A DNA stretch of 64,000 nt from Pseudorhodoplanes sp. GTDB lineage: Bacteria > Pseudomonadota > Alphaproteobacteria > Rhizobiales > Xanthobacteraceae. The stretch spans positions 4,379,730-4,443,729 of the forward strand of contig JAVSMS010000001.1 in NCBI GenBank assembly GCA_032027085.1. The letters are read 5' to 3'. The notes below the pieces were generated by a model that saw only the letters and a program-made list of their open reading frames with translations, had not been told where the DNA came from and made no database searches. Position 1 is the stretch's first letter. Each line of letters starts with the position of its first letter. The position numbers and the translations under genes are program-made. This document shows positions 1 through 64,000 of this stretch, in pieces.

Positions 1-2
1 GC

Positions 3-512
3 GCCGAGGGCGTGATCGCGCCGATGATCAACAGCGCCGCCGACGCGCGCGCTTTTGTCTCCGCCACCAAATATCCGCCGCTCGGCGAACGCAGCGTCGG
101 CGCGCATCGCGCAGCGGCGCTTGCAGGCTTCCCGGATCAGCGGCCATATCTGAAGGAAGCGAATGACACGACGCTGACCATGGCGATGATCGAGACGCGC
201 GCCGCGATGGCCAATCTCGATGCGATTGCCGGCACGCCCGGCATCGACATGCTGTTCGTCGGCCCGTCCGATCTTTCGATGGCCTTGACTGAGGGCAAGA
301 CGCTGGACGCGCATTCGCCCGAGGTTGAAGCCGCGCTCGAACAGATTCTCGCCGCCTGCAAGAAGGCCGGAAAAATCCCGGGGCTTTATTGCATCGACGG
401 CGAACGTGCGGCGACGATGGCGAAACGCGGATTCAGGTTTCTCACCATCGGCAGCGATCTCGCCTTCCTGCGCGCCGGCGCGGCGGAGCAGTTGGGGAAA
501 CTGAAAACTTAA
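3..512 (+). CDS. HpcH/HpaI-family aldolase (C-terminal part, cut by window start)
   Basis: C-terminal part of a class II, metal-dependent HpcH/HpaI-type aldolase. These enzymes reversibly cleave 2-keto-3-deoxy acids to pyruvate and an aldehyde in the cytoplasm. The reading frame is open to the left edge, so the N-terminus is missing. Visible family signatures are GVIAPMINSAADARAF at the left end, KYPPLGERSVG after it, then MLFVGPSDLSMALT, and a C-terminal end in which the glycine-rich GFRFLTIGSDLAFLRAG resembles the conserved end of the fold. The substrate cannot be told: relatives act on 4-hydroxy-2-oxoheptanedioate, 2-keto-3-deoxy-rhamnonate or citramalyl-CoA-like compounds. It is followed by an inverted-repeat element and a convergent methyltransferase gene. 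Confidence 0.85.
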   Translation, partial: AEGVIAPMINSAADARAFVSATKYPPLGERSVGAHRAAALAGFPDQRPYLKEANDTTLTMAMIETRAAMANLDAIAGTPGIDMLFVGPSDLSMALTEGKTLDAHSPEVEAALEQILAACKKAGKIPGLYCIDGERAATMAKRGFRFLTIGSDLAFLRAGAAEQLGKLKT

Positions 513-545
513 CCGTCACCCTCGAACTGGCCAAAGAAAATGAAG

Positions 546-620
546 TCGTCCCCGCGAAAGCGGGGACCCATAGCAACATGCTATCGAGATGTTTATGGGT
601 CCCCGCGTGCACGGGGACGA
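546..620. repeat. Inverted-repeat intergenic element, family A copy 1
   Basis: Two GC-rich hairpins face each other: CGTCCCCGCGAAAGCGGGGAC on the left and GGTCCCCGCGTGCACGGGGAC on the right, about 30 bases apart. The whole element is an imperfect palindrome. It sits between convergent genes (aldolase and trmJ) and could act as a bidirectional terminator. A second, diverged copy lies at 35650-35718. Elements of this look are common between genes in Bradyrhizobium-like genomes. Confidence 0.75.
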
Positions 621-641
621 CACCGAGTATCGGTTAAACGA

Positions 642-4457
<3,816 letters not shown>

Positions 4458-4532
4458 CGCTCAAGTCCGGCGGCGGCGGGCGTCGCCGAGGCATGACTTG
4501 CTGATGATGAACTGAAAAGGTGGCTTCTTAAA

Positions 4533-5744
4533 ATGGCGAAGATCAAGGTGACGAATCCCGTCGTCGAAATGGACGGCGACGAGATGACGCGCATCATCTG
4601 GCAACTGATCAAGGACAAGCTGATCCATCCCTATCTCGACATCGACCTTCTTTATTACGACCTCAGCATCCAGAAGCGCGACGAGACCAACGACCAGATC
4701 ACCGTTGACGCCGCCAACAAGACCCGCGAGATCGGCGTCGCCGTCAAATGCGCCACCATCACCCCGGACGAAGGGCGGGTGAAGGAATTCGGCCTGAAGG
4801 AGATGTGGCGTTCGCCGAACGGCACCATCCGCAACATACTCGGCGGCACGATCTTCCGCGAGCCGATCATCTGCAAGAACATCCCACGCCTGGTGCCGGG
4901 CTGGACCAAGCCGATCGTGATCGGCCGTCACGCCTATGGCGACCAGTATCGCGCCACCGACTTCAAGTTCCCGGGCAAGGGCACGCTGACCATCAAGTTC
5001 ACCGGCGACGACGGCCAGGTGATCGAGAAGGAAGTGTTCAAGGCCCCGGGCGCGGGCGTCACCATGGCGATGTACAACCTCGACGATTCGATCCGCGACT
5101 TTGCCCGTGCATCGTTCAATTACGGCCTCAACCGCGGCTATTCGGTCTATCTCTCCACCAAGAACACGATCCTGAAGCAGTATGACGGCCGCTTCCTGGA
5201 GCTGTTCCAGAAGGTCTTTAACGAGGAGTTCAAGGCCGCGTTCGAGAAGGCGAAGATCACCTACGAGCACCGGCTGATCGACGACATGGTCGCCTCGGCG
5301 CTGAAATGGTCGGGCGGCTATCTTTGGGCGTGCAAGAACTACGACGGCGATGTGCAGTCGGACGTGGTGGCGCAGGGCTTCGGCTCGCTCGGCCTGATGA
5401 CCTCGGTGCTGATGACACCGGACGGCAAGGTGGTGGAATCGGAAGCCGCGCACGGCACGGTGACGCGCCATTATCGCCAGCACCAGCAGGGCCAGGCGAC
5501 ATCGACCAATTCCATCGCCTCGATCTTCGCCTGGACGCGCGGGCTTGCGCATCGCGCCAAGCTCGACAACAACGCGGCGCTTGCGAAGTTCTCGACCACG
5601 CTGGAAAAGGTCTGCGTCGACACCGTCGAGTCCGGCTTCATGACCAAGGACCTCGCCCTCCTCGTCGGCCCCGACCAGAAGTGGCTCTCGACCACCGGCT
5701 TCCTCGACAAGATCGACGAGAATCTGAAAAAGGTGATGGCGTGA
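4533..5744 (+). CDS. icd: NADP-dependent isocitrate dehydrogenase, homodimeric eukaryote-like type
   Basis: Dimeric NADP-isocitrate dehydrogenase of the type shared by rhizobia and eukaryotic IDH1/IDH2 (403 residues). The isocitrate-binding segment [17 protein letters not shown] and the following [13 protein letters not shown], with [14 protein letters not shown] after it, are almost the human IDH sequence and carry the serine, asparagine and arginines that bind the substrate. The C-terminal [11 protein letters not shown] forms the NADP site. AAAGGTGG upstream of ATG 4533 serves as ribosome binding site. It catalyses the same reaction as the gene just upstream but belongs to a different protein family, which makes the pair functionally redundant on paper. 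A repeat element follows. Confidence 0.97.
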
Positions 5745-5750
5745 CTTTCA

Positions 5751-5904
5751 CCGTCACCCTGAGGGCCCGTGCAGCAATCTCGGGTCTGCCCGAGATCGGC
5801 ATTTCTAAATTCGCGCAAGCCTCGAAGGGCGACGGTCCGAACGCCGCGGCGCACTGGCGGCGCATCCTTTGAGCTCGTTATCGGCGAGCACCTCAGGATG
5901 ACGG
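5751..5904. repeat. Intergenic inverted-repeat element, family B
   Basis: The element starts with CCGTCACCCTGAGG and ends with CCTCAGGATGACGG, which are near-perfect inverted ends. Inside is CCTCGAAGGGCGACGGTCCG and a CATCCTTTGAGCTC segment. This matches the architecture of a mosaic intergenic element often seen between genes in Bradyrhizobium-related genomes (from memory). It sits between the convergent icd and antiporter genes, where it may stop transcription from both sides. No open reading frame inside looks real. Confidence 0.7.
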
Positions 5905-5924
5905 ATAGAGGTTTGTGGGCGGGC

Positions 5925-7679
5925 CTACGCCGCGCCCTTCTTCTTTTTGATCGCCTTGCGTAGTCCTTCGACTTCCTTGATGCGGATGTCGGCGATGCGC
6001 TGGGCCGCAACGTCTTCCGGAAAATCGAGCGATTCCAGCAGACGGCCGGCAAGCTGGAGACTGGCTTCGACGGTTTCCGGCACCGCCCCCATGCATCCGA
6101 GCCGGGTCAGCCGCGCGGCGTGCTCGGAATCTTTCGCGCGCGCCAGCACGCAAGCCTTGGGGCGCAGCTTGATCACCTCTTCCACCATGCGTTCGGTGGC
6201 TTCGGCGCCGCTCAGCGTCACCACGAAGGCGCGCGCGTGCTTGGCGCCGGCGCGCTCCAGCAATTCGCGGCGGCTGGCGTCGCCGAAATAGACCATGTGG
6301 CCGGCTTCGCGATGCTCGCTCACAAGATGTCCGTGCGTGTCGAGCGCGACCCAGGGAACGTTTTCGGAATCCAGCACCCGCGCCACCGTCTGGCCGACGC
6401 GGCCGAAGCCGCCGATGATGACGTGGTCGCGCAATTCGGCGATTTCCTCCTCGGGCGTGTCGCCGTCATGATCGAGCGGCTCGAGATATTCGCCGACCCG
6501 GCGCGCGGCGATGGCGAGCAGCGGCGTCACCATCATGCTGAGGCCGGCCACCGCGATGGCGGAGGTCGCGATCTCCGGATGCAGCAATCCTTTGCCGCGC
6601 GCGAGACCAATCACGATGAAGGCGAATTCGCCCCCCTGCGCGAGCAGCAAGGCAACTTCGGCCGCGATCGGCCGCGCCACGCGGAACAATCGCGTCGCCA
6701 GGTAAATGATGACCGCCTTCACGGCGATCAGGGACGCCAGGGCGAGCAAGATCCAGCCGATATGCGCCCACACCACCGTCAGCTCGATCATCATGCCGAC
6801 AGTCACGAAGAAGATGCCGAGCAGCAGGCCCTTGAAGGGATCGAGATCGACCTCGATCTGATGGCGGTACTCGCTGTCGCTGAGCAACAGGCCGGCGAGA
6901 AAGGCGCCGAGGGCGGTGGACAGACCGGACATGCCGGTCGTAGCGGAAATGCCGACCACGATGACCAGCGAAATCGCCATGATCAGTTCGCGGCTGCCGG
7001 TGCGCGCCGCCGAACGCATCAGCGGCGTTACGACATATTTGCCGATCACCATGATCAGCACGACGGCGGCCAGCGCCTGGCCGAATGGCTTGATCAGATC
7101 GAGAAACGAATGGCCGCCCGCGCTGCGGGCCTCCAGAATGCCGATGGTGAACAGCACCGGCACCACCATCAGGTCCTGGAACAGCAGTACCGACAGCGCC
7201 ACGCGCCCGACCGGCGCCGCCGCGCGATGCTGATCGAGCAGCAATTGCATCACGATCGCGGTCGAGGACAGCGCAAAGCACATGCCGAGAATGAGGCCGG
7301 TGGGCGGCGGCAATCCGCTCCAGCGGATCAGCGTGCCGATCGCAAGAATGGACGCGACCACCTGAACCGCGCCGACGCCCAGCACATAGCGCCGCAACTG
7401 CCAGAGCCGCTGCAGCGACAATTCCATGCCGAGCAAAAACAGCAGAAACACGATGCCAAGATCGGCGAGCGGCTCCGCGCGCGCCGGATCATCGAGGGTG
7501 ACGTACTGGATCCAGGGAAAGCGATCGACCAGAAGGCCAAGGCCATACGGACCAAGGGCGAGACCGACCAGAAGGAAGCCGAGCACGGTGCCGAGCCGCA
7601 AGCGGTGCAGCAGCGGCACGATGATGCCGGCCGCGACCAGAAAAATCAGGATGCTCTTCAGGCCTTCGGCATGCAGCAA
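5925..7679 (-). CDS. CPA2-family monovalent cation:proton antiporter with TrkA-N domain (Kef/YbaL-like)
   Basis: Inner-membrane cation/proton antiporter of the CPA2 family, probably exchanging K+ or Na+ for H+. Residues 1 to about 385 are strongly hydrophobic with roughly a dozen membrane segments; the N-terminal LIFLVAAGIIVPLLHRL and the segment DLGIVFLLFLLGMELSLQRL are typical. Residues from about 410 form a TrkA-N (RCK) nucleotide-binding domain with the Rossmann motif VIIGGFGRVGQTVARVL and the following acidic residue at the end of strand two. The tail is basic (KAIKKKKGAA). The 584-residue length fits YbaL/KefB relatives. There is no KefF/KefG quinone-reductase partner nearby, so glutathione gating cannot be claimed. 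Confidence 0.88.
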   Translation of the reverse strand: MLHAEGLKSILIFLVAAGIIVPLLHRLRLGTVLGFLLVGLALGPYGLGLLVDRFPWIQYVTLDDPARAEPLADLGIVFLLFLLGMELSLQRLWQLRRYVLGVGAVQVVASILAIGTLIRWSGLPPPTGLILGMCFALSSTAIVMQLLLDQHRAAAPVGRVALSVLLFQDLMVVPVLFTIGILEARSAGGHSFLDLIKPFGQALAAVVLIMVIGKYVVTPLMRSAARTGSRELIMAISLVIVVGISATTGMSGLSTALGAFLAGLLLSDSEYRHQIEVDLDPFKGLLLGIFFVTVGMMIELTVVWAHIGWILLALASLIAVKAVIIYLATRLFRVARPIAAEVALLLAQGGEFAFIVIGLARGKGLLHPEIATSAIAVAGLSMMVTPLLAIAARRVGEYLEPLDHDGDTPEEEIAELRDHVIIGGFGRVGQTVARVLDSENVPWVALDTHGHLVSEHREAGHMVYFGDASRRELLERAGAKHARAFVVTLSGAEATERMVEEVIKLRPKACVLARAKDSEHAARLTRLGCMGAVPETVEASLQLAGRLLESLDFPEDVAAQRIADIRIKEVEGLRKAIKKKKGAA

Positions 7680-7783
7680 GGCGCATTCTCCAGCTTCGGC
7701 GATGCGATTCCCGCAATTCTCTTATCAGGTGAGCCGAGGGATTCGACACCGCCCCGCTGAAACTTTTTGGCCGCCGCCGCGGG

Positions 7784-8395
7784 TCACCACAGGGTCTTAT
7801 TCGCCCGCTCCGACCAGGAGCGGTCATATTCGGCGCCCCCCACCCGGTTCTCGCTCAAGGCGGCGAGAATCTCTCCCGCGCTGGGGAGCGCCTTCGGATC
7901 GATGTGCCGGTTCGGATTCCACAATTCCGACCGGATGATCGCGCGCGCGCACTGGAAATAGACGGCGTCCACGGTCACGATCGCCACCGAGCGCGGCGCC
8001 TTGCCGTCCACCGCAAAGGACGACACCAGGTCGGCATCGGCGGAAAGCTGCGCCCGCCCGTTCACGCGCAGGGTATTGCCGGCGCCGGGGATGAGAAACA
8101 GCAATCCGACGCGCGGATCGCGCACGATGTTGCGCAGCGAATCGATGCGGTTGTTGCCGCGCCGGTCCGGCAGGATCAGCGTCTTCTCGTCCTGCACGCG
8201 AACGAAGCCGCGGCCGTCGCCGCGCGGCGAACAATCGAGCCCTTCCGGGCCGCAGGTCGCCAGCACCGCCAAGGGCGAGGCTTCGATGAACGCGCGATAT
8301 TGCGCGGTGATGACGTCGGTCTCCTTGACGAGCGAAGCTGTGTTGGCGGTGCCGTAAAGCCCCTCAAGCTGTTCGAGGCTCGTGATGATCGACAT
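7784..8395 (-). CDS. PPOX-class flavin-binding protein (pyridoxamine 5'-phosphate oxidase-like)
   Basis: Cytoplasmic split-barrel protein of the pyridoxamine-phosphate-oxidase-like superfamily, 203 residues, resembling the MSMEG_1061-type FMN proteins. Signatures are FIEASPLAVLATCGPEGLD followed by SPRGD, then LPDRRGNNRIDSLRNI and DPRVGLLFLIPG, which line the flavin site in this group. The reaction is unknown; relatives are FMN-dependent oxidoreductases or are annotated only by fold. Its stop lies 25 bases from the antiporter side of a spacer and its start is only 3 bases from the stop of alaS, so it is probably translated from the alaS transcript. Confidence 0.8.
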   Translation of the reverse strand: MSIITSLEQLEGLYGTANTASLVKETDVITAQYRAFIEASPLAVLATCGPEGLDCSPRGDGRGFVRVQDEKTLILPDRRGNNRIDSLRNIVRDPRVGLLFLIPGAGNTLRVNGRAQLSADADLVSSFAVDGKAPRSVAIVTVDAVYFQCARAIIRSELWNPNRHIDPKALPSAGEILAALSENRVGGAEYDRSWSERANKTLW

Positions 8396-8398
8396 GAC

Positions 8399-11056
<2,658 letters not shown>

Positions 11057-11257
11057 GGACGGAATGCCGCTTCTTTCGCTCGCAGCGCAGCAACCGCGCC
11101 GCCCTCTTTGGTTACGGCGGCGCAGGCGCGCCGACTTGGCCGTTGCTCATGGCCAAGTCTCAAGCCCCGGCCCTTCTGGATTTTCAGGGGGATATGTAGC
11201 GACGAGGGTCAGGTCTGTCCAGAAAACGGCATAGCCCGCTCGGCCAATAGAAAAACT

Positions 11258-11393
11258 GCCCTCTCCCCCTTGCGGGAGAGGGCATCAGCGGTTCAACGGG
11301 GATAGCCGGATGAGGGGTGTCGTCCCTGGAACCCCCGGCTCGCGCTCGCCATCGCTCCGCGCGCGCCACCCTCTCCCACAGGGGGAGAGGAAA
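11258..11393. repeat. Intergenic inverted-repeat element, family C copy 1
   Basis: The element lies in the 390-base alaS-recA spacer. It opens with CCCTCTCCCCCTTGCGGGAGAGGG, a hairpin, and closes with CCCTCTCCCACAGGGGGAGAGG, a second hairpin, with CCGGATGAGGGGTG between them. Two relatives lie at 25545-25690 and 49661-49803. Being downstream of recA on the minus strand, the hairpins may end the recA transcript. The rest of the spacer (11057-11257) shows no gene or site that I recognise. Confidence 0.75.
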
Positions 11394-11446
11394 GCGTGCT
11401 TGTGGCTACGCCTCACATATTTGCCGACGTCGGTCAGCCGCCGGCG

Positions 11447-12532
11447 TTAACCCTCCGCCGCCTCGTCGCCGTCGCTCTCCGGCTCGCCTTCCAGAATCTT
11501 CTCGGCGAGGATGCCGGAATTCTGCCTAACCGCCGCTTCGATCTGCGCGGCCATGTCGGGATTGGCCTTCAGGAAATTCTTGGCGTTCTCCCGGCCCTGC
11601 CCGATCCGCTGGCTGTCATAGGAGAACCAGGCGCCGGATTTCTCGACCACCCCGGCCTTGACGCCGAGATCGATCAGTTCGCCGATCTTGGAGACGCCCT
11701 CGCCATACATGATGTCGAACTCGACCTGCTTGAAGGGCGGCGCCAGCTTGTTCTTGACGACCTTGACGCGGGTCTGGTTGCCGATCACCTCGTCGCGATC
11801 CTTGATGGCGCCGATCCTGCGGATGTCGAGGCGCACCGAGGCGTAGAATTTCAGCGCATTGCCGCCGGTCGTGGTTTCCGGTGAGCCATACATCACGCCG
11901 ATCTTCATGCGGATCTGGTTGATGAAGATCACCATGGTCTTGGACTTGTTGATCGAAGCGGTGAGCTTGCGCAAAGCCTGGCTCATCAGCCGCGCCTGCA
12001 GGCCGGGCAGGCTGTCGCCCATCTCGCCTTCGAGTTCGGCGCGCGGCACAAGCGCGGCGACCGAATCGATCACCAGCACATCGACCGCACCGGAGCGCAC
12101 CAGCGTGTCGGCAATTTCCAGCGCCTGTTCGCCGGCATCGGGCTGCGAGATCAGGAGTTCGTCAATATTCACGCCCAGCTTGCGCGCATAGACCGGGTCG
12201 AGCGCATGTTCGGCGTCGACGAAGGCGCAGATGCCGCCCTTCTTCTGCGCCTCCGCCACTGTGTGCAGTGCCAGCGTGGTCTTGCCGGACGATTCCGGTC
12301 CGTAAATCTCGACGATGCGCCCGCGCGGCAGCCCGCCGACGCCGAGTGCGATGTCGAGGCCGAGCGAACCTGTCGAGATGGTCTCGATTTCGATCGACTG
12401 GCCCGACTTGCCCAGCTTCATGATCGAGCCCTTGCCGAAATTGCGCTCGATCTGGGAGAGCGCGGCATCAAGAGCTTTGGACTTGTCCATGGATGAACCT
12501 TCAACCAGACGCAGGGCAGCTTGGGGGGCCAT
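11447..12532 (-). CDS. recA: Recombinase RecA
   Basis: DNA recombinase and SOS co-protease, 361 residues. The Walker A motif [13 protein letters not shown], the Walker B region [19 protein letters not shown], the DNA-binding loop region and the [20 protein letters not shown] segment are intact. The C-terminus is acidic ([14 protein letters not shown]), as usual. The ATG at 12532 has AAAGGAG at ideal distance, giving the start [20 protein letters not shown] that fits rhizobial RecA. Transcription appears to start about 100 bases upstream at a promoter whose -35 box is overlapped by a LexA operator. Confidence 0.99.
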
Positions 12533-12636
12533 ATCGCGCTCCTTTAAGACTTAAGATTCGGGGCGGGACAACACGAGCTTTTTCGCGCTGCACAGCCCTT
12601 CACCCGACTCGCCGGTCAATCCGACATCTGGAGCGC

Positions 12637-12671
12637 ATTGTACATGGTTTGTTCTCGTTCGCAATATGTTC
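12637..12671 (-). promoter_or_regulatory. recA promoter with alphaproteobacterial LexA box
   Basis: Read on the minus strand, GAACATATTGCGAAC (12671 to 12657) is a perfect GAAC-N7-GAAC LexA box of the alphaproteobacterial type. It overlaps a -35 hexamer TTGCGA (12664-12659), followed by 16 bases and a -10 hexamer TACAAT (12642-12637). LexA bound here would block RNA polymerase until SOS induction. The rest of the 12533-12939 spacer shows nothing else I can support. Confidence 0.9.
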
Positions 12672-12939
12672 TTATGCGTCTCGCGAATATATGCGTTTCT
12701 TGGCATCTAAAGGGGACGTCCTGTCCGGGTTTACCCCCAGTGTCCTTATTCGACTCGGGGGATGTCCTACCGGGCGGCACTGCCGTTTGGACCGATGCGG
12801 CTCTTAAAGATGTGGCCAACTGGCTTTATGACGGGTCCCGGCGTTCAGCCGGACAAAGCAACGAATCGCCGCCGGTTTCATTTTGCCCTTATTCATTTTT
12901 GCTGTCGCAGGATGGGCAGGCACCGGAAAGGACTTCGCC

Positions 12940-13230
12940 ATGTTTCGATTGCTGATCGCCTTCGCAGCGCTCGCCGCCGTTATCGGCGCGCCGGGCGAAG
13001 CCTCGGCGCAATATTACGATCCCTATTACCGCGGCTATTACCCGCCGCCGCCTCCGCCGCCCTATTACCGCGCGCCCGCCCCCCGCTATCGCAGCGACCG
13101 GCTGGAAAATTTCCGCCCGGCCTATGTCGACCGTCACGGCCAGATGACGTTTTACCCCAGGCGCGGCGGCGTCTGCCCGCGCGGCTACACCGTGCAGGAC
13201 GGCGTCTGCAAACCCTATCGCGGCTACTGA
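12940..13230 (+). CDS. Small secreted Tyr/Pro-rich protein of unknown function
   Basis: Predicted exported protein of 96 residues. A signal peptide (MFRLLIAFAALAAVIGAP, cleavage after ASA) is followed by a Tyr/Pro-rich stretch (QYYDPYYRGYYPPPPPPPYY) and a C-terminal part with two cysteines (GGVCPRGYTVQDGVCKPYRGY) that could form a disulphide. GAAAGGA precedes the ATG at 12940; an in-frame start upstream at 12883 would put residues before the signal peptide. Small YY/PP-rich secreted proteins of this kind are frequent in Bradyrhizobium-like genomes and have no known role. Confidence 0.75.
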   Translation: MFRLLIAFAALAAVIGAPGEASAQYYDPYYRGYYPPPPPPPYYRAPAPRYRSDRLENFRPAYVDRHGQMTFYPRRGGVCPRGYTVQDGVCKPYRGY

Positions 13231-13353
13231 TCCGGGTCCGCCAGAATAATGCCGGACGCGCCTGAGCGCGCCTCTCGCTTGGGCTGACGCCGGCCGGCAC
13301 GGAACCCGCCCCGGCGCCGGGCGTTTGCCCCGGCCTGCCGCAGCGGACCGCGC

Positions 13354-15135
13354 ATGACGAACCCGCAGATCCTCGCCTTTGCCATCCTCGCCGCGATGAT
13401 GGCGCTCTTCGTCTGGGGCCGCCTGCGCTACGACCTCGTCGCCATGCTGGCGCTGCTCGCCGCCGTGCTCGCCGGCATTGTGCCTTACAACAAGGCGTTC
13501 AGCGGCTTTTCCGACGACATCATCTTCATCGTGGCGAGCGCACTCGTGGTCAGCGCGGCGGTGGCGCGCTCCGGCGTCATTGCGACGCTGCTGCGGCCGG
13601 TCGCGCCTTGGCTCACCACGCCCACCATGCAGGTCTTCGTTCTTTCCGCCGCGGTCGCCGCGCTGTCCGGCTTTGTGAAGAATATCGGCGCGCTCGCCAT
13701 GCTGATGCCGGTCGCCTTCCAGCTCGCGCGCAAAAGCAACACACCGCCCTCCGCGCTGCTGATGCCGATGGCCTTCGGCTCGCTGCTTGGCGGCATCGTC
13801 ACCCTGATCGGTACGTCGCCCAACATTCTGGTTTCGCGCGTGCGCCACGAGCAGATCGGCGAGCCCTTCGCCATGTTCGACTTTGCGCCCGTCGGCGGGC
13901 TGCTGGCGATCGGCGGCGTCGCTTTTCTCGCCTTCGGCTGGCGGCTGTTGCCGGAACGCAAGGGTGCCGCCTCGATGGACGACGCCTTCACCATGGAAGG
14001 CTACACCACCGAGGTCAGCGTGCCGGAAAAATCCGACATCGCCGGCAAGACCGTGAAGGAGCTGGAAGCGCTCGGCGACGGCGACATCGAGGTGATCGCG
14101 CTGTTGCGGCGGCGCCAGCGCAATTCGGCGCCGTCCGGCAACATGAAACTGCGCGAAGGCGATATTCTCATCCTGCAGGGTGAATCCGAGGCCCTGGAGA
14201 AGATCGTCAGCGCCGCGAAGCTGACGGTCGTGCGCGACGATGCAACCAAGGAAACCGATACGCCGTCCGACGATATCGGCGTGATGGAAGCAATCGTGAC
14301 GCCGGATTCGGCCGTCACCGATGCGACGCCGCAGCAATTGCGGCTCTATGACAACCACCACGTCAATGTTCTGGCGGTGAGCCGCCGCGGCCGGCGCATC
14401 TCCAGCCAGTTGCGGCATGTGCGTTTCCAGCCCGGCGATGTCATCATGCTGCAGGGCGATCTGACGCGCATGCCGGAGACACTCGGCGAATTGCGGCTGT
14501 TGCCGCTGGCGGAACGGGGTTTGCAATTCGCCACCGGCCGCCGCGGGCTCCTGCCGGTCCTGGTTCTGATCGCCGCCATGGCGCTGGTCGCCACCGGCCT
14601 CTTGCCGGTGGCCTTCGCCTTTGTCGCCGCCGCCGTGACGACGGTTTTGCTGAAGACCATCACCTTGCGCGAGGCCTATGACGCGATCGAATGGCCGATC
14701 CTAGTGATGCTAGGCGCGCTCATTCCGGTATCGGATTCCTTGCGCACCACCGGCGGCACCGATGTGCTCGCCGGCTGGCTGGCGGCCATCGCCGATGCGC
14801 TGCCGCCGGCCGGCACCCTGACGCTGATCATGGTGGCGGCGATGGCGGTCACGCCGTTTCTCAACAACGCCGCGACCGTGCTGGTGATGGGCCCGATCGC
14901 GGCGACCTTTGCGAAAAGTCTCGGACTGTCGCCCGATCCCTTCCTGATGGCGGTGGCGATCGGCGCCGCCTGCGATTTCCTCACCCCGATCGGGCACCAG
15001 TCCAACACCCTGGTCATGGGCGCCGGCGGCTATCGCTTCACCGATTACTGGAAGCTCGGCTTGCCGTTGTCGGTTTACGTCATCATCATCGGCGTGCCGC
15101 TGATCGCCTGGTTCTGGCCGCTGGTGCCGCGCTGA
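13354..15135 (+). CDS. SLC13/DASS-type permease with two RCK-C domains
   Basis: Inner-membrane anion:Na+ symporter-like permease of 593 residues. The first half has several membrane segments ending in the substrate-loop motif LIGTSPNILVS. A soluble insertion (about residues 215-380) contains two TrkA-C/RCK-C modules, each ending in a signature such as LREGDILILQGESEALEKI and FQPGDVIMLQGDLTRMPE. The second half repeats the transport fold, with TPFLNNAATVLVMGPIA and LTPIGHQSNTLVMGAGGY. Relatives with this layout are annotated as sulfate, dicarboxylate or citrate transporters. The RCK-C modules may sense a ligand. The actual substrate cannot be inferred here, and no sulfur or dicarboxylate gene is next to it. 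Confidence 0.85.
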   Translation: MTNPQILAFAILAAMMALFVWGRLRYDLVAMLALLAAVLAGIVPYNKAFSGFSDDIIFIVASALVVSAAVARSGVIATLLRPVAPWLTTPTMQVFVLSAAVAALSGFVKNIGALAMLMPVAFQLARKSNTPPSALLMPMAFGSLLGGIVTLIGTSPNILVSRVRHEQIGEPFAMFDFAPVGGLLAIGGVAFLAFGWRLLPERKGAASMDDAFTMEGYTTEVSVPEKSDIAGKTVKELEALGDGDIEVIALLRRRQRNSAPSGNMKLREGDILILQGESEALEKIVSAAKLTVVRDDATKETDTPSDDIGVMEAIVTPDSAVTDATPQQLRLYDNHHVNVLAVSRRGRRISSQLRHVRFQPGDVIMLQGDLTRMPETLGELRLLPLAERGLQFATGRRGLLPVLVLIAAMALVATGLLPVAFAFVAAAVTTVLLKTITLREAYDAIEWPILVMLGALIPVSDSLRTTGGTDVLAGWLAAIADALPPAGTLTLIMVAAMAVTPFLNNAATVLVMGPIAATFAKSLGLSPDPFLMAVAIGAACDFLTPIGHQSNTLVMGAGGYRFTDYWKLGLPLSVYVIIIGVPLIAWFWPLVPR

Positions 15136-15146
15136 CCTGCGATGAG

Positions 15147-16160
15147 CTACGTCGGCGTCAGTTTCATCTGCGCCAGCGCCGCGCGGCCGACGAGGCCATA
15201 GGGATTGGCCAGGGTCTCAACAAGCTCGAAATGATTGTAGCCCTCCCCGACCAAGAGCTCGACCGGCTTGCCTGCCTTCTTCACGGCCGCGGCAAAGTCG
15301 CGCGACTGGCGCTGGAATTCCGGCGTCTCCAATGTGCCGTGGGCGATAATCACCGGCCTGTTGAGCTTGTCCAGATGGCGTTGCGAGGACATCGCATGTT
15401 CCATGTCGTCGGTGAACTTCACATAGGATGAGCGCGCCGACAGCCGCACCGGCTTCAGGTCATACATGCCCGAGACCAGCACCGCGCCTTTCACAACATC
15501 CTTCGGCAGGGCGTAGTCCTTTTCCCAATCCGTCACCATCACCACGCCACCAAGATGGCCGCCGGAGGAATGGCCGGACATGTAGATGCGGTCGGGGTCG
15601 CCGCCGAAACTTTTCGCATTCTTGTAGATCCAGGCGATACCATCGCGGCATTGCTTCGCCATCGGCAGCAGATCGCCCTTGGTCTCCACCACATTGGTGA
15701 AATCGAGCGCGATATAATGCGCGCCGGCATTCACGAACATTTCGGCCGGGAATGAATAGCTCTGCGCCGTGCCGCCGCGCCAGGCGCCGCCATGCAGGAA
15801 GACATGGATCGGCGCGTTCGGTTTCTTGGCGGGGAACAGGTCGGCGCCCTCTACTTGCGACGATCCATAGGAGAGACGTTTTGGCTCGCCGATGCGCTTG
15901 CGCGTCTCGGCGGAATTCGTCGCATAGCGTTTCACGATCTGCGGCAGGTTCGGCGCGTATTTGATCTGGTCGTAGGCGTCGTCGAGTTCCTTCTGGTCCA
16001 TGTTCATCCAGACCAGCGGCCCCTTCTCGCGCGCTGCGGGTGTCGCCGGCTGCTGCGCTGCGGCGGGAAAAGTCGAAGCGGTAAGAACGGTTGCCGCGGT
16101 TCCGGCCATCATGGTGCGGCGATTGACCGCCGTGTCGAATGCCTGATGAAGCTTTGTCAT
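15147..16160 (-). CDS. Tat-exported alpha/beta hydrolase (esterase/lipase, kynurenine-formamidase-like)
   Basis: Alpha/beta-hydrolase of 337 residues. The N-terminus has a twin-arginine signal (NRRTMMAGTAATVL followed by a cleavage site near AAAQQ), so it is probably exported folded to the periplasm. The oxyanion-hole motif HVFLHGGAW, the nucleophile elbow GHSSGGH and the late histidine in GEGYNHFE mark a serine esterase of the hormone-sensitive-lipase/BD-FAE type. GAGGAGGG lies just ahead of ATG 16160; the in-frame ATG at 16175 overlaps that ribosome binding site and is unlikely. It lies 51 bases downstream of nrsF on the same strand and may belong to the sigma-F operon. Substrate unknown. 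Confidence 0.82.
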   Translation of the reverse strand: MTKLHQAFDTAVNRRTMMAGTAATVLTASTFPAAAQQPATPAAREKGPLVWMNMDQKELDDAYDQIKYAPNLPQIVKRYATNSAETRKRIGEPKRLSYGSSQVEGADLFPAKKPNAPIHVFLHGGAWRGGTAQSYSFPAEMFVNAGAHYIALDFTNVVETKGDLLPMAKQCRDGIAWIYKNAKSFGGDPDRIYMSGHSSGGHLGGVVMVTDWEKDYALPKDVVKGAVLVSGMYDLKPVRLSARSSYVKFTDDMEHAMSSQRHLDKLNRPVIIAHGTLETPEFQRQSRDFAAAVKKAGKPVELLVGEGYNHFELVETLANPYGLVGRAALAQMKLTPT

Positions 16161-16211
16161 GGCGTCCCTCCTCATTGCGCGGAAGGGAATTATCTCGCCG
16201 CCGGCGTGCGC

Positions 16212-16850
16212 CTACCAGCGCAGAATGCGCGAACCCAGCAATGCGCCGATTGCGGTCACGATGACGATCGCAAGCGTGAACCAGGCGGCGACGAAAATCG
16301 GCGAGTCATCGGGACAATGTGAAATGTAAAGCGTCGCCGACAGCGCGCCGGAGAGCAGCCCCGCCGCCGCGCCCGCGAGCGCCGGCCGCGTCGGCGCCCC
16401 GTAACGCAAGCCGAACAGGATGGCCGCCAGCATCGGCAAGGCCAGCAGCACCATGTTCATCACGCAGACATACCAATGCACGCCTGCGAGCCGCACCAGC
16501 CATTCGCTGCGCGGCACCATCATCAATTCGACCGCCAGCGCGGCCACCATGATTGCGGGAACTGCCGCTGCAACCCAAACTGCTGATCGCGCCGACGATC
16601 CCGGTCGCGCCAGCCGCAGCACCATCGCCGCCGCCGCGATCACCAGCAGCCCCATTTCCAGCGGCTTCAGCATGAAGGGCAGCGACATCATCGCGCCGGC
16701 GAGATTGGGCCGCAGCCCGACCCAGAGCGCAAACAGCACCACCGACACGGCCAAACCGGCGAGCGCCGCCAGCCCCAGCGCAAGACCGGGCGCAGGTCCG
16801 GCCGGTTTGCGGTCCGCCGCCAAAGCACGAATGAGATCGTCGGTCCTCAT
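16212..16850 (-). CDS. nrsF: NrsF-type membrane anti-sigma factor (DUF1109)
   Basis: Inner-membrane anti-sigma factor of the DUF1109/NrsF family, 212 residues with about six hydrophobic segments and a short cytoplasmic N-terminus ([13 protein letters not shown]). In Caulobacter, NrsF holds the ECF sigma factor SigF at the membrane and releases it under heavy-metal stress, a response that needs two conserved cysteines. Two cysteines are present here at residues 129 (HWYVCVMN) and 179 ([10 protein letters not shown]), close to the Caulobacter positions as I recall them. The start overlaps the stop of sigF by 4 bases (ATGA), so the two are translationally coupled. Confidence 0.9.
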
Positions 16851-17392
16851 GTCTCCCGTCCGTGTCGCTTGGCGAGCGAGGCCAGTCCGCGATGCAGCGC
16901 CACCCGCACCGCGCCTTCGTTCATCTTCAAGTGACTAGCGGTCTCGGAGATCGAATGGCCATCAACGGCGATGCATTGCACCACGTCGCGCTGGCGCGCC
17001 GGCAGGCCCGCGAGCGAGCGGCTGATCTCGCTGTCACGGCCCGGCTCCGGCCCCTCCTCCGCCGCCAGCACATCGGCAAAATCATCCACCGGTACTTCGA
17101 TGCGGCCGCCGCGGCGGCGCAAGGCGTCGATCATCTTGTAGCGCGCGATCGCATACAGCCACGGCCCCACCGGGCGGCTGTCGTCCCAGGTCTGCCGTTT
17201 CAGGTGCACCGCGATCAGGATCTCCTGCACCACGTCCTCCGTCTCGGCCTCGCGGCCGGCGCGGGCAAGGCCGCGCCGCACATAGGCCCGCAAGGCGCGC
17301 GCGAATTCCTGCAGGCAAGCGTTATAGGCCGCCCCGTCGCCGGCATTCGCCTGCCGCATCCAGGCGGCCCATCGCACTTCGCGTTCAGTCAC
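16847..17392 (-). CDS. sigF: ECF RNA polymerase sigma factor SigF
   Basis: Extracytoplasmic-function sigma factor of the SigF group, 181 residues. Region 2 is [17 protein letters not shown] through [16 protein letters not shown] and [19 protein letters not shown]; region 4 contains [18 protein letters not shown] and [13 protein letters not shown]. The frame is open to an ATG at 17422, but a sigma-F promoter -10 element (CGAA at 17413-17410) lies inside that extension, so I chose the GTG at 17392, which also fits the family start. It probably activates its own operon and the divergent bufferin operon, and is inhibited by the adjacent NrsF. Confidence 0.9.
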
Positions 17393-17409
17393 GCGCCGTC
17401 TTATCCCAA

Positions 17410-17435
17410 TTCGCTCCGACACCGGACATTGTTAC
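17410..17435 (-). promoter_or_regulatory. Sigma-F-type promoter of sigF-nrsF
   Basis: On the minus strand GTAACA (17435-17430), 16 bases, then CGAA (17413-17410). This fits the Caulobacter SigF consensus GTAACC-N16-CGAA and implies autoregulation. Transcription would begin near 17404, about a dozen bases before the GTG start of sigF. Confidence 0.85.
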
Positions 17436-17482
17436 ACGACGAGCGCTCACGATCACATGGACGTGAGCGCGCAGGTGAGCGC

Positions 17483-17508
17483 GTAACAGCCGGCATCGAG
17501 TCCACGAA
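17483..17508 (+). promoter_or_regulatory. Sigma-F-type promoter of the bufferin operon
   Basis: GTAACA (17483-17488), 16 bases, then CGAA (17505-17508) on the plus strand, the same motif and spacing as the divergent sigF promoter. The predicted transcript would have a leader of about 70 bases before the bufA start at 17585. Confidence 0.87.
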
Positions 17509-17584
17509 AGCTCCCATGAGGTCGGACGATCCGGCCCGGCGGCCCGCTGGCCGTTTCATTGTCTATCAGAGTGGGAGATTCTTC

Positions 17585-17869
17585 ATGAATGCCAAGATTA
17601 CCGCCGCCGCGCTCGCTGGCTCATTCGTCGCCGCCATGTCGCTGGTGGCCGCTTCCGCCGCGCCGGTCGCGCCGCAGCCCGGCAAGGACAAGTGTTACGG
17701 CATCTCCATGGCCGGCAAGAATGACTGCGCCGCCGGTCCCGGCACCACCTGCGCCGGCACCTCCAAGGTCGATTACCAGGGCAATGCCTGGAAATACGTC
17801 GACAAGGGCACCTGCGCCTCGATGAAGACCCCGAAGGGCACGGGCTCGCTGACGCCGATCAAGAGCTGA
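17585..17869 (+). CDS. bufA: Bufferin-type RiPP precursor (DUF2282, BufA1-like)
   Basis: Predicted precursor of a ribosomally made, post-translationally modified metallophore of the bufferin/GIG family (94 residues). A Sec-type signal peptide (residues 1 to about 26, ending ASAAPVA) replaces a classic leader, so the product should act in the periplasm. The mature part has four cysteines, at residues 37 ([13 protein letters not shown]), 48, 56 ([10 protein letters not shown]) and 77 ([13 protein letters not shown]), the pattern of the DUF2282 family. In characterised bufferins the partner enzyme oxidises cysteines to heterocycles and the product sequesters copper. Here that is inferred from homology. 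GGGAG precedes the ATG. A hairpin separates it from the modification genes. Confidence 0.9.
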
Positions 17870-17884
17870 TTCGGTCGTCCGGAA

Positions 17885-17914
17885 GTCATCCCTCCCCTTC
17901 AGAGGAGGGATGAC
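17885..17914 (+). terminator. Hairpin between precursor and modification genes
   Basis: GTCATCCCTCC (17885-17895) and GGAGGGATGAC (17904-17914) form a perfect 11-bp stem with an 8-base loop, starting 15 bases after the bufA stop. No long T run follows, so a partial terminator or mRNA-stabilising structure is more likely than full termination. It could give more precursor than enzyme mRNA. Confidence 0.75.
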
Positions 17915-17949
17915 CCACGCCGCCGACACGCGGTCGAGAGACAACTGAC

Positions 17950-18807
17950 ATGCTGCACCAAAGCAACCTCCCCCGCGCCGGCGGCGTCGGCTTCAAGCCG
18001 CAGCATTTCGGCGACATCATTGCAGACGAGCAGCCGATCGGCTTTGTCGAGATTCATGCCGAAAACTACATGGGCCTGGGTGGCGCGCCGCATGCGCAAT
18101 TGCGCGCCCTGTGCGAACGCTATGCATTGTCGGTGCATGGCGTGGGCCTGTCCATCGGCTCGATGGCGCCGCTCGATCTGGATCATCTCGCGCGCCTGCG
18201 CACTCTGTGCGAGCGCTATCAGCCCGCAAGCTTTTCCGAACACCTTGCCTGGTCCTCGCATGGCGACGTGTATCTGAACGATCTCCTGCCCCTGCCCTAT
18301 ACGCAGGAAACGCTCGATCGCATTGTGCAGCATGTCGATCAGGTGCAGCACACGCTGGACCGCGAGATGCTGCTGGAAAATCCGTCGACCTATCTGCAAT
18401 TCGCGGACAGCACGATCCCGGAAGCGCAATTCCTCGCCGAAATTTCCCGCCGCACCGGCTGCGGACTTCTGCTCGACATCAACAATGTCTTCGTGCAGGC
18501 GACCAATCACGGCACCAGCCCCGAGGATTACCTTTCCGCCTTTCCGCTCGAGCGGGTGAAGGAAATCCATCTCGGCGGACATGACGCGCAGCAGGACGAA
18601 ACCGGCGCACCGCTCCTGATCGACGCGCATGGATCGCCGGTCTCAGATCCGGTCTGGGCACTATATGCGCAGGTGATCGCACAACGCGGGCCGCTGCCGA
18701 CCCTGATCGAATGGGACAATGACGTGCCCGCCTGGCCGGTGCTGGCGACACAAGCGCGCGCGGCGCAAGACATTCTGGACCGGGCCCGTCGGCAGAAGGC
18801 GGCCTGA
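17950..18807 (+). CDS. bufB: MNIO-family RiPP-modifying enzyme (DUF692, BufB-like)
   Basis: Multinuclear non-heme iron-dependent oxidative enzyme (MNIO, formerly DUF692), 285 residues, TIM-barrel fold, cytoplasmic. Conserved blocks are all present: [71 protein letters not shown] and [10 protein letters not shown]; their His, Glu, Asp and Asn residues bind the iron cluster in family members. The expected role is to oxidise cysteines of the precursor encoded just upstream, together with the DUF2063 protein encoded downstream. The next gene starts 1 base after its stop. The same fold serves other RiPP pathways, but the DUF2282 and DUF2063 context points to bufferin. Confidence 0.93.
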
Positions 18808-18808
18808 C

Positions 18809-19585
18809 ATGTTCGCCGCGCTGCAGACCGAGTTCGCCACCGCCCTGCTTGACGCCGATCGCGCGGTGCCCGGCGCGTTGACCGCGCATACATCGCGCGA
18901 GCCGGTGAGACGCTTCGCCGTCTATCGCAACAATGTGGTGGTCAGCCTGGCGAATGCACTGCGCAGCCGCTTTCCCGCTACCGAAAGGATCGTGGGCGAG
19001 GACTTCTTCTTCGCGATGGCGCGCCTGTTCGTCGCCGTGCATCCGCCGCGCTCGAAAATTCTCAGCGACTATGGCGACGAGCTGCCCGGTTTCATTGCGG
19101 CCTTCGCGCCAGCCGCAGAACTCCGCTACCTGCCTGACGTCGCGCGGCTGGAAGCCGCCCGCACCCGCGCCTACCACGCCGCCGATGCAGCGCCGGTTTC
19201 GCCGGGCGAGCTTGCCTTGCTCGATCCGGCGAAGCTCGGCGAGATACGCGTCGCCCTGCATCCCTCGCTGCAGATCGTGCGCTCACGCTTTCCCATCGTC
19301 ACCATCTGGGCGATGAATTCCGGAGAGACGCCGCTTGGCCCAGTCGATGAGACGCAAGCCGAAGATGCGCTGGTCCTGCGCCCCGCTTATGAGGTCGGCG
19401 TGCGGCGGCTGCCGCAAGGGGGCGCCGCTTTTCTGCTTGCCTTGTCCGATGGCGCGACGCTCAGCGCCGCCGCGGAAGCCGCACTCGCCGAGACCGCCGA
19501 TTTCGATCTCACCGCCAATCTCGCCGGCCTGATCGGCTCCGGCGCGATGACGGGCTTCGCCCCTTCCCAAGGAGCAACATCATGA
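18809..19585 (+). CDS. bufC: BufC-like RiPP recognition partner (DUF2063)
   Basis: DUF2063 protein of 258 residues, the usual partner of DUF692 enzymes. The N-terminal domain carries the family signature EPVRRFAVYRNNVVVSLANA, followed by RFPATERIVGEDFF and PRSKILSDYGDELPGFI. The C-terminal half (ALVLRPAYEVGVRRLPQGG) resembles the second domain seen in MNIO partner proteins, which binds and presents the precursor peptide. The ATG at 18809 lies just after the bufB stop; an in-frame reading upstream from 18719 is out-of-frame bufB sequence. The last bases overlap the doxX start by 4 (ATGA). Confidence 0.9.
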   Translation: MFAALQTEFATALLDADRAVPGALTAHTSREPVRRFAVYRNNVVVSLANALRSRFPATERIVGEDFFFAMARLFVAVHPPRSKILSDYGDELPGFIAAFAPAAELRYLPDVARLEAARTRAYHAADAAPVSPGELALLDPAKLGEIRVALHPSLQIVRSRFPIVTIWAMNSGETPLGPVDETQAEDALVLRPAYEVGVRRLPQGGAAFLLALSDGATLSAAAEAALAETADFDLTANLAGLIGSGAMTGFAPSQGATS

Positions 19586-20049
19586 GCATGCCGCTCACCG
19601 CTTCCTCACAGCCCGGCCTCGCCGGTCTGATCGCCCGCGCCAACACATTGATGTCCGCCATTCCCTACACGCTTGTGGCGCTGATCGGCCGCGTTTCCAT
19701 TGCCGCAGTGTTCTGGCGCTCCGGCCAGACCAAGCTCGACGGTTGGCACGTGTCGGAAAGCGCGATCGAATTGTTCCGCGAGGAATACAGGCTTCCGGTG
19801 ATCGATCCGACGCTCGCGGCGTATCTCGCGGCCGCGGCCGAGCACATCTTCCCGATATTGCTGCTGTTTGGCCTCGCCACCCGCTTCTCCGCGCTGGCGC
19901 TCCTGATCATGACGCTGGTGATCCAGATTTTTGTCTATCCCGATGCCTGGCCGACGCACGGCTCCTGGGCCGCAATCTTTTTGATGCTGATGGCGCAGGG
20001 CCCGGGCAAGATATCGATGGATGCGCTGATCGCGCGGTCCCAGCAATAA
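19582..20049 (+). CDS. DoxX-family membrane protein (BufD-like)
   Basis: Four-helix inner-membrane protein of the DoxX family, 155 residues. Visible segments include LVALIGRVSIAAVFWRSGQTKLDG, LAAAAEHIFPILLLFGLATRF and ALALLIMTLVIQIFVYPDAW. DoxX proteins commonly end bufferin/GIG operons; their exact job is not settled and may involve redox or metal handling at the membrane. Translational coupling to bufC through a 4-base overlap supports a role in the same system. No promoter or terminator was seen between them; the gene is convergent with hsp20. Confidence 0.87.
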   Translation: MSMPLTASSQPGLAGLIARANTLMSAIPYTLVALIGRVSIAAVFWRSGQTKLDGWHVSESAIELFREEYRLPVIDPTLAAYLAAAAEHIFPILLLFGLATRFSALALLIMTLVIQIFVYPDAWPTHGSWAAIFLMLMAQGPGKISMDALIARSQQ

Positions 20050-20100
20050 AAGTGCCCCGCGGCGATGCCGCGAGGCATCCTGCATGCGATCAAGCAGCCG

Positions 20101-20580
20101 CTATTTCGCCGGCTTGACCTCGATCTTCTTGGCCTGCGCCGGCGCCGGTTTCGGCACGGTGACTTTCAGCACGCCGTTGGCGATGGTCGCCTTCACGGCA
20201 TTGGCGTCGACACCCGCCGGCAATTCCAGGCTGCGGTAGAAGGAGCCGTAGCTGCGTTCGACCAGGCGGTAATTCTTGTCCTTCTCTTCCTTCTCGGCTT
20301 TCTTTTCGCCGCGGATGGTCAGGACATTGTCGGACAAGTCGATCTGCACGTCCTTCTCTTCCAGCCCCGGCAGTTCCGCGGTGATTTCGATCTCCTTGTC
20401 GGTCTCCACCACGTCGGTTGCCGGCATCAGACCCTTGGTCTCAAGCGATCCAAAGGACGGAAACCGTCCGAAATCCTCCAGCATGCGGTCCAGCTCCCGG
20501 TGCAGCCCAGCAAACGGATGAAAGCTCTGGCCAACAGCGCTGCGGTCGCGGGCAATAGGGATGAGGGATTTCAATGACAT
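20101..20580 (-). CDS. Small heat-shock protein (Hsp20/alpha-crystallin family)
   Basis: ATP-independent holdase chaperone, 159 residues. The alpha-crystallin domain runs from about residue 50 (MPATDVVETDKEIEITAELPG) to ATIANGVLKVTVPK with the family A-x-x-x-n-GVL motif. A short C-terminal tail has an I-x-V motif (KKIEVKPAK) used for oligomer contacts. GGAGGTG precedes the ATG at 20580, which I preferred over an upstream in-frame start at 20613. A perfect FNR/FixK-type palindrome lies 71 bases upstream of the start, so low-oxygen control is more likely than heat control alone. Confidence 0.92.
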   Translation of the reverse strand: MSLKSLIPIARDRSAVGQSFHPFAGLHRELDRMLEDFGRFPSFGSLETKGLMPATDVVETDKEIEITAELPGLEEKDVQIDLSDNVLTIRGEKKAEKEEKDKNYRLVERSYGSFYRSLELPAGVDANAVKATIANGVLKVTVPKPAPAQAKKIEVKPAK

Positions 20581-20650
20581 GAACACCTCCATTCGGCAAA
20601 CGCCGCTCCTCACGGCAGGTACTATCTGTCACCACCGCACTGTGGCCGCT

Positions 20651-20664
20651 TTGATCGGCATCAA
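20651..20664 (-). promoter_or_regulatory. FNR/FixK-type box upstream of hsp20
   Basis: TTGATCGGCATCAA is a perfect TTGAT-N4-ATCAA palindrome. On the minus strand a weak -10 (GATAGT, 20626-20621) lies at the distance expected of a class II FNR/FixK-activated promoter, with the start of transcription near 20614. Confidence 0.75.
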
Positions 20665-20809
20665 AACTATCAATGCGCGCCGGCCCACATCTTCCCGGAT
20701 TCGATCGTCGCGCCCGACACCAGCTCGATCCAGACAAGATGATCCCGTACGCGCGGTGCAATATTTCAAACGCACCGGCGGCTGAATAAGCGAGGGGTGA
20801 GTTTCGCCG

Positions 20810-21304
20810 CTATTTCGCGCGTGGCCGTGTCCCGCCAGGCACATCCATCGCCGCATGTCCGCGATGCTCGGCGATGTTTTGATACATCTTGCGCAGCACG
20901 CTTTTCACCAGGGCGATGTCCTTTTCCGGCAGATTGCCGAAGGCGACCTCCTCGTCGGCGAGCATTTTCGGCACCAGATCCTCGACGACGCCGACACCTT
21001 TCTTGGTCAGCCGCACCGTCACCTCGCGGTTGTTGGTGTTCGACCGCGTGCGCGTGACGAAGCCTTTCTTCGCCGCGCCGGTGATCAGCCGCGACACCGT
21101 CGGCGGATCGAGACTGGTCGCTTCCGCCAGATCGATCTGCCGCATCTCGCCGCGATGCGCGAGCACCGCCAACATGCGCCAGAGCGGAATGGTGAGATGG
21201 AAATGCTTCAGCCCGGGCGAGGCGAAATCCACCATCGCGGCGCCGACGCGGTTGATCAGAAAGGGCAGCCGGTCGGTCAGGTCGTAGATCTTGCGGGACG
21301 TCAC
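20810..21304 (-). CDS. MarR-family transcriptional regulator
   Basis: Winged-helix repressor of the MarR family, 164 residues. The HTH is IDLAEATSLDPPTVSRLITGAAKKG and the wing carries VTRTRSNTNNREVTVRLTKKG, with the conserved Asn/Arg region of the wing. Ligand unknown. The frame stays open to 21400, but a promoter with a perfect TTGACA (21360-21355) and CAGAAT (21338-21333) places the transcript start near 21326, so the GTG at 21304 is preferred. It diverges from a flavin reductase/monooxygenase pair, which it probably controls. Confidence 0.82.
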   Translation of the reverse strand: MTSRKIYDLTDRLPFLINRVGAAMVDFASPGLKHFHLTIPLWRMLAVLAHRGEMRQIDLAEATSLDPPTVSRLITGAAKKGFVTRTRSNTNNREVTVRLTKKGVGVVEDLVPKMLADEEVAFGNLPEKDIALVKSVLRKMYQNIAEHRGHAAMDVPGGTRPRAK

Positions 21305-21332
21305 GGCGAGACTCGCTCTGCAATGGCCGGGC

Positions 21333-21360
21333 ATTCTGTCGGAAAGCCCTTGTCTGTCAA
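21333..21360 (-). promoter_or_regulatory. Promoter of the marR-family gene
   Basis: On the minus strand TTGACA (21360-21355), a 16-base spacer and CAGAAT (21338-21333). The -35 box is perfect and the -10 box matches 4 of 6. It supports the shorter start of the regulator. Confidence 0.5.
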
Positions 21361-21425
21361 CGCGAAGGCCGATTGGCGACGTCATGCCGCGCTGCAACAC
21401 ATTTTCCTCTTTGACCTAGAACAAA

Positions 21426-21458
21426 TGCATTTACAACAGTTGCATTTACAAGTATTAT
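21426..21458 (+). promoter_or_regulatory. Promoter with direct-repeat operator upstream of the flavin reductase gene
   Basis: An 11-base sequence, TGCATTTACAA, occurs twice (21426-21436 and 21441-21451), 4 bases apart. The first copy contains a -35 box TTTACA (21430-21435); 17 bases later is a -10 box TATTAT (21453-21458). The repeats therefore cover the -35 box and the spacer, a good place for repression by the divergent MarR protein. Confidence 0.6.
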
Positions 21459-21509
21459 GCAGCCAACAAGACCAAGAACACGGCAGGAAACGCGAACAGG
21501 AGCGGTCCT

Positions 21510-22034
21510 ATGGCGCAGGATCTGTTCAAGACCGAATTCCGCAAGGCGATGCGCAGGCTGACCAGCGCGGTCAGCGTCATCACCGCCTGTCACGAGACCC
21601 GCCGCTACGGCATGACCGCCACCGCAGTCACCTCGGTCTGCGCCGACCCGCCCTCGCTTCTCATCTGCATCAATCGCTCCGCCAGCCTGCACGAGCCGCT
21701 GGTCCGTTCCGGCCGCTTCTGCGTCAACATTCTGCTCGCCGAACAGAGCGACATCGCAACCGCCTTCAGCGGCGGCGTGCCGCAGGACATGCGCTTCGCG
21801 CAGGGCCATTGGTCGGCGGACGACGCTGGCGTGCCCTTCCTGCGCGAGGCGCAGGCGAATATCTTTTGCGAAGCCGATGCCATGTCGAGCTACGGCACCC
21901 ACAGCATCATCGTCGGCAAGGTGTCGGATGTGCTGGTGCATGGCCGGGTGACGCCGCTGCTCTACCAGGATGGGCAATACACGGTCGGGCTCGGCGAAGG
22001 TGTGGACTGGGTGGTCCCGGTCGCGGGCTGGTGA
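21510..22034 (+). CDS. Flavin reductase (HpaC/flavin reductase-like domain)
   Basis: NAD(P)H:flavin oxidoreductase of the flavin-reductase-like family, 174 residues, that supplies reduced flavin to a monooxygenase. Typical blocks: FRKAMRRLTSAVSVITAC, YGMTATAVTSVCADPPSLLICINR and RSGRFCVNILLAEQ, then SYGTHSIIVGKV. It is 31 bases upstream of an LLM-type flavin-dependent monooxygenase gene, its likely partner. The divergent MarR gene and the repeat-bearing promoter suggest induction by a substrate. Confidence 0.9.
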   Translation: MAQDLFKTEFRKAMRRLTSAVSVITACHETRRYGMTATAVTSVCADPPSLLICINRSASLHEPLVRSGRFCVNILLAEQSDIATAFSGGVPQDMRFAQGHWSADDAGVPFLREAQANIFCEADAMSSYGTHSIIVGKVSDVLVHGRVTPLLYQDGQYTVGLGEGVDWVVPVAGW

Positions 22035-22065
22035 AATTCAACAATCAAGAACACCGGAGGAAACA

Positions 22066-23142
22066 ATGGAATTCGGATATTTCACCCTTTCCGACAATCA
22101 CTATGAGGGCAATACGCGCGACGCCAACACCTTCGTGCAGGACCTCACGGCGGAAGCGCTCTATGCCGACCAGCTCGGCATGCATTCGGCCTGGATCGGC
22201 GAGCATCACTTCAACTCGCTCGGCGTGAATTCCTCGCCGGAAATGGTGCTGTCCTTCATCGCCGCGCGCACGAAACATATCCGCCTCGCACCCGCTGTCA
22301 CCGTGCTGCCGCTGCACAATCCGATCCGTGTCGCCGAGCAATGGGCGACGCTCGACCTTCTTTCCGGCGGCCGCGTCGATTTCGCCGCCGGCCGCGGCTA
22401 TGACCGCCGCGAATATATCCCGTTCGGCGTTTCGTTCGACAACAACCAGTCGATCTTCGACGAGGGTATGGAGGTCGTTCGCAAGCTCTGGAGCTCGGGC
22501 GGCAAACGCATCGACCACAAGGGTCAGCATTACCAGTTCGAGAATGTGCGCATCACGCCGCAGCCGTTGCAGAACCCGATGCCGATGTATGTCGCCTCTT
22601 TCTCTAAACCGTCGATCGAACTGGCGGCGCGGCTGAATTGCGGCCTCATTGTCGCGCCCTTCGCCGCCGCCATGAGCTTCGGCGGACTGAAGCAGGTCGC
22701 CGATCTTTATCACGAGAGCTGCGCCAAATACGGCACCAAGCCGCACCGTCTGATGTGCAGCTACTTCACGCATTTCGCCGACGACGAGACGAGCGAGAAG
22801 GCGCAGCGCGCGCGCCAGATCCGCTATTACAAGGAATGCGTGATCCCCTCCTTCCCCGGCGATCCGCGCACCGCGCCGCCGAGCTACCGCTACTTCATCG
22901 ATATGGTCGAACGTCTGCACAAGGTGAAGCCGGAAGACCTGACCGAAAATTCGGTGCTGATCGGCAATTCCGCGCGCATCACCGAAATCCTGAAGAAGGT
23001 CGAGGCCGCCGGCTTCGACGAGGTCATCCTCTACTTCAATGTCGGCATGAAGCCGCACAACCAGGTCAAGGAAGAGATGCACCGCTTCATGAAGGAAGTG
23101 GCGCCGCATTTCGAGGGCAAGCACAAGCTGCGCGCGGCGTAG
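22066..23142 (+). CDS. LLM-class flavin-dependent monooxygenase (luciferase-like)
   Basis: TIM-barrel flavin-dependent monooxygenase of the bacterial luciferase family, 358 residues. Signatures: MHSAWIGEHHFNSLG, IRLAPAVTVLPLHNPIRVAEQ and LDLLSGGRVDFAAGRGYDR. The start MEFGYFTLSDNHYEG follows a strong GGAGG at 22057; a reading from 21970 would overlap the reductase gene. With the upstream flavin reductase it forms a two-component oxygenase. The substrate is unknown; the combination occurs in alkanesulfonate, nitrilotriacetate and aromatic degradation. A strong terminator follows. Confidence 0.9.
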   Translation: MEFGYFTLSDNHYEGNTRDANTFVQDLTAEALYADQLGMHSAWIGEHHFNSLGVNSSPEMVLSFIAARTKHIRLAPAVTVLPLHNPIRVAEQWATLDLLSGGRVDFAAGRGYDRREYIPFGVSFDNNQSIFDEGMEVVRKLWSSGGKRIDHKGQHYQFENVRITPQPLQNPMPMYVASFSKPSIELAARLNCGLIVAPFAAAMSFGGLKQVADLYHESCAKYGTKPHRLMCSYFTHFADDETSEKAQRARQIRYYKECVIPSFPGDPRTAPPSYRYFIDMVERLHKVKPEDLTENSVLIGNSARITEILKKVEAAGFDEVILYFNVGMKPHNQVKEEMHRFMKEVAPHFEGKHKLRAA

Positions 23143-23178
23143 AGCCCCCAACCAATAAAAGCCTCTCCGACCTCCTGA

Positions 23179-23210
23179 CCCGCCGTGCAATCGCATCGGC
23201 GGGCTTTTTC
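23179..23210 (+). terminator. Intrinsic terminator after the monooxygenase gene
   Basis: CCCGCCG (23179-23185) pairs with CGGCGGG (23197-23203), followed by CTTTTTCTTT. It closes the two-gene operon 37 bases after the stop. Confidence 0.8.
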
Positions 23211-23382
23211 TTTGGCTGCGCAGCCGGCCGAAATTCCGCCACCTCGACCATGGCCTGCAGCAGGTCTGGCTTTGGCTCCATATACACAGAGAGCAGTCGG
23301 AATGCTTGCTTGACTCGGGTCGCGCCACGCGCATCGTCGCTGGACATTGCCTACCCAACAAGAATAACGCTGGGAGAAAAAC

Positions 23383-24570
23383 GTGAGCATTCAGCAGAAT
23401 ACGGACCGCATCCAGACGACGCATATCGGCAGCCTGCCGCGCCCGCACGCATTGCTCGACATGATGAAGGCGAAATATGGCGGACAGTCCTATGACGAAG
23501 CGGCCTTCGAGGCGGCGCTGAAAAAATCCGTCGCGGATGTCGTCAGGAAACAGGCCGAGTGCGGCATCGACATCGTCACCGATGGCGAATTCTCAAAACC
23601 CGGCTTCTTTACCTACATCCAGGAACGACTCGACGGCTACGAGGCGCGGCCGAGCCGGAAGATGACCCTGTTCCAGAAGGAGGTTGAAGCCTTTCCGGAA
23701 TATTACGCCGACTATTTCAAGCGGGCGATAATGGGCGGCGCCATCGTGCCGCTCAACCCGTTGGTCTGTGTTGGCGCTATCAAATATCGGGGAGAGAAAT
23801 TCGCGAAGCGCGACATCGAGAACGTGAAGGCGGCGGCAAATGCCGCTGGCATTCCCGATCATCACGTCTTTCTGCCCGCAACCGCGCCCTCCGGCGTCGG
23901 CATCAACGAATATTACAAGAGCGACGAAGAATACTTTCACGCGCTTGCCGCGGAGATGCACAAGGAATACAAGGCGATCACCGACGCCGGCATTCTCGTT
24001 CAAATCGACGATCCGTTCCTGTGCGACATCTTCGTCGATCCGGGTCTCGACGAGCAGCAGATGAAGCGTCGTGCTGAGATCTACGTCGAGGCAACGAATA
24101 GCGCGCTTAAGGGCATTCCGGCCGAAAAGGTACGCTTCCACACCTGCTATGGCATCAACGAAGGACCACGCATCCACGAAGCCGCGCTTGCCGACGTCAT
24201 CGATTATGTCCTGAAAATCAATGCCGGCTCGTTCAGCTTCGAAGGCGCAAATCCGCGCCACGAGCATGAATACCATCTGTTTGAGCGCGTGAGGGTGCCC
24301 GAGGGCAAGGTGCTCTGCCCCGGCGTCGTGACGCATGCGAGCAACATCGTCGAGCATCCGGAACTGATCGCGGAACGGTTGATCCGCTACGCCAATCTCG
24401 TCGGCCGCGAGAATGTCATGGCCGGCGCCGATTGCGGCTTCTCCTCGCAGGCGCTCTACAAGACCGAAGTGCACGTCTCCGTCATCTGGGAAAAGTTCAA
24501 GGCGATGCGCGCAGGCGCCGACATCGCAACGGAACAGCTCTGGCGCCAGCCGCAGAAAAAGTCAGCGTGA
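23383..24570 (+). CDS. Cobalamin-independent methionine synthase II-family protein (MetE C-terminal-like)
   Basis: Stand-alone protein (395 residues) resembling the catalytic C-terminal half of MetE: TTHIGSLPRPHALLDMM near the start, GIDIVTDGEFSKPGFF, and zinc-type ligands in RFHTCYGINEGP and NVMAGADCGFSS. Members of this family transfer alkyl groups to or from thiols; some are methyltransferases and some act on coenzyme-M- or xenobiotic-derived substrates. Lacking the N-terminal folate-binding half, methionine synthesis is not assured. The GTG start has GGGAGAA at good spacing. It stands alone between a terminator and the next promoter, so the context gives no hint of substrate. Confidence 0.85.
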   Translation: MSIQQNTDRIQTTHIGSLPRPHALLDMMKAKYGGQSYDEAAFEAALKKSVADVVRKQAECGIDIVTDGEFSKPGFFTYIQERLDGYEARPSRKMTLFQKEVEAFPEYYADYFKRAIMGGAIVPLNPLVCVGAIKYRGEKFAKRDIENVKAAANAAGIPDHHVFLPATAPSGVGINEYYKSDEEYFHALAAEMHKEYKAITDAGILVQIDDPFLCDIFVDPGLDEQQMKRRAEIYVEATNSALKGIPAEKVRFHTCYGINEGPRIHEAALADVIDYVLKINAGSFSFEGANPRHEHEYHLFERVRVPEGKVLCPGVVTHASNIVEHPELIAERLIRYANLVGRENVMAGADCGFSSQALYKTEVHVSVIWEKFKAMRAGADIATEQLWRQPQKKSA

Positions 24571-24682
24571 GGAACAAGGCCGCACACGGCCCTGTCGGAG
24601 GTGAGGAAGCAGATTGTGCCCCGCAAACGGCATTTTGCTGCTAGCGCCGTCATGCTGCAGTGCGGCAATGCAGCGCCGCCGT

Positions 24683-24696
24683 TTGATGCGAATCAA
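24683..24696 (+). promoter_or_regulatory. FNR/FixK-type box upstream of the DUF2189 gene
   Basis: TTGATGCGAATCAA is a perfect TTGAT-N4-ATCAA palindrome. CAATAT at 24721-24726 is a plausible -10 box, which would put the box at about -43, the class II activating position. Confidence 0.75.
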
Positions 24697-24755
24697 AGCG
24701 CATGGTTTTCTTTCCTGCCGCAATATAAAAAGACAATTGGGCAGGGTGGAACGCG

Positions 24756-25589
24756 ATGATGTCGATCTCCGGCAAGACCGATCCCGTGGTGCGTCCGGTA
24801 ACGACCGCCGACATTGCCGAGGCTCTGGCGTGGGGCATGCGCGATTTCCAGGCGGCCCCGCGTTACGGCCTCACCTTCGGCGCGCTTTATGCCGCAGGCG
24901 GTATCGTGATCGTTATGAGCCTCACGGCACTTGGCCTGACCTATCTCGCCTATCCGCTGGCGGCGGGTTTCGCGCTGATCGGCCCCTTCGTCGCCGTTGT
25001 CCTCTATGAAGTAAGCCGCCAGCTTGAGGACGGACAAAATCCGTCCTGGCGCGGCATCTGGTCGATCGTGACCAGCCGGCGCGAGATCGCCTGGATGGCC
25101 CTCGTCACTATGTTTATCTTTGTTGTGTGGATGTATCAGATCGGCTTTCTGATGGCGCTGTTCTTCGGACTGAATGCCCCCTTCAGCAGTCTGCCGCAAT
25201 TCATCACAGTCGTGCTGACCACCAATCAGGGGCTCCTCTTCCTCCTTGTCGGCAACATGATCGGCGCCGCCTTGTCGCTGATCTTGTTCTCGCTGACCGT
25301 AGTATCGTTCCCGCTCTTACTCGATCGCGACGTCGATTTCGTCACCGCCATGGTGACAAGCGTACGCGCGGTTGCCGCCAGTCCGCTGCCGATGCTCGGC
25401 TGGGCTTTGATCATCGTGATGCAACTGATCGTCTCGGCCATCCCATTCTTTCTCGGGCTTCTGATCACATTGCCCGTACTCGGCCACGCGACTTGGCATC
25501 TTTACCGGCGCATCGTCGCGCCGGTCGGCGGGGAATGTTTGAGCGCACCTCTCTCTCCGCATTGCGGGGAGACACCGGCTTTCGAATGA
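24756..25589 (+). CDS. DUF2189 integral membrane protein
   Basis: Six-helix inner-membrane protein of the DUF2189 family, 277 residues, function unknown. Hydrophobic segments alternate with the conserved N-terminal VRPVTTADIAEALAWGMRDF. Its FNR/FixK-type box suggests induction under low oxygen, in line with the nearby nirK and Dnr-like genes. The last 20 or so residues (SAPLSPHCGETPAFE at the end) are encoded by the beginning of a family C repeat element, so the C-terminus was apparently extended by that element. ATG 24756 and 24759 are both possible. Confidence 0.82.
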   Translation: MMSISGKTDPVVRPVTTADIAEALAWGMRDFQAAPRYGLTFGALYAAGGIVIVMSLTALGLTYLAYPLAAGFALIGPFVAVVLYEVSRQLEDGQNPSWRGIWSIVTSRREIAWMALVTMFIFVVWMYQIGFLMALFFGLNAPFSSLPQFITVVLTTNQGLLFLLVGNMIGAALSLILFSLTVVSFPLLLDRDVDFVTAMVTSVRAVAASPLPMLGWALIIVMQLIVSAIPFFLGLLITLPVLGHATWHLYRRIVAPVGGECLSAPLSPHCGETPAFE

Positions 25590-25690
25590 AATGAGAAAGC
25601 CGGGCGAGTGGCCGTGCAATGCCCCTCACCCGGCTCGTACCTTTCAGGTGCTCGCCACCCTCTTCCCGTAAAATGGGCAGAGGGAAAAGC
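25545..25690. repeat. Inverted-repeat element, family C copy 2
   Basis: CTCTCTCCGCATTGCGGGGAGA at the left (inside the DUF2189 coding end) and CCACCCTCTTCCCGTAAAATGGGCAGAGGG at the right, given here in parts because the motif is long; CCCCTCACCCGGCT lies between. It links two convergent genes and may stop both transcripts. Confidence 0.7.
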
Positions 25691-25694
25691 CGTC

Positions 25695-27347
25695 TTATCC
25701 CAAATTCAACTCCTGAAAGAAATCATTCCCCTTGTCGTCGATCACGATGAAGGCGGGGAAATTCTCCACCTCAATCTTCCAGATCGCCTCCATGCCAAGC
25801 TCCGGATATTCCAGCACCTCCACCTTCCTGATGTGGTGCTCGGCGAGTTTCGCCGCCGAGCCGCCGATGGAGGCGAGATAGAAGCCGCCGAACTTCTTGC
25901 ACGCCTCGCGCACTTGCGGCGAGCGGTTGCCTTTCGCCACCGAGATCATGGTGCCGCCTTCCTTCATGAAATCGTGCATGAAGGAATCCATGCGCCCGGC
26001 CGTGGTCGGCCCAAACGAGCCTGACGCGTAACCGGCCGGCGTCTTGGCGGGGCCGGCGTAATAGACCGGATGGCTCTTGAAATAGTCAGGCAACCCCTTC
26101 CCGCTTTCCAGCCGCTCGCGCAGCTTGGCATGCGCAAGATCGCGCGCCACCACCATGGTGCCGGTGAGCGAGAGCCGCGTCTTGATCGGGTATTGCGAGA
26201 GCTGCGCCAGAATCTCCTTCATCGGCCGGTTGAGATCGACCTGCACCACCTCGCCGCCGAGCTTTGTGGTGTCGATGTCCGGCATGTATTTCGCCGGATT
26301 GCGCTCAAGCTCCTCAAGATACACGCCGTCTTTTGTGATCTTGCCCATCGCCTGACGGTCGGCGCTGCACGAGACGCCAAGCCCGATCGGCAATGAGGCG
26401 CCATGCCGCGGCAGGCGGATGACCCGCACGTCATGGCAGAAATATTTGCCGCCGAATTGCGCACCGACGCCGGAGTCCTGCGTCAGCTTGTGGATCGCCT
26501 GCTCCATCTCCAGATCGCGGAAGGCGTGGCCGTCCTCCGAGCCGTGCGTCGGCAGGTTGTCGTAGTAGCGGCAGGAGGCGAGCTTCACCGTCTTCATGGT
26601 GAGTTCGGCCGAGGTGCCGCCGATCACGATGGCAAGGTGATAAGGCGGGCACGCGGCGGTGCCGAGCGTCAGGATCTTTTCGTTCAGGAAGGCCAACATG
26701 CGCTCGCGCGTCAGGATCGACGGCGTTGCCTGGAACAGGAAGGTCTTGTTGGCCGAGCCGCCGCCCTTGGCGATGAAGAGGAACTTGTACTCGTCCTCGC
26801 CGTCGGCATAGAGCTCGACCTGCGCCGGCATGTTGGAGCGCGTGTTCTTCTCCTCGAACATCGAGATCGGCGCGAGCTGCGAATAGCGCAGGTTGCGCTT
26901 CAGGTAGCTGTCGCGCGCGCCTTCCGCGAGCGCGGCTTCGTCGTTGCCCTCGGTCCAGACGAGGCGCCCCTTCTTGCCCATGATGATGCAGGTACCGGTG
27001 TCCTGACACATCGGCAGCGTGCCGCCGGCGGCGATATTGGCGTTCTTCAGAAAGTCATAGGCGACGAACTTGTCGTTGTCGGAGGCCTCGGGGTCCTCGA
27101 GGATGTTGCGCAGCTGCTGCAGATGCCCCGGCCGCAGGAAATGGTTGATGTCGTTATAGGCCTCTTCCGCAAGCCGCTTCAGCGCCGCTTCCGGCACCAC
27201 CAGCACCTCCTTGCCCAGCACCTTCTCAACCCGCACGCCGGCGACATCGAGCTTGCGGTAAGGCGTCTTGTCCTTGCCCAGCGGAAACAGCGGGGTGTGC
27301 TTGTAGGCGGGGATCGGCGGGGTCACGGGGGCGTTCATGGGCGGCAT
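25695..27347 (-). CDS. fumA: Class I fumarate hydratase (iron-sulfur)
   Basis: Iron-sulfur fumarase (550 residues), interconverting fumarate and malate in the TCA cycle. It has the N- and C-terminal domains fused, as in FumA/FumB. The three cysteine ligands of the [4Fe-4S] cluster are in [23 protein letters not shown] and [10 protein letters not shown]. Substrate-binding segments include [15 protein letters not shown] near the C-terminus. This oxygen-labile enzyme type is common in Rhizobiales. The start is either ATG 27347 or ATG 27338; neither has a strong ribosome binding site. Confidence 0.95.
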
Positions 27348-27511
27348 TTCTCTAGGGTTTTCAAGGGCGCGCGCAGCGGGCCGGCGCGTTCAGAGCGTTC
27401 TAGAGAATTTCAAATGGGAGGGGAAGGTGGGCATCGGCGCTTGCGCACGCAGAACAATGCGGCCGCCCGCAAGGGCAGCCGCATCATTCAAGTCGACAAG
27501 ATCGGATATCG

Positions 27512-27748
27512 TCAGGCCGCGCGCGTGACCCGGCGGCTCTTTTTCACAAGCTTGCGCTTGCCCGCCGAACGGGCGGACGCCTTGCGGCGGCGCGGACGCG
27601 CCGCGGGCTGCATCCGGTCGGTGGCGTAATCGAGCGCCATCCGGGCATCGGATGCGATGGAATTCCGCGTGCTGCGCGGCATCAGCATCAAGGCGGCGCC
27701 GGTGCCGGCGGCAACGCCGATCAGTGCCAGAAATAGAGTCTTGTTCAC
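27512..27748 (-). CDS. Small membrane-anchored protein with basic tail
   Basis: Protein of 78 residues with one N-terminal hydrophobic segment (NKTLFLALIGVAAGTGAALMLMP, listed in part) and a strongly basic C-terminus rich in Lys and Arg (RRRKASARSAGKRKLVKK). The start is GTG 27748, seven bases after GAGGAG. The shape resembles small YtxH-like or stress-related membrane proteins, but I recognise no family. Function unknown. Confidence 0.65.
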   Translation of the reverse strand: MNKTLFLALIGVAAGTGAALMLMPRSTRNSIASDARMALDYATDRMQPAARPRRRKASARSAGKRKLVKKSRRVTRAA

Positions 27749-27836
27749 GGTCACACTCCTCTTTGGCAGACAAAGCCGCCAGGAGCCGATTTCGTTCCGC
27801 GACGCGACGCAATTATCGGAAGAAAGCGCAGCCGCC

Positions 27837-28778
27837 TCACATCGGCCGCACCTGTTTCGGCGCGCCCAGTTCGCAGTCCAGATTGGCGCGATCCCATTTC
27901 CCCAGATCCGCCGCCGCGTCATAGCTCGATTGCAGGAAGTCCATCAGCATGCGCTCGGGTTCGTTTGCCGTGCGCACCGCCTCATAGGGCAGGATGAATT
28001 CGCCGAGCGTCTTGTGAAAATAGGCGGCCGCAGGTGTCACGTGCGCCTGCGCAAATCCCTTCGGCGCGGGATAGGCGTACGAATAGAACGCCGGCTCGTC
28101 GATCACCCCGCCCCCGCCCGGCCAGAAGCCGGCGCTCGAACATTCATGCGAATAGGCTTCGCGCGCGACCGCGTCCGGCAGATTCGGCACGCCGCCCGGA
28201 TGCGCCGGCGCCCTGCGGCCGGAAAAGCGCGTCACCGCCAGATCGAAACTGCCCCAGAAGAAATGCACCGGGCTGACCTTGCCGAGAAAGCCCGAGCGGA
28301 AATGCGACAGCACATCATGTGTCGCCAGCAGGATGCGCCAGAAACGCTCCGCCGCTTCCGCGTCATAGCTGCGATGCACGGCGTCGTCGCGGAACGGGAT
28401 GGCCTCCGCAATCTCATTTGGCCTCTCGTTGATGCTGACATCGAGTCCGAGCGCCGACAACATCATGAAGACTTCGGTGTAGAAATCTCCGACGCACATC
28501 GGCCGCAGCGTCAGTTGCCGCGAATGCCCGTTGCTGACGCGCACCCAGAGTACGTGATCGACAAAGTCAAAGTCGATCTGAAAGTCGCGCGCACCATGGG
28601 GAATGGACAGAGTGGTCAGGCCACGCGCGGTCACATAGAGCGGCACATGCCAGGAATGGTTCACCCACGGCGTCTGCGCGAGTCTGATCTTGCCGACGAT
28701 CTGCGTCCACAAATGCAGTGTCGCGCAGGTCTCCTTCCAGTCGTTATAGGGCAAGGCGGGCCAGCGCGTGTCGCTCAT
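27837..28778 (-). CDS. DUF5996-family protein
   Basis: Soluble protein of 313 residues that resembles the DUF5996 family (WPALPYNDWKETCATLHLW at the start, VKETD-free; then HVPLYVTARGLTT and VSPVHFFWGSFDLAVTRFSG). No catalytic motif is known for the family and no function can be given. GAGGAGAT precedes the ATG at 28778. It stands alone between opposite-strand neighbours. Confidence 0.78.
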   Translation of the reverse strand: MSDTRWPALPYNDWKETCATLHLWTQIVGKIRLAQTPWVNHSWHVPLYVTARGLTTLSIPHGARDFQIDFDFVDHVLWVRVSNGHSRQLTLRPMCVGDFYTEVFMMLSALGLDVSINERPNEIAEAIPFRDDAVHRSYDAEAAERFWRILLATHDVLSHFRSGFLGKVSPVHFFWGSFDLAVTRFSGRRAPAHPGGVPNLPDAVAREAYSHECSSAGFWPGGGGVIDEPAFYSYAYPAPKGFAQAHVTPAAAYFHKTLGEFILPYEAVRTANEPERMLMDFLQSSYDAAADLGKWDRANLDCELGAPKQVRPM

Positions 28779-28954
28779 GCGATCTCCTCTTTGCAAAGGC
28801 TAGCATGTCCTCGCACGTGCCGGTGGCACATCAGCCATGCCACAATTGCGCGCGGCGCAATCCGCCTTGCGCCAATCCCGAAAACGTGAGGCCGCCGACG
28901 CGGCCGCCCCGGTGTTGTCACCACAGGGCAAGCATCGTTTTCGGGAGACGTGTC

Positions 28955-29629
28955 ATGACAAGACTATCGATCCTCGCAATTGCAGTTTGTGGCGTCTTTG
29001 CGGCCGCAACCCTTCCGACGCCCGCCGATGCGCAGCGCAGCGCCGGTGGTCAGGGCGGCGGCATGCGTGCCGGTGGCGGCGCGCCGATGGGCGGCGGCAT
29101 GCGAATGGGTGGCGCACCGTCGGGCGGAATGCGAATGGGCGCTCCGTCAGGCGGCATGCGAATGGCACCATCGGGCGGCATCCGGATGGGCGCAGCACCT
29201 TCCGGTGGCGCGCGTTTCGGCGCTGCTCCTGCCGGAGGCATGCGCATGGCGCCGGCCGGCGGCACGCGCATGAGCGGCGCTGCGATCGGACCGCGCGGCA
29301 ACGTCATCGGTCCGCGCATGGCCGGCCCGCGTATGGGCGCGCCACGCATGGCCGCGTTGCAGGACGGCGTTGTGCGCGGGAGCAATTGGCAAGGGGCAAA
29401 CTGGCAGGGCAGAAACTGGCGCAGTGCCGACTGGCGTCGCGGCGGACGGCATGGTCATCGTCCTTTCAGACACCGCTCCTTCGCCTTTGTTGGATTCCCG
29501 GCCTTCTATGGGGCGTATGCGTATGACTATCCCTATTACGACGCCGCCTATTACGATGACTGCTATCAGGTCGTTCGCGTCGCCACGCCGTGGGGACCTC
29601 GTCTGCGCCGGGTCTGGGTTTGCGAGTAA
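28955..29629 (+). CDS. Secreted Met/Gly/Arg-rich repeat protein
   Basis: Exported protein of 224 residues with a signal peptide (MTRLSILAIAVCGVFAAATL, cut after ADA). Residues about 30-115 are low-complexity repeats of the type GGMRMG(A)PS, with many Met-x-Met or Met-Arg-Met pairs. Then come NWQGANWQGRNWRSADW repeats and a Tyr/Asp-rich C-terminus (YDYPYYDAAYYDDCYQVVRV). Met-rich repeats can bind copper(I), but that is only a possibility here. The C-terminal part resembles small YY-rich secreted proteins of Bradyrhizobium-like bacteria. Function unknown. Confidence 0.75.
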   Translation: MTRLSILAIAVCGVFAAATLPTPADAQRSAGGQGGGMRAGGGAPMGGGMRMGGAPSGGMRMGAPSGGMRMAPSGGIRMGAAPSGGARFGAAPAGGMRMAPAGGTRMSGAAIGPRGNVIGPRMAGPRMGAPRMAALQDGVVRGSNWQGANWQGRNWRSADWRRGGRHGHRPFRHRSFAFVGFPAFYGAYAYDYPYYDAAYYDDCYQVVRVATPWGPRLRRVWVCE

Positions 29630-29741
29630 AGCGTGATCTCGCGTTGCATGGCCGCCGCGATTTGAGCTGATCGCATCCGGCTTCGGGCGGCGCGTTCAAA
29701 GAAATGCTGGCTGCGCCGCTGCGGCCCGGCCGCCTGTGGCG

Positions 29742-30524
29742 TTACCCCAGCACTGCCTGGTGCACCTCGATAATCGCATCAGGCTTGATGCCATGCGGGC
29801 CGCGGAACGGCTCGTCGAGCGAGGCGATCATGTAGATGACGAGTCCGATGAACAGCGACAGCGTGCCGCCGATGATCGCATGCGTGGTACGGCGCATGTC
29901 GAACATCCAGATCACCACCGCGTTCAGCACCGCGCCGCACAGGACAATCACCCACATGATTCTGGGAATGGAAGATCCGCCGGCAGAAATGCGCAGCCGC
30001 CGCGCCTCGACGAATTCGTCAAGCGCGCTCAGCGTCTGCGCATGCAACAGGCTTTCGCTCGCTCCGCCCGGCTGAAAGCGCGCCAGCGCCGCATGCAGTT
30101 CAGTGACGAGCGCGATCTCCGCACGCGAGAATTCGCCGGTTGCCTGCAACGCCCAACCGCGATTGATCACCTCGTCCGTGTAGCGGTGCAGGATCCCTGC
30201 CATCTCTTTGGCCGCCGGCTCGGGATATTGCCGCACATCGCGATAGAGTTTGATCAGGCCGGCGGCCTCGCGGTCTACCGCGTCCTGCGCCTTGCTGTGA
30301 TTCTCGAACACGGCGATCGAGAGCAGGGCCAGCAGCACACCGAAATACAACGCGAAGGCGTTGAGCAGAAAGCCCAGGACCGTGTTGATGTCGTTCTCGC
30401 CGCGGAAGATGCGCGCAACTGACGGCTGCAGCAGCCAGGAGCCGACCAGCGTCGGCAGCACGAAGGCGGCGCAGACCAGCAGCGCACCCAGCGCCTGGGG
30501 AAGATCGTGCAGCCAATCGAGCAT
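29742..30524 (-). CDS. DUF4239 (bestrophin-like) membrane protein
   Basis: Integral membrane protein of 260 residues of the DUF4239 family. Two N-terminal hydrophobic segments (LGALLVCAAFVLPTLVG and VLGFLLNAFALYFGVLLALL) and two near the C-terminus (IMWVIVLCGAVLNAVVIWMF, IIGGTLSLFIGLVIYMIA) flank a soluble middle. Family members are sometimes called bestrophin-like, but channel activity is unproved. ATG 30524 was chosen because the upstream frame is not protein-like. No strong ribosome binding site was seen. Confidence 0.8.
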   Translation of the reverse strand: MLDWLHDLPQALGALLVCAAFVLPTLVGSWLLQPSVARIFRGENDINTVLGFLLNAFALYFGVLLALLSIAVFENHSKAQDAVDREAAGLIKLYRDVRQYPEPAAKEMAGILHRYTDEVINRGWALQATGEFSRAEIALVTELHAALARFQPGGASESLLHAQTLSALDEFVEARRLRISAGGSSIPRIMWVIVLCGAVLNAVVIWMFDMRRTTHAIIGGTLSLFIGLVIYMIASLDEPFRGPHGIKPDAIIEVHQAVLG

Positions 30525-30730
30525 TACCGGGGATCCGCGCAACGTAAAAGCTTCGCGGCCGGCACGCCGCGCGGCATTCTTAAGTGAGATTCCGCCCTGA
30601 AGGAAATCTGGCCCATGTTGGTTGTAAGGAATTTTTGCCTGCAAGGGGCGGAGCTTGGCTTCATCCGAGGGTCTGCGGCTCCCGGCGCCAAGTCCTCCGT
30701 AAAAGTGCTGAGGCGGAACGGGCAACCTTA

Positions 30731-30744
30731 TTGCTCTGCAACAA
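30731..30744 (+). promoter_or_regulatory. Candidate Dnr/NnrR box upstream of nirK
   Basis: TTGCTCTGCAACAA has the TTG-N8-CAA form of the FNR superfamily, with C rather than A at position 4. It lies 74 bases before the nirK start. The nearby regulator has His where FNR has the Glu that reads that A, so the two fit each other. No good -10 box fixes the transcript start. Confidence 0.45.
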
Positions 30745-30817
30745 AGAGATTTTGCAGTGCACAAGTACCTTGGCCATATCGCTGATTTCAAAGGCGAAAA
30801 ACGGAAAGGTACTAGCC

Positions 30818-32017
30818 ATGACACTGCCCAGAGAGAGAAATGACCGGGTGCTGTTCGGAACCATCTCGGCCTTTGCCGGGGTAGGCGCCGCGGTCGGCAT
30901 CAGCCTCCTGGCCGCCACCCCCATGTTTGCAGAGATCTGCTCCCCGTCGCGGCTGTTTGCGGCCAATGCGGCCACCAGCGAAGAGGCCCCGCGCACGGCG
31001 GCCTATGTGGCGCAGCCGGCGCGCGGCGTCGTCCCGCACGCACATAACCCGAGCAAGATCGTCAAGAGCGACCATCCGATCTCCATCGTGCGCAGCCCGA
31101 CCGACCTGCCCAAGCCCATCGGCAAACGTGGCCCGCTGCGGGTGAAGGTCGATCTCGACACCGTCGAGGTCACCGGCAAGCTGGCGGATGGCGCGACCTA
31201 CCGCTACTGGACCTTCAACCAGAAAGTTCCCGGACCGTTCATCCGCGTGCGCGTCGGCGACACCGTCGAGGTGCGGCTGAAGAATCATGACGACAGCGCC
31301 ATGATGCACAATGTCGACTTCCATGCCGTCACCGGACCGGGCGGCGGCGCGAAGGCGACGGATGCCGCTCCCAGCGAATCCCGCGGCTTCGAGTTCGTCG
31401 CGACCAATCCGGGATTGTATGTCTATCACTGCGCGGTGCCGATGGCGGCGCAGCATATCTCGAACGGCATGTACGGCATGATCCTGGTCGAGCCGGAAGG
31501 CGGTCTGCCCAAGGTCGATCACGAATTCTACGTCATGCAGGGCGAGCTCTATACCGAGCAGAAGATCGGCGCCAAGGGCGAGATCGCCGAAAGCTACGAG
31601 AAGCTGGTGGACGAGAAGCCGGAATACTTCCTGTTCAACGGCGCGGTCGGCGCACTCACCACCGAGAAGCCGCTGAAGGCGAAGGTCGGCGAGACCGTGC
31701 GCATCTTCTTCGGCGTTGGCGGCCCGAACTACACCTCGTCCTTCCACGTGATCGGCGAGATTTTCGACCGGGTCTACAGCCAGGGTTCGCTCACCGCCCG
31801 TCCGCTCACCGACGTGCAGACCACAAGCGTGCCTCCCGGCGGGGCGGTCGTCGTGGACTTCAAGCTCGAGGTGCCCGGCAAATACATGCTGGTCGACCAT
31901 GCCCTGAGCCGCGTGGAAAAGGGGCTCGCCGGCGTGCTCGAGGTGGAGGGACCGGACAATCCCAATGTGTTCAAGGATTACGATCCGGTAAAATCCGCGC
32001 AATCGATGTCACACTGA
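30818..32017 (+). CDS. nirK: Copper-containing nitrite reductase
   Basis: Periplasmic copper nitrite reductase reducing nitrite to nitric oxide in denitrification. The 399-residue product has a signal segment (VLFGTISAFAGVGAAVGISL region) and two cupredoxin domains. Type 1 copper ligands are His164, Cys205, His213 and Met218; type 2 ligands are His169, His204 and His361; the catalytic Asp167 and His310 are present (MMHNVDFH, YVYHCAVPMAAQHISNGM, SSFHVIGEIF, LVDHALSR). About 60 residues of unusual sequence lie between the signal and the first cupredoxin domain. GGAAAGGT precedes ATG 30818. A terminator follows, then a Dnr-like regulator. No nor genes are near. Confidence 0.95.
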   Translation: MTLPRERNDRVLFGTISAFAGVGAAVGISLLAATPMFAEICSPSRLFAANAATSEEAPRTAAYVAQPARGVVPHAHNPSKIVKSDHPISIVRSPTDLPKPIGKRGPLRVKVDLDTVEVTGKLADGATYRYWTFNQKVPGPFIRVRVGDTVEVRLKNHDDSAMMHNVDFHAVTGPGGGAKATDAAPSESRGFEFVATNPGLYVYHCAVPMAAQHISNGMYGMILVEPEGGLPKVDHEFYVMQGELYTEQKIGAKGEIAESYEKLVDEKPEYFLFNGAVGALTTEKPLKAKVGETVRIFFGVGGPNYTSSFHVIGEIFDRVYSQGSLTARPLTDVQTTSVPPGGAVVVDFKLEVPGKYMLVDHALSRVEKGLAGVLEVEGPDNPNVFKDYDPVKSAQSMSH

Positions 32018-32039
32018 CATCACAACCGCCGGCCTGACA

Positions 32040-32070
32040 AAATTCGGCCCTCCCACTGGGGGCCGAATTT
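32040..32070 (+). terminator. Hairpin after nirK
   Basis: AAATTCGGCCC (32040-32050) pairs with GGGCCGAATTT (32060-32070): an 11-bp stem with a 9-base loop, ending in a TTTGTTTG stretch. It separates nirK from the regulator gene. Confidence 0.8.
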
Positions 32071-32095
32071 GTTTGTGCCGCTGGTTCCGGACGGT

Positions 32096-32839
32096 ATGAT
32101 GCCCGCCGTCCCCAACTTTACGGATTCGGACCTTGTGGCTTTTGCGCTCGACCGCTCTCTGATCTCCGACCTGCCCCTCTTCGCCTCGCTCACTCCCGAA
32201 GCGCTCGATCACATTCTCTCCTTCGCGCGGGCGCAGCACTATCCGAGAAATACGGTGGTGTTCGAGCAGGGCGCCGTCGCACCCTTCTTTTTCCTGCTCC
32301 TGCACGGGCGCCTGCGGGTCACCCAGGTCACGCCCACCGGCGAGCAGATCGTGGTCCGTTTCGTCCATCCAGGCGACATTTTTGGCGTCGCGATGGCCAT
32401 CGGCCGCAAGACCTATCCCGGCACGGCGATCGCGGTAGTGGACAGCATCGCCCTCACCTGGCCGTCGGAAATCTGGCCGAAACTCGCCTCCGAGCACCCG
32501 GCGCTGGCCATCAATGCGATGCAGATCATCGGCAGCCGTCTGCAGGACGCGCATACCCGTCTGCGCGAGATTGCCACCGAAGAGGTCGAGCGCCGTATCG
32601 CCCATACCGTCCTGCGGCTGGCCAAGGACGCCAGCCGCGCCACCGCCGACGGGGCGGAGATTGATTTCCCGCTGAGCCGCCAGGACATCGCCGAGTTGAC
32701 CGGCACCACCCTGCATACGGTCAGCCGTATCATGAGCGCCTGGGAAGCCGCGGGCGTCGTCGAAAGCGGACGTCAGCGCGTCGCGGTCCGCGACATAGCG
32801 CGTCTTGAGTCCATCGCCGAAGGCGCGACGCAGGAGTGA
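32096..32839 (+). CDS. Crp/Fnr-family regulator, Dnr/NnrR-like
   Basis: Transcription factor of 247 residues with an N-terminal cyclic-nucleotide-like sensor domain (YPRNTVVFEQGAVAPFFFLL, FVHPGDIFGVAM), a dimer helix and a C-terminal HTH (LSRQDIAELTGTTLHTVSRI). The protein contains no cysteine, so an FNR-type iron-sulfur cluster is excluded; Dnr/NnrR proteins, which sense NO through heme, are the best fit. In the recognition helix the usual Glu is His (HTVSR), typical of the NNR/Dnr branch. Position right after nirK supports control of nirK. The start is ATG 32096 or 32099. Confidence 0.85.
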   Translation: MMPAVPNFTDSDLVAFALDRSLISDLPLFASLTPEALDHILSFARAQHYPRNTVVFEQGAVAPFFFLLLHGRLRVTQVTPTGEQIVVRFVHPGDIFGVAMAIGRKTYPGTAIAVVDSIALTWPSEIWPKLASEHPALAINAMQIIGSRLQDAHTRLREIATEEVERRIAHTVLRLAKDASRATADGAEIDFPLSRQDIAELTGTTLHTVSRIMSAWEAAGVVESGRQRVAVRDIARLESIAEGATQE

Positions 32840-32886
32840 TCCTATCATCCCGGCGCTTTGCCCTGCGGCAACGGCGATGCCAGAAC

Positions 32887-33234
32887 TCACTCGTGCGGCA
32901 GCACCTTGAACGGCTGCTTGTAAGGCACGACCCGCAGCGACGACGCCGCCAGCACCCCGATCTTTTGCAGCGGTGCCACAACGCGCTCACCGTCCTTGGC
33001 TTGCCGCACCCCGTATTGCCAGAGCGTGAGCGCGCCCTTGGCGGCGATCGTCTTGGCGATGCCGCCGGCGTCGCCGCCCATGTCTTTCAGCTCGGCATCG
33101 TTGAGGCCGACGACGATCTCGTCCTTCACCGTCACGATCTTGAACAGGGTTTCGGCGAAAGCCGGCTGCGCCACCAGCACGACAAGGCCTGCCGCCAGCG
33201 AAGCGCCGGCGAGGCGCTGAAATGCATTGATCAT
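32887..33234 (-). CDS. Small exported protein of unknown function
   Basis: Protein of 115 residues with a signal peptide (INAFQRLAGASLAAGLVVLV, cut after AFA) and a mature part starting ETLFKIVTVKDEIVVGLNDAEL. I recognise no domain. Convergent with the Dnr-like gene. A link to nitrite reduction cannot be shown. ATG 33234 was chosen for the signal peptide. Confidence 0.65.
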   Translation of the reverse strand: MINAFQRLAGASLAAGLVVLVAQPAFAETLFKIVTVKDEIVVGLNDAELKDMGGDAGGIAKTIAAKGALTLWQYGVRQAKDGERVVAPLQKIGVLAASSLRVVPYKQPFKVLPHE

Positions 33235-33315
33235 CGGAAAGTCCCCCACAAGAAGTATCTGCCTGCCTTGGTCGCACAAGGCGGGCGGCCGGTTCAAGCA
33301 TTCCGAAGGCGAACC

Positions 33316-34026
33316 TCACCCATCCAGCTCCGGATAATGCCGGAAGATTCCCATCTGGTTGAACGCAATGCGCCGGTCGCTGGCGAGATAGGCCTTGATG
33401 CGCGGCCGCGCCGCGACCGAGCCATGCCCAGCGGCGATGCGCTTGTACTGCTTGTCGAAGGACGCCATTGCGTTCGGAAACGCATAACGCAGGCCGCCCA
33501 CCACCTGGAATAGCGACAGGTCGGCATAGCTGCAGCGCCTTCCAGTGAAATAAGGCCCGCCACTGCCTTTCAGCACGCGCTCGAAATAGCCAAGGAATTT
33601 CGGCAGCCGCTCGCTGCGGAAATCCTCTGCGCGGCGCTTCGCTTCCGGCTTCTGGTCCTCGTAATAAAGTCCGGAGCCGATCGGATGATGGGTGTCGTGA
33701 ATCTCGACGATGAAGTCGGCAAGCGTCAGCTGCAACTGATGCACCCACAGCTTGCCTGCCTCGGTCTTAGGCGCGAGGCCGTGCCGCCCGCCGAGAAAAA
33801 GAAGGATGTTGGCGGTCTGGCCGATGACAAGTTTCCCCGCTTTCAGAAACGGCGGCGCGAAGGGCGGCGTCTTGACGGCCGCACTCTGCATCATCCGCAT
33901 CATCTTCTCTTCGCCGCCGTCCTCGCGCGCGACGTCGACATAGTCCGCGCCCGCCTCCTCCAGTGCGAGCCGCACAGATTCCCCGCGCCCCTGGATCTCG
34001 GACCAGTAATAGAGCTCGTAGCGCAT
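33316..34026 (-). CDS. Glutathione S-transferase-family protein
   Basis: GST of 236 residues: N-terminal thioredoxin-like domain (YELYYWSEIQGRGESVRLAL with the catalytic-region Tyr, then KLVIGQTANILLFLG, the glutathione-binding cis-Pro/QT part altered) and an all-helical C-terminal domain (TGRRCSYADLSLFQVVGGL, where SYADL is the conserved capping-box type). Alpha/pi/sigma-class-like layout. The substrate is unknown. No ribosome binding site stands out except GAGGAGT just ahead of ATG 34026. Confidence 0.88.
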   Translation of the reverse strand: MRYELYYWSEIQGRGESVRLALEEAGADYVDVAREDGGEEKMMRMMQSAAVKTPPFAPPFLKAGKLVIGQTANILLFLGGRHGLAPKTEAGKLWVHQLQLTLADFIVEIHDTHHPIGSGLYYEDQKPEAKRRAEDFRSERLPKFLGYFERVLKGSGGPYFTGRRCSYADLSLFQVVGGLRYAFPNAMASFDKQYKRIAAGHGSVAARPRIKAYLASDRRIAFNQMGIFRHYPELDG

Positions 34027-34138
34027 GATGATGACTCCTCTTCGCCGCCCCGATCATAGCGGCGGCGAGAGGATTTGGGTGTGCAGCTGCGCGAGAAAGA
34101 CCGGGCGGTAAGCCGCCTCGGCTTTCGGCGCCAGCAAT

Positions 34139-34417
34139 CTACTTCTTCGGCTCGACGACGGTTTTGGACGAGCCCTCGGGCGCTTCTTGCATGCCTGGCG
34201 GGCTTTGCCCCTGCGGGCTTTCGGCCGGCGCGCCGCCGGATTTTGTCTCGATCGGCCCGGTCCAGCCCTGAGGCTGCACCTGCCCTTTGGTCTCGGGCGA
34301 GACGGTACGCCCGGTGCTCTCCGCCGACGGGTCCGGCGATTTTTCCGGCGCCGGCGTCTGCGCCGACGCCATTGCGACGGAGGAAACCAGACAGAACGCG
34401 ATAAGGGTCACCCGCAT
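34139..34417 (-). CDS. Small secreted Pro/Ser-rich hypothetical protein
   Basis: Protein of 92 residues with a signal peptide (MRVTLIAFCLVSSVAMASAQ) and a disordered mature part rich in Pro, Glu, Gly and Ser (TPAPEKSPDPSAESTGRTVS). No domain is recognised. AGGAG precedes ATG 34417; the in-frame start at 34447 is less likely. Function unknown. Confidence 0.6.
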   Translation of the reverse strand: MRVTLIAFCLVSSVAMASAQTPAPEKSPDPSAESTGRTVSPETKGQVQPQGWTGPIETKSGGAPAESPQGQSPPGMQEAPEGSSKTVVEPKK

Positions 34418-34614
34418 TTGAAACTCCTGAACAGACCGGTGTTTCAACTCTCGCGGGGGCGATGGGTTCCGTGCTTTGGCGAAGCGCAGACGTCATGCGG
34501 CGGCGATCGGTTGGCACGGTGGTTGACCGGTATTCAGGTTAACGTGGTGGAGACCTTGTTTATTGCGGGCATTCAGGCACAGTGCGCTCACGTATACGTA
34601 GGTGGGCGTGGCGT

Positions 34615-35613
34615 ATGACAGCTCTCTTCGGCATCCATCCGGAAACGCTGGTGCTGCCGCTCATGTATGTCGGCATCGGCTTTCTGTTGGCCGCGCTGAT
34701 CGCGCTGGCGCTGTCACCCGCCATTCACCGCCGCGCCGAGCGGCTAACCAAACGCCGCCTCGGCAAGCAGATCCCGCTGACGTTACAGCACTTGCGCAGC
34801 GCAAATGAGCAGATGCGCGCCGAGCACGCAGTGGCGAAGCGCGATCTCACATTGAGCCTGGATAAACTGCACGAAAAGACCGCGTTGCAGAGCGCCGCAC
34901 TCGGCCGCAAGACCGAAGAAGCCAACCGCCTGAGAGCCGAGCTGTCAGAGAAGACGGCTGCGCTCGCCAGAATCGAAACGCGCAGCGCCGAAGGCGACGA
35001 CGACCTGCGTTCCGAACTCGCTGCGGCGCAATTCGAAGCCAACGCCAGCCGACTCGCCCTGCAGGAGGCGGAGCAGGCGATCATCGCGTTGCAGTCGGAG
35101 ATCACCGGACTCACCGCCGCGGTCGAGAACCGCTCGCGCCTGATCGATCGTCAGCAGCATGACATCATGACCCTGACGACGCAGCTCGCAGGCACCGGCG
35201 AGGCGGCTCCCCCGCCGATCCTGCCGCCCATCGCCACGGCGGCGACAGCTGCGCCGCATCAGGAGCAGCCGATGCTGCAGGTGCCGGTCACCGCGCCGCC
35301 TGCCCACATGGCGCCGCCGGCGCCGCGCCCCACGCCCGCGGTCATTTCCTTCGAGGCGCGGCTCGCCGCCATCCGCGACGACAAGCCATTGCGCGACGTG
35401 CGGCCCGACGCGCTCGTGCGGCGCAAGGTGCCGATCATGCCGGCGCCGCAAGCTGCGAAGCCGCAGCCGCCGTCGGACTCCGAACCTGATCCGACGCGGG
35501 TTGCGACCGACATCCGTTACGACGAGCCGCTGTCCACCGCCGAATTGCTCGAGCTCGGCAAGGCCATGCTGCGGCAGCCGGCGAAGGACGGCCCGCCGCA
35601 CAAGACGCATTGA
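34615..35613 (+). CDS. Membrane-anchored coiled-coil protein of unknown function
   Basis: Protein of 332 residues. An N-terminal membrane segment (LVLPLMYVGIGFLLAALIAL) is followed by a basic patch (RRAERLTKRRLGKQ), a long coiled coil (about residues 60-180, many heptads rich in Glu, Ala, Leu and Arg) and a Pro/Ala-rich tail (APPAHMAPPAPRPTPAV). The layout recalls cell-envelope or division-associated scaffolds, but there is no family match that I know. ATG 34615 is chosen; the upstream frame is not supported. Alone between opposite-strand genes. Confidence 0.7.
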   Translation: MTALFGIHPETLVLPLMYVGIGFLLAALIALALSPAIHRRAERLTKRRLGKQIPLTLQHLRSANEQMRAEHAVAKRDLTLSLDKLHEKTALQSAALGRKTEEANRLRAELSEKTAALARIETRSAEGDDDLRSELAAAQFEANASRLALQEAEQAIIALQSEITGLTAAVENRSRLIDRQQHDIMTLTTQLAGTGEAAPPPILPPIATAATAAPHQEQPMLQVPVTAPPAHMAPPAPRPTPAVISFEARLAAIRDDKPLRDVRPDALVRRKVPIMPAPQAAKPQPPSDSEPDPTRVATDIRYDEPLSTAELLELGKAMLRQPAKDGPPHKTH

Positions 35614-35649
35614 TGGCGTTCAGCCAAATTGAAGCTGATGCCACATACT

Positions 35650-35718
35650 CGTTCGTTCCCGCGCAAGCGGGAACCCAGTGTTTCTGGCTCTGGGTCCCCG
35701 CTTTCGCGTCGACGAACG
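35650..35718. repeat. Inverted-repeat intergenic element, family A copy 2
   Basis: CGTTCCCGCGCAAGCGGGAAC at the left and GGGTCCCCGCTTTCGCGTCG at the right, again forming two facing hairpins. It is a diverged relative of 546-620 and lies between convergent genes. Confidence 0.7.
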
Positions 35719-35760
35719 GAGAGGGATTTTGAGCGGCGAATCCAACTCGGCGTTATGCCC

Positions 35761-36432
35761 CTACTTCGCTAAATTCACCGCGAAGCAATAGAACAGGCCG
35801 TCACCGCCGGTCGATCGCAGATCGGCCTGTGCACAGCCGCCGCCGGGCCCACGCGAGGGATGCGACGAATTCCAGGATTTCGCAGGCGCGGAATCGTCGA
35901 GCCCCATGCGGTCATGATGGCCGACCATCGCGGAGCCTTCGCCACCCTTGGTCCAGTTGCCGCAGGTGCGATCCTGATCGCCGGTGAAGGCGGTGCCGTC
36001 CGGCTGCGAGCCGGTGAGAATGTCGTGGCGGTTCGGCTGGTCACCACGACCGTTCACGACCTCGCCCTTTTCGTTCAGCGCCGTCTGCTTGGTGAGGTTG
36101 TTGCTGGCGCCGTGCAGATCGGCCACGTCCTTGGCGATCACGACACCCTTGGCATTCTGCCAGGGCCCCTTGCCGATCCGGTCGCGCGCATTCACCGCAT
36201 TCTGGCCCTGCGTCGAGAGATAGGCCCGCCATGTCTTGGAACCGGCGCCCGCCGCCTGCGCAAGGGACTGGCAATGCTTGTCGGCGCCATCCAGGCCACC
36301 GAGGTCGCCGCCCTTGCCCGGGCCGGCGCTGGTGATGAAGAATGTCATGTTGGCTTGCTGCGCCTGCGCCGCGCCGGACATCCACAACAACGCCGCCGAC
36401 GCAACGACGACCGCCAAGTTTCTGGTCCGCAT
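35761..36432 (-). CDS. Secreted lectin-like protein
   Basis: Exported protein of 223 residues: signal peptide (MRTRNLAVVVASAALLWM, cut after AQA) then NMTFFITSAGPGKGGDLGGL. The mature part has a pattern of Cys, Trp and Gly residues (LDGADKHCQSLAQAAG, WRAYLSTQGQNAVNARDRIG, DRTCGNWTKGGEG, GGGCAQADLRSTGGDGLFYC). Proteins with this pattern in Bradyrhizobium-type genomes are annotated as lectins or DUF1554-like; I cannot confirm sugar binding. GGAGGAAA precedes ATG 36432, and the longer open frame upstream has none. Confidence 0.65.
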   Translation of the reverse strand: MRTRNLAVVVASAALLWMSGAAQAQQANMTFFITSAGPGKGGDLGGLDGADKHCQSLAQAAGAGSKTWRAYLSTQGQNAVNARDRIGKGPWQNAKGVVIAKDVADLHGASNNLTKQTALNEKGEVVNGRGDQPNRHDILTGSQPDGTAFTGDQDRTCGNWTKGGEGSAMVGHHDRMGLDDSAPAKSWNSSHPSRGPGGGCAQADLRSTGGDGLFYCFAVNLAK

Positions 36433-36576
36433 GGTGTTTCCTCCGTGAGCCCTACGCTCAGCCTTACCAACCCCGGCCTTGCATTTTTCATCCAGATATT
36501 GGAAGCGCTGGCCTTCATACAGACGAATCAGGCAGATAAATTTCTCGTCAACTCGCAGTTCCAACGCCGTAGCCGC

Positions 36577-37122
36577 ATGCCGAAATATCCCTTCCGCGTC
36601 GGCCGCGCCCGCACCGGGCTTGGCCTTTTCGCCACCGAACCGATCAAGAAGCGCGCCTTCATCGTTGAGTACAAGGGCCCGCGCCTGAGCAACGAAAAGG
36701 CCGACCGGCTGGAGGCGCGCGGTTCCAAGTACATGTATCAGGTCAACGACAAGTGGACGATCGACGGATCGAGCCGCAAGAATGTCGCGCGCTACGCCAA
36801 TCATTCATGCCGGCCGAATGCGGAATCCGACACCGTGCGGGGAAAAGGTGGACGCAACGGCCGCGGCGGCCGTGTCATCATCCGCGCCATCAAGAATATC
36901 AAGCCCGGCGAGGAAATCGTTTACGATTACGGCGATGACTATTTCAAATATGTCATCACGCCGCAGCGCTGCAAATGCGACAAGTGCATGAAAAGGCGCG
37001 CCGAGGCGAGGCGCCTTGCCCGTCTGAAGGCGAAGCGGCGTGCGACCCGCTCCAAAAATGCAGCCGCCAAGGCGAAGTCAGCGCGCAAAACGAAATCCGT
37101 CGGCAAGAAGAAGCGGCGCTGA
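36577..37122 (+). CDS. SET-domain lysine methyltransferase with histone-like basic tail
   Basis: Bacterial SET-domain protein, 181 residues, predicted to transfer methyl groups from SAM to protein lysines. The SET core is present: GLGLFATEPIKKRAFIVEY at the N-terminus, NVARYANHSCRPNAE (NHSCxPN, residues 75-81) and PGEEIVYDYGDDY, which complete the pseudoknot. A post-SET zinc-type motif CKCDKCM (132-138) follows. Residues 139-181 are almost all Lys, Arg and Ala (RLKAKRRATRSK, AKSARKTKSVGKKKRR), like a histone H1 or Hc1 tail. The start is ATG 36577; upstream sequence is shadow of the opposite gene. Substrate unknown; ribosomal or nucleoid proteins are possible. Confidence 0.85.
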   Translation: MPKYPFRVGRARTGLGLFATEPIKKRAFIVEYKGPRLSNEKADRLEARGSKYMYQVNDKWTIDGSSRKNVARYANHSCRPNAESDTVRGKGGRNGRGGRVIIRAIKNIKPGEEIVYDYGDDYFKYVITPQRCKCDKCMKRRAEARRLARLKAKRRATRSKNAAAKAKSARKTKSVGKKKRR

Positions 37123-37128
37123 CTGAAA

Positions 37129-38163
37129 CTATTGCGACAGATACCTGACGGCGGCCGAGGTCGCAGCGCCGCCGATCACGCAGGGCAATCCCATCGCAAC
37201 TTGCCCGGTCACCGCCGCGGCGACGCAGCCAAGCCCGATCGCACCCTCGCCGATCTTGCCCCAGGTCGCGATGTCACGTTTCGAGCCGGGACCGTAGCGC
37301 TTCAGATTTTCCAGCGAGGCCATCGCCTCCTTGCGGATGCGTCCGGTATCGGCGATGTCGGCAGAATCGATCACCTCTTTCAGGATGGGCGCGGTCTCTT
37401 TGTTCTGATGCCTGGCCATGCGCTTGAGCATTCTCAGCAAGACGTCGTCGCGCGAGGCGTTGCGCGCCAGCGTGAATTTTGCCATCGCACCGAGTATCAG
37501 CTTCTCGTCATGATCCTTGTCCTTCGACCAGGGCAGCATGCCGACAATGCGAGCGATCGGACCATAGCCGCGGGTGGCGAAGTAATAGCCCCAGAAGGTG
37601 TCGAGCAGTTCCGGCGACAGATCGATGGACCAGGTCCTTCTTTGCTCGCGACGCTCGCGGGAGAAATAACGCCGCAGTTTTTCCATCGCCGTCGGGTCCT
37701 TGTCGGGCGCAAGATCGAGCAAGGTCGGCAGCGCGCCGCTGACATATTTATCGATCATCGCGCGGCGCGACGGCAGTTGGTCGGCAAATTCCAGCAGCAG
37801 GGTTTTCCAGTCGGGCAATCCCGAATAGGCGACCGCGCGTACGACCATCCACTGGTCCTCGCCCGGCAGCGGCAGCATCCTTTCGAGCAACTGCGCCGCC
37901 TTGTCGGGATTGGCGCCAAGCACACCGGCGACGAAGCCGACATAAACACCGGCGCTTTCAGGATCGCGCAGGGCGCCCGCCTGCGACAAGGCCTTCACCG
38001 CCGCCGGCAGCGCGGACGGGTCCCGCTTGATATGATAGATGTTGATCCAGGCGAGAATGGCTTCCGGCGTGGATGAGGCTGGGCCGCGCGTTGGCGCAGC
38101 CTGCGACCCGAGGCAGCCAATCAGAATGGCGGTCGTGGCCAAAATCCCCGTCAAGTAACGCAT
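37129..38163 (-). CDS. Lipoprotein of unknown function
   Basis: Protein of 344 residues with a lipobox (AILIGCLGS, Cys17), so probably a lipoprotein. The mature part is alpha-helical with repeat-like helices (PESAGVYVGFVAGVLGANPD, PLPGEDQWMVVRAVAYSG). A C-terminal hydrophobic hairpin is possible (IGLGCVAAAVTGQVAMGLPCVIGG). I do not recognise a family. It ends 6 bases from the SET gene, in convergent orientation. Confidence 0.65.
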   Translation of the reverse strand: MRYLTGILATTAILIGCLGSQAAPTRGPASSTPEAILAWINIYHIKRDPSALPAAVKALSQAGALRDPESAGVYVGFVAGVLGANPDKAAQLLERMLPLPGEDQWMVVRAVAYSGLPDWKTLLLEFADQLPSRRAMIDKYVSGALPTLLDLAPDKDPTAMEKLRRYFSRERREQRRTWSIDLSPELLDTFWGYYFATRGYGPIARIVGMLPWSKDKDHDEKLILGAMAKFTLARNASRDDVLLRMLKRMARHQNKETAPILKEVIDSADIADTGRIRKEAMASLENLKRYGPGSKRDIATWGKIGEGAIGLGCVAAAVTGQVAMGLPCVIGGAATSAAVRYLSQ

Positions 38164-38312
38164 GTCTTCGTCCCCGCTCCATGCAAAGCGGCTTCAAAGG
38201 AAACAACGCGTGCGGGCTATTTCATGTCAGCAGAACGGCAGGACCGGGCGCGAAGCCTCACTTCCGCCGCAAGGCTTTTCACCGGACGGCAGGGCGATCA
38301 GGGCTCGACCGC

Positions 38313-38390
38313 CTATTGTTCGCCGGTGACGGGTTCAAGCCCGTCGACATGCTTGCCGTCCTGCTCATCCTGCATGGCGACGTGAACCAT
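38313..38390 (-). pseudogene. C-terminal remnant of a cupin/mandelonitrile-lyase-like protein
   Basis: The 25 codons (MVHVAMQDEQDGKHVDGLEP then VTGEQ and stop) resemble the C-terminal end of cupin-domain carboxymuconolactone/mandelonitrile-lyase-like proteins (MTHIAIQEALDGKVVDWMEK type). No cupin core is found upstream, only a terminator, so this is a leftover. It explains part of the 309-base gap. The match is from memory and short. Confidence 0.35.
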
Positions 38391-38415
38391 CGCCGCCTTG
38401 CGGGCATAACAACAA

Positions 38416-38444
38416 AAAGAGCCCGGCAAAGTGCCGGGCTCTTT
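38416..38444 (-). terminator. Intrinsic terminator of the Tim44-like gene
   Basis: AAAGAGCCCGGC (38416-38427) and GCCGGGCTCTTT (38433-38444) form a perfect 12-bp stem with a 5-base loop. On the minus strand it ends in CTCTTTTTGTT, a classic U tract, 28 bases after the gene's stop. Confidence 0.9.
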
Positions 38445-38472
38445 GACTTGAGTTTTTCCTGTGAACTGCGAA

Positions 38473-39432
38473 CTACGCCTGCTGGATCGCGGACAATATC
38501 CACTGTCCTCCCGGCGCGCGCATGAAGGTCCACAATTCCGTGGCCTCCTGCTTCTGGTCGGAGCCGTCGACCAGTTTGCCGCTGGCGCGATCCAGGGTCT
38601 TGTCGATCAGCGAGAAGCGCATGGCGACGGTCGCGTAGTCGGTCGCGCCCTCGCGCCAGGATTCCGCGAGATCGCCCTGTTCCAGCTTCACGTCGCTGAC
38701 CTGATTGACCACGCCGCGGCTGGTATTGTCCGCTAGCTGCTCGGCGAAATAGCTGAGCATTTCAGGCGTGACGAGCGCGCGCAGCTTGCCGAGATCCTCC
38801 GACGAGTAAGCCGCCTGGACTTCGCCCAGCAATCGTTCGAACGCGTTGTAATCCTCTTCGCGAATCTCGACGTTGCCGGCCGGCACCGCCGCCATGCCGC
38901 CGGACGTGCCGCGTGCATAATCCGGCGTCGCCGCATTCATGTCGCGCAAGGACGGTCCTGTCGCGGTCGCATAGCCGCCGGCGTTGCGCCGCTGCAGCCA
39001 GTTCCAGATCAGGCGCGCGACCAGTACGATCAACGCGATCTGAATGATCAGGCCGAGCATGGACGCAAAGCCTGCGCCGAGCCCGCCAAACAGTCCGTTG
39101 CCGAAGAGCATGCCGAGCAGCCCGGCACCAAGGAAGCCGGCAAACAGGCCGCCGAGAAAACCCGGACGGTTGAAGAAGCCGCCAGCCTGACCCGTGGTCT
39201 GCGCGCCGGTTGCCGCCGGACGCTGCTGCGCCGGCTGGGTCATGCTGCGCTCCATGGGAGAGGCGGACCGCGGTGCGGTCTGCGTGACCGGGGGCGGTGA
39301 AAAGGTGCGCGATCCGCGGCTGCCGAAGCTCTTGCCTCCGCCCACGCGCGCATCGGCGTCGCCGGCGATCAGCACCAGCGCAGCCAATATGGCGACAGCC
39401 GCCAAGGGCCAGCGCAGTTGATTCCAGACCAT
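38473..39432 (-). CDS. Tim44-like domain protein
   Basis: Membrane protein of 319 residues. A signal-type segment (LRWPLAAVAILAALVLIAG) is followed by a Gly/Phe-rich membrane region (NRPGFLGGLFAGFLGAGLLG and SMLGLIIQIALIVLVARLIW) and a C-terminal Tim44/MRPL45-like domain (EDYNAFERLLGEVQAAYSSE, ALVTPEMLSYFAEQLADN, ATELWTFMRAPGGQWILSAI). Bacterial Tim44-like proteins are common in alphaproteobacteria; a role at the inner membrane is likely but unproved. GGGAGGAATTC precedes ATG 39432. A clean terminator follows. Confidence 0.85.
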   Translation of the reverse strand: MVWNQLRWPLAAVAILAALVLIAGDADARVGGGKSFGSRGSRTFSPPPVTQTAPRSASPMERSMTQPAQQRPAATGAQTTGQAGGFFNRPGFLGGLFAGFLGAGLLGMLFGNGLFGGLGAGFASMLGLIIQIALIVLVARLIWNWLQRRNAGGYATATGPSLRDMNAATPDYARGTSGGMAAVPAGNVEIREEDYNAFERLLGEVQAAYSSEDLGKLRALVTPEMLSYFAEQLADNTSRGVVNQVSDVKLEQGDLAESWREGATDYATVAMRFSLIDKTLDRASGKLVDGSDQKQEATELWTFMRAPGGQWILSAIQQA

Positions 39433-39610
39433 TGAATTCCTCCCGGCACGGTCGATTTGCCGCTTATATATAAGGGCGATTGGCCCGGCAAAAACCCCGA
39501 CCGGCCATGTTCGTGCCGGCGTGCCCATATGGCGCCGGCCGCGCGGCTCATTTATGATGATGATTCAAGGTCGCCACTCGGCCGACCTGTGTCAAACCAG
39601 AGCCCTCACA

Positions 39611-39892
39611 ATGTCCCGCCCGTCGTACCGTTTCGGTCAAAATCACATCCGCGCCCTGTCCGGCGCCTTGCTCGGCGTGTTCCTATGGTTCGGCTCCGGC
39701 GTCAAAGGCAATGACATCGGCGGGATCATCCCCTGGACACCCGGCGTCGAAGATTATGCGCTCGCGATGGTATCCAACCACTGCAACCGCTACGGCAAAT
39801 ACGGGGTGATCACCTCGGTTCATCCGTGGCCGGGCGACTATATCGGCTTTGTCTGCCGTGCACCCGGCCGATGGGGTCCTGCATATAACTGA
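39611..39892 (+). CDS. Small exported hypothetical protein
   Basis: Protein of 93 residues: a hydrophobic N-terminal segment (RALSGALLGVFLWFGSGV) and a mature part with two cysteines (MVSNHCNRYGKYGVITSVH, GFVCRAPGRWGPAYN). No family recognised. ATG 39611 fits the signal segment; no strong ribosome binding site. Confidence 0.5.
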   Translation: MSRPSYRFGQNHIRALSGALLGVFLWFGSGVKGNDIGGIIPWTPGVEDYALAMVSNHCNRYGKYGVITSVHPWPGDYIGFVCRAPGRWGPAYN

Positions 39893-39984
39893 GCAAGGCG
39901 ATACGCCGCCCTCTTGCCCAAGTTCCCGAAGGAACCTGACTGCACATGCATTGTTGCCTCCTCGCAAACAGAGGAGGATTGTGC

Positions 39985-40272
39985 ATGAGAAAGTCCCTGA
40001 TGGCTCTTTCCGCCGCCGCTGTTATCGGCGCCGCGAGCATGGCCGCGCCCTCTCCCGCGCAGGCGCATGCGTGGTGGATCGTGCCGGCGATTGTGGGCGG
40101 TGTCCTTGTGGGTGGCGTGATCGCATCAGCCGCCAGCCCTTACCCTTATGGCTATGGTCCCCGCTATGGTGAGCCCGCCTATTATCGCGGGAACGTCGCC
40201 GTTCAGCCGACGTGCCGCATCGTGCGTGAGCGCGTCCGCGGCGGATGGCGTCGTTACGAAGTCTGCCGTTAG
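39985..40272 (+). CDS. Small secreted protein with Gly/Tyr-rich centre
   Basis: Protein of 95 residues: signal peptide (MRKSLMALSAAAVIGAAS, cut after AQA), a hydrophobic segment (WWIVPAIVGGVLVGGVIASA), a Tyr/Pro-rich part and a C-terminus with two cysteines (PTCRIVRERVRGGWRRYEVC). GAGGAGG lies ahead of ATG 39985. It resembles the many small YY-rich secreted proteins of Bradyrhizobium-like bacteria. Function unknown. Confidence 0.7.
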   Translation: MRKSLMALSAAAVIGAASMAAPSPAQAHAWWIVPAIVGGVLVGGVIASAASPYPYGYGPRYGEPAYYRGNVAVQPTCRIVRERVRGGWRRYEVCR

Positions 40273-40438
40273 AGCGCTCTGCATTAGGTTGACACGTATC
40301 CGCCATTCTTGAAGTCGTCGGCGCATTCTTGCGGCGTGAAGCTTTCGAGGAGTGAGGCCTGCTCGATCGAGCCCGGTCGCGCTTACTTCGCACGTTGCAT
40401 GCAGTTTCAAGCGTCAAGGACCGATCACCCAGGAGCGA

Positions 40439-41212
40439 CTATGTGCGAAACGTCGCTGTTTGTGCGCGAATCTCTTCCGCAGCGCGTTTCAATAGGATGA
40501 AGTATCGTTCCTTTGCCGTCGCCTCGTCGATCGTTCCGGAAATCAAACTCACGCTGATGGCGGCTACGACCGAACGGCTGTTGTCCCTTAACGGCACAGA
40601 GATGCCGCAAATGGAAGGATCAAGCTCACCGTCGATCCAGACGTAGCCTTGCGCGGCCACACGCTCGAGTTCCTTCTCCAGAACGCTTCGATCAACGATC
40701 GTGCGCGGGGTCAGGCGGGTGAATTTGATTTTCGACAGCTGAATATCGCGCTCCCCTTTTGACAGCCCGGCGAGGAGAACACGTCCCAGCGAAACAACGT
40801 GCGCCGGCAGCCGGCTTCCGATGCCAAGATTCGTGGTCAGGATCCGGCGTGCTGGCAAGCGCAGGACATAGACAATGTCAGTCCCGTCGAGAACGGCCAG
40901 CGCGCAGGATTCACCGATCTCGTTGCGAAGCTCCTCGAGAGTTTGCTGCGCCGGCCCCCAAAACGGCAACGCCGTCAGGTAGGAAAGTCCGAGACCCAGG
41001 GACCGCGGGCGCAGCCGGAAATAGCGGCCATCGGCCTCGCAGTAGTTGAGTGCGACCAATGTTGCGAGCACGCGCCGCGCGGTTGCGCGGGTGAGCCCGG
41101 ACGCAACGGCGATTTCTGACAACATATGACGACCCGGCGGACGTCCGAGCGCTTCAATTACCGAAAACCCCCGCGCGATCGCGCGAACAAAACCGTCGCT
41201 CTCCTTTGCCAT
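40439..41212 (-). CDS. IclR-family transcriptional regulator
   Basis: IclR-type regulator, 257 residues, close in shape to the PcaR/PobR group. N-terminal HTH: GFSVIEALGRPPGRHMLSE and GLTRATARRVLATL. The C-terminal effector-binding domain has LRNEIGESCALAVLDGTDI and CGISVPLRDNSRSVVAAISV. GGAGGAA precedes ATG 41212. It is divergent from a four-gene catabolic operon, and the intergenic region has palindromes suited to an IclR dimer or tetramer. The effector is unknown, probably an acid degraded by the operon. Confidence 0.88.
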   Translation of the reverse strand: MAKESDGFVRAIARGFSVIEALGRPPGRHMLSEIAVASGLTRATARRVLATLVALNYCEADGRYFRLRPRSLGLGLSYLTALPFWGPAQQTLEELRNEIGESCALAVLDGTDIVYVLRLPARRILTTNLGIGSRLPAHVVSLGRVLLAGLSKGERDIQLSKIKFTRLTPRTIVDRSVLEKELERVAAQGYVWIDGELDPSICGISVPLRDNSRSVVAAISVSLISGTIDEATAKERYFILLKRAAEEIRAQTATFRT

Positions 41213-41242
41213 GCGCGTTCCTCCATACGGAAAGCAGCCGGC

Positions 41243-41258
41243 TTGCGTGGCCACGCAA
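41243..41258. promoter_or_regulatory. 16-bp perfect palindrome in the IclR intergenic region
   Basis: TTGCGTGGCCACGCAA is a perfect palindrome 31 bases from the iclR start, so it may be an operator for autoregulation. It is distinct in sequence from the two boxes nearer the operon. Confidence 0.55.
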
Positions 41259-41269
41259 AGACAGCTAGT

Positions 41270-41304
41270 GTTCATCTGGCGAATGAAAAGTTCGCTAGGC
41301 GAAC
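41270..41304 (+). promoter_or_regulatory. Twin candidate IclR operators before the catabolic operon
   Basis: Two related 15-base boxes start 20 bases apart: GTTCATCTGGCGAAT (41270-41284) and GTTCGCTAGGCGAAC (41290-41304). The second is a perfect GTTCGC-N3-GCGAAC palindrome and the first is a degenerate copy. They sit on the same face of the helix (two turns apart) and end just before the ribosome binding site of the first gene. Confidence 0.65.
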
Positions 41305-41319
41305 AATACAGGAGGCAAC

Positions 41320-41793
41320 GTGTCGGCGCAAGCGTTTGAAACGGATTTCTGGAAAGACGCGAAGGAGCGGAAGATCTGGGACGACATCGTTCCCGGCGAG
41401 CCGCGCCAAACGATTCCCTACACGCTCACCCTTGAGGCCATTCAGAAATATTGCCGCTCGGTCGGAGAGAACCACCCGCTCTATTTTGACGAGGATTATG
41501 CGCGCACGACGCCATACGGGGGCCTGATCGCGCCGCCGTCGATCCACATCCTGCTGATGTTTGCTTGCACGCCGACGGATGACTGGATGCGCAGCCCCGG
41601 AACGGTCAATGCCGGACAGTCCTGGAGCTACAACATCCCGGCGCGCCCCGGTGATACGATCACGCTGCAGGCGCGTGCGCTCGACAAGTTCATCAAGAAA
41701 GAGCGCCTCTTCGTCATCCACGACAATGTCTTTTTCAACCAGCGCGGCGAGGTGATCTGTTCCGGTCGCGGCTGGACCATCCGTCCGATGTGA
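41320..41793 (+). CDS. MaoC-like hotdog protein, non-catalytic partner type
   Basis: Hotdog-fold protein of 157 residues of the MaoC dehydratase/hydratase family. The hydratase motif region reads SVGENHPLYFDEDYARTTPYGG, where the catalytic Asp and His are Glu and Tyr, so this subunit is probably inactive by itself. The next gene encodes a MaoC protein with the intact motif; the two probably form a heterodimer, as HadA-HadB do in mycobacteria. GTG start at 41320 with AGGAGG just ahead. First gene of the IclR-controlled operon. Confidence 0.8.
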   Translation: MSAQAFETDFWKDAKERKIWDDIVPGEPRQTIPYTLTLEAIQKYCRSVGENHPLYFDEDYARTTPYGGLIAPPSIHILLMFACTPTDDWMRSPGTVNAGQSWSYNIPARPGDTITLQARALDKFIKKERLFVIHDNVFFNQRGEVICSGRGWTIRPM

Positions 41794-41804
41794 GGAGAGT
41801 TTCA

Positions 41805-42251
41805 ATGTCCGTGACGTTTGACAGTCTGGCGCCTGGCTACCGCATCGACGGTCCGGCCTTCGATGTCTCGCGCGAATCGATCCGCGCGTTCTGCGAGGCC
41901 TCGCTCGATTTCAATCCGCTGCATCTCGACGACAACTACATGCAGGGAAGTTTCGGCAAGACCAATTTCGGGGGCATCATCATGCACGGCATGAACAATT
42001 TCGGGTTGATCACCCGCATGCTGACCGATTGGGCCTATCCGGCAGGCGCCGTTCATCGCCGCCTGGAAACACGCTGGGTCAAGCCGGTGAAGCCCGGTGA
42101 CACCATCCGCCCGTATGGCACGCTGAAATCGAAGCTAGCGACTCAAAAGTCCCGCTGGGCGGTCATCGACGTCGAGGTCCGCAATCAGCGCGACGAGGTC
42201 GTGGCGACCGGCGAGGCCATGATCGAATTTCCGTTGGGCGCAGCCAGATAA
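41805..42251 (+). CDS. MaoC-like enoyl-CoA hydratase, catalytic subunit
   Basis: Hotdog-fold (R)-specific hydratase/dehydratase of 148 residues. The motif SLDFNPLHLDDNYMQ contains the catalytic Asp and His, and FGGIIMHGMNNFGLI forms the next conserved part. It probably hydrates an enoyl-CoA or dehydrates a hydroxyacyl-CoA made by the ligase downstream. GAGGAGAG precedes ATG 41805. Its stop overlaps the start of the ligase gene by 1 base (TAATG). Confidence 0.85.
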   Translation: MSVTFDSLAPGYRIDGPAFDVSRESIRAFCEASLDFNPLHLDDNYMQGSFGKTNFGGIIMHGMNNFGLITRMLTDWAYPAGAVHRRLETRWVKPVKPGDTIRPYGTLKSKLATQKSRWAVIDVEVRNQRDEVVATGEAMIEFPLGAAR

Positions 42252-43786
42252 TGATCCTGGGGCGTAGTCTACGGCGCAACGCTCAGCTCTATCCAGAGCG
42301 TGCGGCGATCATTGGCCGGGATGGCGCTACCCTCTCGCACGCGGCTTTCGCCGAACGTGTCTGGCGGCTGGCTGATGGTTTATCGCGCCGCGGGATCGGC
42401 AAGAACAGTCGCGTGGCGATCCTGGCGCGTAACTCCCCGGATTATCTCGTCGCGCATTTCGCGTTGGGGTCGATGGGGGCCTGGACCGTTCCGATCAATT
42501 TTGCTCTCAAGCCTCCGGATATCGATTTTCGCATGGCGCATGCGGAGGTCGAGGCCATATTTGTGTCGTCGGAGTTTGCGCCGCTGGTCAATGCACTCAG
42601 CGACAAGGTGGTGCAACGACTTGCCCGACGCATCTTTGCGCTTGATGACGCGCCGACTGGATGCATTCCGCTTGCCGACCTCATCGAGTCCGGAAGGCCC
42701 GCTGCGCCGGATGTGCTGCTTTCGCCCGAAGACACGCTTTACATCGGATATACATCTGGCACCACAGGGACGCCCAAGGGTGCGCTGGTTTCGCACCGCG
42801 CGATCGTTGTGGGATTCCTCTACAAGGCGCTCGCTTACGACCTGACCGACCGGGATGTGACCATCAATCCCGGCCCTTACTGGCACTCGGCGCCGCGTGA
42901 TTTCGCGGCGCTCGCGCTCTATCTCGGCGGCACCGCGGTCGTTCCCGAACGCTTCGATGCGGAGATGTATCTCGCTGATGTCGAGCGCTATCGGGTCACC
43001 AATTCGTTCGTCGTGCCGACGATGCTGCAGCGGCTGGTTGCATCTCCTGATCTGAAGCGCCGCGACACCTCCAGCATGCGCGCGCTGATCAGCGGCGGAG
43101 CGCCGCTTCCCAGCGCGGTCAAGGAGCGCGTGCTTGAGGTTTTTGGCTCGGTCCTCACCGAATTCTACGGCGCGACCGAAACCCGCATCGTTACGGTCAT
43201 TTCGGCGCAGGAACTCGCGGCACGCGAGCGGTCGGTCGGCCGACCGCTGCGCGATGTCGAGGTTCGCATTCTCGACGACGCCGGCTACGACGTACCGGCG
43301 GGCGAGATAGGGGAGGTTTTTCTGCGCGGCCCCGGCCTGTTCTCCGGCTATTGGCGTGATCCGGACCGCACCGCGGCCGCCTATCGTGGGGAATGGTTCA
43401 GTCTCGGTGACATGGGGCACCTCGACTCCGACGGTTATCTCTATCTCGTGGACCGCAAGCAGGACATGATCATCAGCGGCGGCGAGAACATCTTTCCAAA
43501 CGACATCGAGGAATGTCTGCAGCGTCACCCGGCGGTCGCGCAAGCCGCAGTAATCGGCATTCCCGACGAACAATGGGGAGAGCTGGTTGTCGCGTATGTC
43601 GTGCTGGCTGCGGGTGCTCGCGTCACCAGCGACCAACTCATCGCATTCTGCGGCGATCACCTTTCCAACTACATGAAGCCGCGCCGCGTCGAATTCTGCC
43701 GGAGCCTGCCGCGCAGTCCAACCGGGAAACTGTTGCGGCGTGAATTGCGTGAGAAGCATCGACAGATGGTGTCCGCTGCAGAATGA
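42251..43786 (+). CDS. AMP-forming acyl-CoA synthetase
   Basis: ATP-dependent acyl- or aryl-CoA ligase of the ANL superfamily, 511 residues. Core motifs: YTSGTTGTPKGAL (phosphate loop), FYGATETRIVTV, GEWFSLGDMGHLDSDGYLYL and DRKQDMIISGGENIFPNDIE, with the terminal catalytic Lys in RSPTGKLLRREL. It activates a carboxylic acid with CoA. The substrate is not evident; the family covers long-chain, aromatic and terpenoid acids. Translationally coupled to the MaoC gene ahead of it. Confidence 0.9.
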   Translation: MILGRSLRRNAQLYPERAAIIGRDGATLSHAAFAERVWRLADGLSRRGIGKNSRVAILARNSPDYLVAHFALGSMGAWTVPINFALKPPDIDFRMAHAEVEAIFVSSEFAPLVNALSDKVVQRLARRIFALDDAPTGCIPLADLIESGRPAAPDVLLSPEDTLYIGYTSGTTGTPKGALVSHRAIVVGFLYKALAYDLTDRDVTINPGPYWHSAPRDFAALALYLGGTAVVPERFDAEMYLADVERYRVTNSFVVPTMLQRLVASPDLKRRDTSSMRALISGGAPLPSAVKERVLEVFGSVLTEFYGATETRIVTVISAQELAARERSVGRPLRDVEVRILDDAGYDVPAGEIGEVFLRGPGLFSGYWRDPDRTAAAYRGEWFSLGDMGHLDSDGYLYLVDRKQDMIISGGENIFPNDIEECLQRHPAVAQAAVIGIPDEQWGELVVAYVVLAAGARVTSDQLIAFCGDHLSNYMKPRRVEFCRSLPRSPTGKLLRRELREKHRQMVSAAE

Positions 43787-43816
43787 GTCTGCTTTGCATA
43801 AGAAAGGGAGGAGACA

Positions 43817-44788
43817 ATGAAAGTGAAAAGGTTTCTGAGTTCGGTCGTGCTCGCCTTGAGTTGTCTGCCGGGTCCCATTTTTGCCAGCGAGAAATTTCCG
43901 GTCGAGACCGTGAAAATTGTCGTGCCGTTCCCGGCCGGCGGAACGACGGACATCCTGGCGCGGCATGTTGCGCAGGGACTGAGTGAGAAGCTGGGTGTGT
44001 CGGTGGTGGTCGACAATCGCGCCGGCGCAAGCGGAATGATTGGCTCCGAGCAGGTCGCCCGCTCAACGCCGGATGGGTCAACTCTGCTGCTGACGGCAAC
44101 TCATCACGTCATCAACCCAAGCCTGAACAAGAAGATGCCGTATGATACACAGCGCGACTTTGATCCGCTGGCCCTGGTCGCTAGTGTCCCGAACGCGCTG
44201 GTCGTGCATCCGAGTGTTCCGGCGAAAACGGTGGCCGATCTCATTGCCCTGGCAAAGAAAGAGCCTGGCAAGCTGTCTTTTGGATCGGCGGGTATCGGCG
44301 GCGCCAACCATCTCTCCGGCGAATTGTTCAAGATGCTTGCCAACATTGACGTCGTGCACGTGCCGTACAAGGGCGCGGCTCCCGCAATGAACGATCTGCT
44401 CGGTGGTCATATCCCGATGATGTTCGACTCGCTACCGACGGTGCTACCAGCGGCGAAGGATGGCCGCCTCCGAGTGCTCGGTGTCACCAGCCGCACCCGC
44501 GCGGAATCGCTGCCTGATGTTCCGACGCTCGACGAAGCCGGAGTCAAGGGTTTCGAAGCTACAGCGTGGTTCGGGCTCTATATGCCTGCGAATGTTCCTG
44601 CACCTGTCAAGGCGAAGCTTGAAGCCGCGATGAAGGACGTTCTTGCAAACCCGGAAACACGCAAGAAGTTTGATGCCCTTGGCGTCGCCCCCGGAAATCT
44701 CACCAGTGCCGAATTTAAGGCATTTGTGAATTCGGAAATTGAGAAATGGAGCGCGGTCGTCAAAAAGGCGGGCATCGCTCCCAAATAA
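43817..44788 (+). CDS. Bug/TctC-type periplasmic substrate-binding protein
   Basis: Tripartite tricarboxylate-type (Bug family) solute-binding protein, 323 residues, periplasmic. Signal peptide (KRFLSSVVLALSCLPGPIFA) then the family motifs VKIVVPFPAGGTTDILAR, VVVDNRAGASGMIGSEQVAR, YDTQRDFDPLALVASVPNAL and KLSFGSAGIGGANHLSGELF. It probably captures the acid that the ligase activates. No TctA/TctB membrane genes are near; Bug proteins often act as orphan binders. GGGAGGAG precedes ATG 43817. Double hairpin terminator follows. Confidence 0.92.
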   Translation: MKVKRFLSSVVLALSCLPGPIFASEKFPVETVKIVVPFPAGGTTDILARHVAQGLSEKLGVSVVVDNRAGASGMIGSEQVARSTPDGSTLLLTATHHVINPSLNKKMPYDTQRDFDPLALVASVPNALVVHPSVPAKTVADLIALAKKEPGKLSFGSAGIGGANHLSGELFKMLANIDVVHVPYKGAAPAMNDLLGGHIPMMFDSLPTVLPAAKDGRLRVLGVTSRTRAESLPDVPTLDEAGVKGFEATAWFGLYMPANVPAPVKAKLEAAMKDVLANPETRKKFDALGVAPGNLTSAEFKAFVNSEIEKWSAVVKKAGIAPK

Positions 44789-44815
44789 CGATCAGCGCCG
44801 ATTGTGGTCAGAGTT

Positions 44816-44888
44816 GTCGGGGCATGGTCGTGGCCATGTGCCCCGACCGGCAGTTTGCCGGGCTGGAATTTCCAGCCCGGCATTTTTT
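44816..44888 (+). terminator. Double-hairpin terminator of the IclR operon
   Basis: First hairpin: GTCGGGGCA (44816-44824) with TGCCCCGAC (44839-44847). Second: GCCGGGCTGGAA (44857-44868) pairing with TTCCAGCCCGGC (44870-44881), followed by a run of six T. The T run touches the end of cckA on the other strand, so the element may serve both convergent genes. Confidence 0.9.
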
Positions 44889-47445
44889 ATGACGTCATCG
44901 TTTCCTTCACCGCCGCCACCAGTTGCTTGAGCGTGAACGGCTTGGGAAGGAATGAGAACTGCCCTTCCGGCGGCAGATTTTTCTGGAACGCTTCCTCGGC
45001 ATAGCCGGAGACGAAGATCATCTTGAGATCAGGATTTCTGACCCGCATCTCCTTGAGCAAGGTTGGCCCGTCCATTTCCGGCATCACCACGTCCGACACC
45101 ACGAGATCGACTTCGCCGTTGCGGCGCTCAAGCACTTCGAGCGCTTCGACTCCGTTGCTTGCCTCCAGAACCGTGTAACCGCGCGAGGTCAAGCCGCGCG
45201 CATTGAGAGCGCGCAATCCTTCCTCGTCTTCGACGAGCAGAATGGTGCCGCGGCCGGTGAGATCAGGATTGGCAGCCTGCGCCAGATTGTTGGCCGCGGC
45301 CAGCGCGCCGGCGATGGCCGGCGATTCCACACGCTCCAGCTCTTCGTCCGCGGCATGCCGCGGCAGGAAGATGCGGAAGGTCGTGCCTTTGCCGGGCTCG
45401 GATTCCGGATAGATGAAGCCGCCGGTCTGCTTGATGATTCCATAGACCGTGGACAAACCCAGACCGGTGCCCTTGTTCACTTCCTTGGTCGTGAAGAACG
45501 GCTCGAAAATCTTTTCCATGACTTCCGGCGGCATGCCGGTGCCGGTATCGGTGACCTCCACCAGCACATGATCGGAGGCCGGCAAGGCTCCATAGCCAAA
45601 GCGCGCGGCCTCGGGCCCAGTCACGTTCCGGGTGCGCACCGTGAGATTGCCGCCTTCCGGCATGGCATCGCGTGCATTGACCGCGAGATTGATGATCACC
45701 TGCTCGAATTGCGACAAGTCGGCCTTGACCGGCCACAGGTCGCGGCCATGCACGACGTCGAGCTTTACCTTCTCTCCGATCAGACGGCGGATCAGGATGG
45801 TCAGGTCGGACAAGGCCTCGCCGAGATCCAGGACTTGCGGCCGCAAGGTCTGACGGCGGGAAAAAGCCAGCAACTGGCGAACAAGCGAGGCGGCGCGATT
45901 GGCGTTCTGCTTGATCTGCATGATGTCCTGGAAGGACGGATCGGTCGGCTTGTGCGCATTGAGCAGGAAATCGGTCGCCATCATGATGGCGGACAGTACG
46001 TTGTTGAAATCGTGAGCGATGCCGCCTGCCAACTGGCCGACGGTTTCCATCTTCTGCTGCTGCTTGATCTGGTTTTCCAGCGTGCGCCGGTCGGTTGTTT
46101 CCAGCGCATAGACGATGGCGGACTCGCTCTCGTCGTTCTCGATTCCGGTAACAAAGAAAGACGCGGCACGATCCCCGCTGCCGGCGAGCATGGCTTCTAC
46201 CGGCGCGATATCGCCCTGCCCGTCGGCCGCCTTGTGGATGGCGGCTTCCAATGCGGCCCGATCGCGTTCGGCCAGCACCGACAGGATGTTGCGGACTTCA
46301 CCGGACGCATCGTCCTTGAACAGGTCGTGGAACAGACGTGCGAACAGGGCGTTCGATCGCGCAATGCGACCATTGCGGTCGACGGTCGCAATCGCCATCG
46401 GCGTGTTGTTGAAGAAGCGCATGAAGCGCACTTCCGCCGCCCGCTGCGGATCGGAGCCGTCGGCGCGGGCGCGATTGAGCACCAAGGTCCTGGACATGCC
46501 GGGCGAGCCATCGGCGCCGAACGCGACCTTGTGAAAGAGTCGGACCGGGACGGACTTTCCGCCGCGGGTCTTGAAGTCGAGGTCGAGCACTTCGGTCTTC
46601 ACCCCGCCCGGCGCTGCCGCCAGGGTTGTGAGAAGAGCGGCGCCTTCACCTGACACGATGTCTGCAAGCTTCAGCCCGCCCGACCCGACCTGCGCCAGAT
46701 CATGATCGAGCCATGTCGCCAGTGTGGCGTTGAGGTAGACGATGTCGCCCTTGCCATCGACCGAGAAGAATCCGGCCGGCGCGTGGTCGAGATAGTCGAT
46801 GGCGTGCTGCAGTTCCTGAAAGACGTTTTCCTGCCGCTCGCGGTCGCGCGTGACATCGGCAATGTTCCAGACCGTCAACCGCGAAGCGCGCTTTCCCTCG
46901 CCGAGCGGCCGCACCCGCATGCGCAGCCAGCGCGCCGGCCCGCCCTGCGGATCGGGGATGCGGACTTCTTCCTGCAGCCGTCGGCCTTCGCGGGACGCCT
47001 TGAGCAGCCGGTAAACCGCCTCGGACACGTCGGGGTCGCCGATGAACACCCGTTCGATGGGGCGCACATCCTTGGCGTCGACCGCATCGATCATATCCAG
47101 ATATTGAGCATTGGCGTAGATGACCCGCCCGCCCGGATCGGTGACGACCAGTCCGTCGAAGGCGCCGTCCACCAGAATTTTCATCATCGGGTTGGCGGCA
47201 TCCTTGCTGGCAAAGCGCAGCAAGCCGGACGCCAGGGCGAACAAGGAGAAGACGCCGATCGTGGCCAGGACCGCAAGCAGCAGAAGGATATAGAGCCCGG
47301 CCGCGTCCCGCCCGACATACAGCAGGCCCGCCACCGCCCCGACCAGCGCAATGGCGACCAGCAGGACAAACCCCATGCTTCCACCACGCCCGCTGCGGTC
47401 GAACACGCCGCGCTCCTGAGCCTCGCCAGTATCCGTCGTCGCCAT
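44887..47445 (-). CDS. cckA: Hybrid sensor histidine kinase CckA
   Basis: Cell-cycle kinase/phosphatase that feeds phosphate through ChpT to CtrA in alphaproteobacteria. 852 residues: two membrane segments near the N-terminus ([20 protein letters not shown] and a second after it), PAS domains, HisKA with phospho-accepting His in [18 protein letters not shown], HATPase ([32 protein letters not shown]), and a C-terminal receiver with phospho-accepting Asp in [26 protein letters not shown] precedes ATG 47445, so the frame's extension to 47514 is not used. It follows flhB, as in other Rhizobiales. Confidence 0.96.
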
Positions 47446-47510
47446 AAGCTCCTTTGCCCCAGGCCGGCGGTGATCCGCAAGTGCACTTGCTTGGGCGCTC
47501 ATTCGGGCAC

Positions 47511-48587
47511 TCATGGCCGTGGCCGCGCCCCGCGCCGCAGATTCATGACATAGCCGATAACCTCGGCGACCGCACGATAGTGCTCCGGCGGAATTTCATC
47601 GTCGATATCGACGGTCGCGTGCAGGGCCCGGGCCAGCGGTGGATTTTCGACGATCGGCACTGCATGCGCCGTGGCCACCTCCCTGATCTTGAGGGCGAGC
47701 GCATCCACGCCCTTGGCGACACAGACCGGGGCATTGTCCCCGCGTTCATATTTCAGCGCGATCGCGTAGTGGGTCGGGTTGGTGATCACAACCGAGGCGT
47801 CCGGCACCGCTGCCATCATGCGCTTGCGCGCGCGCTGTTCGCGAATACGGCGAATCCGCGCCTTGACCATCGGATCGCCTTCGCTCTGCTTGAACTCCTC
47901 CTTGATCTCGCGGAGCGACATCTTCTGCTTTTCGTACCATTGTCGATACTGGAAGAAGAAATCCGCAGCAGCAATGACCGCGAGAATGGCGACGACGATG
48001 CCCATCAGCTTGAGCGAAAATATCACCACCAGCGGCAGGATCGCGGCGGGGTCGGTCGCCACCATGGATTCCAGCCGGTTCCGTTCCGGCCAGAGCAGCA
48101 TCGACATCACCGTTCCCAGGAGCGCAATCTTGAGAATGCCCTTGACGAAGTTCACCAGCGCGACCTTGGAGAACAGCCGCTTCAGTCCGGCGGCCAGCGA
48201 TATCTTGCTGAGCTTCGGCTTCAGGCTTTCGGTCGACCAGACCAGCCGGTGCTGGATCATGTTTCCGCCGATGGCGGCCAAGGCCAGCAGCAGGAACGGG
48301 ATCGACAGAAGCGCAATCACTTCCAGACCCGTCTTGCCGGCGAAGAGAATAAGACCTCGCCCATCCATCGGAATGCGATGCATGTTGGCAAGAATGCCGC
48401 CCAGCGTGGATTTCAGGCCGGCGCTCATCGGCGTTGCGAACATCATGAGCAGCAATGTCGCCGCAGCAATCACGAACCAGGTTGAAACCTCCTGGCTTTT
48501 GGCAACATCCCCGCGCTCGACGGCTTCGTCCAACCGTTTCTGGGTTGGGTCCTCTGACTTCTCGTTGTCGTCGTTGCCGTCGGCCAT
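47511..48587 (-). CDS. flhB: Flagellar export protein FlhB
   Basis: Export-gate component and substrate-specificity switch of the flagellar secretion system, 358 residues, inner membrane. The N-terminus is DDNEKSEDPTQKRLDEAVERGDVAKSQEV (given in parts), the family start; four membrane segments follow; the cytoplasmic domain contains the autocleavage motif NPTH (VVITNPTHYAIALKY). The start is 12 bases after the stop of fliR. Confidence 0.97.
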   Translation of the reverse strand: MADGNDDNEKSEDPTQKRLDEAVERGDVAKSQEVSTWFVIAAATLLLMMFATPMSAGLKSTLGGILANMHRIPMDGRGLILFAGKTGLEVIALLSIPFLLLALAAIGGNMIQHRLVWSTESLKPKLSKISLAAGLKRLFSKVALVNFVKGILKIALLGTVMSMLLWPERNRLESMVATDPAAILPLVVIFSLKLMGIVVAILAVIAAADFFFQYRQWYEKQKMSLREIKEEFKQSEGDPMVKARIRRIREQRARKRMMAAVPDASVVITNPTHYAIALKYERGDNAPVCVAKGVDALALKIREVATAHAVPIVENPPLARALHATVDIDDEIPPEHYRAVAEVIGYVMNLRRGARPRP

Positions 48588-48599
48588 CGCGCAGTCCGG

Positions 48600-49370
48600 T
48601 TACGAATAGGGAGCCATTTCGCGCAGAACGCCGCCGAGAAACTCGAGAAACGTGCCCATCATGGCACTGACGACAAGCAGGAGGATGAGAAAGCCGATCA
48701 GGATCGATAGCGGCATGCCGACAAAGAAAACCTGCATCTGCGGCATCAACCGCGACAGGATGCCGAGTCCGAGGTTGAAGAGAAGGCCGAAGACCAGAAA
48801 CGGCGCCGACAATTGGATCCCGACCTTGAAGGCGGCCGCCACCGTCCTGGTGAACAGGGCCGCGATGTCGCCCGCGAGAAATGCCGCACCCGGCGCGAAC
48901 AAACGATAGCTATCATTCAGCGCCGCGATCACGAGGTAATGCAGATCGGTCGCGAAAACGAGCGTGACGCCGAGAATGGTGAGAAAGTTGCCAACAATGA
49001 CGTTCTGCTGGCCCTGCGTCGGGTCGACGGCGGTGACAAAGCCAAGGCCCATCTGCTGCGCCACCACCGCGCCGGCAACCTGCAACGCGGAAATGGTCAG
49101 GCGCGCGGTCAGTCCGAGCACCACGCCGAGCAGCAATTCCTGACCAAGCATCAGCAAGACCGGCCCGAATTGCCGCAGATCAATACTGTAGGCGTTGCGA
49201 TGCAAGGGCAGGAAAATCGCCGCCAAAACGAGCGCAATGGTAAGGCGCACGCGCACCGGCACGGTCAATTCGCCAAGGCCCGGAAGCAGCATCACCATCG
49301 TTCCGATGCGGGCAAAGACCAGCATGAAAGCCGCGGCCAGCGATGGAAGGACGGAGACGTCAATGCTCAT
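48600..49370 (-). CDS. fliR: Flagellar export protein FliR
   Basis: Integral membrane export-gate component, 256 residues with six hydrophobic segments (LAAAFMLVFARIGTMVMLLP at the start; GQELLLGVVLGLTARLTISAL; GFVTAVDPTQGQQNVIVGNFL region). FliP, FliQ and FliR form the helical gate complex. It lies between fliQ and flhB with short gaps, in the usual order. Confidence 0.96.
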   Translation of the reverse strand: MSIDVSVLPSLAAAFMLVFARIGTMVMLLPGLGELTVPVRVRLTIALVLAAIFLPLHRNAYSIDLRQFGPVLLMLGQELLLGVVLGLTARLTISALQVAGAVVAQQMGLGFVTAVDPTQGQQNVIVGNFLTILGVTLVFATDLHYLVIAALNDSYRLFAPGAAFLAGDIAALFTRTVAAAFKVGIQLSAPFLVFGLLFNLGLGILSRLMPQMQVFFVGMPLSILIGFLILLLVVSAMMGTFLEFLGGVLREMAPYS

Positions 49371-49382
49371 TCAGATGCGGTC

Positions 49383-49646
49383 TCAGCCGCCAGTAATGCG
49401 GCTCGCCAGCCGCAGCATGTGGCCCTGCATGATGTCGGCCATGAACGGCAGGGCGACCAACATGGCAATGAAGATCGCAAGAATCTTCGGAACGAAGACC
49501 AGCGTCATTTCCTGAATCTGGGTCAACGCCTGGAACAGCGAGATCGCCACACCCACGAAAAGCCCCACCAGCATCAGCGGCGCCGCTACAAACACCAACG
49601 TCATGATCGCGTCGCGCGCGACATCGAGCACTTCCGGTCCGGTCAT
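49383..49646 (-). CDS. fliQ: Flagellar export protein FliQ
   Basis: Small gate component of 87 residues with two membrane helices (TLVFVAAPLMLVGLFVGVAI and ILAIFIAMLVALPFMADIMQ). The sequence GPEVLDVARDAIMTLV is the family start. GGAGGGGAA precedes ATG 49646; the frame's upstream extension runs through a repeat element and is not coding. Confidence 0.96.
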   Translation of the reverse strand: MTGPEVLDVARDAIMTLVFVAAPLMLVGLFVGVAISLFQALTQIQEMTLVFVPKILAIFIAMLVALPFMADIMQGHMLRLASRITGG

Positions 49647-49660
49647 TTCCCCTCCGATTT

Positions 49661-49803
49661 CACCTCTCCCCGCTTGCGGCGAGAGATCGGCTTCCGAGCA
49701 ACGCGAGGAAGCCGAAGGGGGCGATGAGACCAGTGCTAAACATCGAGGCCCCCTTACCCGGCTCGCTGCGCTCACCACCCTCTCCCCGCAAGCGAGGAGA
49801 GGG
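49661..49803. repeat. Inverted-repeat element, family C copy 3
   Basis: CACCTCTCCCCGCTTGCGGCGAGAG at the left and CCACCCTCTCCCCGCAAGCG with GAGGAGAGGG at the right; CCCCCTTACCCGGCTCGCTG lies between. It interrupts the flagellar operon between fliE and fliQ, so it may weaken transcription from flgB-flgC-fliE into fliQ. Confidence 0.75.
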
Positions 49804-49807
49804 AAGA

Positions 49808-50137
49808 TCAAATCGGCATCCGCATGATTTCTTCGTAAGCCTGGATCACCTTGTCGCGCACGGAGACGAGCGTCTCGATGGCCGTCTCGGATTCGGCGAC
49901 CGCAGTGACGACATCCACGACATTGGCCTTACCCGTGACCGCAGCCTGCGTCTGCGCATCGGCGCCGTGACCGGCCTTGACCACCGACGTCAGCGCATCC
50001 TTGACCATGGCGCCGAAGCTGTCGGTGCCGCCGAGGCCCGTCGCGCCTTTGGTGAGGCCGCCCGCCAATCCGCCGCCCGGATCGGTGATCTTGGCAAGAC
50101 TGGCATAGGCATTGGCGGCGCCAATCGGCGAGGTCAT
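49808..50137 (-). CDS. fliE: Flagellar hook-basal body protein FliE
   Basis: Joins the MS ring to the rod; 109 residues. The C-terminal half is typical: VVDVVTAVAESETAIETLVS and VRDKVIQAYEEIMRMPI. It follows flgC by 11 bases on the same strand. Confidence 0.94.
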   Translation of the reverse strand: MTSPIGAANAYASLAKITDPGGGLAGGLTKGATGLGGTDSFGAMVKDALTSVVKAGHGADAQTQAAVTGKANVVDVVTAVAESETAIETLVSVRDKVIQAYEEIMRMPI

Positions 50138-50148
50138 GAGCTGCTCCG

Positions 50149-50559
50149 TCAGGCTTTCAGGATTTCAATCGTGCGCTGGATCATCCGCCGCGTCGCGCTG
50201 ATGACGTTGACATTGGCTTCGTAGGATCGCTGCGCCTCGCGCATATCGGTCATTTCCACCAGCGAATTGACATTGGGATATTTGACATAGCCGTTGGCGT
50301 CGGCCGACGGATGTCCGGGCATGTGCTTGCTGACGAAGGGCGATTGATCGGTACGAATGCGGCCGAGCGCGACGACGCGGGCATCGAGCGCGCGATCGAC
50401 TTCGCTGGTGAAGGTTGAAATCTTCCGGCGGTAGGGATCGCCGCCCGCAGTCAGCGCAGTGGAATCCGCGTTCGCGATATTCTCCGAGATGATGCGGATG
50501 CGGCCCGCCTGCGCCTTCAGGCCGGAGGCGGCGATGGCAAGTGACTTGATGAAATCCAT
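50149..50559 (-). CDS. flgC: Flagellar basal-body rod protein FlgC
   Basis: Proximal rod protein, 136 residues, exported through the flagellar system. N-terminal signature SLAIAASGLKAQAGRIRIIS and ENIANADST; C-terminal YPNVNSLVEMTDMREAQRSY and NVNVISATRRMIQRTIEILK. It lies between flgB and fliE. Confidence 0.97.
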   Translation of the reverse strand: MDFIKSLAIAASGLKAQAGRIRIISENIANADSTALTAGGDPYRRKISTFTSEVDRALDARVVALGRIRTDQSPFVSKHMPGHPSADANGYVKYPNVNSLVEMTDMREAQRSYEANVNVISATRRMIQRTIEILKA

Positions 50560-50570
50560 GATCCACTCCC

Positions 50571-50969
50571 TCAGCGCTTGCCCAAGGCCGTCTTCAACAA
50601 ACCAAGACTCTTCGCGTAGAGCGTGGAGGCCTGCTGATACTCCATCTGGTTGGCCGCGACCTTGAGCATCTCTTCCTCGAGCGCGACGGCGTTGCCGGTG
50701 GGGCGCGTCTCAAACCCGCCGTACTGGCCGGTCCGGAACCGGGGTGGGCTCAGCCCCGCCCCGGCGATATGGCCTGGATCGGTGCGCGCCAGTGCGACCG
50801 CCACGGAGGTCGGCTCTGGCTTGTCGAATTCGGGGGCCTTCAGATCGTGCGGCCTGAAAAAGGGCGTGTCGGCGTTGGCGACATTCTCGGCGAGCAGGCG
50901 CTGGCGCTCCTGATGCCAGTGCATCCTGGTGCGCAGCATCGAAAAGATCGGCATTTCGGAGATGGCCAT
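50571..50969 (-). CDS. flgB: Flagellar basal-body rod protein FlgB
   Basis: Proximal rod protein, 132 residues. ERQRLLAENVANADTPFF is the conserved rod motif; the C-terminus has LEEEMLKVAANQMEYQQAST. GAGGAGCG precedes ATG 50969; an in-frame ATG at 51017 lacks support. First gene of the flgB-flgC-fliE(-fliQ-fliR-flhB) operon. Confidence 0.95.
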   Translation of the reverse strand: MAISEMPIFSMLRTRMHWHQERQRLLAENVANADTPFFRPHDLKAPEFDKPEPTSVAVALARTDPGHIAGAGLSPPRFRTGQYGGFETRPTGNAVALEEEMLKVAANQMEYQQASTLYAKSLGLLKTALGKR

Positions 50970-51034
50970 GACGCTCCTCACCCGGGGGCACAGCGCGGCC
51001 TCTGCCACGCTGGGCAAACTTTGCCGGGGGTATG

Positions 51035-51050
51035 GTTAACGCGAGGTAAA
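51035..51050 (-). promoter_or_regulatory. CtrA-like box upstream of flgB
   Basis: On the minus strand TTTA-CCTCGCG-TTAAC, one mismatch from the TTAA-N7-TTAAC CtrA consensus, about 66 bases upstream of flgB. Confidence 0.5.
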
Positions 51051-51160
51051 TATTGTGGGCGGCTGGTATTTATTGGCTTCGCCTTGAAACCGCCGCCAAG
51101 TGCCAATTTACCAATCGCAGCAGAAGGTCGGGGCCAGCCAAAGAAAGCGGTCCCCGATCC

Positions 51161-51175
51161 TTAAGAGTTTGTTAA
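51161..51175 (+). promoter_or_regulatory. CtrA box upstream of fliO
   Basis: TTAAGAGTTTGTTAA is a perfect TTAA-N7-TTAA CtrA box, 94 bases before fliO. A 15-base palindrome CGGCAAATATTGCCG follows at 51185-51199; its role is unknown. Confidence 0.65.
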
Positions 51176-51268
51176 TATGAGCCGCGGCAAATATTGCCGA
51201 AGGCTTAACAGGTCGGGCGATTCACGGCTCGGACGGCCCGATTGCGAGCGAGGAGCCTGTTCGATCTC

Positions 51269-52264
51269 ATGCTGGAAAGCCTCTTTGGAGCGGAGACGCC
51301 CCTCGCCGTGCGTTTTTTCATCGCTTTCATCGTCGTTTTCGCGCTGATCGGCGTGGTCGCCTGGCTCGTCCGCCGCTTTGGAACGGGTGCGCTCGGGTCG
51401 CAGGGATCGCGCGGGCGTGCGCCGCGACTTGCGGTCATCGAGGCCGGCGCGGTCGATGGCCGGCGCAAGCTGGTGCTGATCCGGCGCGACAATGTCGAGC
51501 ATCTTATCATGATCGGCGGGCCGACGGACATCGTGATCGAGCCGAATATCGTGCGCGGCCAGAATGCGCGTGAAATGGCCGCTCCGCGCGGAACCGGCGC
51601 CGCCGAGGCATTGCCGCGGGCGGTTCCGCTCAGCGAAGAAACCTCCTGGCCGCTGCAGCCCGAAGTCGCACCGCGTCCGGTGCGCGCGCCGCGCCCCGCC
51701 CCGGCCGTGGAAGACACGCTGCAATGGCCGACACCGCCCGAACCCAAGGCGCCAGTCGCGCCGGCCGCCAGGCGCACGCAGCGTCCGAGCGATACGCTGG
51801 CCGGCCTCGCTGCCGAATTGTCGGCGCGTCCGGCGCCGCAGCCCGAGCCCGACATCTTGCCGGTCCGTGCCACGCCGAAAATCGAGCCTCGCATCGAGAC
51901 CCCGAAAATCGAACCGCGCATCGAGCCGCGCCTGGAACCGAAGGCTGAACCCAAAGTCGAGTTCAAGCCCGAACCGAAAGTCGAGGTGCGCACAGCGCAA
52001 CCGGCGGCGGCCAGCGCCGAAGATGCCGATCAGAATCTCGCCGACATGGCGCAGCGACTGGAAGCCGCCCTGCGGCGCCCAGGCGGGCCGCTGGCGCCTG
52101 CCGCCGCACCTGCTGCGGCGCCGGCGGCGGCCAAACCGGCGGTGGAAAAACCGGCGACCCCCGACAAGAAGCCCGCTCCGGCCGCCACCAAGCCGGACAA
52201 TGTCTTCGGCAGCCTTGAAGAAGAGATGGCGAGCTTGCTCGGCCGTCCGCCAGGGAAGACGTGA
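51269..52264 (+). CDS. fliO: Flagellar biosynthetic protein FliO
   Basis: FliO assists FliP complex assembly in the inner membrane. 331 residues: N-terminal membrane helix (FFIAFIVVFALIGVVAWLV), the FliO-type domain (RAPRLAVIEAGAVDGRRKLV, NVEHLIMIGGPTDIVIEPNI) and a long Pro/Ala/Glu-rich tail (repeats such as KIEPRIETPKIEPRIEPRLE) that is probably unstructured. AGGAG precedes ATG 51269. The stop overlaps the GTG of fliP by 4 bases. Confidence 0.9.
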   Translation: MLESLFGAETPLAVRFFIAFIVVFALIGVVAWLVRRFGTGALGSQGSRGRAPRLAVIEAGAVDGRRKLVLIRRDNVEHLIMIGGPTDIVIEPNIVRGQNAREMAAPRGTGAAEALPRAVPLSEETSWPLQPEVAPRPVRAPRPAPAVEDTLQWPTPPEPKAPVAPAARRTQRPSDTLAGLAAELSARPAPQPEPDILPVRATPKIEPRIETPKIEPRIEPRLEPKAEPKVEFKPEPKVEVRTAQPAAASAEDADQNLADMAQRLEAALRRPGGPLAPAAAPAAAPAAAKPAVEKPATPDKKPAPAATKPDNVFGSLEEEMASLLGRPPGKT

Positions 52265-53010
52265 GGGCCAAGATTGCCGCGAGCTGCGTTCGTCGATTGA
52301 CGGTGGCGGCGGCGATCCTGGCAGTAGCAGACCCGGCCTTTTCTCAGGACATCAGCATCAATTTCGGCGCCGGCGCCGGGTTGACCGAGCGCGTCATCCA
52401 GCTTGTCGCGCTCTTGACGGTGCTCACGCTGGCGCCGTCGATCCTGATCATGATGACCTCGTTCACGCGCATCGTGGTCGTGCTGTCGCTGCTGCGCACG
52501 GCTTTGGGCACGGCCACCGCGCCGCCCAATGCCGTGATCGTCTCGCTCGCCCTCTTCCTGACCGCCTTCATCATGGGTCCGGCGTTCCAGAACGCCTATG
52601 ACGTCGGCATCCGGCCGCTGATCAACAACGAGATCAATGTCGAGCAGGCGTTTGAACGCTCGTCCGAGCCGTTCAAAACCTTCATGCTGAAGAATGTGCG
52701 GGAAAAAGATCTGAAGCTGTTCAGCGATCTGTCGCGCGAGCCGGCGCCGGCGAGCCCCGAGACCCTGTCGCTGCGGATTCTGGTGCCCGCTTTCATGATT
52801 TCCGAGCTGAAACGCGCCTTCGAGATCGGATTTCTGCTGTTCCTGCCCTTTCTCATCATCGACCTGGTGGTGGCGTCGGTGCTGATGTCGATGGGCATGA
52901 TGATGTTGCCACCAGTTGTTGTGTCGTTGCCGTTCAAGCTGATCTTTTTCGTCCTGGTCGACGGCTGGACGCTGGTGGCCGGCTCGCTGGTGCAGAGCTA
53001 CGGGACCTAA
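52261..53010 (+). CDS. fliP: Flagellar export protein FliP
   Basis: Core gate component, 249 residues, with a cleavable signal (RRLTVAAAILAVADPAFSQ) and four later membrane segments. Family signatures: SILIMMTSFTRIVVVLSLLR and PFLIIDLVVASVLMSMGMMM, then LPPVVVSLPFKLIFFVLVDG. GTG start. It is coupled to fliO. Confidence 0.97.
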   Translation: MRAKIAASCVRRLTVAAAILAVADPAFSQDISINFGAGAGLTERVIQLVALLTVLTLAPSILIMMTSFTRIVVVLSLLRTALGTATAPPNAVIVSLALFLTAFIMGPAFQNAYDVGIRPLINNEINVEQAFERSSEPFKTFMLKNVREKDLKLFSDLSREPAPASPETLSLRILVPAFMISELKRAFEIGFLLFLPFLIIDLVVASVLMSMGMMMLPPVVVSLPFKLIFFVLVDGWTLVAGSLVQSYGT

Positions 53011-53038
53011 TGGCCTGGACTCACACGTGAACCGGAAA

Positions 53039-53054
53039 TGTTTCACGTGAAAAA
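53039..53054. promoter_or_regulatory. Candidate parS site (ParB-binding centromere)
   Basis: TGTTTCACGTGAAAAA matches the bacterial parS consensus TGTTTCACGTGAAACA at 15 of 16 positions, with the palindromic core TTTCACGTGAAA intact. It lies 29 bases after the fliP stop, outside genes. A second CACGTG, with poor flanks, lies 20 bases upstream (53024-53029). Confidence 0.7.
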
Positions 53055-53093
53055 ATTCCTATAGCCTCCCTTTGTCATGCTCGTAGAAGTGCT

Positions 53094-53177
53094 CATCCTC
53101 GGCCGCGAGCATGTCATCCTCGCCCGTGAGCATGTCTTCCTCGGCCGCGAGCATGTCTTCCTCGCCCGCGAGCATGC
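53094..53177. repeat. Four tandem copies of a 21-bp repeat
   Basis: The unit CATCCTCGGCCGCGAGCATGT occurs four times without gaps (53094, 53115, 53136 and 53157). Copies 1 and 3 have GGCC where 2 and 4 have GCCC, a 42-base super-period. In one plus-strand frame it encodes 7-residue repeats (LGREHV/LAREHV), but that frame has no ribosome binding site and runs antisense to the next gene. Confidence 0.85.
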
Positions 53178-53217
53178 ATGTTCTGGCGATTCTTCGGGGC
53201 GGAGGAAACGAGCACAA

Positions 53218-53436
53218 TTAGACAGACTTTTTTCCGCGGTTCTCGTCCCGTTTCCCGCCGGGCCACCCTTCCCCGAACCAGTACCAGGCGATCACCGCGC
53301 ACGGCACGCCGAGCGCGAGCCAGGACAAGCCATCCCAGAGATCATCGCCGAGCAGCGCCGAAAGGTGTCCAACGCCGCTCAGCACACCGAGCAGAATCGG
53401 AATACCGAACACCTGCAGCAACGACCGCCGCTTCAT
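53218..53436 (-). CDS. Small conserved-looking membrane protein
   Basis: Protein of 72 residues with two hydrophobic segments (LLQVFGIPILLGVLSGVGHL and DGLSWLALGVPCAVIAWYWF) and a basic C-terminus (KRDENRGKKSV). Proteins with this start (MKRRSLLQVFGIP) occur next to PepSY membrane genes in related bacteria, as I recall, and the short PepSY-like gene is immediately upstream here. ATG 53436 is chosen over TTG 53454. Function unknown. Confidence 0.65.
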   Translation of the reverse strand: MKRRSLLQVFGIPILLGVLSGVGHLSALLGDDLWDGLSWLALGVPCAVIAWYWFGEGWPGGKRDENRGKKSV

Positions 53437-53450
53437 ACCCGGAACAGGTT

Positions 53451-53597
53451 TCAAGACGCGGCCCTTGCACCGACCAGCAGCGCCATACGCGCCGGCGCGC
53501 GCGCAGAGCGGCGGCGTCTGACCCAGAGATAGAGCCCGGTCACCAGCACCACGATGGTGGCGATATCGAGCAGCGCCCAGATGATCTTCAGCGGCAT
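53451..53597 (-). pseudogene. C-terminal remnant (or mini-protein) of a PepSY-associated membrane protein
   Basis: A 48-codon frame, MPLKIIWALLDIATIVVLVT then GLYLWVRRRRS and an Ala/Arg tail, reads as the last membrane helix of PepSY-associated TM proteins (usually several hundred residues). The matching frame continues 5' for about a dozen codons (AQRAADLLYGG) before losing resemblance inside the end of the TPR gene. It is therefore either a truncated remnant or a short membrane protein co-transcribed with the 72-residue gene. Confidence 0.5.
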
Positions 53598-53613
53598 GCC
53601 GCCGTAGAGCAGA

Positions 53614-56600
53614 TCAGCGGCTCGCTGCGCGCTGGACCACAGTTTTCACCGTTCCCGTCGGCTTCAAATCGGCCGGCGGCGTGTGTGTGGATTGCTTCAC
53701 CGGCATCTGCCGCGCCGCCTGACCTGACGACAGCGCGCCGACCTCCGGGAAACGCTCTCGCATCTCGCGCAGAAAATTGTCGAGCGTGTCGAAGGCGACG
53801 AGCTTGGCGATGTCCTTGAATTCAGAAGCCTTGGCGCCGAGCGGCGAGGTTGCGATCTCGAAGGCATGACGATCGGGCCCTTCCGCCATCTTCGCCGCAT
53901 AACGCTCGCGCAGACGTGCGGCGCCAATGACATCTTCGCCCAGAGCATAACCGATCGCCGCGCGCAGGATGTCGGCGCGCTCGACCTCTGATAGCGGCTC
54001 GAAATTCTTCCAACTGTCGCCGTGCAGCAATTCGATCTGCTCAGCGGCCTCTGCATAACGCTTGGCCGACCAGAGAATGTCGGCGCGCAGCCGCACCGCC
54101 TCGCGCAGGTCGATATTGCTGACCACGTCCAGCGCGACGTCGTAGCGGCGCAGATCCGACAGCGCCCGCGCCTCCAGCAGCAGCCGCAGATGGCGCAATT
54201 CATTCGACATGCCGGCCATCCGCGTCGTCCGCAGAACATGCTGCGCCTTGTCCGGCTTGTGATCCATCAGATAGATGACCGCGAGCCGGGTTGCGACCTG
54301 GGCACGCGCCGCGCCCTGCAGACGGTTCTCCACCTGGTGCTGCAAAAGCTCAGCGGCCTGCGGCAGCAGGTCCACCGACACCAGCCGGTCGGCAAGCCGG
54401 CGGATCATCTCGTCGCCGCGGCGGCCGATCGGCGTCAATTCGCGGAAATCATAGAAGAGGCTGACCGCGTCGATCGCCGGCAGCACGTCGCCCTTCCCGG
54501 CCAGGAACAGGGAATCGAAGGTGATTGCGGCCTCGTCGTGAATGCGCCGCGTCATCTCCGAATTGGGATGCGCGCGCAGCGCCGTCCGCATCACATGAAA
54601 CGCATCGCGGTAACGATGCTCTTCGGTATAGAGGCGCGCGAGCTTGTGCAGCGCCTCGATCTCGGTCTCATCCCCGCGCCACAAGGCCGTGAGGGTCTCG
54701 AGCTCGGCGAGCATTTCGGCCCGCTTGAGATCGCCAAGATCGTAGCGCAGGACCAGTTCGCGCAATTGCCCTTGCGCCGCAGACGGCCGGTCGGATGAAT
54801 CTGCCGCGAGGCGGTAATGCTTGAGCGCCTCTTCGGTCTTGCCCAAGCCTTGTGCCAGCCGCCCGTTCAGTACTTCGATGGCCGGCCGCATCTGGATGGG
54901 CAGTCCGATGGTCTCGAATTCGTTGACCTGCTCGGACGCCGTCTGGAAATCCCGCGTCTCGATGGTCGAGCGCAGCGCTTCCTTCAGCGCCAGCCGCTGC
55001 AATTCGATCGGCAGCGTCGCAATCGCCGCCTCGACATTGCGGAAGCCCTGTCGCGCTTCCGCCCATTTCCCCTGCCGCGCATACGCAAACGCGCGCCAGA
55101 GCGGCGCATCATGATTGTCGCCGACGACGCTGTTGTTCAGATCTTTCAGCGCCTCGTCCGGACGGTTGAGCATGATGTTGGCGACCGCGCGCAGCACCAA
55201 CGCCGCCCCGTCCTCGGCCGTCGAGCGGTCATCCGCCATGGCGACGTCGAGGACCGCCTTGCCCTCCACGAACATTTCACGCGACAAGTAGAAGCGCGCA
55301 AGATCGAGCCGCGGCGCGGAGCGCTTGTCTTCCGCCGCGTCCGCCGCAGCCGCGATCAGCTTGTATTGACGCTGGGTGAAATTCGACTGCCGGTCAAACC
55401 CCCAAAGCTGAGCGTCGAAAACCATCGGCCGATAAGCCGCGCTATTTTTCAGGCTCGGCATGACGCCCGACAGCGTGAGCCCATGCGGACGGCTGACAAT
55501 GATCTTGTCGGACGACAATTCCATCAGGACGTCGTCCGCGATCGTCTGCACTGCAACGCCATGTGTCGAGGCCAGGGCACGGAACTCGACAAAATCCTGC
55601 GTCTTCAGGAACCCGCGCGCCGGGCCAAGGCCAGTGACCACCAGAACGGTGTCGCCAATTTCCGCATCGTGGATCTTGTGCGCTTCGCGCGGCCGGTCGA
55701 AGGGAATGGTTACGCTCGGTCTTTTGGTGCCGGTAATGTTGCGGGCAATGCCCAAGGGCCGGGTTTCTTCTTGCGCGGAATCGCCGATGGTGACGCTCCA
55801 GGTTGCGCCGTCATTATTCGCGGCGATGAGCCGCGGGCGCTCCAGCAACACGCGCACGACCTGACCATCCTGCGACGGCGCCACCTCGGCCGAACGAATG
55901 GTGCCGCTGGTATCGGCATTCAGGGCGGTAAGGTCGATCCTGTCCTTGCTGTCGAAGATGATCCACAAGGTCGCGGCGCGCTGGAAAATCGCCGCCGGCG
56001 TCGGCTTGGCGAACGGAAAAATCAGCCGCACATCATCGCCGCTGCGGACCAATTCGGCCGTGAGCGCGGCATTCGGATCGCGCGCGCCCTCTTTTGCCGG
56101 GTCGGGTGCGTCACCCGGATGTTCGTCCAGCACGACCGCGGGAGCCGCTTCAGATTTGGCCAGCTTGACCGCTGGCGCCGATTCCGAACTCGCTGCAGGC
56201 GCCGCCGCTTGGCGTGTGGCCGTCGCCGGCTGTGCGACAGGTGCCGCACCGGCTTGCCTGGCTTCTGCAGACTTTAATTCGGTCTGCGCGTCTGATTTTT
56301 TCTCAGGGCGGCTCTTCGTCTTGTCGGCCTGCGGCGCTGGTTCGGCAGCGGCTGGTTTCGCGGGAATGGTCTGAGGCGCGGCAACGCCCGGCGGGGGTGT
56401 CACAGGCTTCATCGCCGCGGCGGACGGAAGCTTCAGCTCGGTCGTCTCCGGCACGCCGACATCGACGACATAATTATTGTCCTCGCGAAAGCTGCGAATA
56501 TCGATCTTGCCCTCAAACGCGAAACGCACCGAGACCGCCTCCCCGAGGTCGCTCTCCTCGATTGACTTCACGGATTTCGGCAAATGGGTCCGCGCCTCGC

Positions 56601-57309
56601 CCAGATCGAATTTGAGCGGAGCGGAGAATGTCACGGTGAGATCATCGGTGCCGCGATCGCTGGAAATCGGGATGACGTCCGGCAATTCAAAAACGTAGCG
56701 GACGAAGGTCGGCTGAATCGCGACCCGCACGCGCGCGGGCCTCACCGTCTTTTTCGCGGCCAGCTGCTGGGCGCGTAGAATCTTTTCCGCTTCCCGCGCG
56801 CGCCGCGCCAGCTCTTCGATCACTTCCTTCGGCAATCCTGGCGGCAGCCCGGTCCAATTCTCCGGCAGCAGATCGACAAACACGCGCTCGCCCGCCGCCA
56901 TGGAATGGACGGTCACCTTGCGATTGAGCGCCAGTCGCACCCCGAGACCGTCGGGATCGCGCCGCGCTGCTGCAATGTAATTCGGAACTTCCGCCGCGAT
57001 CTTCTCGGCGCCGATATCGACGGGATGCCTGAAGCCGATCACGACAATGGCGCCGGCCTGACGCACATCCGTCTCGACCTCTTCCGCCAGATGCAGAACA
57101 ATCCGGGCATAGCCGCCGCTGGTTTCGACGCGGACCTCACCCTTGACGGGCGCATTCTGTGCCGGGGCGCTCGAACCAAGGGCGGCGGAAAGCGCAACAG
57201 CCATCAGCACGAAGCACAGACGGTGCAGTAGCGCCCGCGCAAGCAGTGCTGCGCCCGGCCCACTTGCTGGCATTCTTTTCTGGAAAGCCACCATAACTGC
57301 TCGTGCCAT
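53614..57309 (-). CDS. Large exported TPR-rich protein in the flagellar cluster
   Basis: Exported protein of about 1,231 residues. An N-terminal signal (LLHRLCFVLMAVALSAALGS, cut after APA) is followed by beta-rich AMIN-like modules (VRVETSGGYARIVLHLAEEV, VRYVFELPDVIPISSDRG), a Pro/Ala-rich linker, a further beta module, and from about residue 650 a long run of tetratricopeptide-like helices (APLWRAFAYARQGKWAEARQ; ALHKLARLYTEEHRYRDAFH). The place between motE and fliP suggests a periplasmic part of the flagellar motor, possibly a stator or P-ring scaffold like rhizobial MotC. The start is uncertain (ATG 57333, 57309, 57294 or 57273). I know no gene name. Confidence 0.78.
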   Translation of the reverse strand: MARAVMVAFQKRMPASGPGAALLARALLHRLCFVLMAVALSAALGSSAPAQNAPVKGEVRVETSGGYARIVLHLAEEVETDVRQAGAIVVIGFRHPVDIGAEKIAAEVPNYIAAARRDPDGLGVRLALNRKVTVHSMAAGERVFVDLLPENWTGLPPGLPKEVIEELARRAREAEKILRAQQLAAKKTVRPARVRVAIQPTFVRYVFELPDVIPISSDRGTDDLTVTFSAPLKFDLGEARTHLPKSVKSIEESDLGEAVSVRFAFEGKIDIRSFREDNNYVVDVGVPETTELKLPSAAAMKPVTPPPGVAAPQTIPAKPAAAEPAPQADKTKSRPEKKSDAQTELKSAEARQAGAAPVAQPATATRQAAAPAASSESAPAVKLAKSEAAPAVVLDEHPGDAPDPAKEGARDPNAALTAELVRSGDDVRLIFPFAKPTPAAIFQRAATLWIIFDSKDRIDLTALNADTSGTIRSAEVAPSQDGQVVRVLLERPRLIAANNDGATWSVTIGDSAQEETRPLGIARNITGTKRPSVTIPFDRPREAHKIHDAEIGDTVLVVTGLGPARGFLKTQDFVEFRALASTHGVAVQTIADDVLMELSSDKIIVSRPHGLTLSGVMPSLKNSAAYRPMVFDAQLWGFDRQSNFTQRQYKLIAAAADAAEDKRSAPRLDLARFYLSREMFVEGKAVLDVAMADDRSTAEDGAALVLRAVANIMLNRPDEALKDLNNSVVGDNHDAPLWRAFAYARQGKWAEARQGFRNVEAAIATLPIELQRLALKEALRSTIETRDFQTASEQVNEFETIGLPIQMRPAIEVLNGRLAQGLGKTEEALKHYRLAADSSDRPSAAQGQLRELVLRYDLGDLKRAEMLAELETLTALWRGDETEIEALHKLARLYTEEHRYRDAFHVMRTALRAHPNSEMTRRIHDEAAITFDSLFLAGKGDVLPAIDAVSLFYDFRELTPIGRRGDEMIRRLADRLVSVDLLPQAAELLQHQVENRLQGAARAQVATRLAVIYLMDHKPDKAQHVLRTTRMAGMSNELRHLRLLLEARALSDLRRYDVALDVVSNIDLREAVRLRADILWSAKRYAEAAEQIELLHGDSWKNFEPLSEVERADILRAAIGYALGEDVIGAARLRERYAAKMAEGPDRHAFEIATSPLGAKASEFKDIAKLVAFDTLDNFLREMRERFPEVGALSSGQAARQMPVKQSTHTPPADLKPTGTVKTVVQRAASR

Positions 57310-57366
57310 AGTAAGACGTGCTGTACAGCACATAACGGAGCCTAGGTGGCGGCATCTAAAATAGTA

Positions 57367-57381
57367 TTAACCGTCCGTTTA
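57367..57381 (-). promoter_or_regulatory. CtrA-like box upstream of the TPR gene
   Basis: TTAACCGTCCGTTTA, one mismatch from TTAA-N7-TTAA, lies in the short spacer between the motE stop and the TPR gene's start. Confidence 0.45.
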
Positions 57382-57388
57382 CGCAGAG

Positions 57389-58255
57389 CTAACCGCCGTT
57401 GGGTCGGCCTTCAATCTTCGGTAATTCAGAAGTCGACGGGCCGGATTTGCTGTCCGTCCCGCCGCGATTGGCAAGTTCGACGGTCAGCCGCTCGGCCGCT
57501 TCCGGCGTCATCTGCGCCATGATGTCGGACATGCGGCGAGGATTGATCTGGCTGGCCACCTCGGTCGCCAGCTTGATGTCGAGTCTGTCGAAAATCTTGG
57601 CGGCATCCTTGGCCTTCATGCTCTCATACATGGTCACAAGGCTTTTCAGCCGGCTCCGGTCGGCCTCTTCCTTCTTCTCGGTGGCGAGCGCGATGCGCGC
57701 CTCGATGTCCTTCAATTCGCTGGTCCGCGACTCGATTCGCTTTTCCGCTTCGAGCAGAAGCGTTTCCCGCACGTCAAGCTCGCGCGCGCGCTGCTCCAGT
57801 TCCTGCCGGCGCTCGGTCAGGCGCTCGAGGATGGCGCGCTCGGCGGCGGAGAGCGGCTTCGAGTCGAGCTGGATCAGAGTGCCGTCCGGCTCGCGCTTGG
57901 GCTCCACCGGCTTGGGCGGCTTCTTGTCGGCGCCGGTCTCCGCACTCGCGTCTTTCGGCGCCGGGGTCGGCGCCTTGGTTGCGCCGGTCGAGGATACGGA
58001 GCCCGTCACATCCGGAAAGAACATTTCCTGCGCCCATGACTTTTTCTTGGGCTCCGGCTGGACGCGAGCGGCCACCCCCTGGTTCAGGATCGTGTTGTCG
58101 GTCGCATAAATGTCGCGGTCCGACTTCGAGAGCGACCCGGTGCCAAGCGTATAGCCGCCCTGGGTGAAAAGGCCGACCACCTTCAGCGTGAAGAGCGCCG
58201 CGGCGGCGACCAGCACAATGGGAATCAGCCGGAACTCACGCAACAGGCGGTTCAT
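57389..58255 (-). CDS. motE: MotE-family flagellar motor protein
   Basis: Protein of 288 residues: N-terminal membrane/signal segment (LIPIVLVAAAALFTLKVVGL), a Pro/Lys-rich linker, a long coiled coil (ERRQELEQRARELDVRETLL and following) and the C-terminal MgtE-N-like MotE domain (SMKAKDAAKIFDRLDIKLAT, EVASQINPRRMSDIMAQM). In Sinorhizobium MotE is the periplasmic chaperone of MotC, which fits the neighbouring large exported protein. The start overlaps the DUF6468 stop by 4 bases. Confidence 0.88.
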   Translation of the reverse strand: MNRLLREFRLIPIVLVAAAALFTLKVVGLFTQGGYTLGTGSLSKSDRDIYATDNTILNQGVAARVQPEPKKKSWAQEMFFPDVTGSVSSTGATKAPTPAPKDASAETGADKKPPKPVEPKREPDGTLIQLDSKPLSAAERAILERLTERRQELEQRARELDVRETLLLEAEKRIESRTSELKDIEARIALATEKKEEADRSRLKSLVTMYESMKAKDAAKIFDRLDIKLATEVASQINPRRMSDIMAQMTPEAAERLTVELANRGGTDSKSGPSTSELPKIEGRPNGG

Positions 58256-58728
58256 GCAGCGCGACCATTCACCCGCATGCGGGCGCGTTCTGCAAAAGCC
58301 TGCGCGGCGGCCGCGATCGACCTGGCGTCAGCCTTGATCTCGGGAAGCCGTGCCGGCAGCGGCTCGGCTTCCTCCTCATGCTCTTCCGCCGTCGCAAGAA
58401 GCTGCCGGGCATAGGCAATCTTGCGCAGGCGGCCGAGGACCTCTTCGCCGGATTTCACGTGCTCCGCCATCGTGTTCGAATAGAAATCGGCATCGCGCAG
58501 GCGGGAGCCGAGAATCTCTTCCGCCTCACGCACCGTTTCCTTCAGGCCCGCAATGGCGCGTTCGGCGCTTTCGGTCGCCATCATCAATTCGGAGATCGTC
58601 ATCCGCATCGAACGCTCGTCGGATTTCAGCACCTGGATCCGCTTGTTAAGACGCGCGCAATACAGGATCGTGAGCAGCAGCAAGACCGCCACCAGGCTCT
58701 CGATCGTCAGTCCGAGCAGATTGCTCAC
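58252..58728 (-). CDS. DUF6468 flagellar-cluster protein
   Basis: Protein of 158 residues with one N-terminal membrane helix (LTIESLVAVLLLLTILYCAR) and a coiled-coil body (ESAERAIAGLKETVREAEEI). The family DUF6468 is found almost only in alphaproteobacterial flagellar operons, between fliM and motE, and its role is unknown. It overlaps both neighbours by 4 bases, so its level is tied to FliM. Confidence 0.82.
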   Translation of the reverse strand: MSNLLGLTIESLVAVLLLLTILYCARLNKRIQVLKSDERSMRMTISELMMATESAERAIAGLKETVREAEEILGSRLRDADFYSNTMAEHVKSGEEVLGRLRKIAYARQLLATAEEHEEEAEPLPARLPEIKADARSIAAAAQAFAERARMRVNGRAA

Positions 58729-59909
58729 GTCGCCGCCTCCACCCTGTGTCTGGATTTTGATTCTTCCGCATTCTCGAACATGGCAAGCGTCATCTTCGGC
58801 TTGCGCAAAGGCTTCGCAACACGGACCGACACGCGGTCACCCACACGCCCCATGCGGCCTTCCGTCAACGTCACGTCACCGCAACGCACCGACACCAACG
58901 CATCCGGCTTGATTTCCAGCGGCAGCGTGTCGCCGACCTGCAGCTTCATCATCTGCCGCAGCGGCAGCTTGGCCTCGAACAACACCGCATCGACCGACAT
59001 TTCCGCCTGCGCGATTTCCGTGGCGAGATGGCCCTCCCAGATCGGGTCGCGGCCGAACTTCTCGCCCATGAACATCTGCAGCAGGACGCCGCGAATCGGT
59101 TCGATGGTGGCATAGGGTAGCAGCAATTCCGCGGTGCCGCCGCGGTCTTCCATGTCGATGCGAAGGCGCACCAGGATCGCGGCATTGGCCGGACGGGTGA
59201 TGGCGGCAAAGCGCGGGTTGGTTTCCAGCCGGTCGATATTGAACTTCACCGGCGACAGCGGCTTGAAAGCGAGTTCGGCGTCGGCCAGCACCACCTCGAG
59301 CATGCGCTTGACGAGATTGGCCTCGATCGTCGTGTAGGGGCGTCCCTCCACCCGGATCGCGCCGGAGCCGCGGCGGCCGCCGAGCAGCACGTCGATGATC
59401 GAATAGATCAGGTTGGAATTGACGGTGATGAGCCCGAAATTCTCCCATTCCTCAGCTTTGAACACGGCGAGAATGGCGGGAAGCGGAATGGAATTGAGAT
59501 AGTCGCCGAAGCGCACCGAGGTGATACGGTCGAGCGAAACTTCAACGGTGTCGGAAGTGAAGTTGCGCAAGGAGGTCGTCAGCAGCCGGACCAGCCGGTC
59601 GAAGACGATTTCCAGCATCGGCAGGCGCTCGTAGGAGACCATCGCCGAATCGATGATCGCCCGGATGCCGGAATTGTCCGCGAGTGCGACATCCGCCAGG
59701 CTGAAGCCGAGCAGGCTGTCGATTTCCTCTTGCGTCAGAATGCGCTCGGTACCGGCCTTAGCGCTCTGCATGAACTGGTTTTCGTCCAGCAAAGCGTCCG
59801 CATTCGCCTCCGTCGCGCCGTCAACGCCGGCCGCCGATGTATTGCCTTCGGCTTCCAGCGCCTGCCCCCATTCAGCGGCAAGTGTTTCTTTGTTGATTTC
59901 GTCCGCCAC
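58725..59909 (-). CDS. fliM: Flagellar motor switch protein FliM
   Basis: Switch-complex protein, 394 residues, binding CheY-P at the N-terminus. The N-terminal ILTQEEIDSLLGFSLADVAL is the CheY-binding motif, extended by about 60 acidic residues ahead of it. The middle domain has IIDSAMVSYERLPMLEIVFD; the C-terminal SpoA-like domain has LQVGDTLPLEIKPDALVSVR. The gene follows fliL by 9 bases. Confidence 0.95.
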   Translation of the reverse strand: MADEINKETLAAEWGQALEAEGNTSAAGVDGATEANADALLDENQFMQSAKAGTERILTQEEIDSLLGFSLADVALADNSGIRAIIDSAMVSYERLPMLEIVFDRLVRLLTTSLRNFTSDTVEVSLDRITSVRFGDYLNSIPLPAILAVFKAEEWENFGLITVNSNLIYSIIDVLLGGRRGSGAIRVEGRPYTTIEANLVKRMLEVVLADAELAFKPLSPVKFNIDRLETNPRFAAITRPANAAILVRLRIDMEDRGGTAELLLPYATIEPIRGVLLQMFMGEKFGRDPIWEGHLATEIAQAEMSVDAVLFEAKLPLRQMMKLQVGDTLPLEIKPDALVSVRCGDVTLTEGRMGRVGDRVSVRVAKPLRKPKMTLAMFENAEESKSRHRVEAAT

Positions 59910-59918
59910 TGCTTGCCC

Positions 59919-60452
59919 CTATTGGACCACGATTTCCCTGAACAGGATTGCGTTGACGCGGTTCGGTGCAATCGAAGCATTGACACGGCGAGTCAGCTCT
60001 TCCTTCAGCCGGTAAAGGCCTGCCGAGCCGTCGAGATCGGTCGGCCGCAACTCGCGCAGATAGGTCTGGAAGGCATCCATGACGCGCGGCAGCATGGGCT
60101 GCACCTGCTGCGCCATCGTCTGGTCTGGCAGCTCGAGGACGATCTTCACCTTTAGATATTGTGTGCGCTCGGAACCGGTGTTGGACAGGTTGACCAGCGT
60201 GTCCGGCAGATCGAGGAAAACCGGCGGCTTGACCGGCGTGGCGGCCGCGGTCTGGCCATTCCCGCTCTTTTTGAAGAAGACCATGTAGCCGACGGCACCG
60301 CCACCGAGCAGCAAGAGGGCTGTGACGCCCATGATGATGAGCTTGAGCGGCAGTCTTTTGAGCAGCGGAAGTGGCTTGGGCGCACCTTCGGCCTGTTCGT
60401 CCCCGGCATCGGGTTCAGGTTCAGCCTGTGCCGGCTTCTTCTTCGCTGCCAT
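59919..60452 (-). CDS. fliL: Flagellar basal body-associated protein FliL
   Basis: FliL, 177 residues, a stator-associated ring protein in the inner membrane. A short acidic cytoplasmic N-terminus, one membrane helix (LIIMGVTALLLLGGGAVGYM) and the periplasmic domain (FLDLPDTLVNLSNTGSERTQ; RVNASIAPNRVNAILFREIV) are typical. The in-frame extension to 60641 is not coding. First gene of fliL-fliM-DUF6468-motE. Confidence 0.92.
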   Translation of the reverse strand: MAAKKKPAQAEPEPDAGDEQAEGAPKPLPLLKRLPLKLIIMGVTALLLLGGGAVGYMVFFKKSGNGQTAAATPVKPPVFLDLPDTLVNLSNTGSERTQYLKVKIVLELPDQTMAQQVQPMLPRVMDAFQTYLRELRPTDLDGSAGLYRLKEELTRRVNASIAPNRVNAILFREIVVQ

Positions 60453-60536
60453 TCCGTCGGAATCCTGCAATTGAGACGGGCCGCACCGGTATCCGAAGGA
60501 TGTCCAGCGGAGACGCAGCCCGTTTGCGCCCCATTG

Positions 60537-60554
60537 CTGCGACGTTAGGGCCAC
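60537..60554 (-). promoter_or_regulatory. Candidate sigma-54 promoter of the fliL operon
   Basis: On the minus strand TGGCCCTAACGTCGCA has the GG-N10-GC spacing of sigma-54 promoters, with mismatches in the flanking bases. It would start transcription about 75 bases upstream of fliL. Confidence 0.4.
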
Positions 60555-60688
60555 CATGGTTAATGAAATCTTTCCAAGCCCATTAACCGGGAAATATTTG
60601 CCGGGTTGGACGGGTCGAAGTTGCCGCCGGCGCTCCGCCAACAGCGGCCAGAAATAGCCAAGCTATTGTTATCGCTTTACTTTCCTGA

Positions 60689-60705
60689 TTGGCACGCCCC
60701 CTGCA
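60689..60705 (+). promoter_or_regulatory. Sigma-54 promoter of the flgF-flgG-flgA-flgH operon
   Basis: TTGGCACGCCCCCTGCA matches TTGGCACG-N4-TTGCA at all but one position, with GG (60691-60692) and GC (60703-60704) exactly 10 bases apart. The start of transcription would be near 60717, 77 bases before flgF. It is the only feature of note in the 341-base fliL-flgF spacer besides the weaker divergent site. Confidence 0.8.
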
Positions 60706-60793
60706 AGACTTTGTTTGCCATCCGCTTGGGAGAGCCGATGGCACCGCGGAGCCGCCTTGGGAGGGCGGCTGCAGCGATCAGGGGAGTTAAGCG

Positions 60794-61540
60794 ATGGAGA
60801 ATGCCCTTCTCATCGGATTGTCGCGGCAGATGAGTCTGCGGCGTGAGCTGGATGTGGTCGCCAACAACGTGGCCAACATCAACACTACCGGCTTCAAGTC
60901 CGACACTGCCGTCTTCGAAGAATATCTGATGCCGGTGGCGAGCCATGACGACTTCAAGGGCCGCGACCGGCGCCTGAGCTATGTCCAGGACCGCTCCACC
61001 TGGCACGATATGGGCCAGGGGCCGATCAAGCAGACCAACAATCCGCTCGACGTCTCGATCGACGGCAATGCATTCCTGGTCGTGCAGACGCCACGCGGGG
61101 AGCGCTACACCCGCAACGGCTCGTTCCAGATCAATGCGCAGGGGCAGCTCGTCACCAGCGAAGGCTACGCCGTGCTCGGCGACGGCGGCCCGGTGCAGTT
61201 CCAGGCCGAAGACCGCGACATCACCATTGCCCGCGACGGCACGGTTTCGGTGCCGGACGGCGCGCGCGGTCGGCTGCGTCTCGTCACTTTCGCCAATGCG
61301 CAGCGCCTGCAGAAAGACGGAACGTCAACGTTTGCGGCGCCCGCCGACATGCCGCCGCAGCAGGCTGAGCTTGTGCATGTGATCCAGGGAACGGTGGAGC
61401 AATCCAACGTCAAGCCGGTGGTGGAAATGGCGCGGCTGATCGAGGTTTCGCGCGCCTATACGCAGCTCGCCACGCTGCTGCAGCAGCACGGCGACATCCG
61501 CAGGTCCGCGATCGAGAGGCTGGCCGAAGTGCCGGCCTGA
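60794..61540 (+). CDS. flgF: Flagellar basal-body rod protein FlgF
   Basis: Proximal rod protein, 248 residues. Start ENALLIGLSRQMSLRRELDV then VVANNVANINTTGFKSD; later NNPLDVSIDGNAFLVVQTPR; C-terminal VVEMARLIEVSRAYTQLATL. Exported by the flagellar system. Confidence 0.96.
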   Translation: MENALLIGLSRQMSLRRELDVVANNVANINTTGFKSDTAVFEEYLMPVASHDDFKGRDRRLSYVQDRSTWHDMGQGPIKQTNNPLDVSIDGNAFLVVQTPRGERYTRNGSFQINAQGQLVTSEGYAVLGDGGPVQFQAEDRDITIARDGTVSVPDGARGRLRLVTFANAQRLQKDGTSTFAAPADMPPQQAELVHVIQGTVEQSNVKPVVEMARLIEVSRAYTQLATLLQQHGDIRRSAIERLAEVPA

Positions 61541-61564
61541 CGCGCGGCGACGAGGAGATAGGTC

Positions 61565-62353
61565 ATGAGAGCGTTACACACCGCAGCGACCGGAATGATG
61601 GCCCAGGAACTCAACGTTCAGGTCATCTCCAACAATATCGCCAACATGCGGACGACTGGTTACAAGCGCCAGCGCGCCGAATTCCAGGATCTGCTCTACG
61701 AACAGGTGCGCCGCGTCGGCACCCAGGCCTCCGCACAGGGCACGCAATTGCCCGCAGGCGTCGAGATCGGCTCCGGCGTCAAGACCGTCGGCACTCCGCG
61801 CATCATGACGCAAGGCCCGATGATCCAGTCGGGCAAGGAATACGACGTCGCCATCCGCGGCGAAGGCTTCTTCCAGATTCAAATGCCGGACGGCCGCACC
61901 GCCTATACGCGCGACGGCTCCTTTGAAATCGACTCGCAGGGGCGCCTGGTGACGGCGCAAGGCAATCTGGTGCAGCCAGGCATCACCGTGCCGCAGAATG
62001 CCAGCGGCTTCACCATCAATGCGCAAGGCCAGGTGTTTGTCACGCCGGTCGGCACGACCACGCCGACGCAGATCGGCCAGCTCGAACTTGCCATCTTCAT
62101 CAACAAGGCCGGCCTGCAAGGCATCGGCGACAACCTCTATCTGGAAACGCCGGCCTCCGGCACGCCGCAAACCGGTCAGCCGCAAGCGCTCGGCTATGGC
62201 AGCCTGCTGCAAGGCAATCTCGAACAGGCGAATGTTGAGGCGGTCAGCGAGATTTCCGATCTGATCGCGGCGCAACGCGCCTACGAGATGAACGCCAAGG
62301 TCATCTCCGCCACCGACCAGATGCTGCAATCCACCACCGGCATGATGCGCTGA
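61565..62353 (+). CDS. flgG: Flagellar distal rod protein FlgG
   Basis: Distal rod protein, 262 residues, the normal length. N-terminal MRALHTAATGMMAQELNVQV and SNNIANMRTTGYKRQRAEF; C-terminal ANVEAVSEISDLIAAQRAYE and MNAKVISATDQMLQ. It follows flgF by 24 bases with AGGAG ahead. Confidence 0.98.
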   Translation: MRALHTAATGMMAQELNVQVISNNIANMRTTGYKRQRAEFQDLLYEQVRRVGTQASAQGTQLPAGVEIGSGVKTVGTPRIMTQGPMIQSGKEYDVAIRGEGFFQIQMPDGRTAYTRDGSFEIDSQGRLVTAQGNLVQPGITVPQNASGFTINAQGQVFVTPVGTTTPTQIGQLELAIFINKAGLQGIGDNLYLETPASGTPQTGQPQALGYGSLLQGNLEQANVEAVSEISDLIAAQRAYEMNAKVISATDQMLQSTTGMMR

Positions 62354-62365
62354 GGAGCACGAGCC

Positions 62366-63385
62366 ATGATCCGAGCAGTCACAACCGCGCTCTTCCTCAC
62401 ACTCACCGCCACCGCCTCGGCGCAACAGACCGGCGCCGCTGCCCCGCTGGCACCGGCGCTGCGTAGCGACGTGCTCGCGACCAGCGAGATCGTGCGCATC
62501 GGCGACCTTGTCGACAACGCCGGCGCGGCGGCCTCGATCCCAGTCTTTCGGGCTCCCGATCTCGGACAGACCGGAAGCGTCTCCGTGGCGCGCGTGACCG
62601 AGGCGCTGCGCGCCCATAATGTCTTCGCCATTGATACCCGCGGCCTAACCGAAGTCACCGTCACGCGGGTGAGCCGGGCCATCGGCACCAAGGAAATCCA
62701 GGACCACCTCGCGCGGATCATCGCGACCCGCTATGGGCTGCGCGATCCCGAGAATCTAAGCGTGACCTTCGATCGTGAGTTCCGCACGCTTCATGTCGAT
62801 CCAAAAGCGGCGGCTGATCTCAATGTATCACGGCTGTCGTTCGACACCCGCAGCGGACGGTTCGACGCTGTCCTGGAGATCAGCGGGAGCTCCGCGGCGG
62901 GCCGCATTCCCATGCGGTTTACGGGCGCGGCGATCGAGACAACCGCAGCAGCCGTCGTCATCCGGCCGATCGCGCGCGGCGACGTGCTCCGCGAATCCGA
63001 CATCGCCATCGAGCGCCGGCCGCGGACCGAAATTTCGAGCGACGCGGTGCGCGATCCGCAAGGCGCGATCGGCCTGGCGGCACGCCACACCATCAAGGCC
63101 GGCCAGATCATTCGCCGCGCCGACCTCGCAAAGCCCGAGCTCGTGCATCGCAACGAACCGGTGATCATCGTCTTCGAGCAGCCGGGCCTGATGCTGACCT
63201 TGCGCGGCAAGGCGCTGGATTCAGGAGCAGAAGGCGACACGGTGAATGTCCTTAATCTGCAATCGAAAAAGACGCTGCAAGCGGTCGTGAGCGGCTCCAA
63301 CCGCGTGATGGTTGTCTCCACAACGCCGCGCGCGACCACAAACATCGCCTCGATTTCTCATCCCGTTATTTCGGCGCGCCGCTAA
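62366..63385 (+). CDS. flgA: Flagellar P-ring assembly chaperone FlgA
   Basis: Periplasmic chaperone for FlgI P-ring assembly, 339 residues with a signal peptide (MIRAVTTALFLTLTATASAQ). The C-terminal SAF domain is present: VVIRPIARGDVLRESDIAIE, AIGLAARHTIKAGQIIRRAD, and NVLNLQSKKTLQAVVSGSNR. It is longer than enteric FlgA through an N-terminal domain, as usual in alphaproteobacteria. Confidence 0.93.
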   Translation: MIRAVTTALFLTLTATASAQQTGAAAPLAPALRSDVLATSEIVRIGDLVDNAGAAASIPVFRAPDLGQTGSVSVARVTEALRAHNVFAIDTRGLTEVTVTRVSRAIGTKEIQDHLARIIATRYGLRDPENLSVTFDREFRTLHVDPKAAADLNVSRLSFDTRSGRFDAVLEISGSSAAGRIPMRFTGAAIETTAAAVVIRPIARGDVLRESDIAIERRPRTEISSDAVRDPQGAIGLAARHTIKAGQIIRRADLAKPELVHRNEPVIIVFEQPGLMLTLRGKALDSGAEGDTVNVLNLQSKKTLQAVVSGSNRVMVVSTTPRATTNIASISHPVISARR

Positions 63386-63402
63386 AGAGCGAGTGAGGTC
63401 TT

Positions 63403-64000
63403 ATGTTGTACCGAGCCAATCCATCGCCGCTTCTGCGTTCGGCCGTATGCGGTCTGGCGCTCACCTCGCTGCTGTCGGGATGCGCGGCGCTCGACCGCCT
63501 GAAACTGATCGGCGAACAGCCACCGCTGTCGGCGATTGAAAATCCGACTGCGGCTCCGGGCTACAAGCCGGTGCAGATGCCGATGCCGATGCCGCAACCG
63601 GCCTCCTACAATCCGAACTCGCTGTGGCGAAACGGCTCGCGCGCCTTCTTCAAGGATCAGCGCGCGCATCAGGTCGGCGACATCCTCACCGTCAAGGTCA
63701 AGATCACCGACAAGGCGACCGTCGAAAACGAGACCTCGCGCAGCCGCAAGAACTCGGAGGACTCCGGCGTCGACAATTTCTTCGGCAAGACGAAGCTGCC
63801 GATTTTCGACAAGGTCAACATCCCCGGCAAAATCCTGACGGCGGATTCGACCGGCTCCAGCGAAGGCAAGGGTTCAATCGACCGCAAGGACGAGATCACG
63901 ACGAATGTCGCCGGTGTCGTGACCCAGGTGCTGCCGAACGGCAATCTCGTGCTTGAAGGCAAACAGGAGATCCGCATCAACTATGAAGTGCGGGAACTGA
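63403..64000 (+). CDS. flgH: Flagellar L-ring protein FlgH (cut by window end)
   Basis: Outer-membrane lipoprotein of the L ring; 199 codons are visible and the frame is still open at the edge. The lipobox LTSLLSGCAALD marks the mature Cys. Conserved blocks: PNSLWRNGSRAFFKDQRAHQ, VGDILTVKVKITDKATVENE, VTQVLPNGNLVLEGKQEIRI. GTGAGG precedes ATG 63403; it follows flgA by 17 bases. Confidence 0.95.
   Translation, partial: MLYRANPSPLLRSAVCGLALTSLLSGCAALDRLKLIGEQPPLSAIENPTAAPGYKPVQMPMPMPQPASYNPNSLWRNGSRAFFKDQRAHQVGDILTVKVKITDKATVENETSRSRKNSEDSGVDNFFGKTKLPIFDKVNIPGKILTADSTGSSEGKGSIDRKDEITTNVAGVVTQVLPNGNLVLEGKQEIRINYEVREL

Follow-up and report, generated by a model that had tools for sequence, protein, structure and literature searches.

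We propose that a six-gene locus in the genome of Pseudorhodoplanes sp. makes a bufferin under the control of a sigma-F/NrsF switch, with an RNA hairpin behind the precursor gene and a putative DNA-binding protein acting at an upstream dyad, and we put the probability of this model as a whole at about 0.85. The locus occupies positions 16212-20049 of the window, the 64-kb stretch of DNA that was analysed. Judged from its sequence, it is a sigma-F-controlled Buf1 bufferin cluster of an already known kind, not a new class; added here are the promoters, the dyad and the hairpin, none of them mentioned in the original prediction and each recurring among relatives, and of these the dyad is the new part.

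Two genes on the minus strand, nrsF (16212-16850; a 212-aa NrsF-family anti-sigma factor, PF06532) and sigF (16847-17392; an ECF sigma factor of 181 aa from its corrected start), overlap by 4 bases and diverge from four genes on the plus strand: bufA (17585-17869; a 94-aa Buf1 (DUF2282) precursor, PF10048), bufB (17950-18807; the MNIO bufferin maturase), bufC (18809-19585; the DUF2063 partner protein of the MNIO, PF09836) and doxX (19582-20049; a DoxX membrane protein, PF07681). The original prediction had described these six genes as one divergent unit with a 1-base gap and a 4-base overlap between the enzyme genes. The coordinates agree (bufB/bufC and bufC/doxX, respectively), and all six products exceed their Pfam gathering cut-offs: DUF2282 on BufA scores 85.8 bits against 22.4, MbnB_TglH_ChrH (PF05114) on BufB 355 against 25, DUF2063 on BufC 88.8 against 27.2, DoxX 71.6 against 23.6 and NrsF 194.4 against 26.8, with SigF at 46.6 against 24 for Sigma70_r2 and 40.9 against 25.7 for Sigma70_r4_2. 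These scores rule out chance or artefact as the origin of the gene calls, and the strong matches anticipated for DUF2282, DUF692, DUF2063 and NrsF models were all obtained, far over the Pfam cut-offs.

At the finer level of NCBIfam, SigF matches NF009165 at 258.9 bits (cut-off 198) and BufB exceeds the cut-off of MNIO_BufB (NF050167; 383.8 vs. 310), while BufA has no NCBIfam match and NrsF matches AntiSigF_NrsF (NF042994) below cut-off (150/300). An HvfABCX/oxazolin-type cluster was rejected, as HvfB (242/360) and the narrower models HvfC on BufC (34/142) and HvfX on DoxX (57/80) all fall below cut-off, and the precursor is a DUF2282 protein whose sequence, inspected by eye, lacks EGKCG. A methanobactin type was likewise set aside, with the NCBIfam MbnB model at 49.8 bits against a cut-off of 325. 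The bufferin (Buf1) reading of the original prediction thus draws support from Pfam, NCBIfam and published Buf1 clusters (PMC12452194), and its view that the locus adds a member to a known class was borne out.

BufA begins with a typical signal-peptide-like sequence, as judged by eye, and the four cysteines noted in it lie at positions 37, 48, 56 and 77; where relatives have a bufA match, each of these is retained in 103 of 103. Cys129 and Cys179 of NrsF are conserved in 32/32 and 31/31 covering sequences among 37 NrsF matches. Among relatives of BufB, H, D, E and N residues are conserved, and its homologues include proteins of solved structure (3bww, 8hci and 7dz9); BufC had no PDB match at E values up to 1. 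The genome contains one DUF2282 match and one bufB-like match.

The divergent gap contains two exact sigma-F promoters, GTAAC-N17-CGAA, one for sigF-nrsF (17410-17435, minus strand) and one for bufABC-doxX (17483-17508, plus strand), which are the only exact matches in the window. With one mismatch allowed, the pattern occurs 10 times in the window against 6.4 expected and is no commoner than chance. The -10 element of the sigF promoter, at 17410-17413, lies downstream of GTG 17422, from which the sigF frame is open; because of this the start was moved, and GTG 17392 (181 aa) is likely the true one. Among 36 divergent loci, window included, and counting a -10 of either CGAA or CGTA, a sigma-F promoter was found on the bufA side in 35, on the sigF side in 33 and on both sides in 32, which upholds the predicted sigma-F control. 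The GTAAC(C)-N16-CGAA promoter of the sigma-F/NrsF module is present at sigF and at targets, including msrPQ, a published target of sigma-F in Caulobacter (PMC3511200; PMC8224329). A sigma-F regulon could not be drawn from the motif alone, as the genome holds 20 exact matches, fewer than the 32 obtained with the pattern reversed. Seven sites in eight regions examined, that of msrP among them, lie inside some open frame of more than 150 codons, so that open-frame overlap did not sort the motif sites.

Between the two promoters lies a 9-bp inverted repeat with a 10-bp spacer (17443-17470), enclosing a candidate operator, TCAC-N6-GTGA, at 17453-17466. Shuffling produced a 9-bp dyad in 53 of 2000 versions of the 224-base region and in 8 of 2000 versions of the 47-base stretch that separates the -35 boxes, and an 8-bp-arm version of the repeat has one exact match in the genome, at the buf locus. 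Relatives do not share the long arms, which is why the 28-bp perfect repeat was rejected as an operator; because the inner dyad alone recurs, the claim was cut to TCAC-N6-GTGA. An extra GTGAGCGC copy on the plus strand (17475-17482), a half-site in the standard position, ends directly before the bufA -35 box. The dyad lies 16 bp from the bufA -35 and 17 bp from that of sigF, gaps so nearly equal that it could serve either promoter. Among the 20 exact sigma-F motifs in the genome, a dyad within 40 bp singled out both buf-region motifs and that of msrPQ, where the gap to the -35 is 4 bp. A stricter dyad pattern has three sites genome-wide besides buf; at one of these, L126, the flanking ORFs include no evident metal gene. 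The N5 composite of dyad and sigma-F promoter has no match in this genome, an Rfam search of 15000-21000 gave two matches at E values up to 0.5, both far below gathering scores, and a literature search for the wording "TCAC-N6-GTGA" returned nothing.

Conservation was assessed upstream of bufA in 104 loci. From 109 loci, L035, L036 and L095 were left out for want of a bufA match, and L011, L013 and L014 because their upstream DNA is identical to that of L041, L042 and L045, no other repeats being found; with the window counted among the divergent loci, there were 36 of these and 68 others. The relaxed dyad, [AT]CAC-N6-GTG[AT], occurs in 41 of the 104, window included, against about 1.6 expected, and is lacking in 63; as the expectations come from mononucleotide shuffling and the loci share descent, significance is overstated. 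Enrichment was seen both at loci with divergent sigF (16/36 vs. 0.56 expected, maximum 3 in 300 shuffles) and at those without adjacent sigF (25/68 vs. 1.01 expected, maximum 5 in 300 shuffles), 8 of the latter 68 carrying a CGAA or CGTA sigma-F motif. Other spacers between the half-sites (2 to 10) gave 0 to 4 loci each, and the strict form was present in 9 of 23 inter-promoter cores. Placement is one-sided: a gap of 4-5 bp to the -35 was found at 11/35 promoters on the bufA side and 0/33 on the sigF side, and the 13 sigF promoters examined in genomes selected through the composite site likewise showed none. None of 13 loci with CGTA-type promoters has the dyad.

Within the family, the composite pattern matched in 16 of 149 genomes, against 1 for the reversed pattern. 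Seven matches are at bufferin loci and nine away from bufferin genes; five of the seven lie outside the discovery set, whereas L129 and L136 coincide with L015 and L047 within it. All 16 genomes encode NrsF (base rate 102/149). ORF clustering around 80 loci, with the top 25 clusters inspected by eye and without a family search, found no regulator gene conserved beside them; these clusters held the genes of the locus itself, sigF/nrsF and adjacent genes with no obvious regulator among them.

The transcript of the bufA-bufB gap contains a hairpin with an 11-bp stem (17885-17914, plus strand; stability z -2.89, with 1 of 200 shuffles equally stable). Stems of at least 9 bp occur in this gap in 81 of 103 loci, window included, as compared with 75 of 1030 shuffles; distance and length limits admitted 103 of the 104 sequences. 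A literature search for MNIO with "stem-loop", in that wording, gave no match. Terminator-like sites number 7 in 16000-20300 against 2.4 expected, among them, by pattern match, a hairpin where doxX and hsp20 converge (20053-20077, minus strand), with its T run on the hsp20 side. The bufA-bufB hairpin has no T run after it and is absent from that scan, which speaks against its being an intrinsic terminator with bufBC-doxX read from a separate promoter. Such an arrangement would account for a stable stem recurring in the same gap, and we consider it very unlikely: 16000-20300 contains a single sigma-70-like match, which is on the opposite strand, and CC3254-CC3257 of Caulobacter are described as one transcription unit (PMC3511200).

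The NrsF-SigF switch, metal induction and chemistry are known or proposed from relatives, and we infer them for Pseudorhodoplanes by analogy. At rest, SigF would be held by NrsF at the inner membrane. NrsF most likely senses metal and frees sigma-F, with metal attack on its two conserved cysteines prompting release; free SigF would then transcribe its own operon and bufABC-doxX from the divergent GTAAC-N17-CGAA promoters. BufB and BufC would convert the central cysteines of BufA (48 and 56) to copper-binding heterocycles and the outer pair (37 and 77) would form a disulphide, and Sec export would place the peptide where it could buffer periplasmic copper. The hairpin 3′ of bufA probably favours precursor over enzyme levels. 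The dyad beside the control region suggests a second controlling protein, which would act at [AT]CAC-N6-GTG[AT] beside the output promoters of buf and msrPQ.

The locus could instead be a plain Caulobacter-type sigma-F bufferin operon whose dyad is incidental or purely sigma-F-related, such as a contact made upstream by the sigma-F holoenzyme, and not a protein-binding site in its own right. Such an account, which we regard as possible but doubtful, is in line with the report that CC3254 (bufA) of Caulobacter is solely sigma-F regulated (PMC3511200), and with the absence of the dyad from most loci and from every CGTA-type one. It sits poorly with the enrichment at loci without adjacent sigF, few of which have a sigma-F motif, with the symmetry of the dyad and the restriction of its fixed spacing to the output side, and with its recurrence at msrPQ. 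The metal is a separate matter. A peptide that chiefly handles cadmium, chromate, gold, or sulfur or oxidant stress, with copper secondary, would fit the Cr and Cd induction of the Caulobacter locus (PMC3511200), the behaviour of the Cupriavidus gig cluster, which responds to gold, silver and copper and has no effect on Cu resistance there (PMC8224329), and the repair of oxidised proteins by the partner target msrPQ. We think this unlikely, as Buf1 peptides are described as copper-sequestering (PMC12452194) and loss of Caulobacter sigF is reported to impair growth in Cu, not in Cr or Cd (PMC8224329). Product chemistry and metal in Pseudorhodoplanes would, by the same comparison with relatives, be those of a copper bufferin.

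Taking the model with a second regulator further, we give even odds to an undescribed transcription factor that binds the 14-bp dyad, which keeps a constant distance behind the output promoters of sigma-F (bufferin and msrPQ) and does not take up that position at sigF promoters. Copper defence would then pass through a two-input gate. Because the dyad persists at bufferin genes in lineages without an adjacent sigma-F module, the factor would be the more ancient or more widely distributed of the two bufferin regulators, with sigma-F as the exchangeable part. Bufferins are a recently described, widespread family of copper-protection peptides, and the cited bufferin literature yielded no account of how clusters without sigF/NrsF alongside are controlled. 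The recurrent dyad points to a possible link between copper buffering and methionine-sulfoxide repair beyond the sigma factor, and its copies at bufferin and msrPQ output promoters offer a short DNA bait for the putative regulator.

Among known systems, MbnB (methanobactin), ApyH and ChrH belong to the same superfamily as BufB, which scores far below their NCBIfam cut-offs (50/325, 88/400 and 48/600, respectively). The gig/dax cluster of Cupriavidus metallidurans, induced by gold, silver or copper (PMC8224329), and the metal-induced GIG operon of Legionella (PMC5413113) are related; a word search of the available part of the latter report returned neither "inverted repeat" nor "palindrom". Published Buf1 clusters (Antoine et al. 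2025, PMC12452194) do not differ from this locus in gene content, the DUF2282 precursor, MNIO, DUF2063, DoxX, sigma factor and NrsF being common to both; a mature Buf1 peptide would be expected to carry a Cys-derived thiooxazole and to bind copper. The main text of that paper has none of the words "promoter", "hairpin", "operator" and "terminator".

The present locus extends a known system to another genus. In Caulobacter crescentus, CC3252-CC3257 are under sigma-F control, with NrsF-SigF experiments and induction by Cr and Cd (PMC3511200); all six genes are also Cu-induced and a sigF::Tn5 mutant is Cu-sensitive (PMC8224329). The two loci are alike in their six families, divergent order, promoter type and two conserved NrsF cysteines. 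They differ in the upstream dyad, which is not reported in Caulobacter: "inverted repeat", "palindrom", "dyad" and "operator" are absent from the text of PMC3511200. Autoregulation of Caulobacter sigF was reported not to be strong in Cr or Cd, and an unknown second regulator was proposed to act at sigF between -37 and +37 (PMC3511200); given that position, the dyad was rejected as its site. Caulobacter has a second Buf1 cluster, CC2905-2907 (PMC3511200), whereas the Pseudorhodoplanes genome has one, so that genetics would be simpler here than in Caulobacter.

The nrsF-sigF operon (− strand) and the bufA-bufB-bufC-doxX operon (+ strand) lie divergently within positions 16212-20049. Every gene in this interval exceeded the Pfam gathering score of its own family, including the precursor, MNIO, DUF2063 and NrsF genes for which the original prediction had anticipated strong HMM hits. 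BufB also passed the cut-off of the NCBIfam "MNIO family bufferin maturase" model (383.8 vs. 310 bits); BufC, DoxX and NrsF matched the narrower NCBIfam models HvfC, HvfX and AntiSigF_NrsF, all under cut-off, and a search of BufA against NCBIfam gave no match. A search of the window's genome (4.97 Mb, one contig) returned single matches to the window BufB, DUF2282 and NrsF. Among the relatives retrieved, those closest to BufB (82% and 78% identity) belong to Pseudorhodoplanes MAGs. The flanking genes encode a CitMHS/TrkA_C transporter (13354-15135, + strand), an esterase-like hydrolase (15147-16175, − strand) and Hsp20 (20101-20613, − strand), and among fetched loci long enough to show flanks they are matched only in L041, a Pseudorhodoplanes MAG locus. 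Elsewhere, five Rhizobium-type loci (L051, L052, L059, L061 and L072) carry a second bufA-like match in tandem, between sigF and bufA. In about 30 of the loci L063-L120, mostly from Rhodobacterales, the bufferin cluster adjoins a gene resembling, by eye, threonyl-tRNA synthetase, which suggests long vertical inheritance there.

Exact matches to the sigma-F promoter GTAAC-N17-CGAA occur only twice in the 64 kb, both inside the divergent gap, on the sigF side (17410-17435, − strand) and the bufA side (17483-17508, + strand). Allowing one mismatch gave 10 matches against a shuffle mean of 6.4, no more than chance. Because the first listed start codon of sigF is upstream of the −10 of the gene's own promoter, the start should be placed at GTG 17392. 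The loci with divergent sigF number 36, made up of the window and the 35 fetched ones left after removal of three duplicates. A promoter with CGAA or CGTA as −10 was found among them on the bufA side in 35, on the sigF side in 33 and on both in 32; four other tetramers tried as −10 in these loci gave none. Among 68 loci without adjacent sigF, a CGAA-type promoter was present in 6 and a CGTA-type in 2, and control tetramers also reached up to 2. Common with divergent sigF and rare without it, the promoters thus travel with sigF. On the bufA side of the divergent loci the −10 is CGAA in 23 and CGTA in 13, one locus having both, and 9 of the 13 CGTA-type loci are from Shinella or Rhizobium. Loci with a CGTA −10 and no dyad (see below) are L016, L034, L046, L048-L053, L055, L059, L061 and L072. 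The replacement of CGAA by CGTA possibly reflects a switch of sigma-F specificity.

Between the two promoters lies a recurrent dyad. The segment between the promoters could be delimited in 23 loci, the window among them. In an exhaustive count of 4-bp dyads, TCAC-N6-GTGA was present in 9 of these segments, against 0.02 expected; in 200 shuffles the commonest dyad reached at most 3 segments. Whole upstream regions contained the relaxed form [AT]CAC-N6-GTG[AT] in 16 of the 36 loci with divergent sigF (0.56 expected) and 25 of the 68 without adjacent sigF (1.01 expected). Spacers of 2-5 or 7-10 in place of N6 gave 0 to 4 loci, and the dyad is absent in 63 of the 104 loci. It accompanies 15 of 23 CGAA-type bufA promoters and none of the 13 CGTA-type ones. 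Paired GTGA half-sites are recurrent too in a set of 50 loci from L063-L120, mostly of Rhodobacterales and without sigF alongside, for example CACG-N5-GTGA in 26 and GTGA-N11-GTGA in 19, with a maximum of 5 in 30 shuffles. All these dyad counts denote enrichment rather than independent events, since expectations come from mononucleotide shuffles and the loci share descent.

The dyad has a preferred position. On the bufA side, 11 of 35 loci have a gap of 4 or 5 bp between the end of the dyad and the −35; on the sigF side 0 of 33 do, and five dyads there lie 10-17 bp from the −35. In the window, 16 bp separate the full dyad from the bufA −35 and 17 bp from the sigF −35, and the usual position before the bufA −35 holds a GTGA half-site only. 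We propose that a protein may act at the dyad as a second factor. In Caulobacter, bufA is reported to depend on sigma-F alone, and sigF is the proposed target of an additional regulator (PMC3511200). No regulator gene stood out beside the loci (ORF clusters of 80 loci, top 25 inspected by eye). In the fetched stretch L187, an open frame resembling, by eye, an XRE-type regulator directly precedes the site, a lead only.

All 20 exact sigma-F motifs of the window's genome were inspected for the dyad, which was found within 40 bp of three (chance ~0.0013 per 40 bases): the two of the buf region, with one dyad in common, and one other. The third motif, with a gap of 4 bases between dyad and −35, lies 98 bases before MsrP, with MsrQ directly after (L194, G000:C1:3474600-3475700 of the same genome). 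MsrPQ is reported as a sigma-F and copper target in Caulobacter (PMC3511200, PMC8224329), and this target played no part in defining the dyad. The msrPQ operon is a probable second member of the regulon.

The composite [AT]CAC-N6-GTG[AT]-N5-GTAAC-N17-CGAA was searched in other genomes, with the reversed pattern as control. It occurred in 2 of 385 genomes of the class (reversed, 0) and 16 of 149 of the family (reversed, 1); this N5 form had no match in the window's own genome. nrsF-sigF/bufABC loci account for one of the two class matches (L122) and 7 of the 16 family matches, of which two repeat discovery loci and five are new. The other nine family sites are not at bufferin genes. Six precede a TIGR04282-like glycosyltransferase gene in six genomes of one genus (L137-L142), one tested protein scoring 132.7 bits, under the cut-off of 134, and a radical-SAM motif follows this gene in five of the six stretches; two precede a gene resembling methylthioribose kinase and one a hydrolase-like gene, both by eye. 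In L186, from the same related genus, two nrsF genes with adjacent sigma factor genes are ~10 and ~14 kb away from such a site. The second class match (L121) precedes a YHS-domain protein, and in its genome a dyad is likewise present at the bufA promoter, with a gap of 4 (L154). This distant class member carries two sigma-F-type motifs ~1.2 kb apart; the other motif precedes a frame resembling, by eye, a YedE-type transporter.

NrsF was present in 16 of 16 family genomes with the composite vs. 102 of 149 overall (lists compared by hand). At 16 loci examined, from 12 genomes searched for NrsF, a sigma-F promoter precedes sigF in 13; at a gap of 4-5, the dyad is missing from all of these 13 and present at the three bufA promoters among the same loci. 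In genomes G025 and G473 the composite lies ~8 kb from nrsF, and a search of G025 gave no bufB-like match.

Between bufA and bufB lies a hairpin at 17885-17914, whose stem spans 11 bp (z −2.89). With G-U pairs allowed, 81 of 103 loci, window included, have a stem of 9 bp or more in this gap, vs. 75 of 1030 shuffles, and folding of the gap gave a mean z of −2.35, with 61 of 103 under −2. No T run follows the hairpin in the window, and a terminator scan did not report it. The hairpin probably allows higher transcript levels for bufA than for the enzyme genes.

The genes, promoters, dyad and hairpin are directly visible in the locus; what is said of the switch, the response to metal and the chemistry is taken over from relatives. 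By that analogy, NrsF would free SigF under metal stress, and SigF would drive transcription of sigF-nrsF and bufABC-doxX and probably of msrPQ. BufB and BufC would modify BufA, which would then buffer periplasmic copper. A second factor, proposed here, might also act at the output promoters.

Gene content and order are identical to those of Caulobacter CC3252-CC3257 (PMC3511200), where all six genes are reported as copper-induced and a sigF::Tn5 mutant as growing poorly in copper (PMC8224329). The parts (DUF2282, MNIO, DUF2063, DoxX, sigma factor and NrsF) are those of the Buf1 clusters of Antoine et al. 2025 (PMC12452194), in which the modification is placed on the two central cysteines and the outer two form a disulphide. 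Given this correspondence, the original prediction was right to call the locus a further member of a recently described class. The system as such is already known and not surprising; what merits further attention is the dyad.
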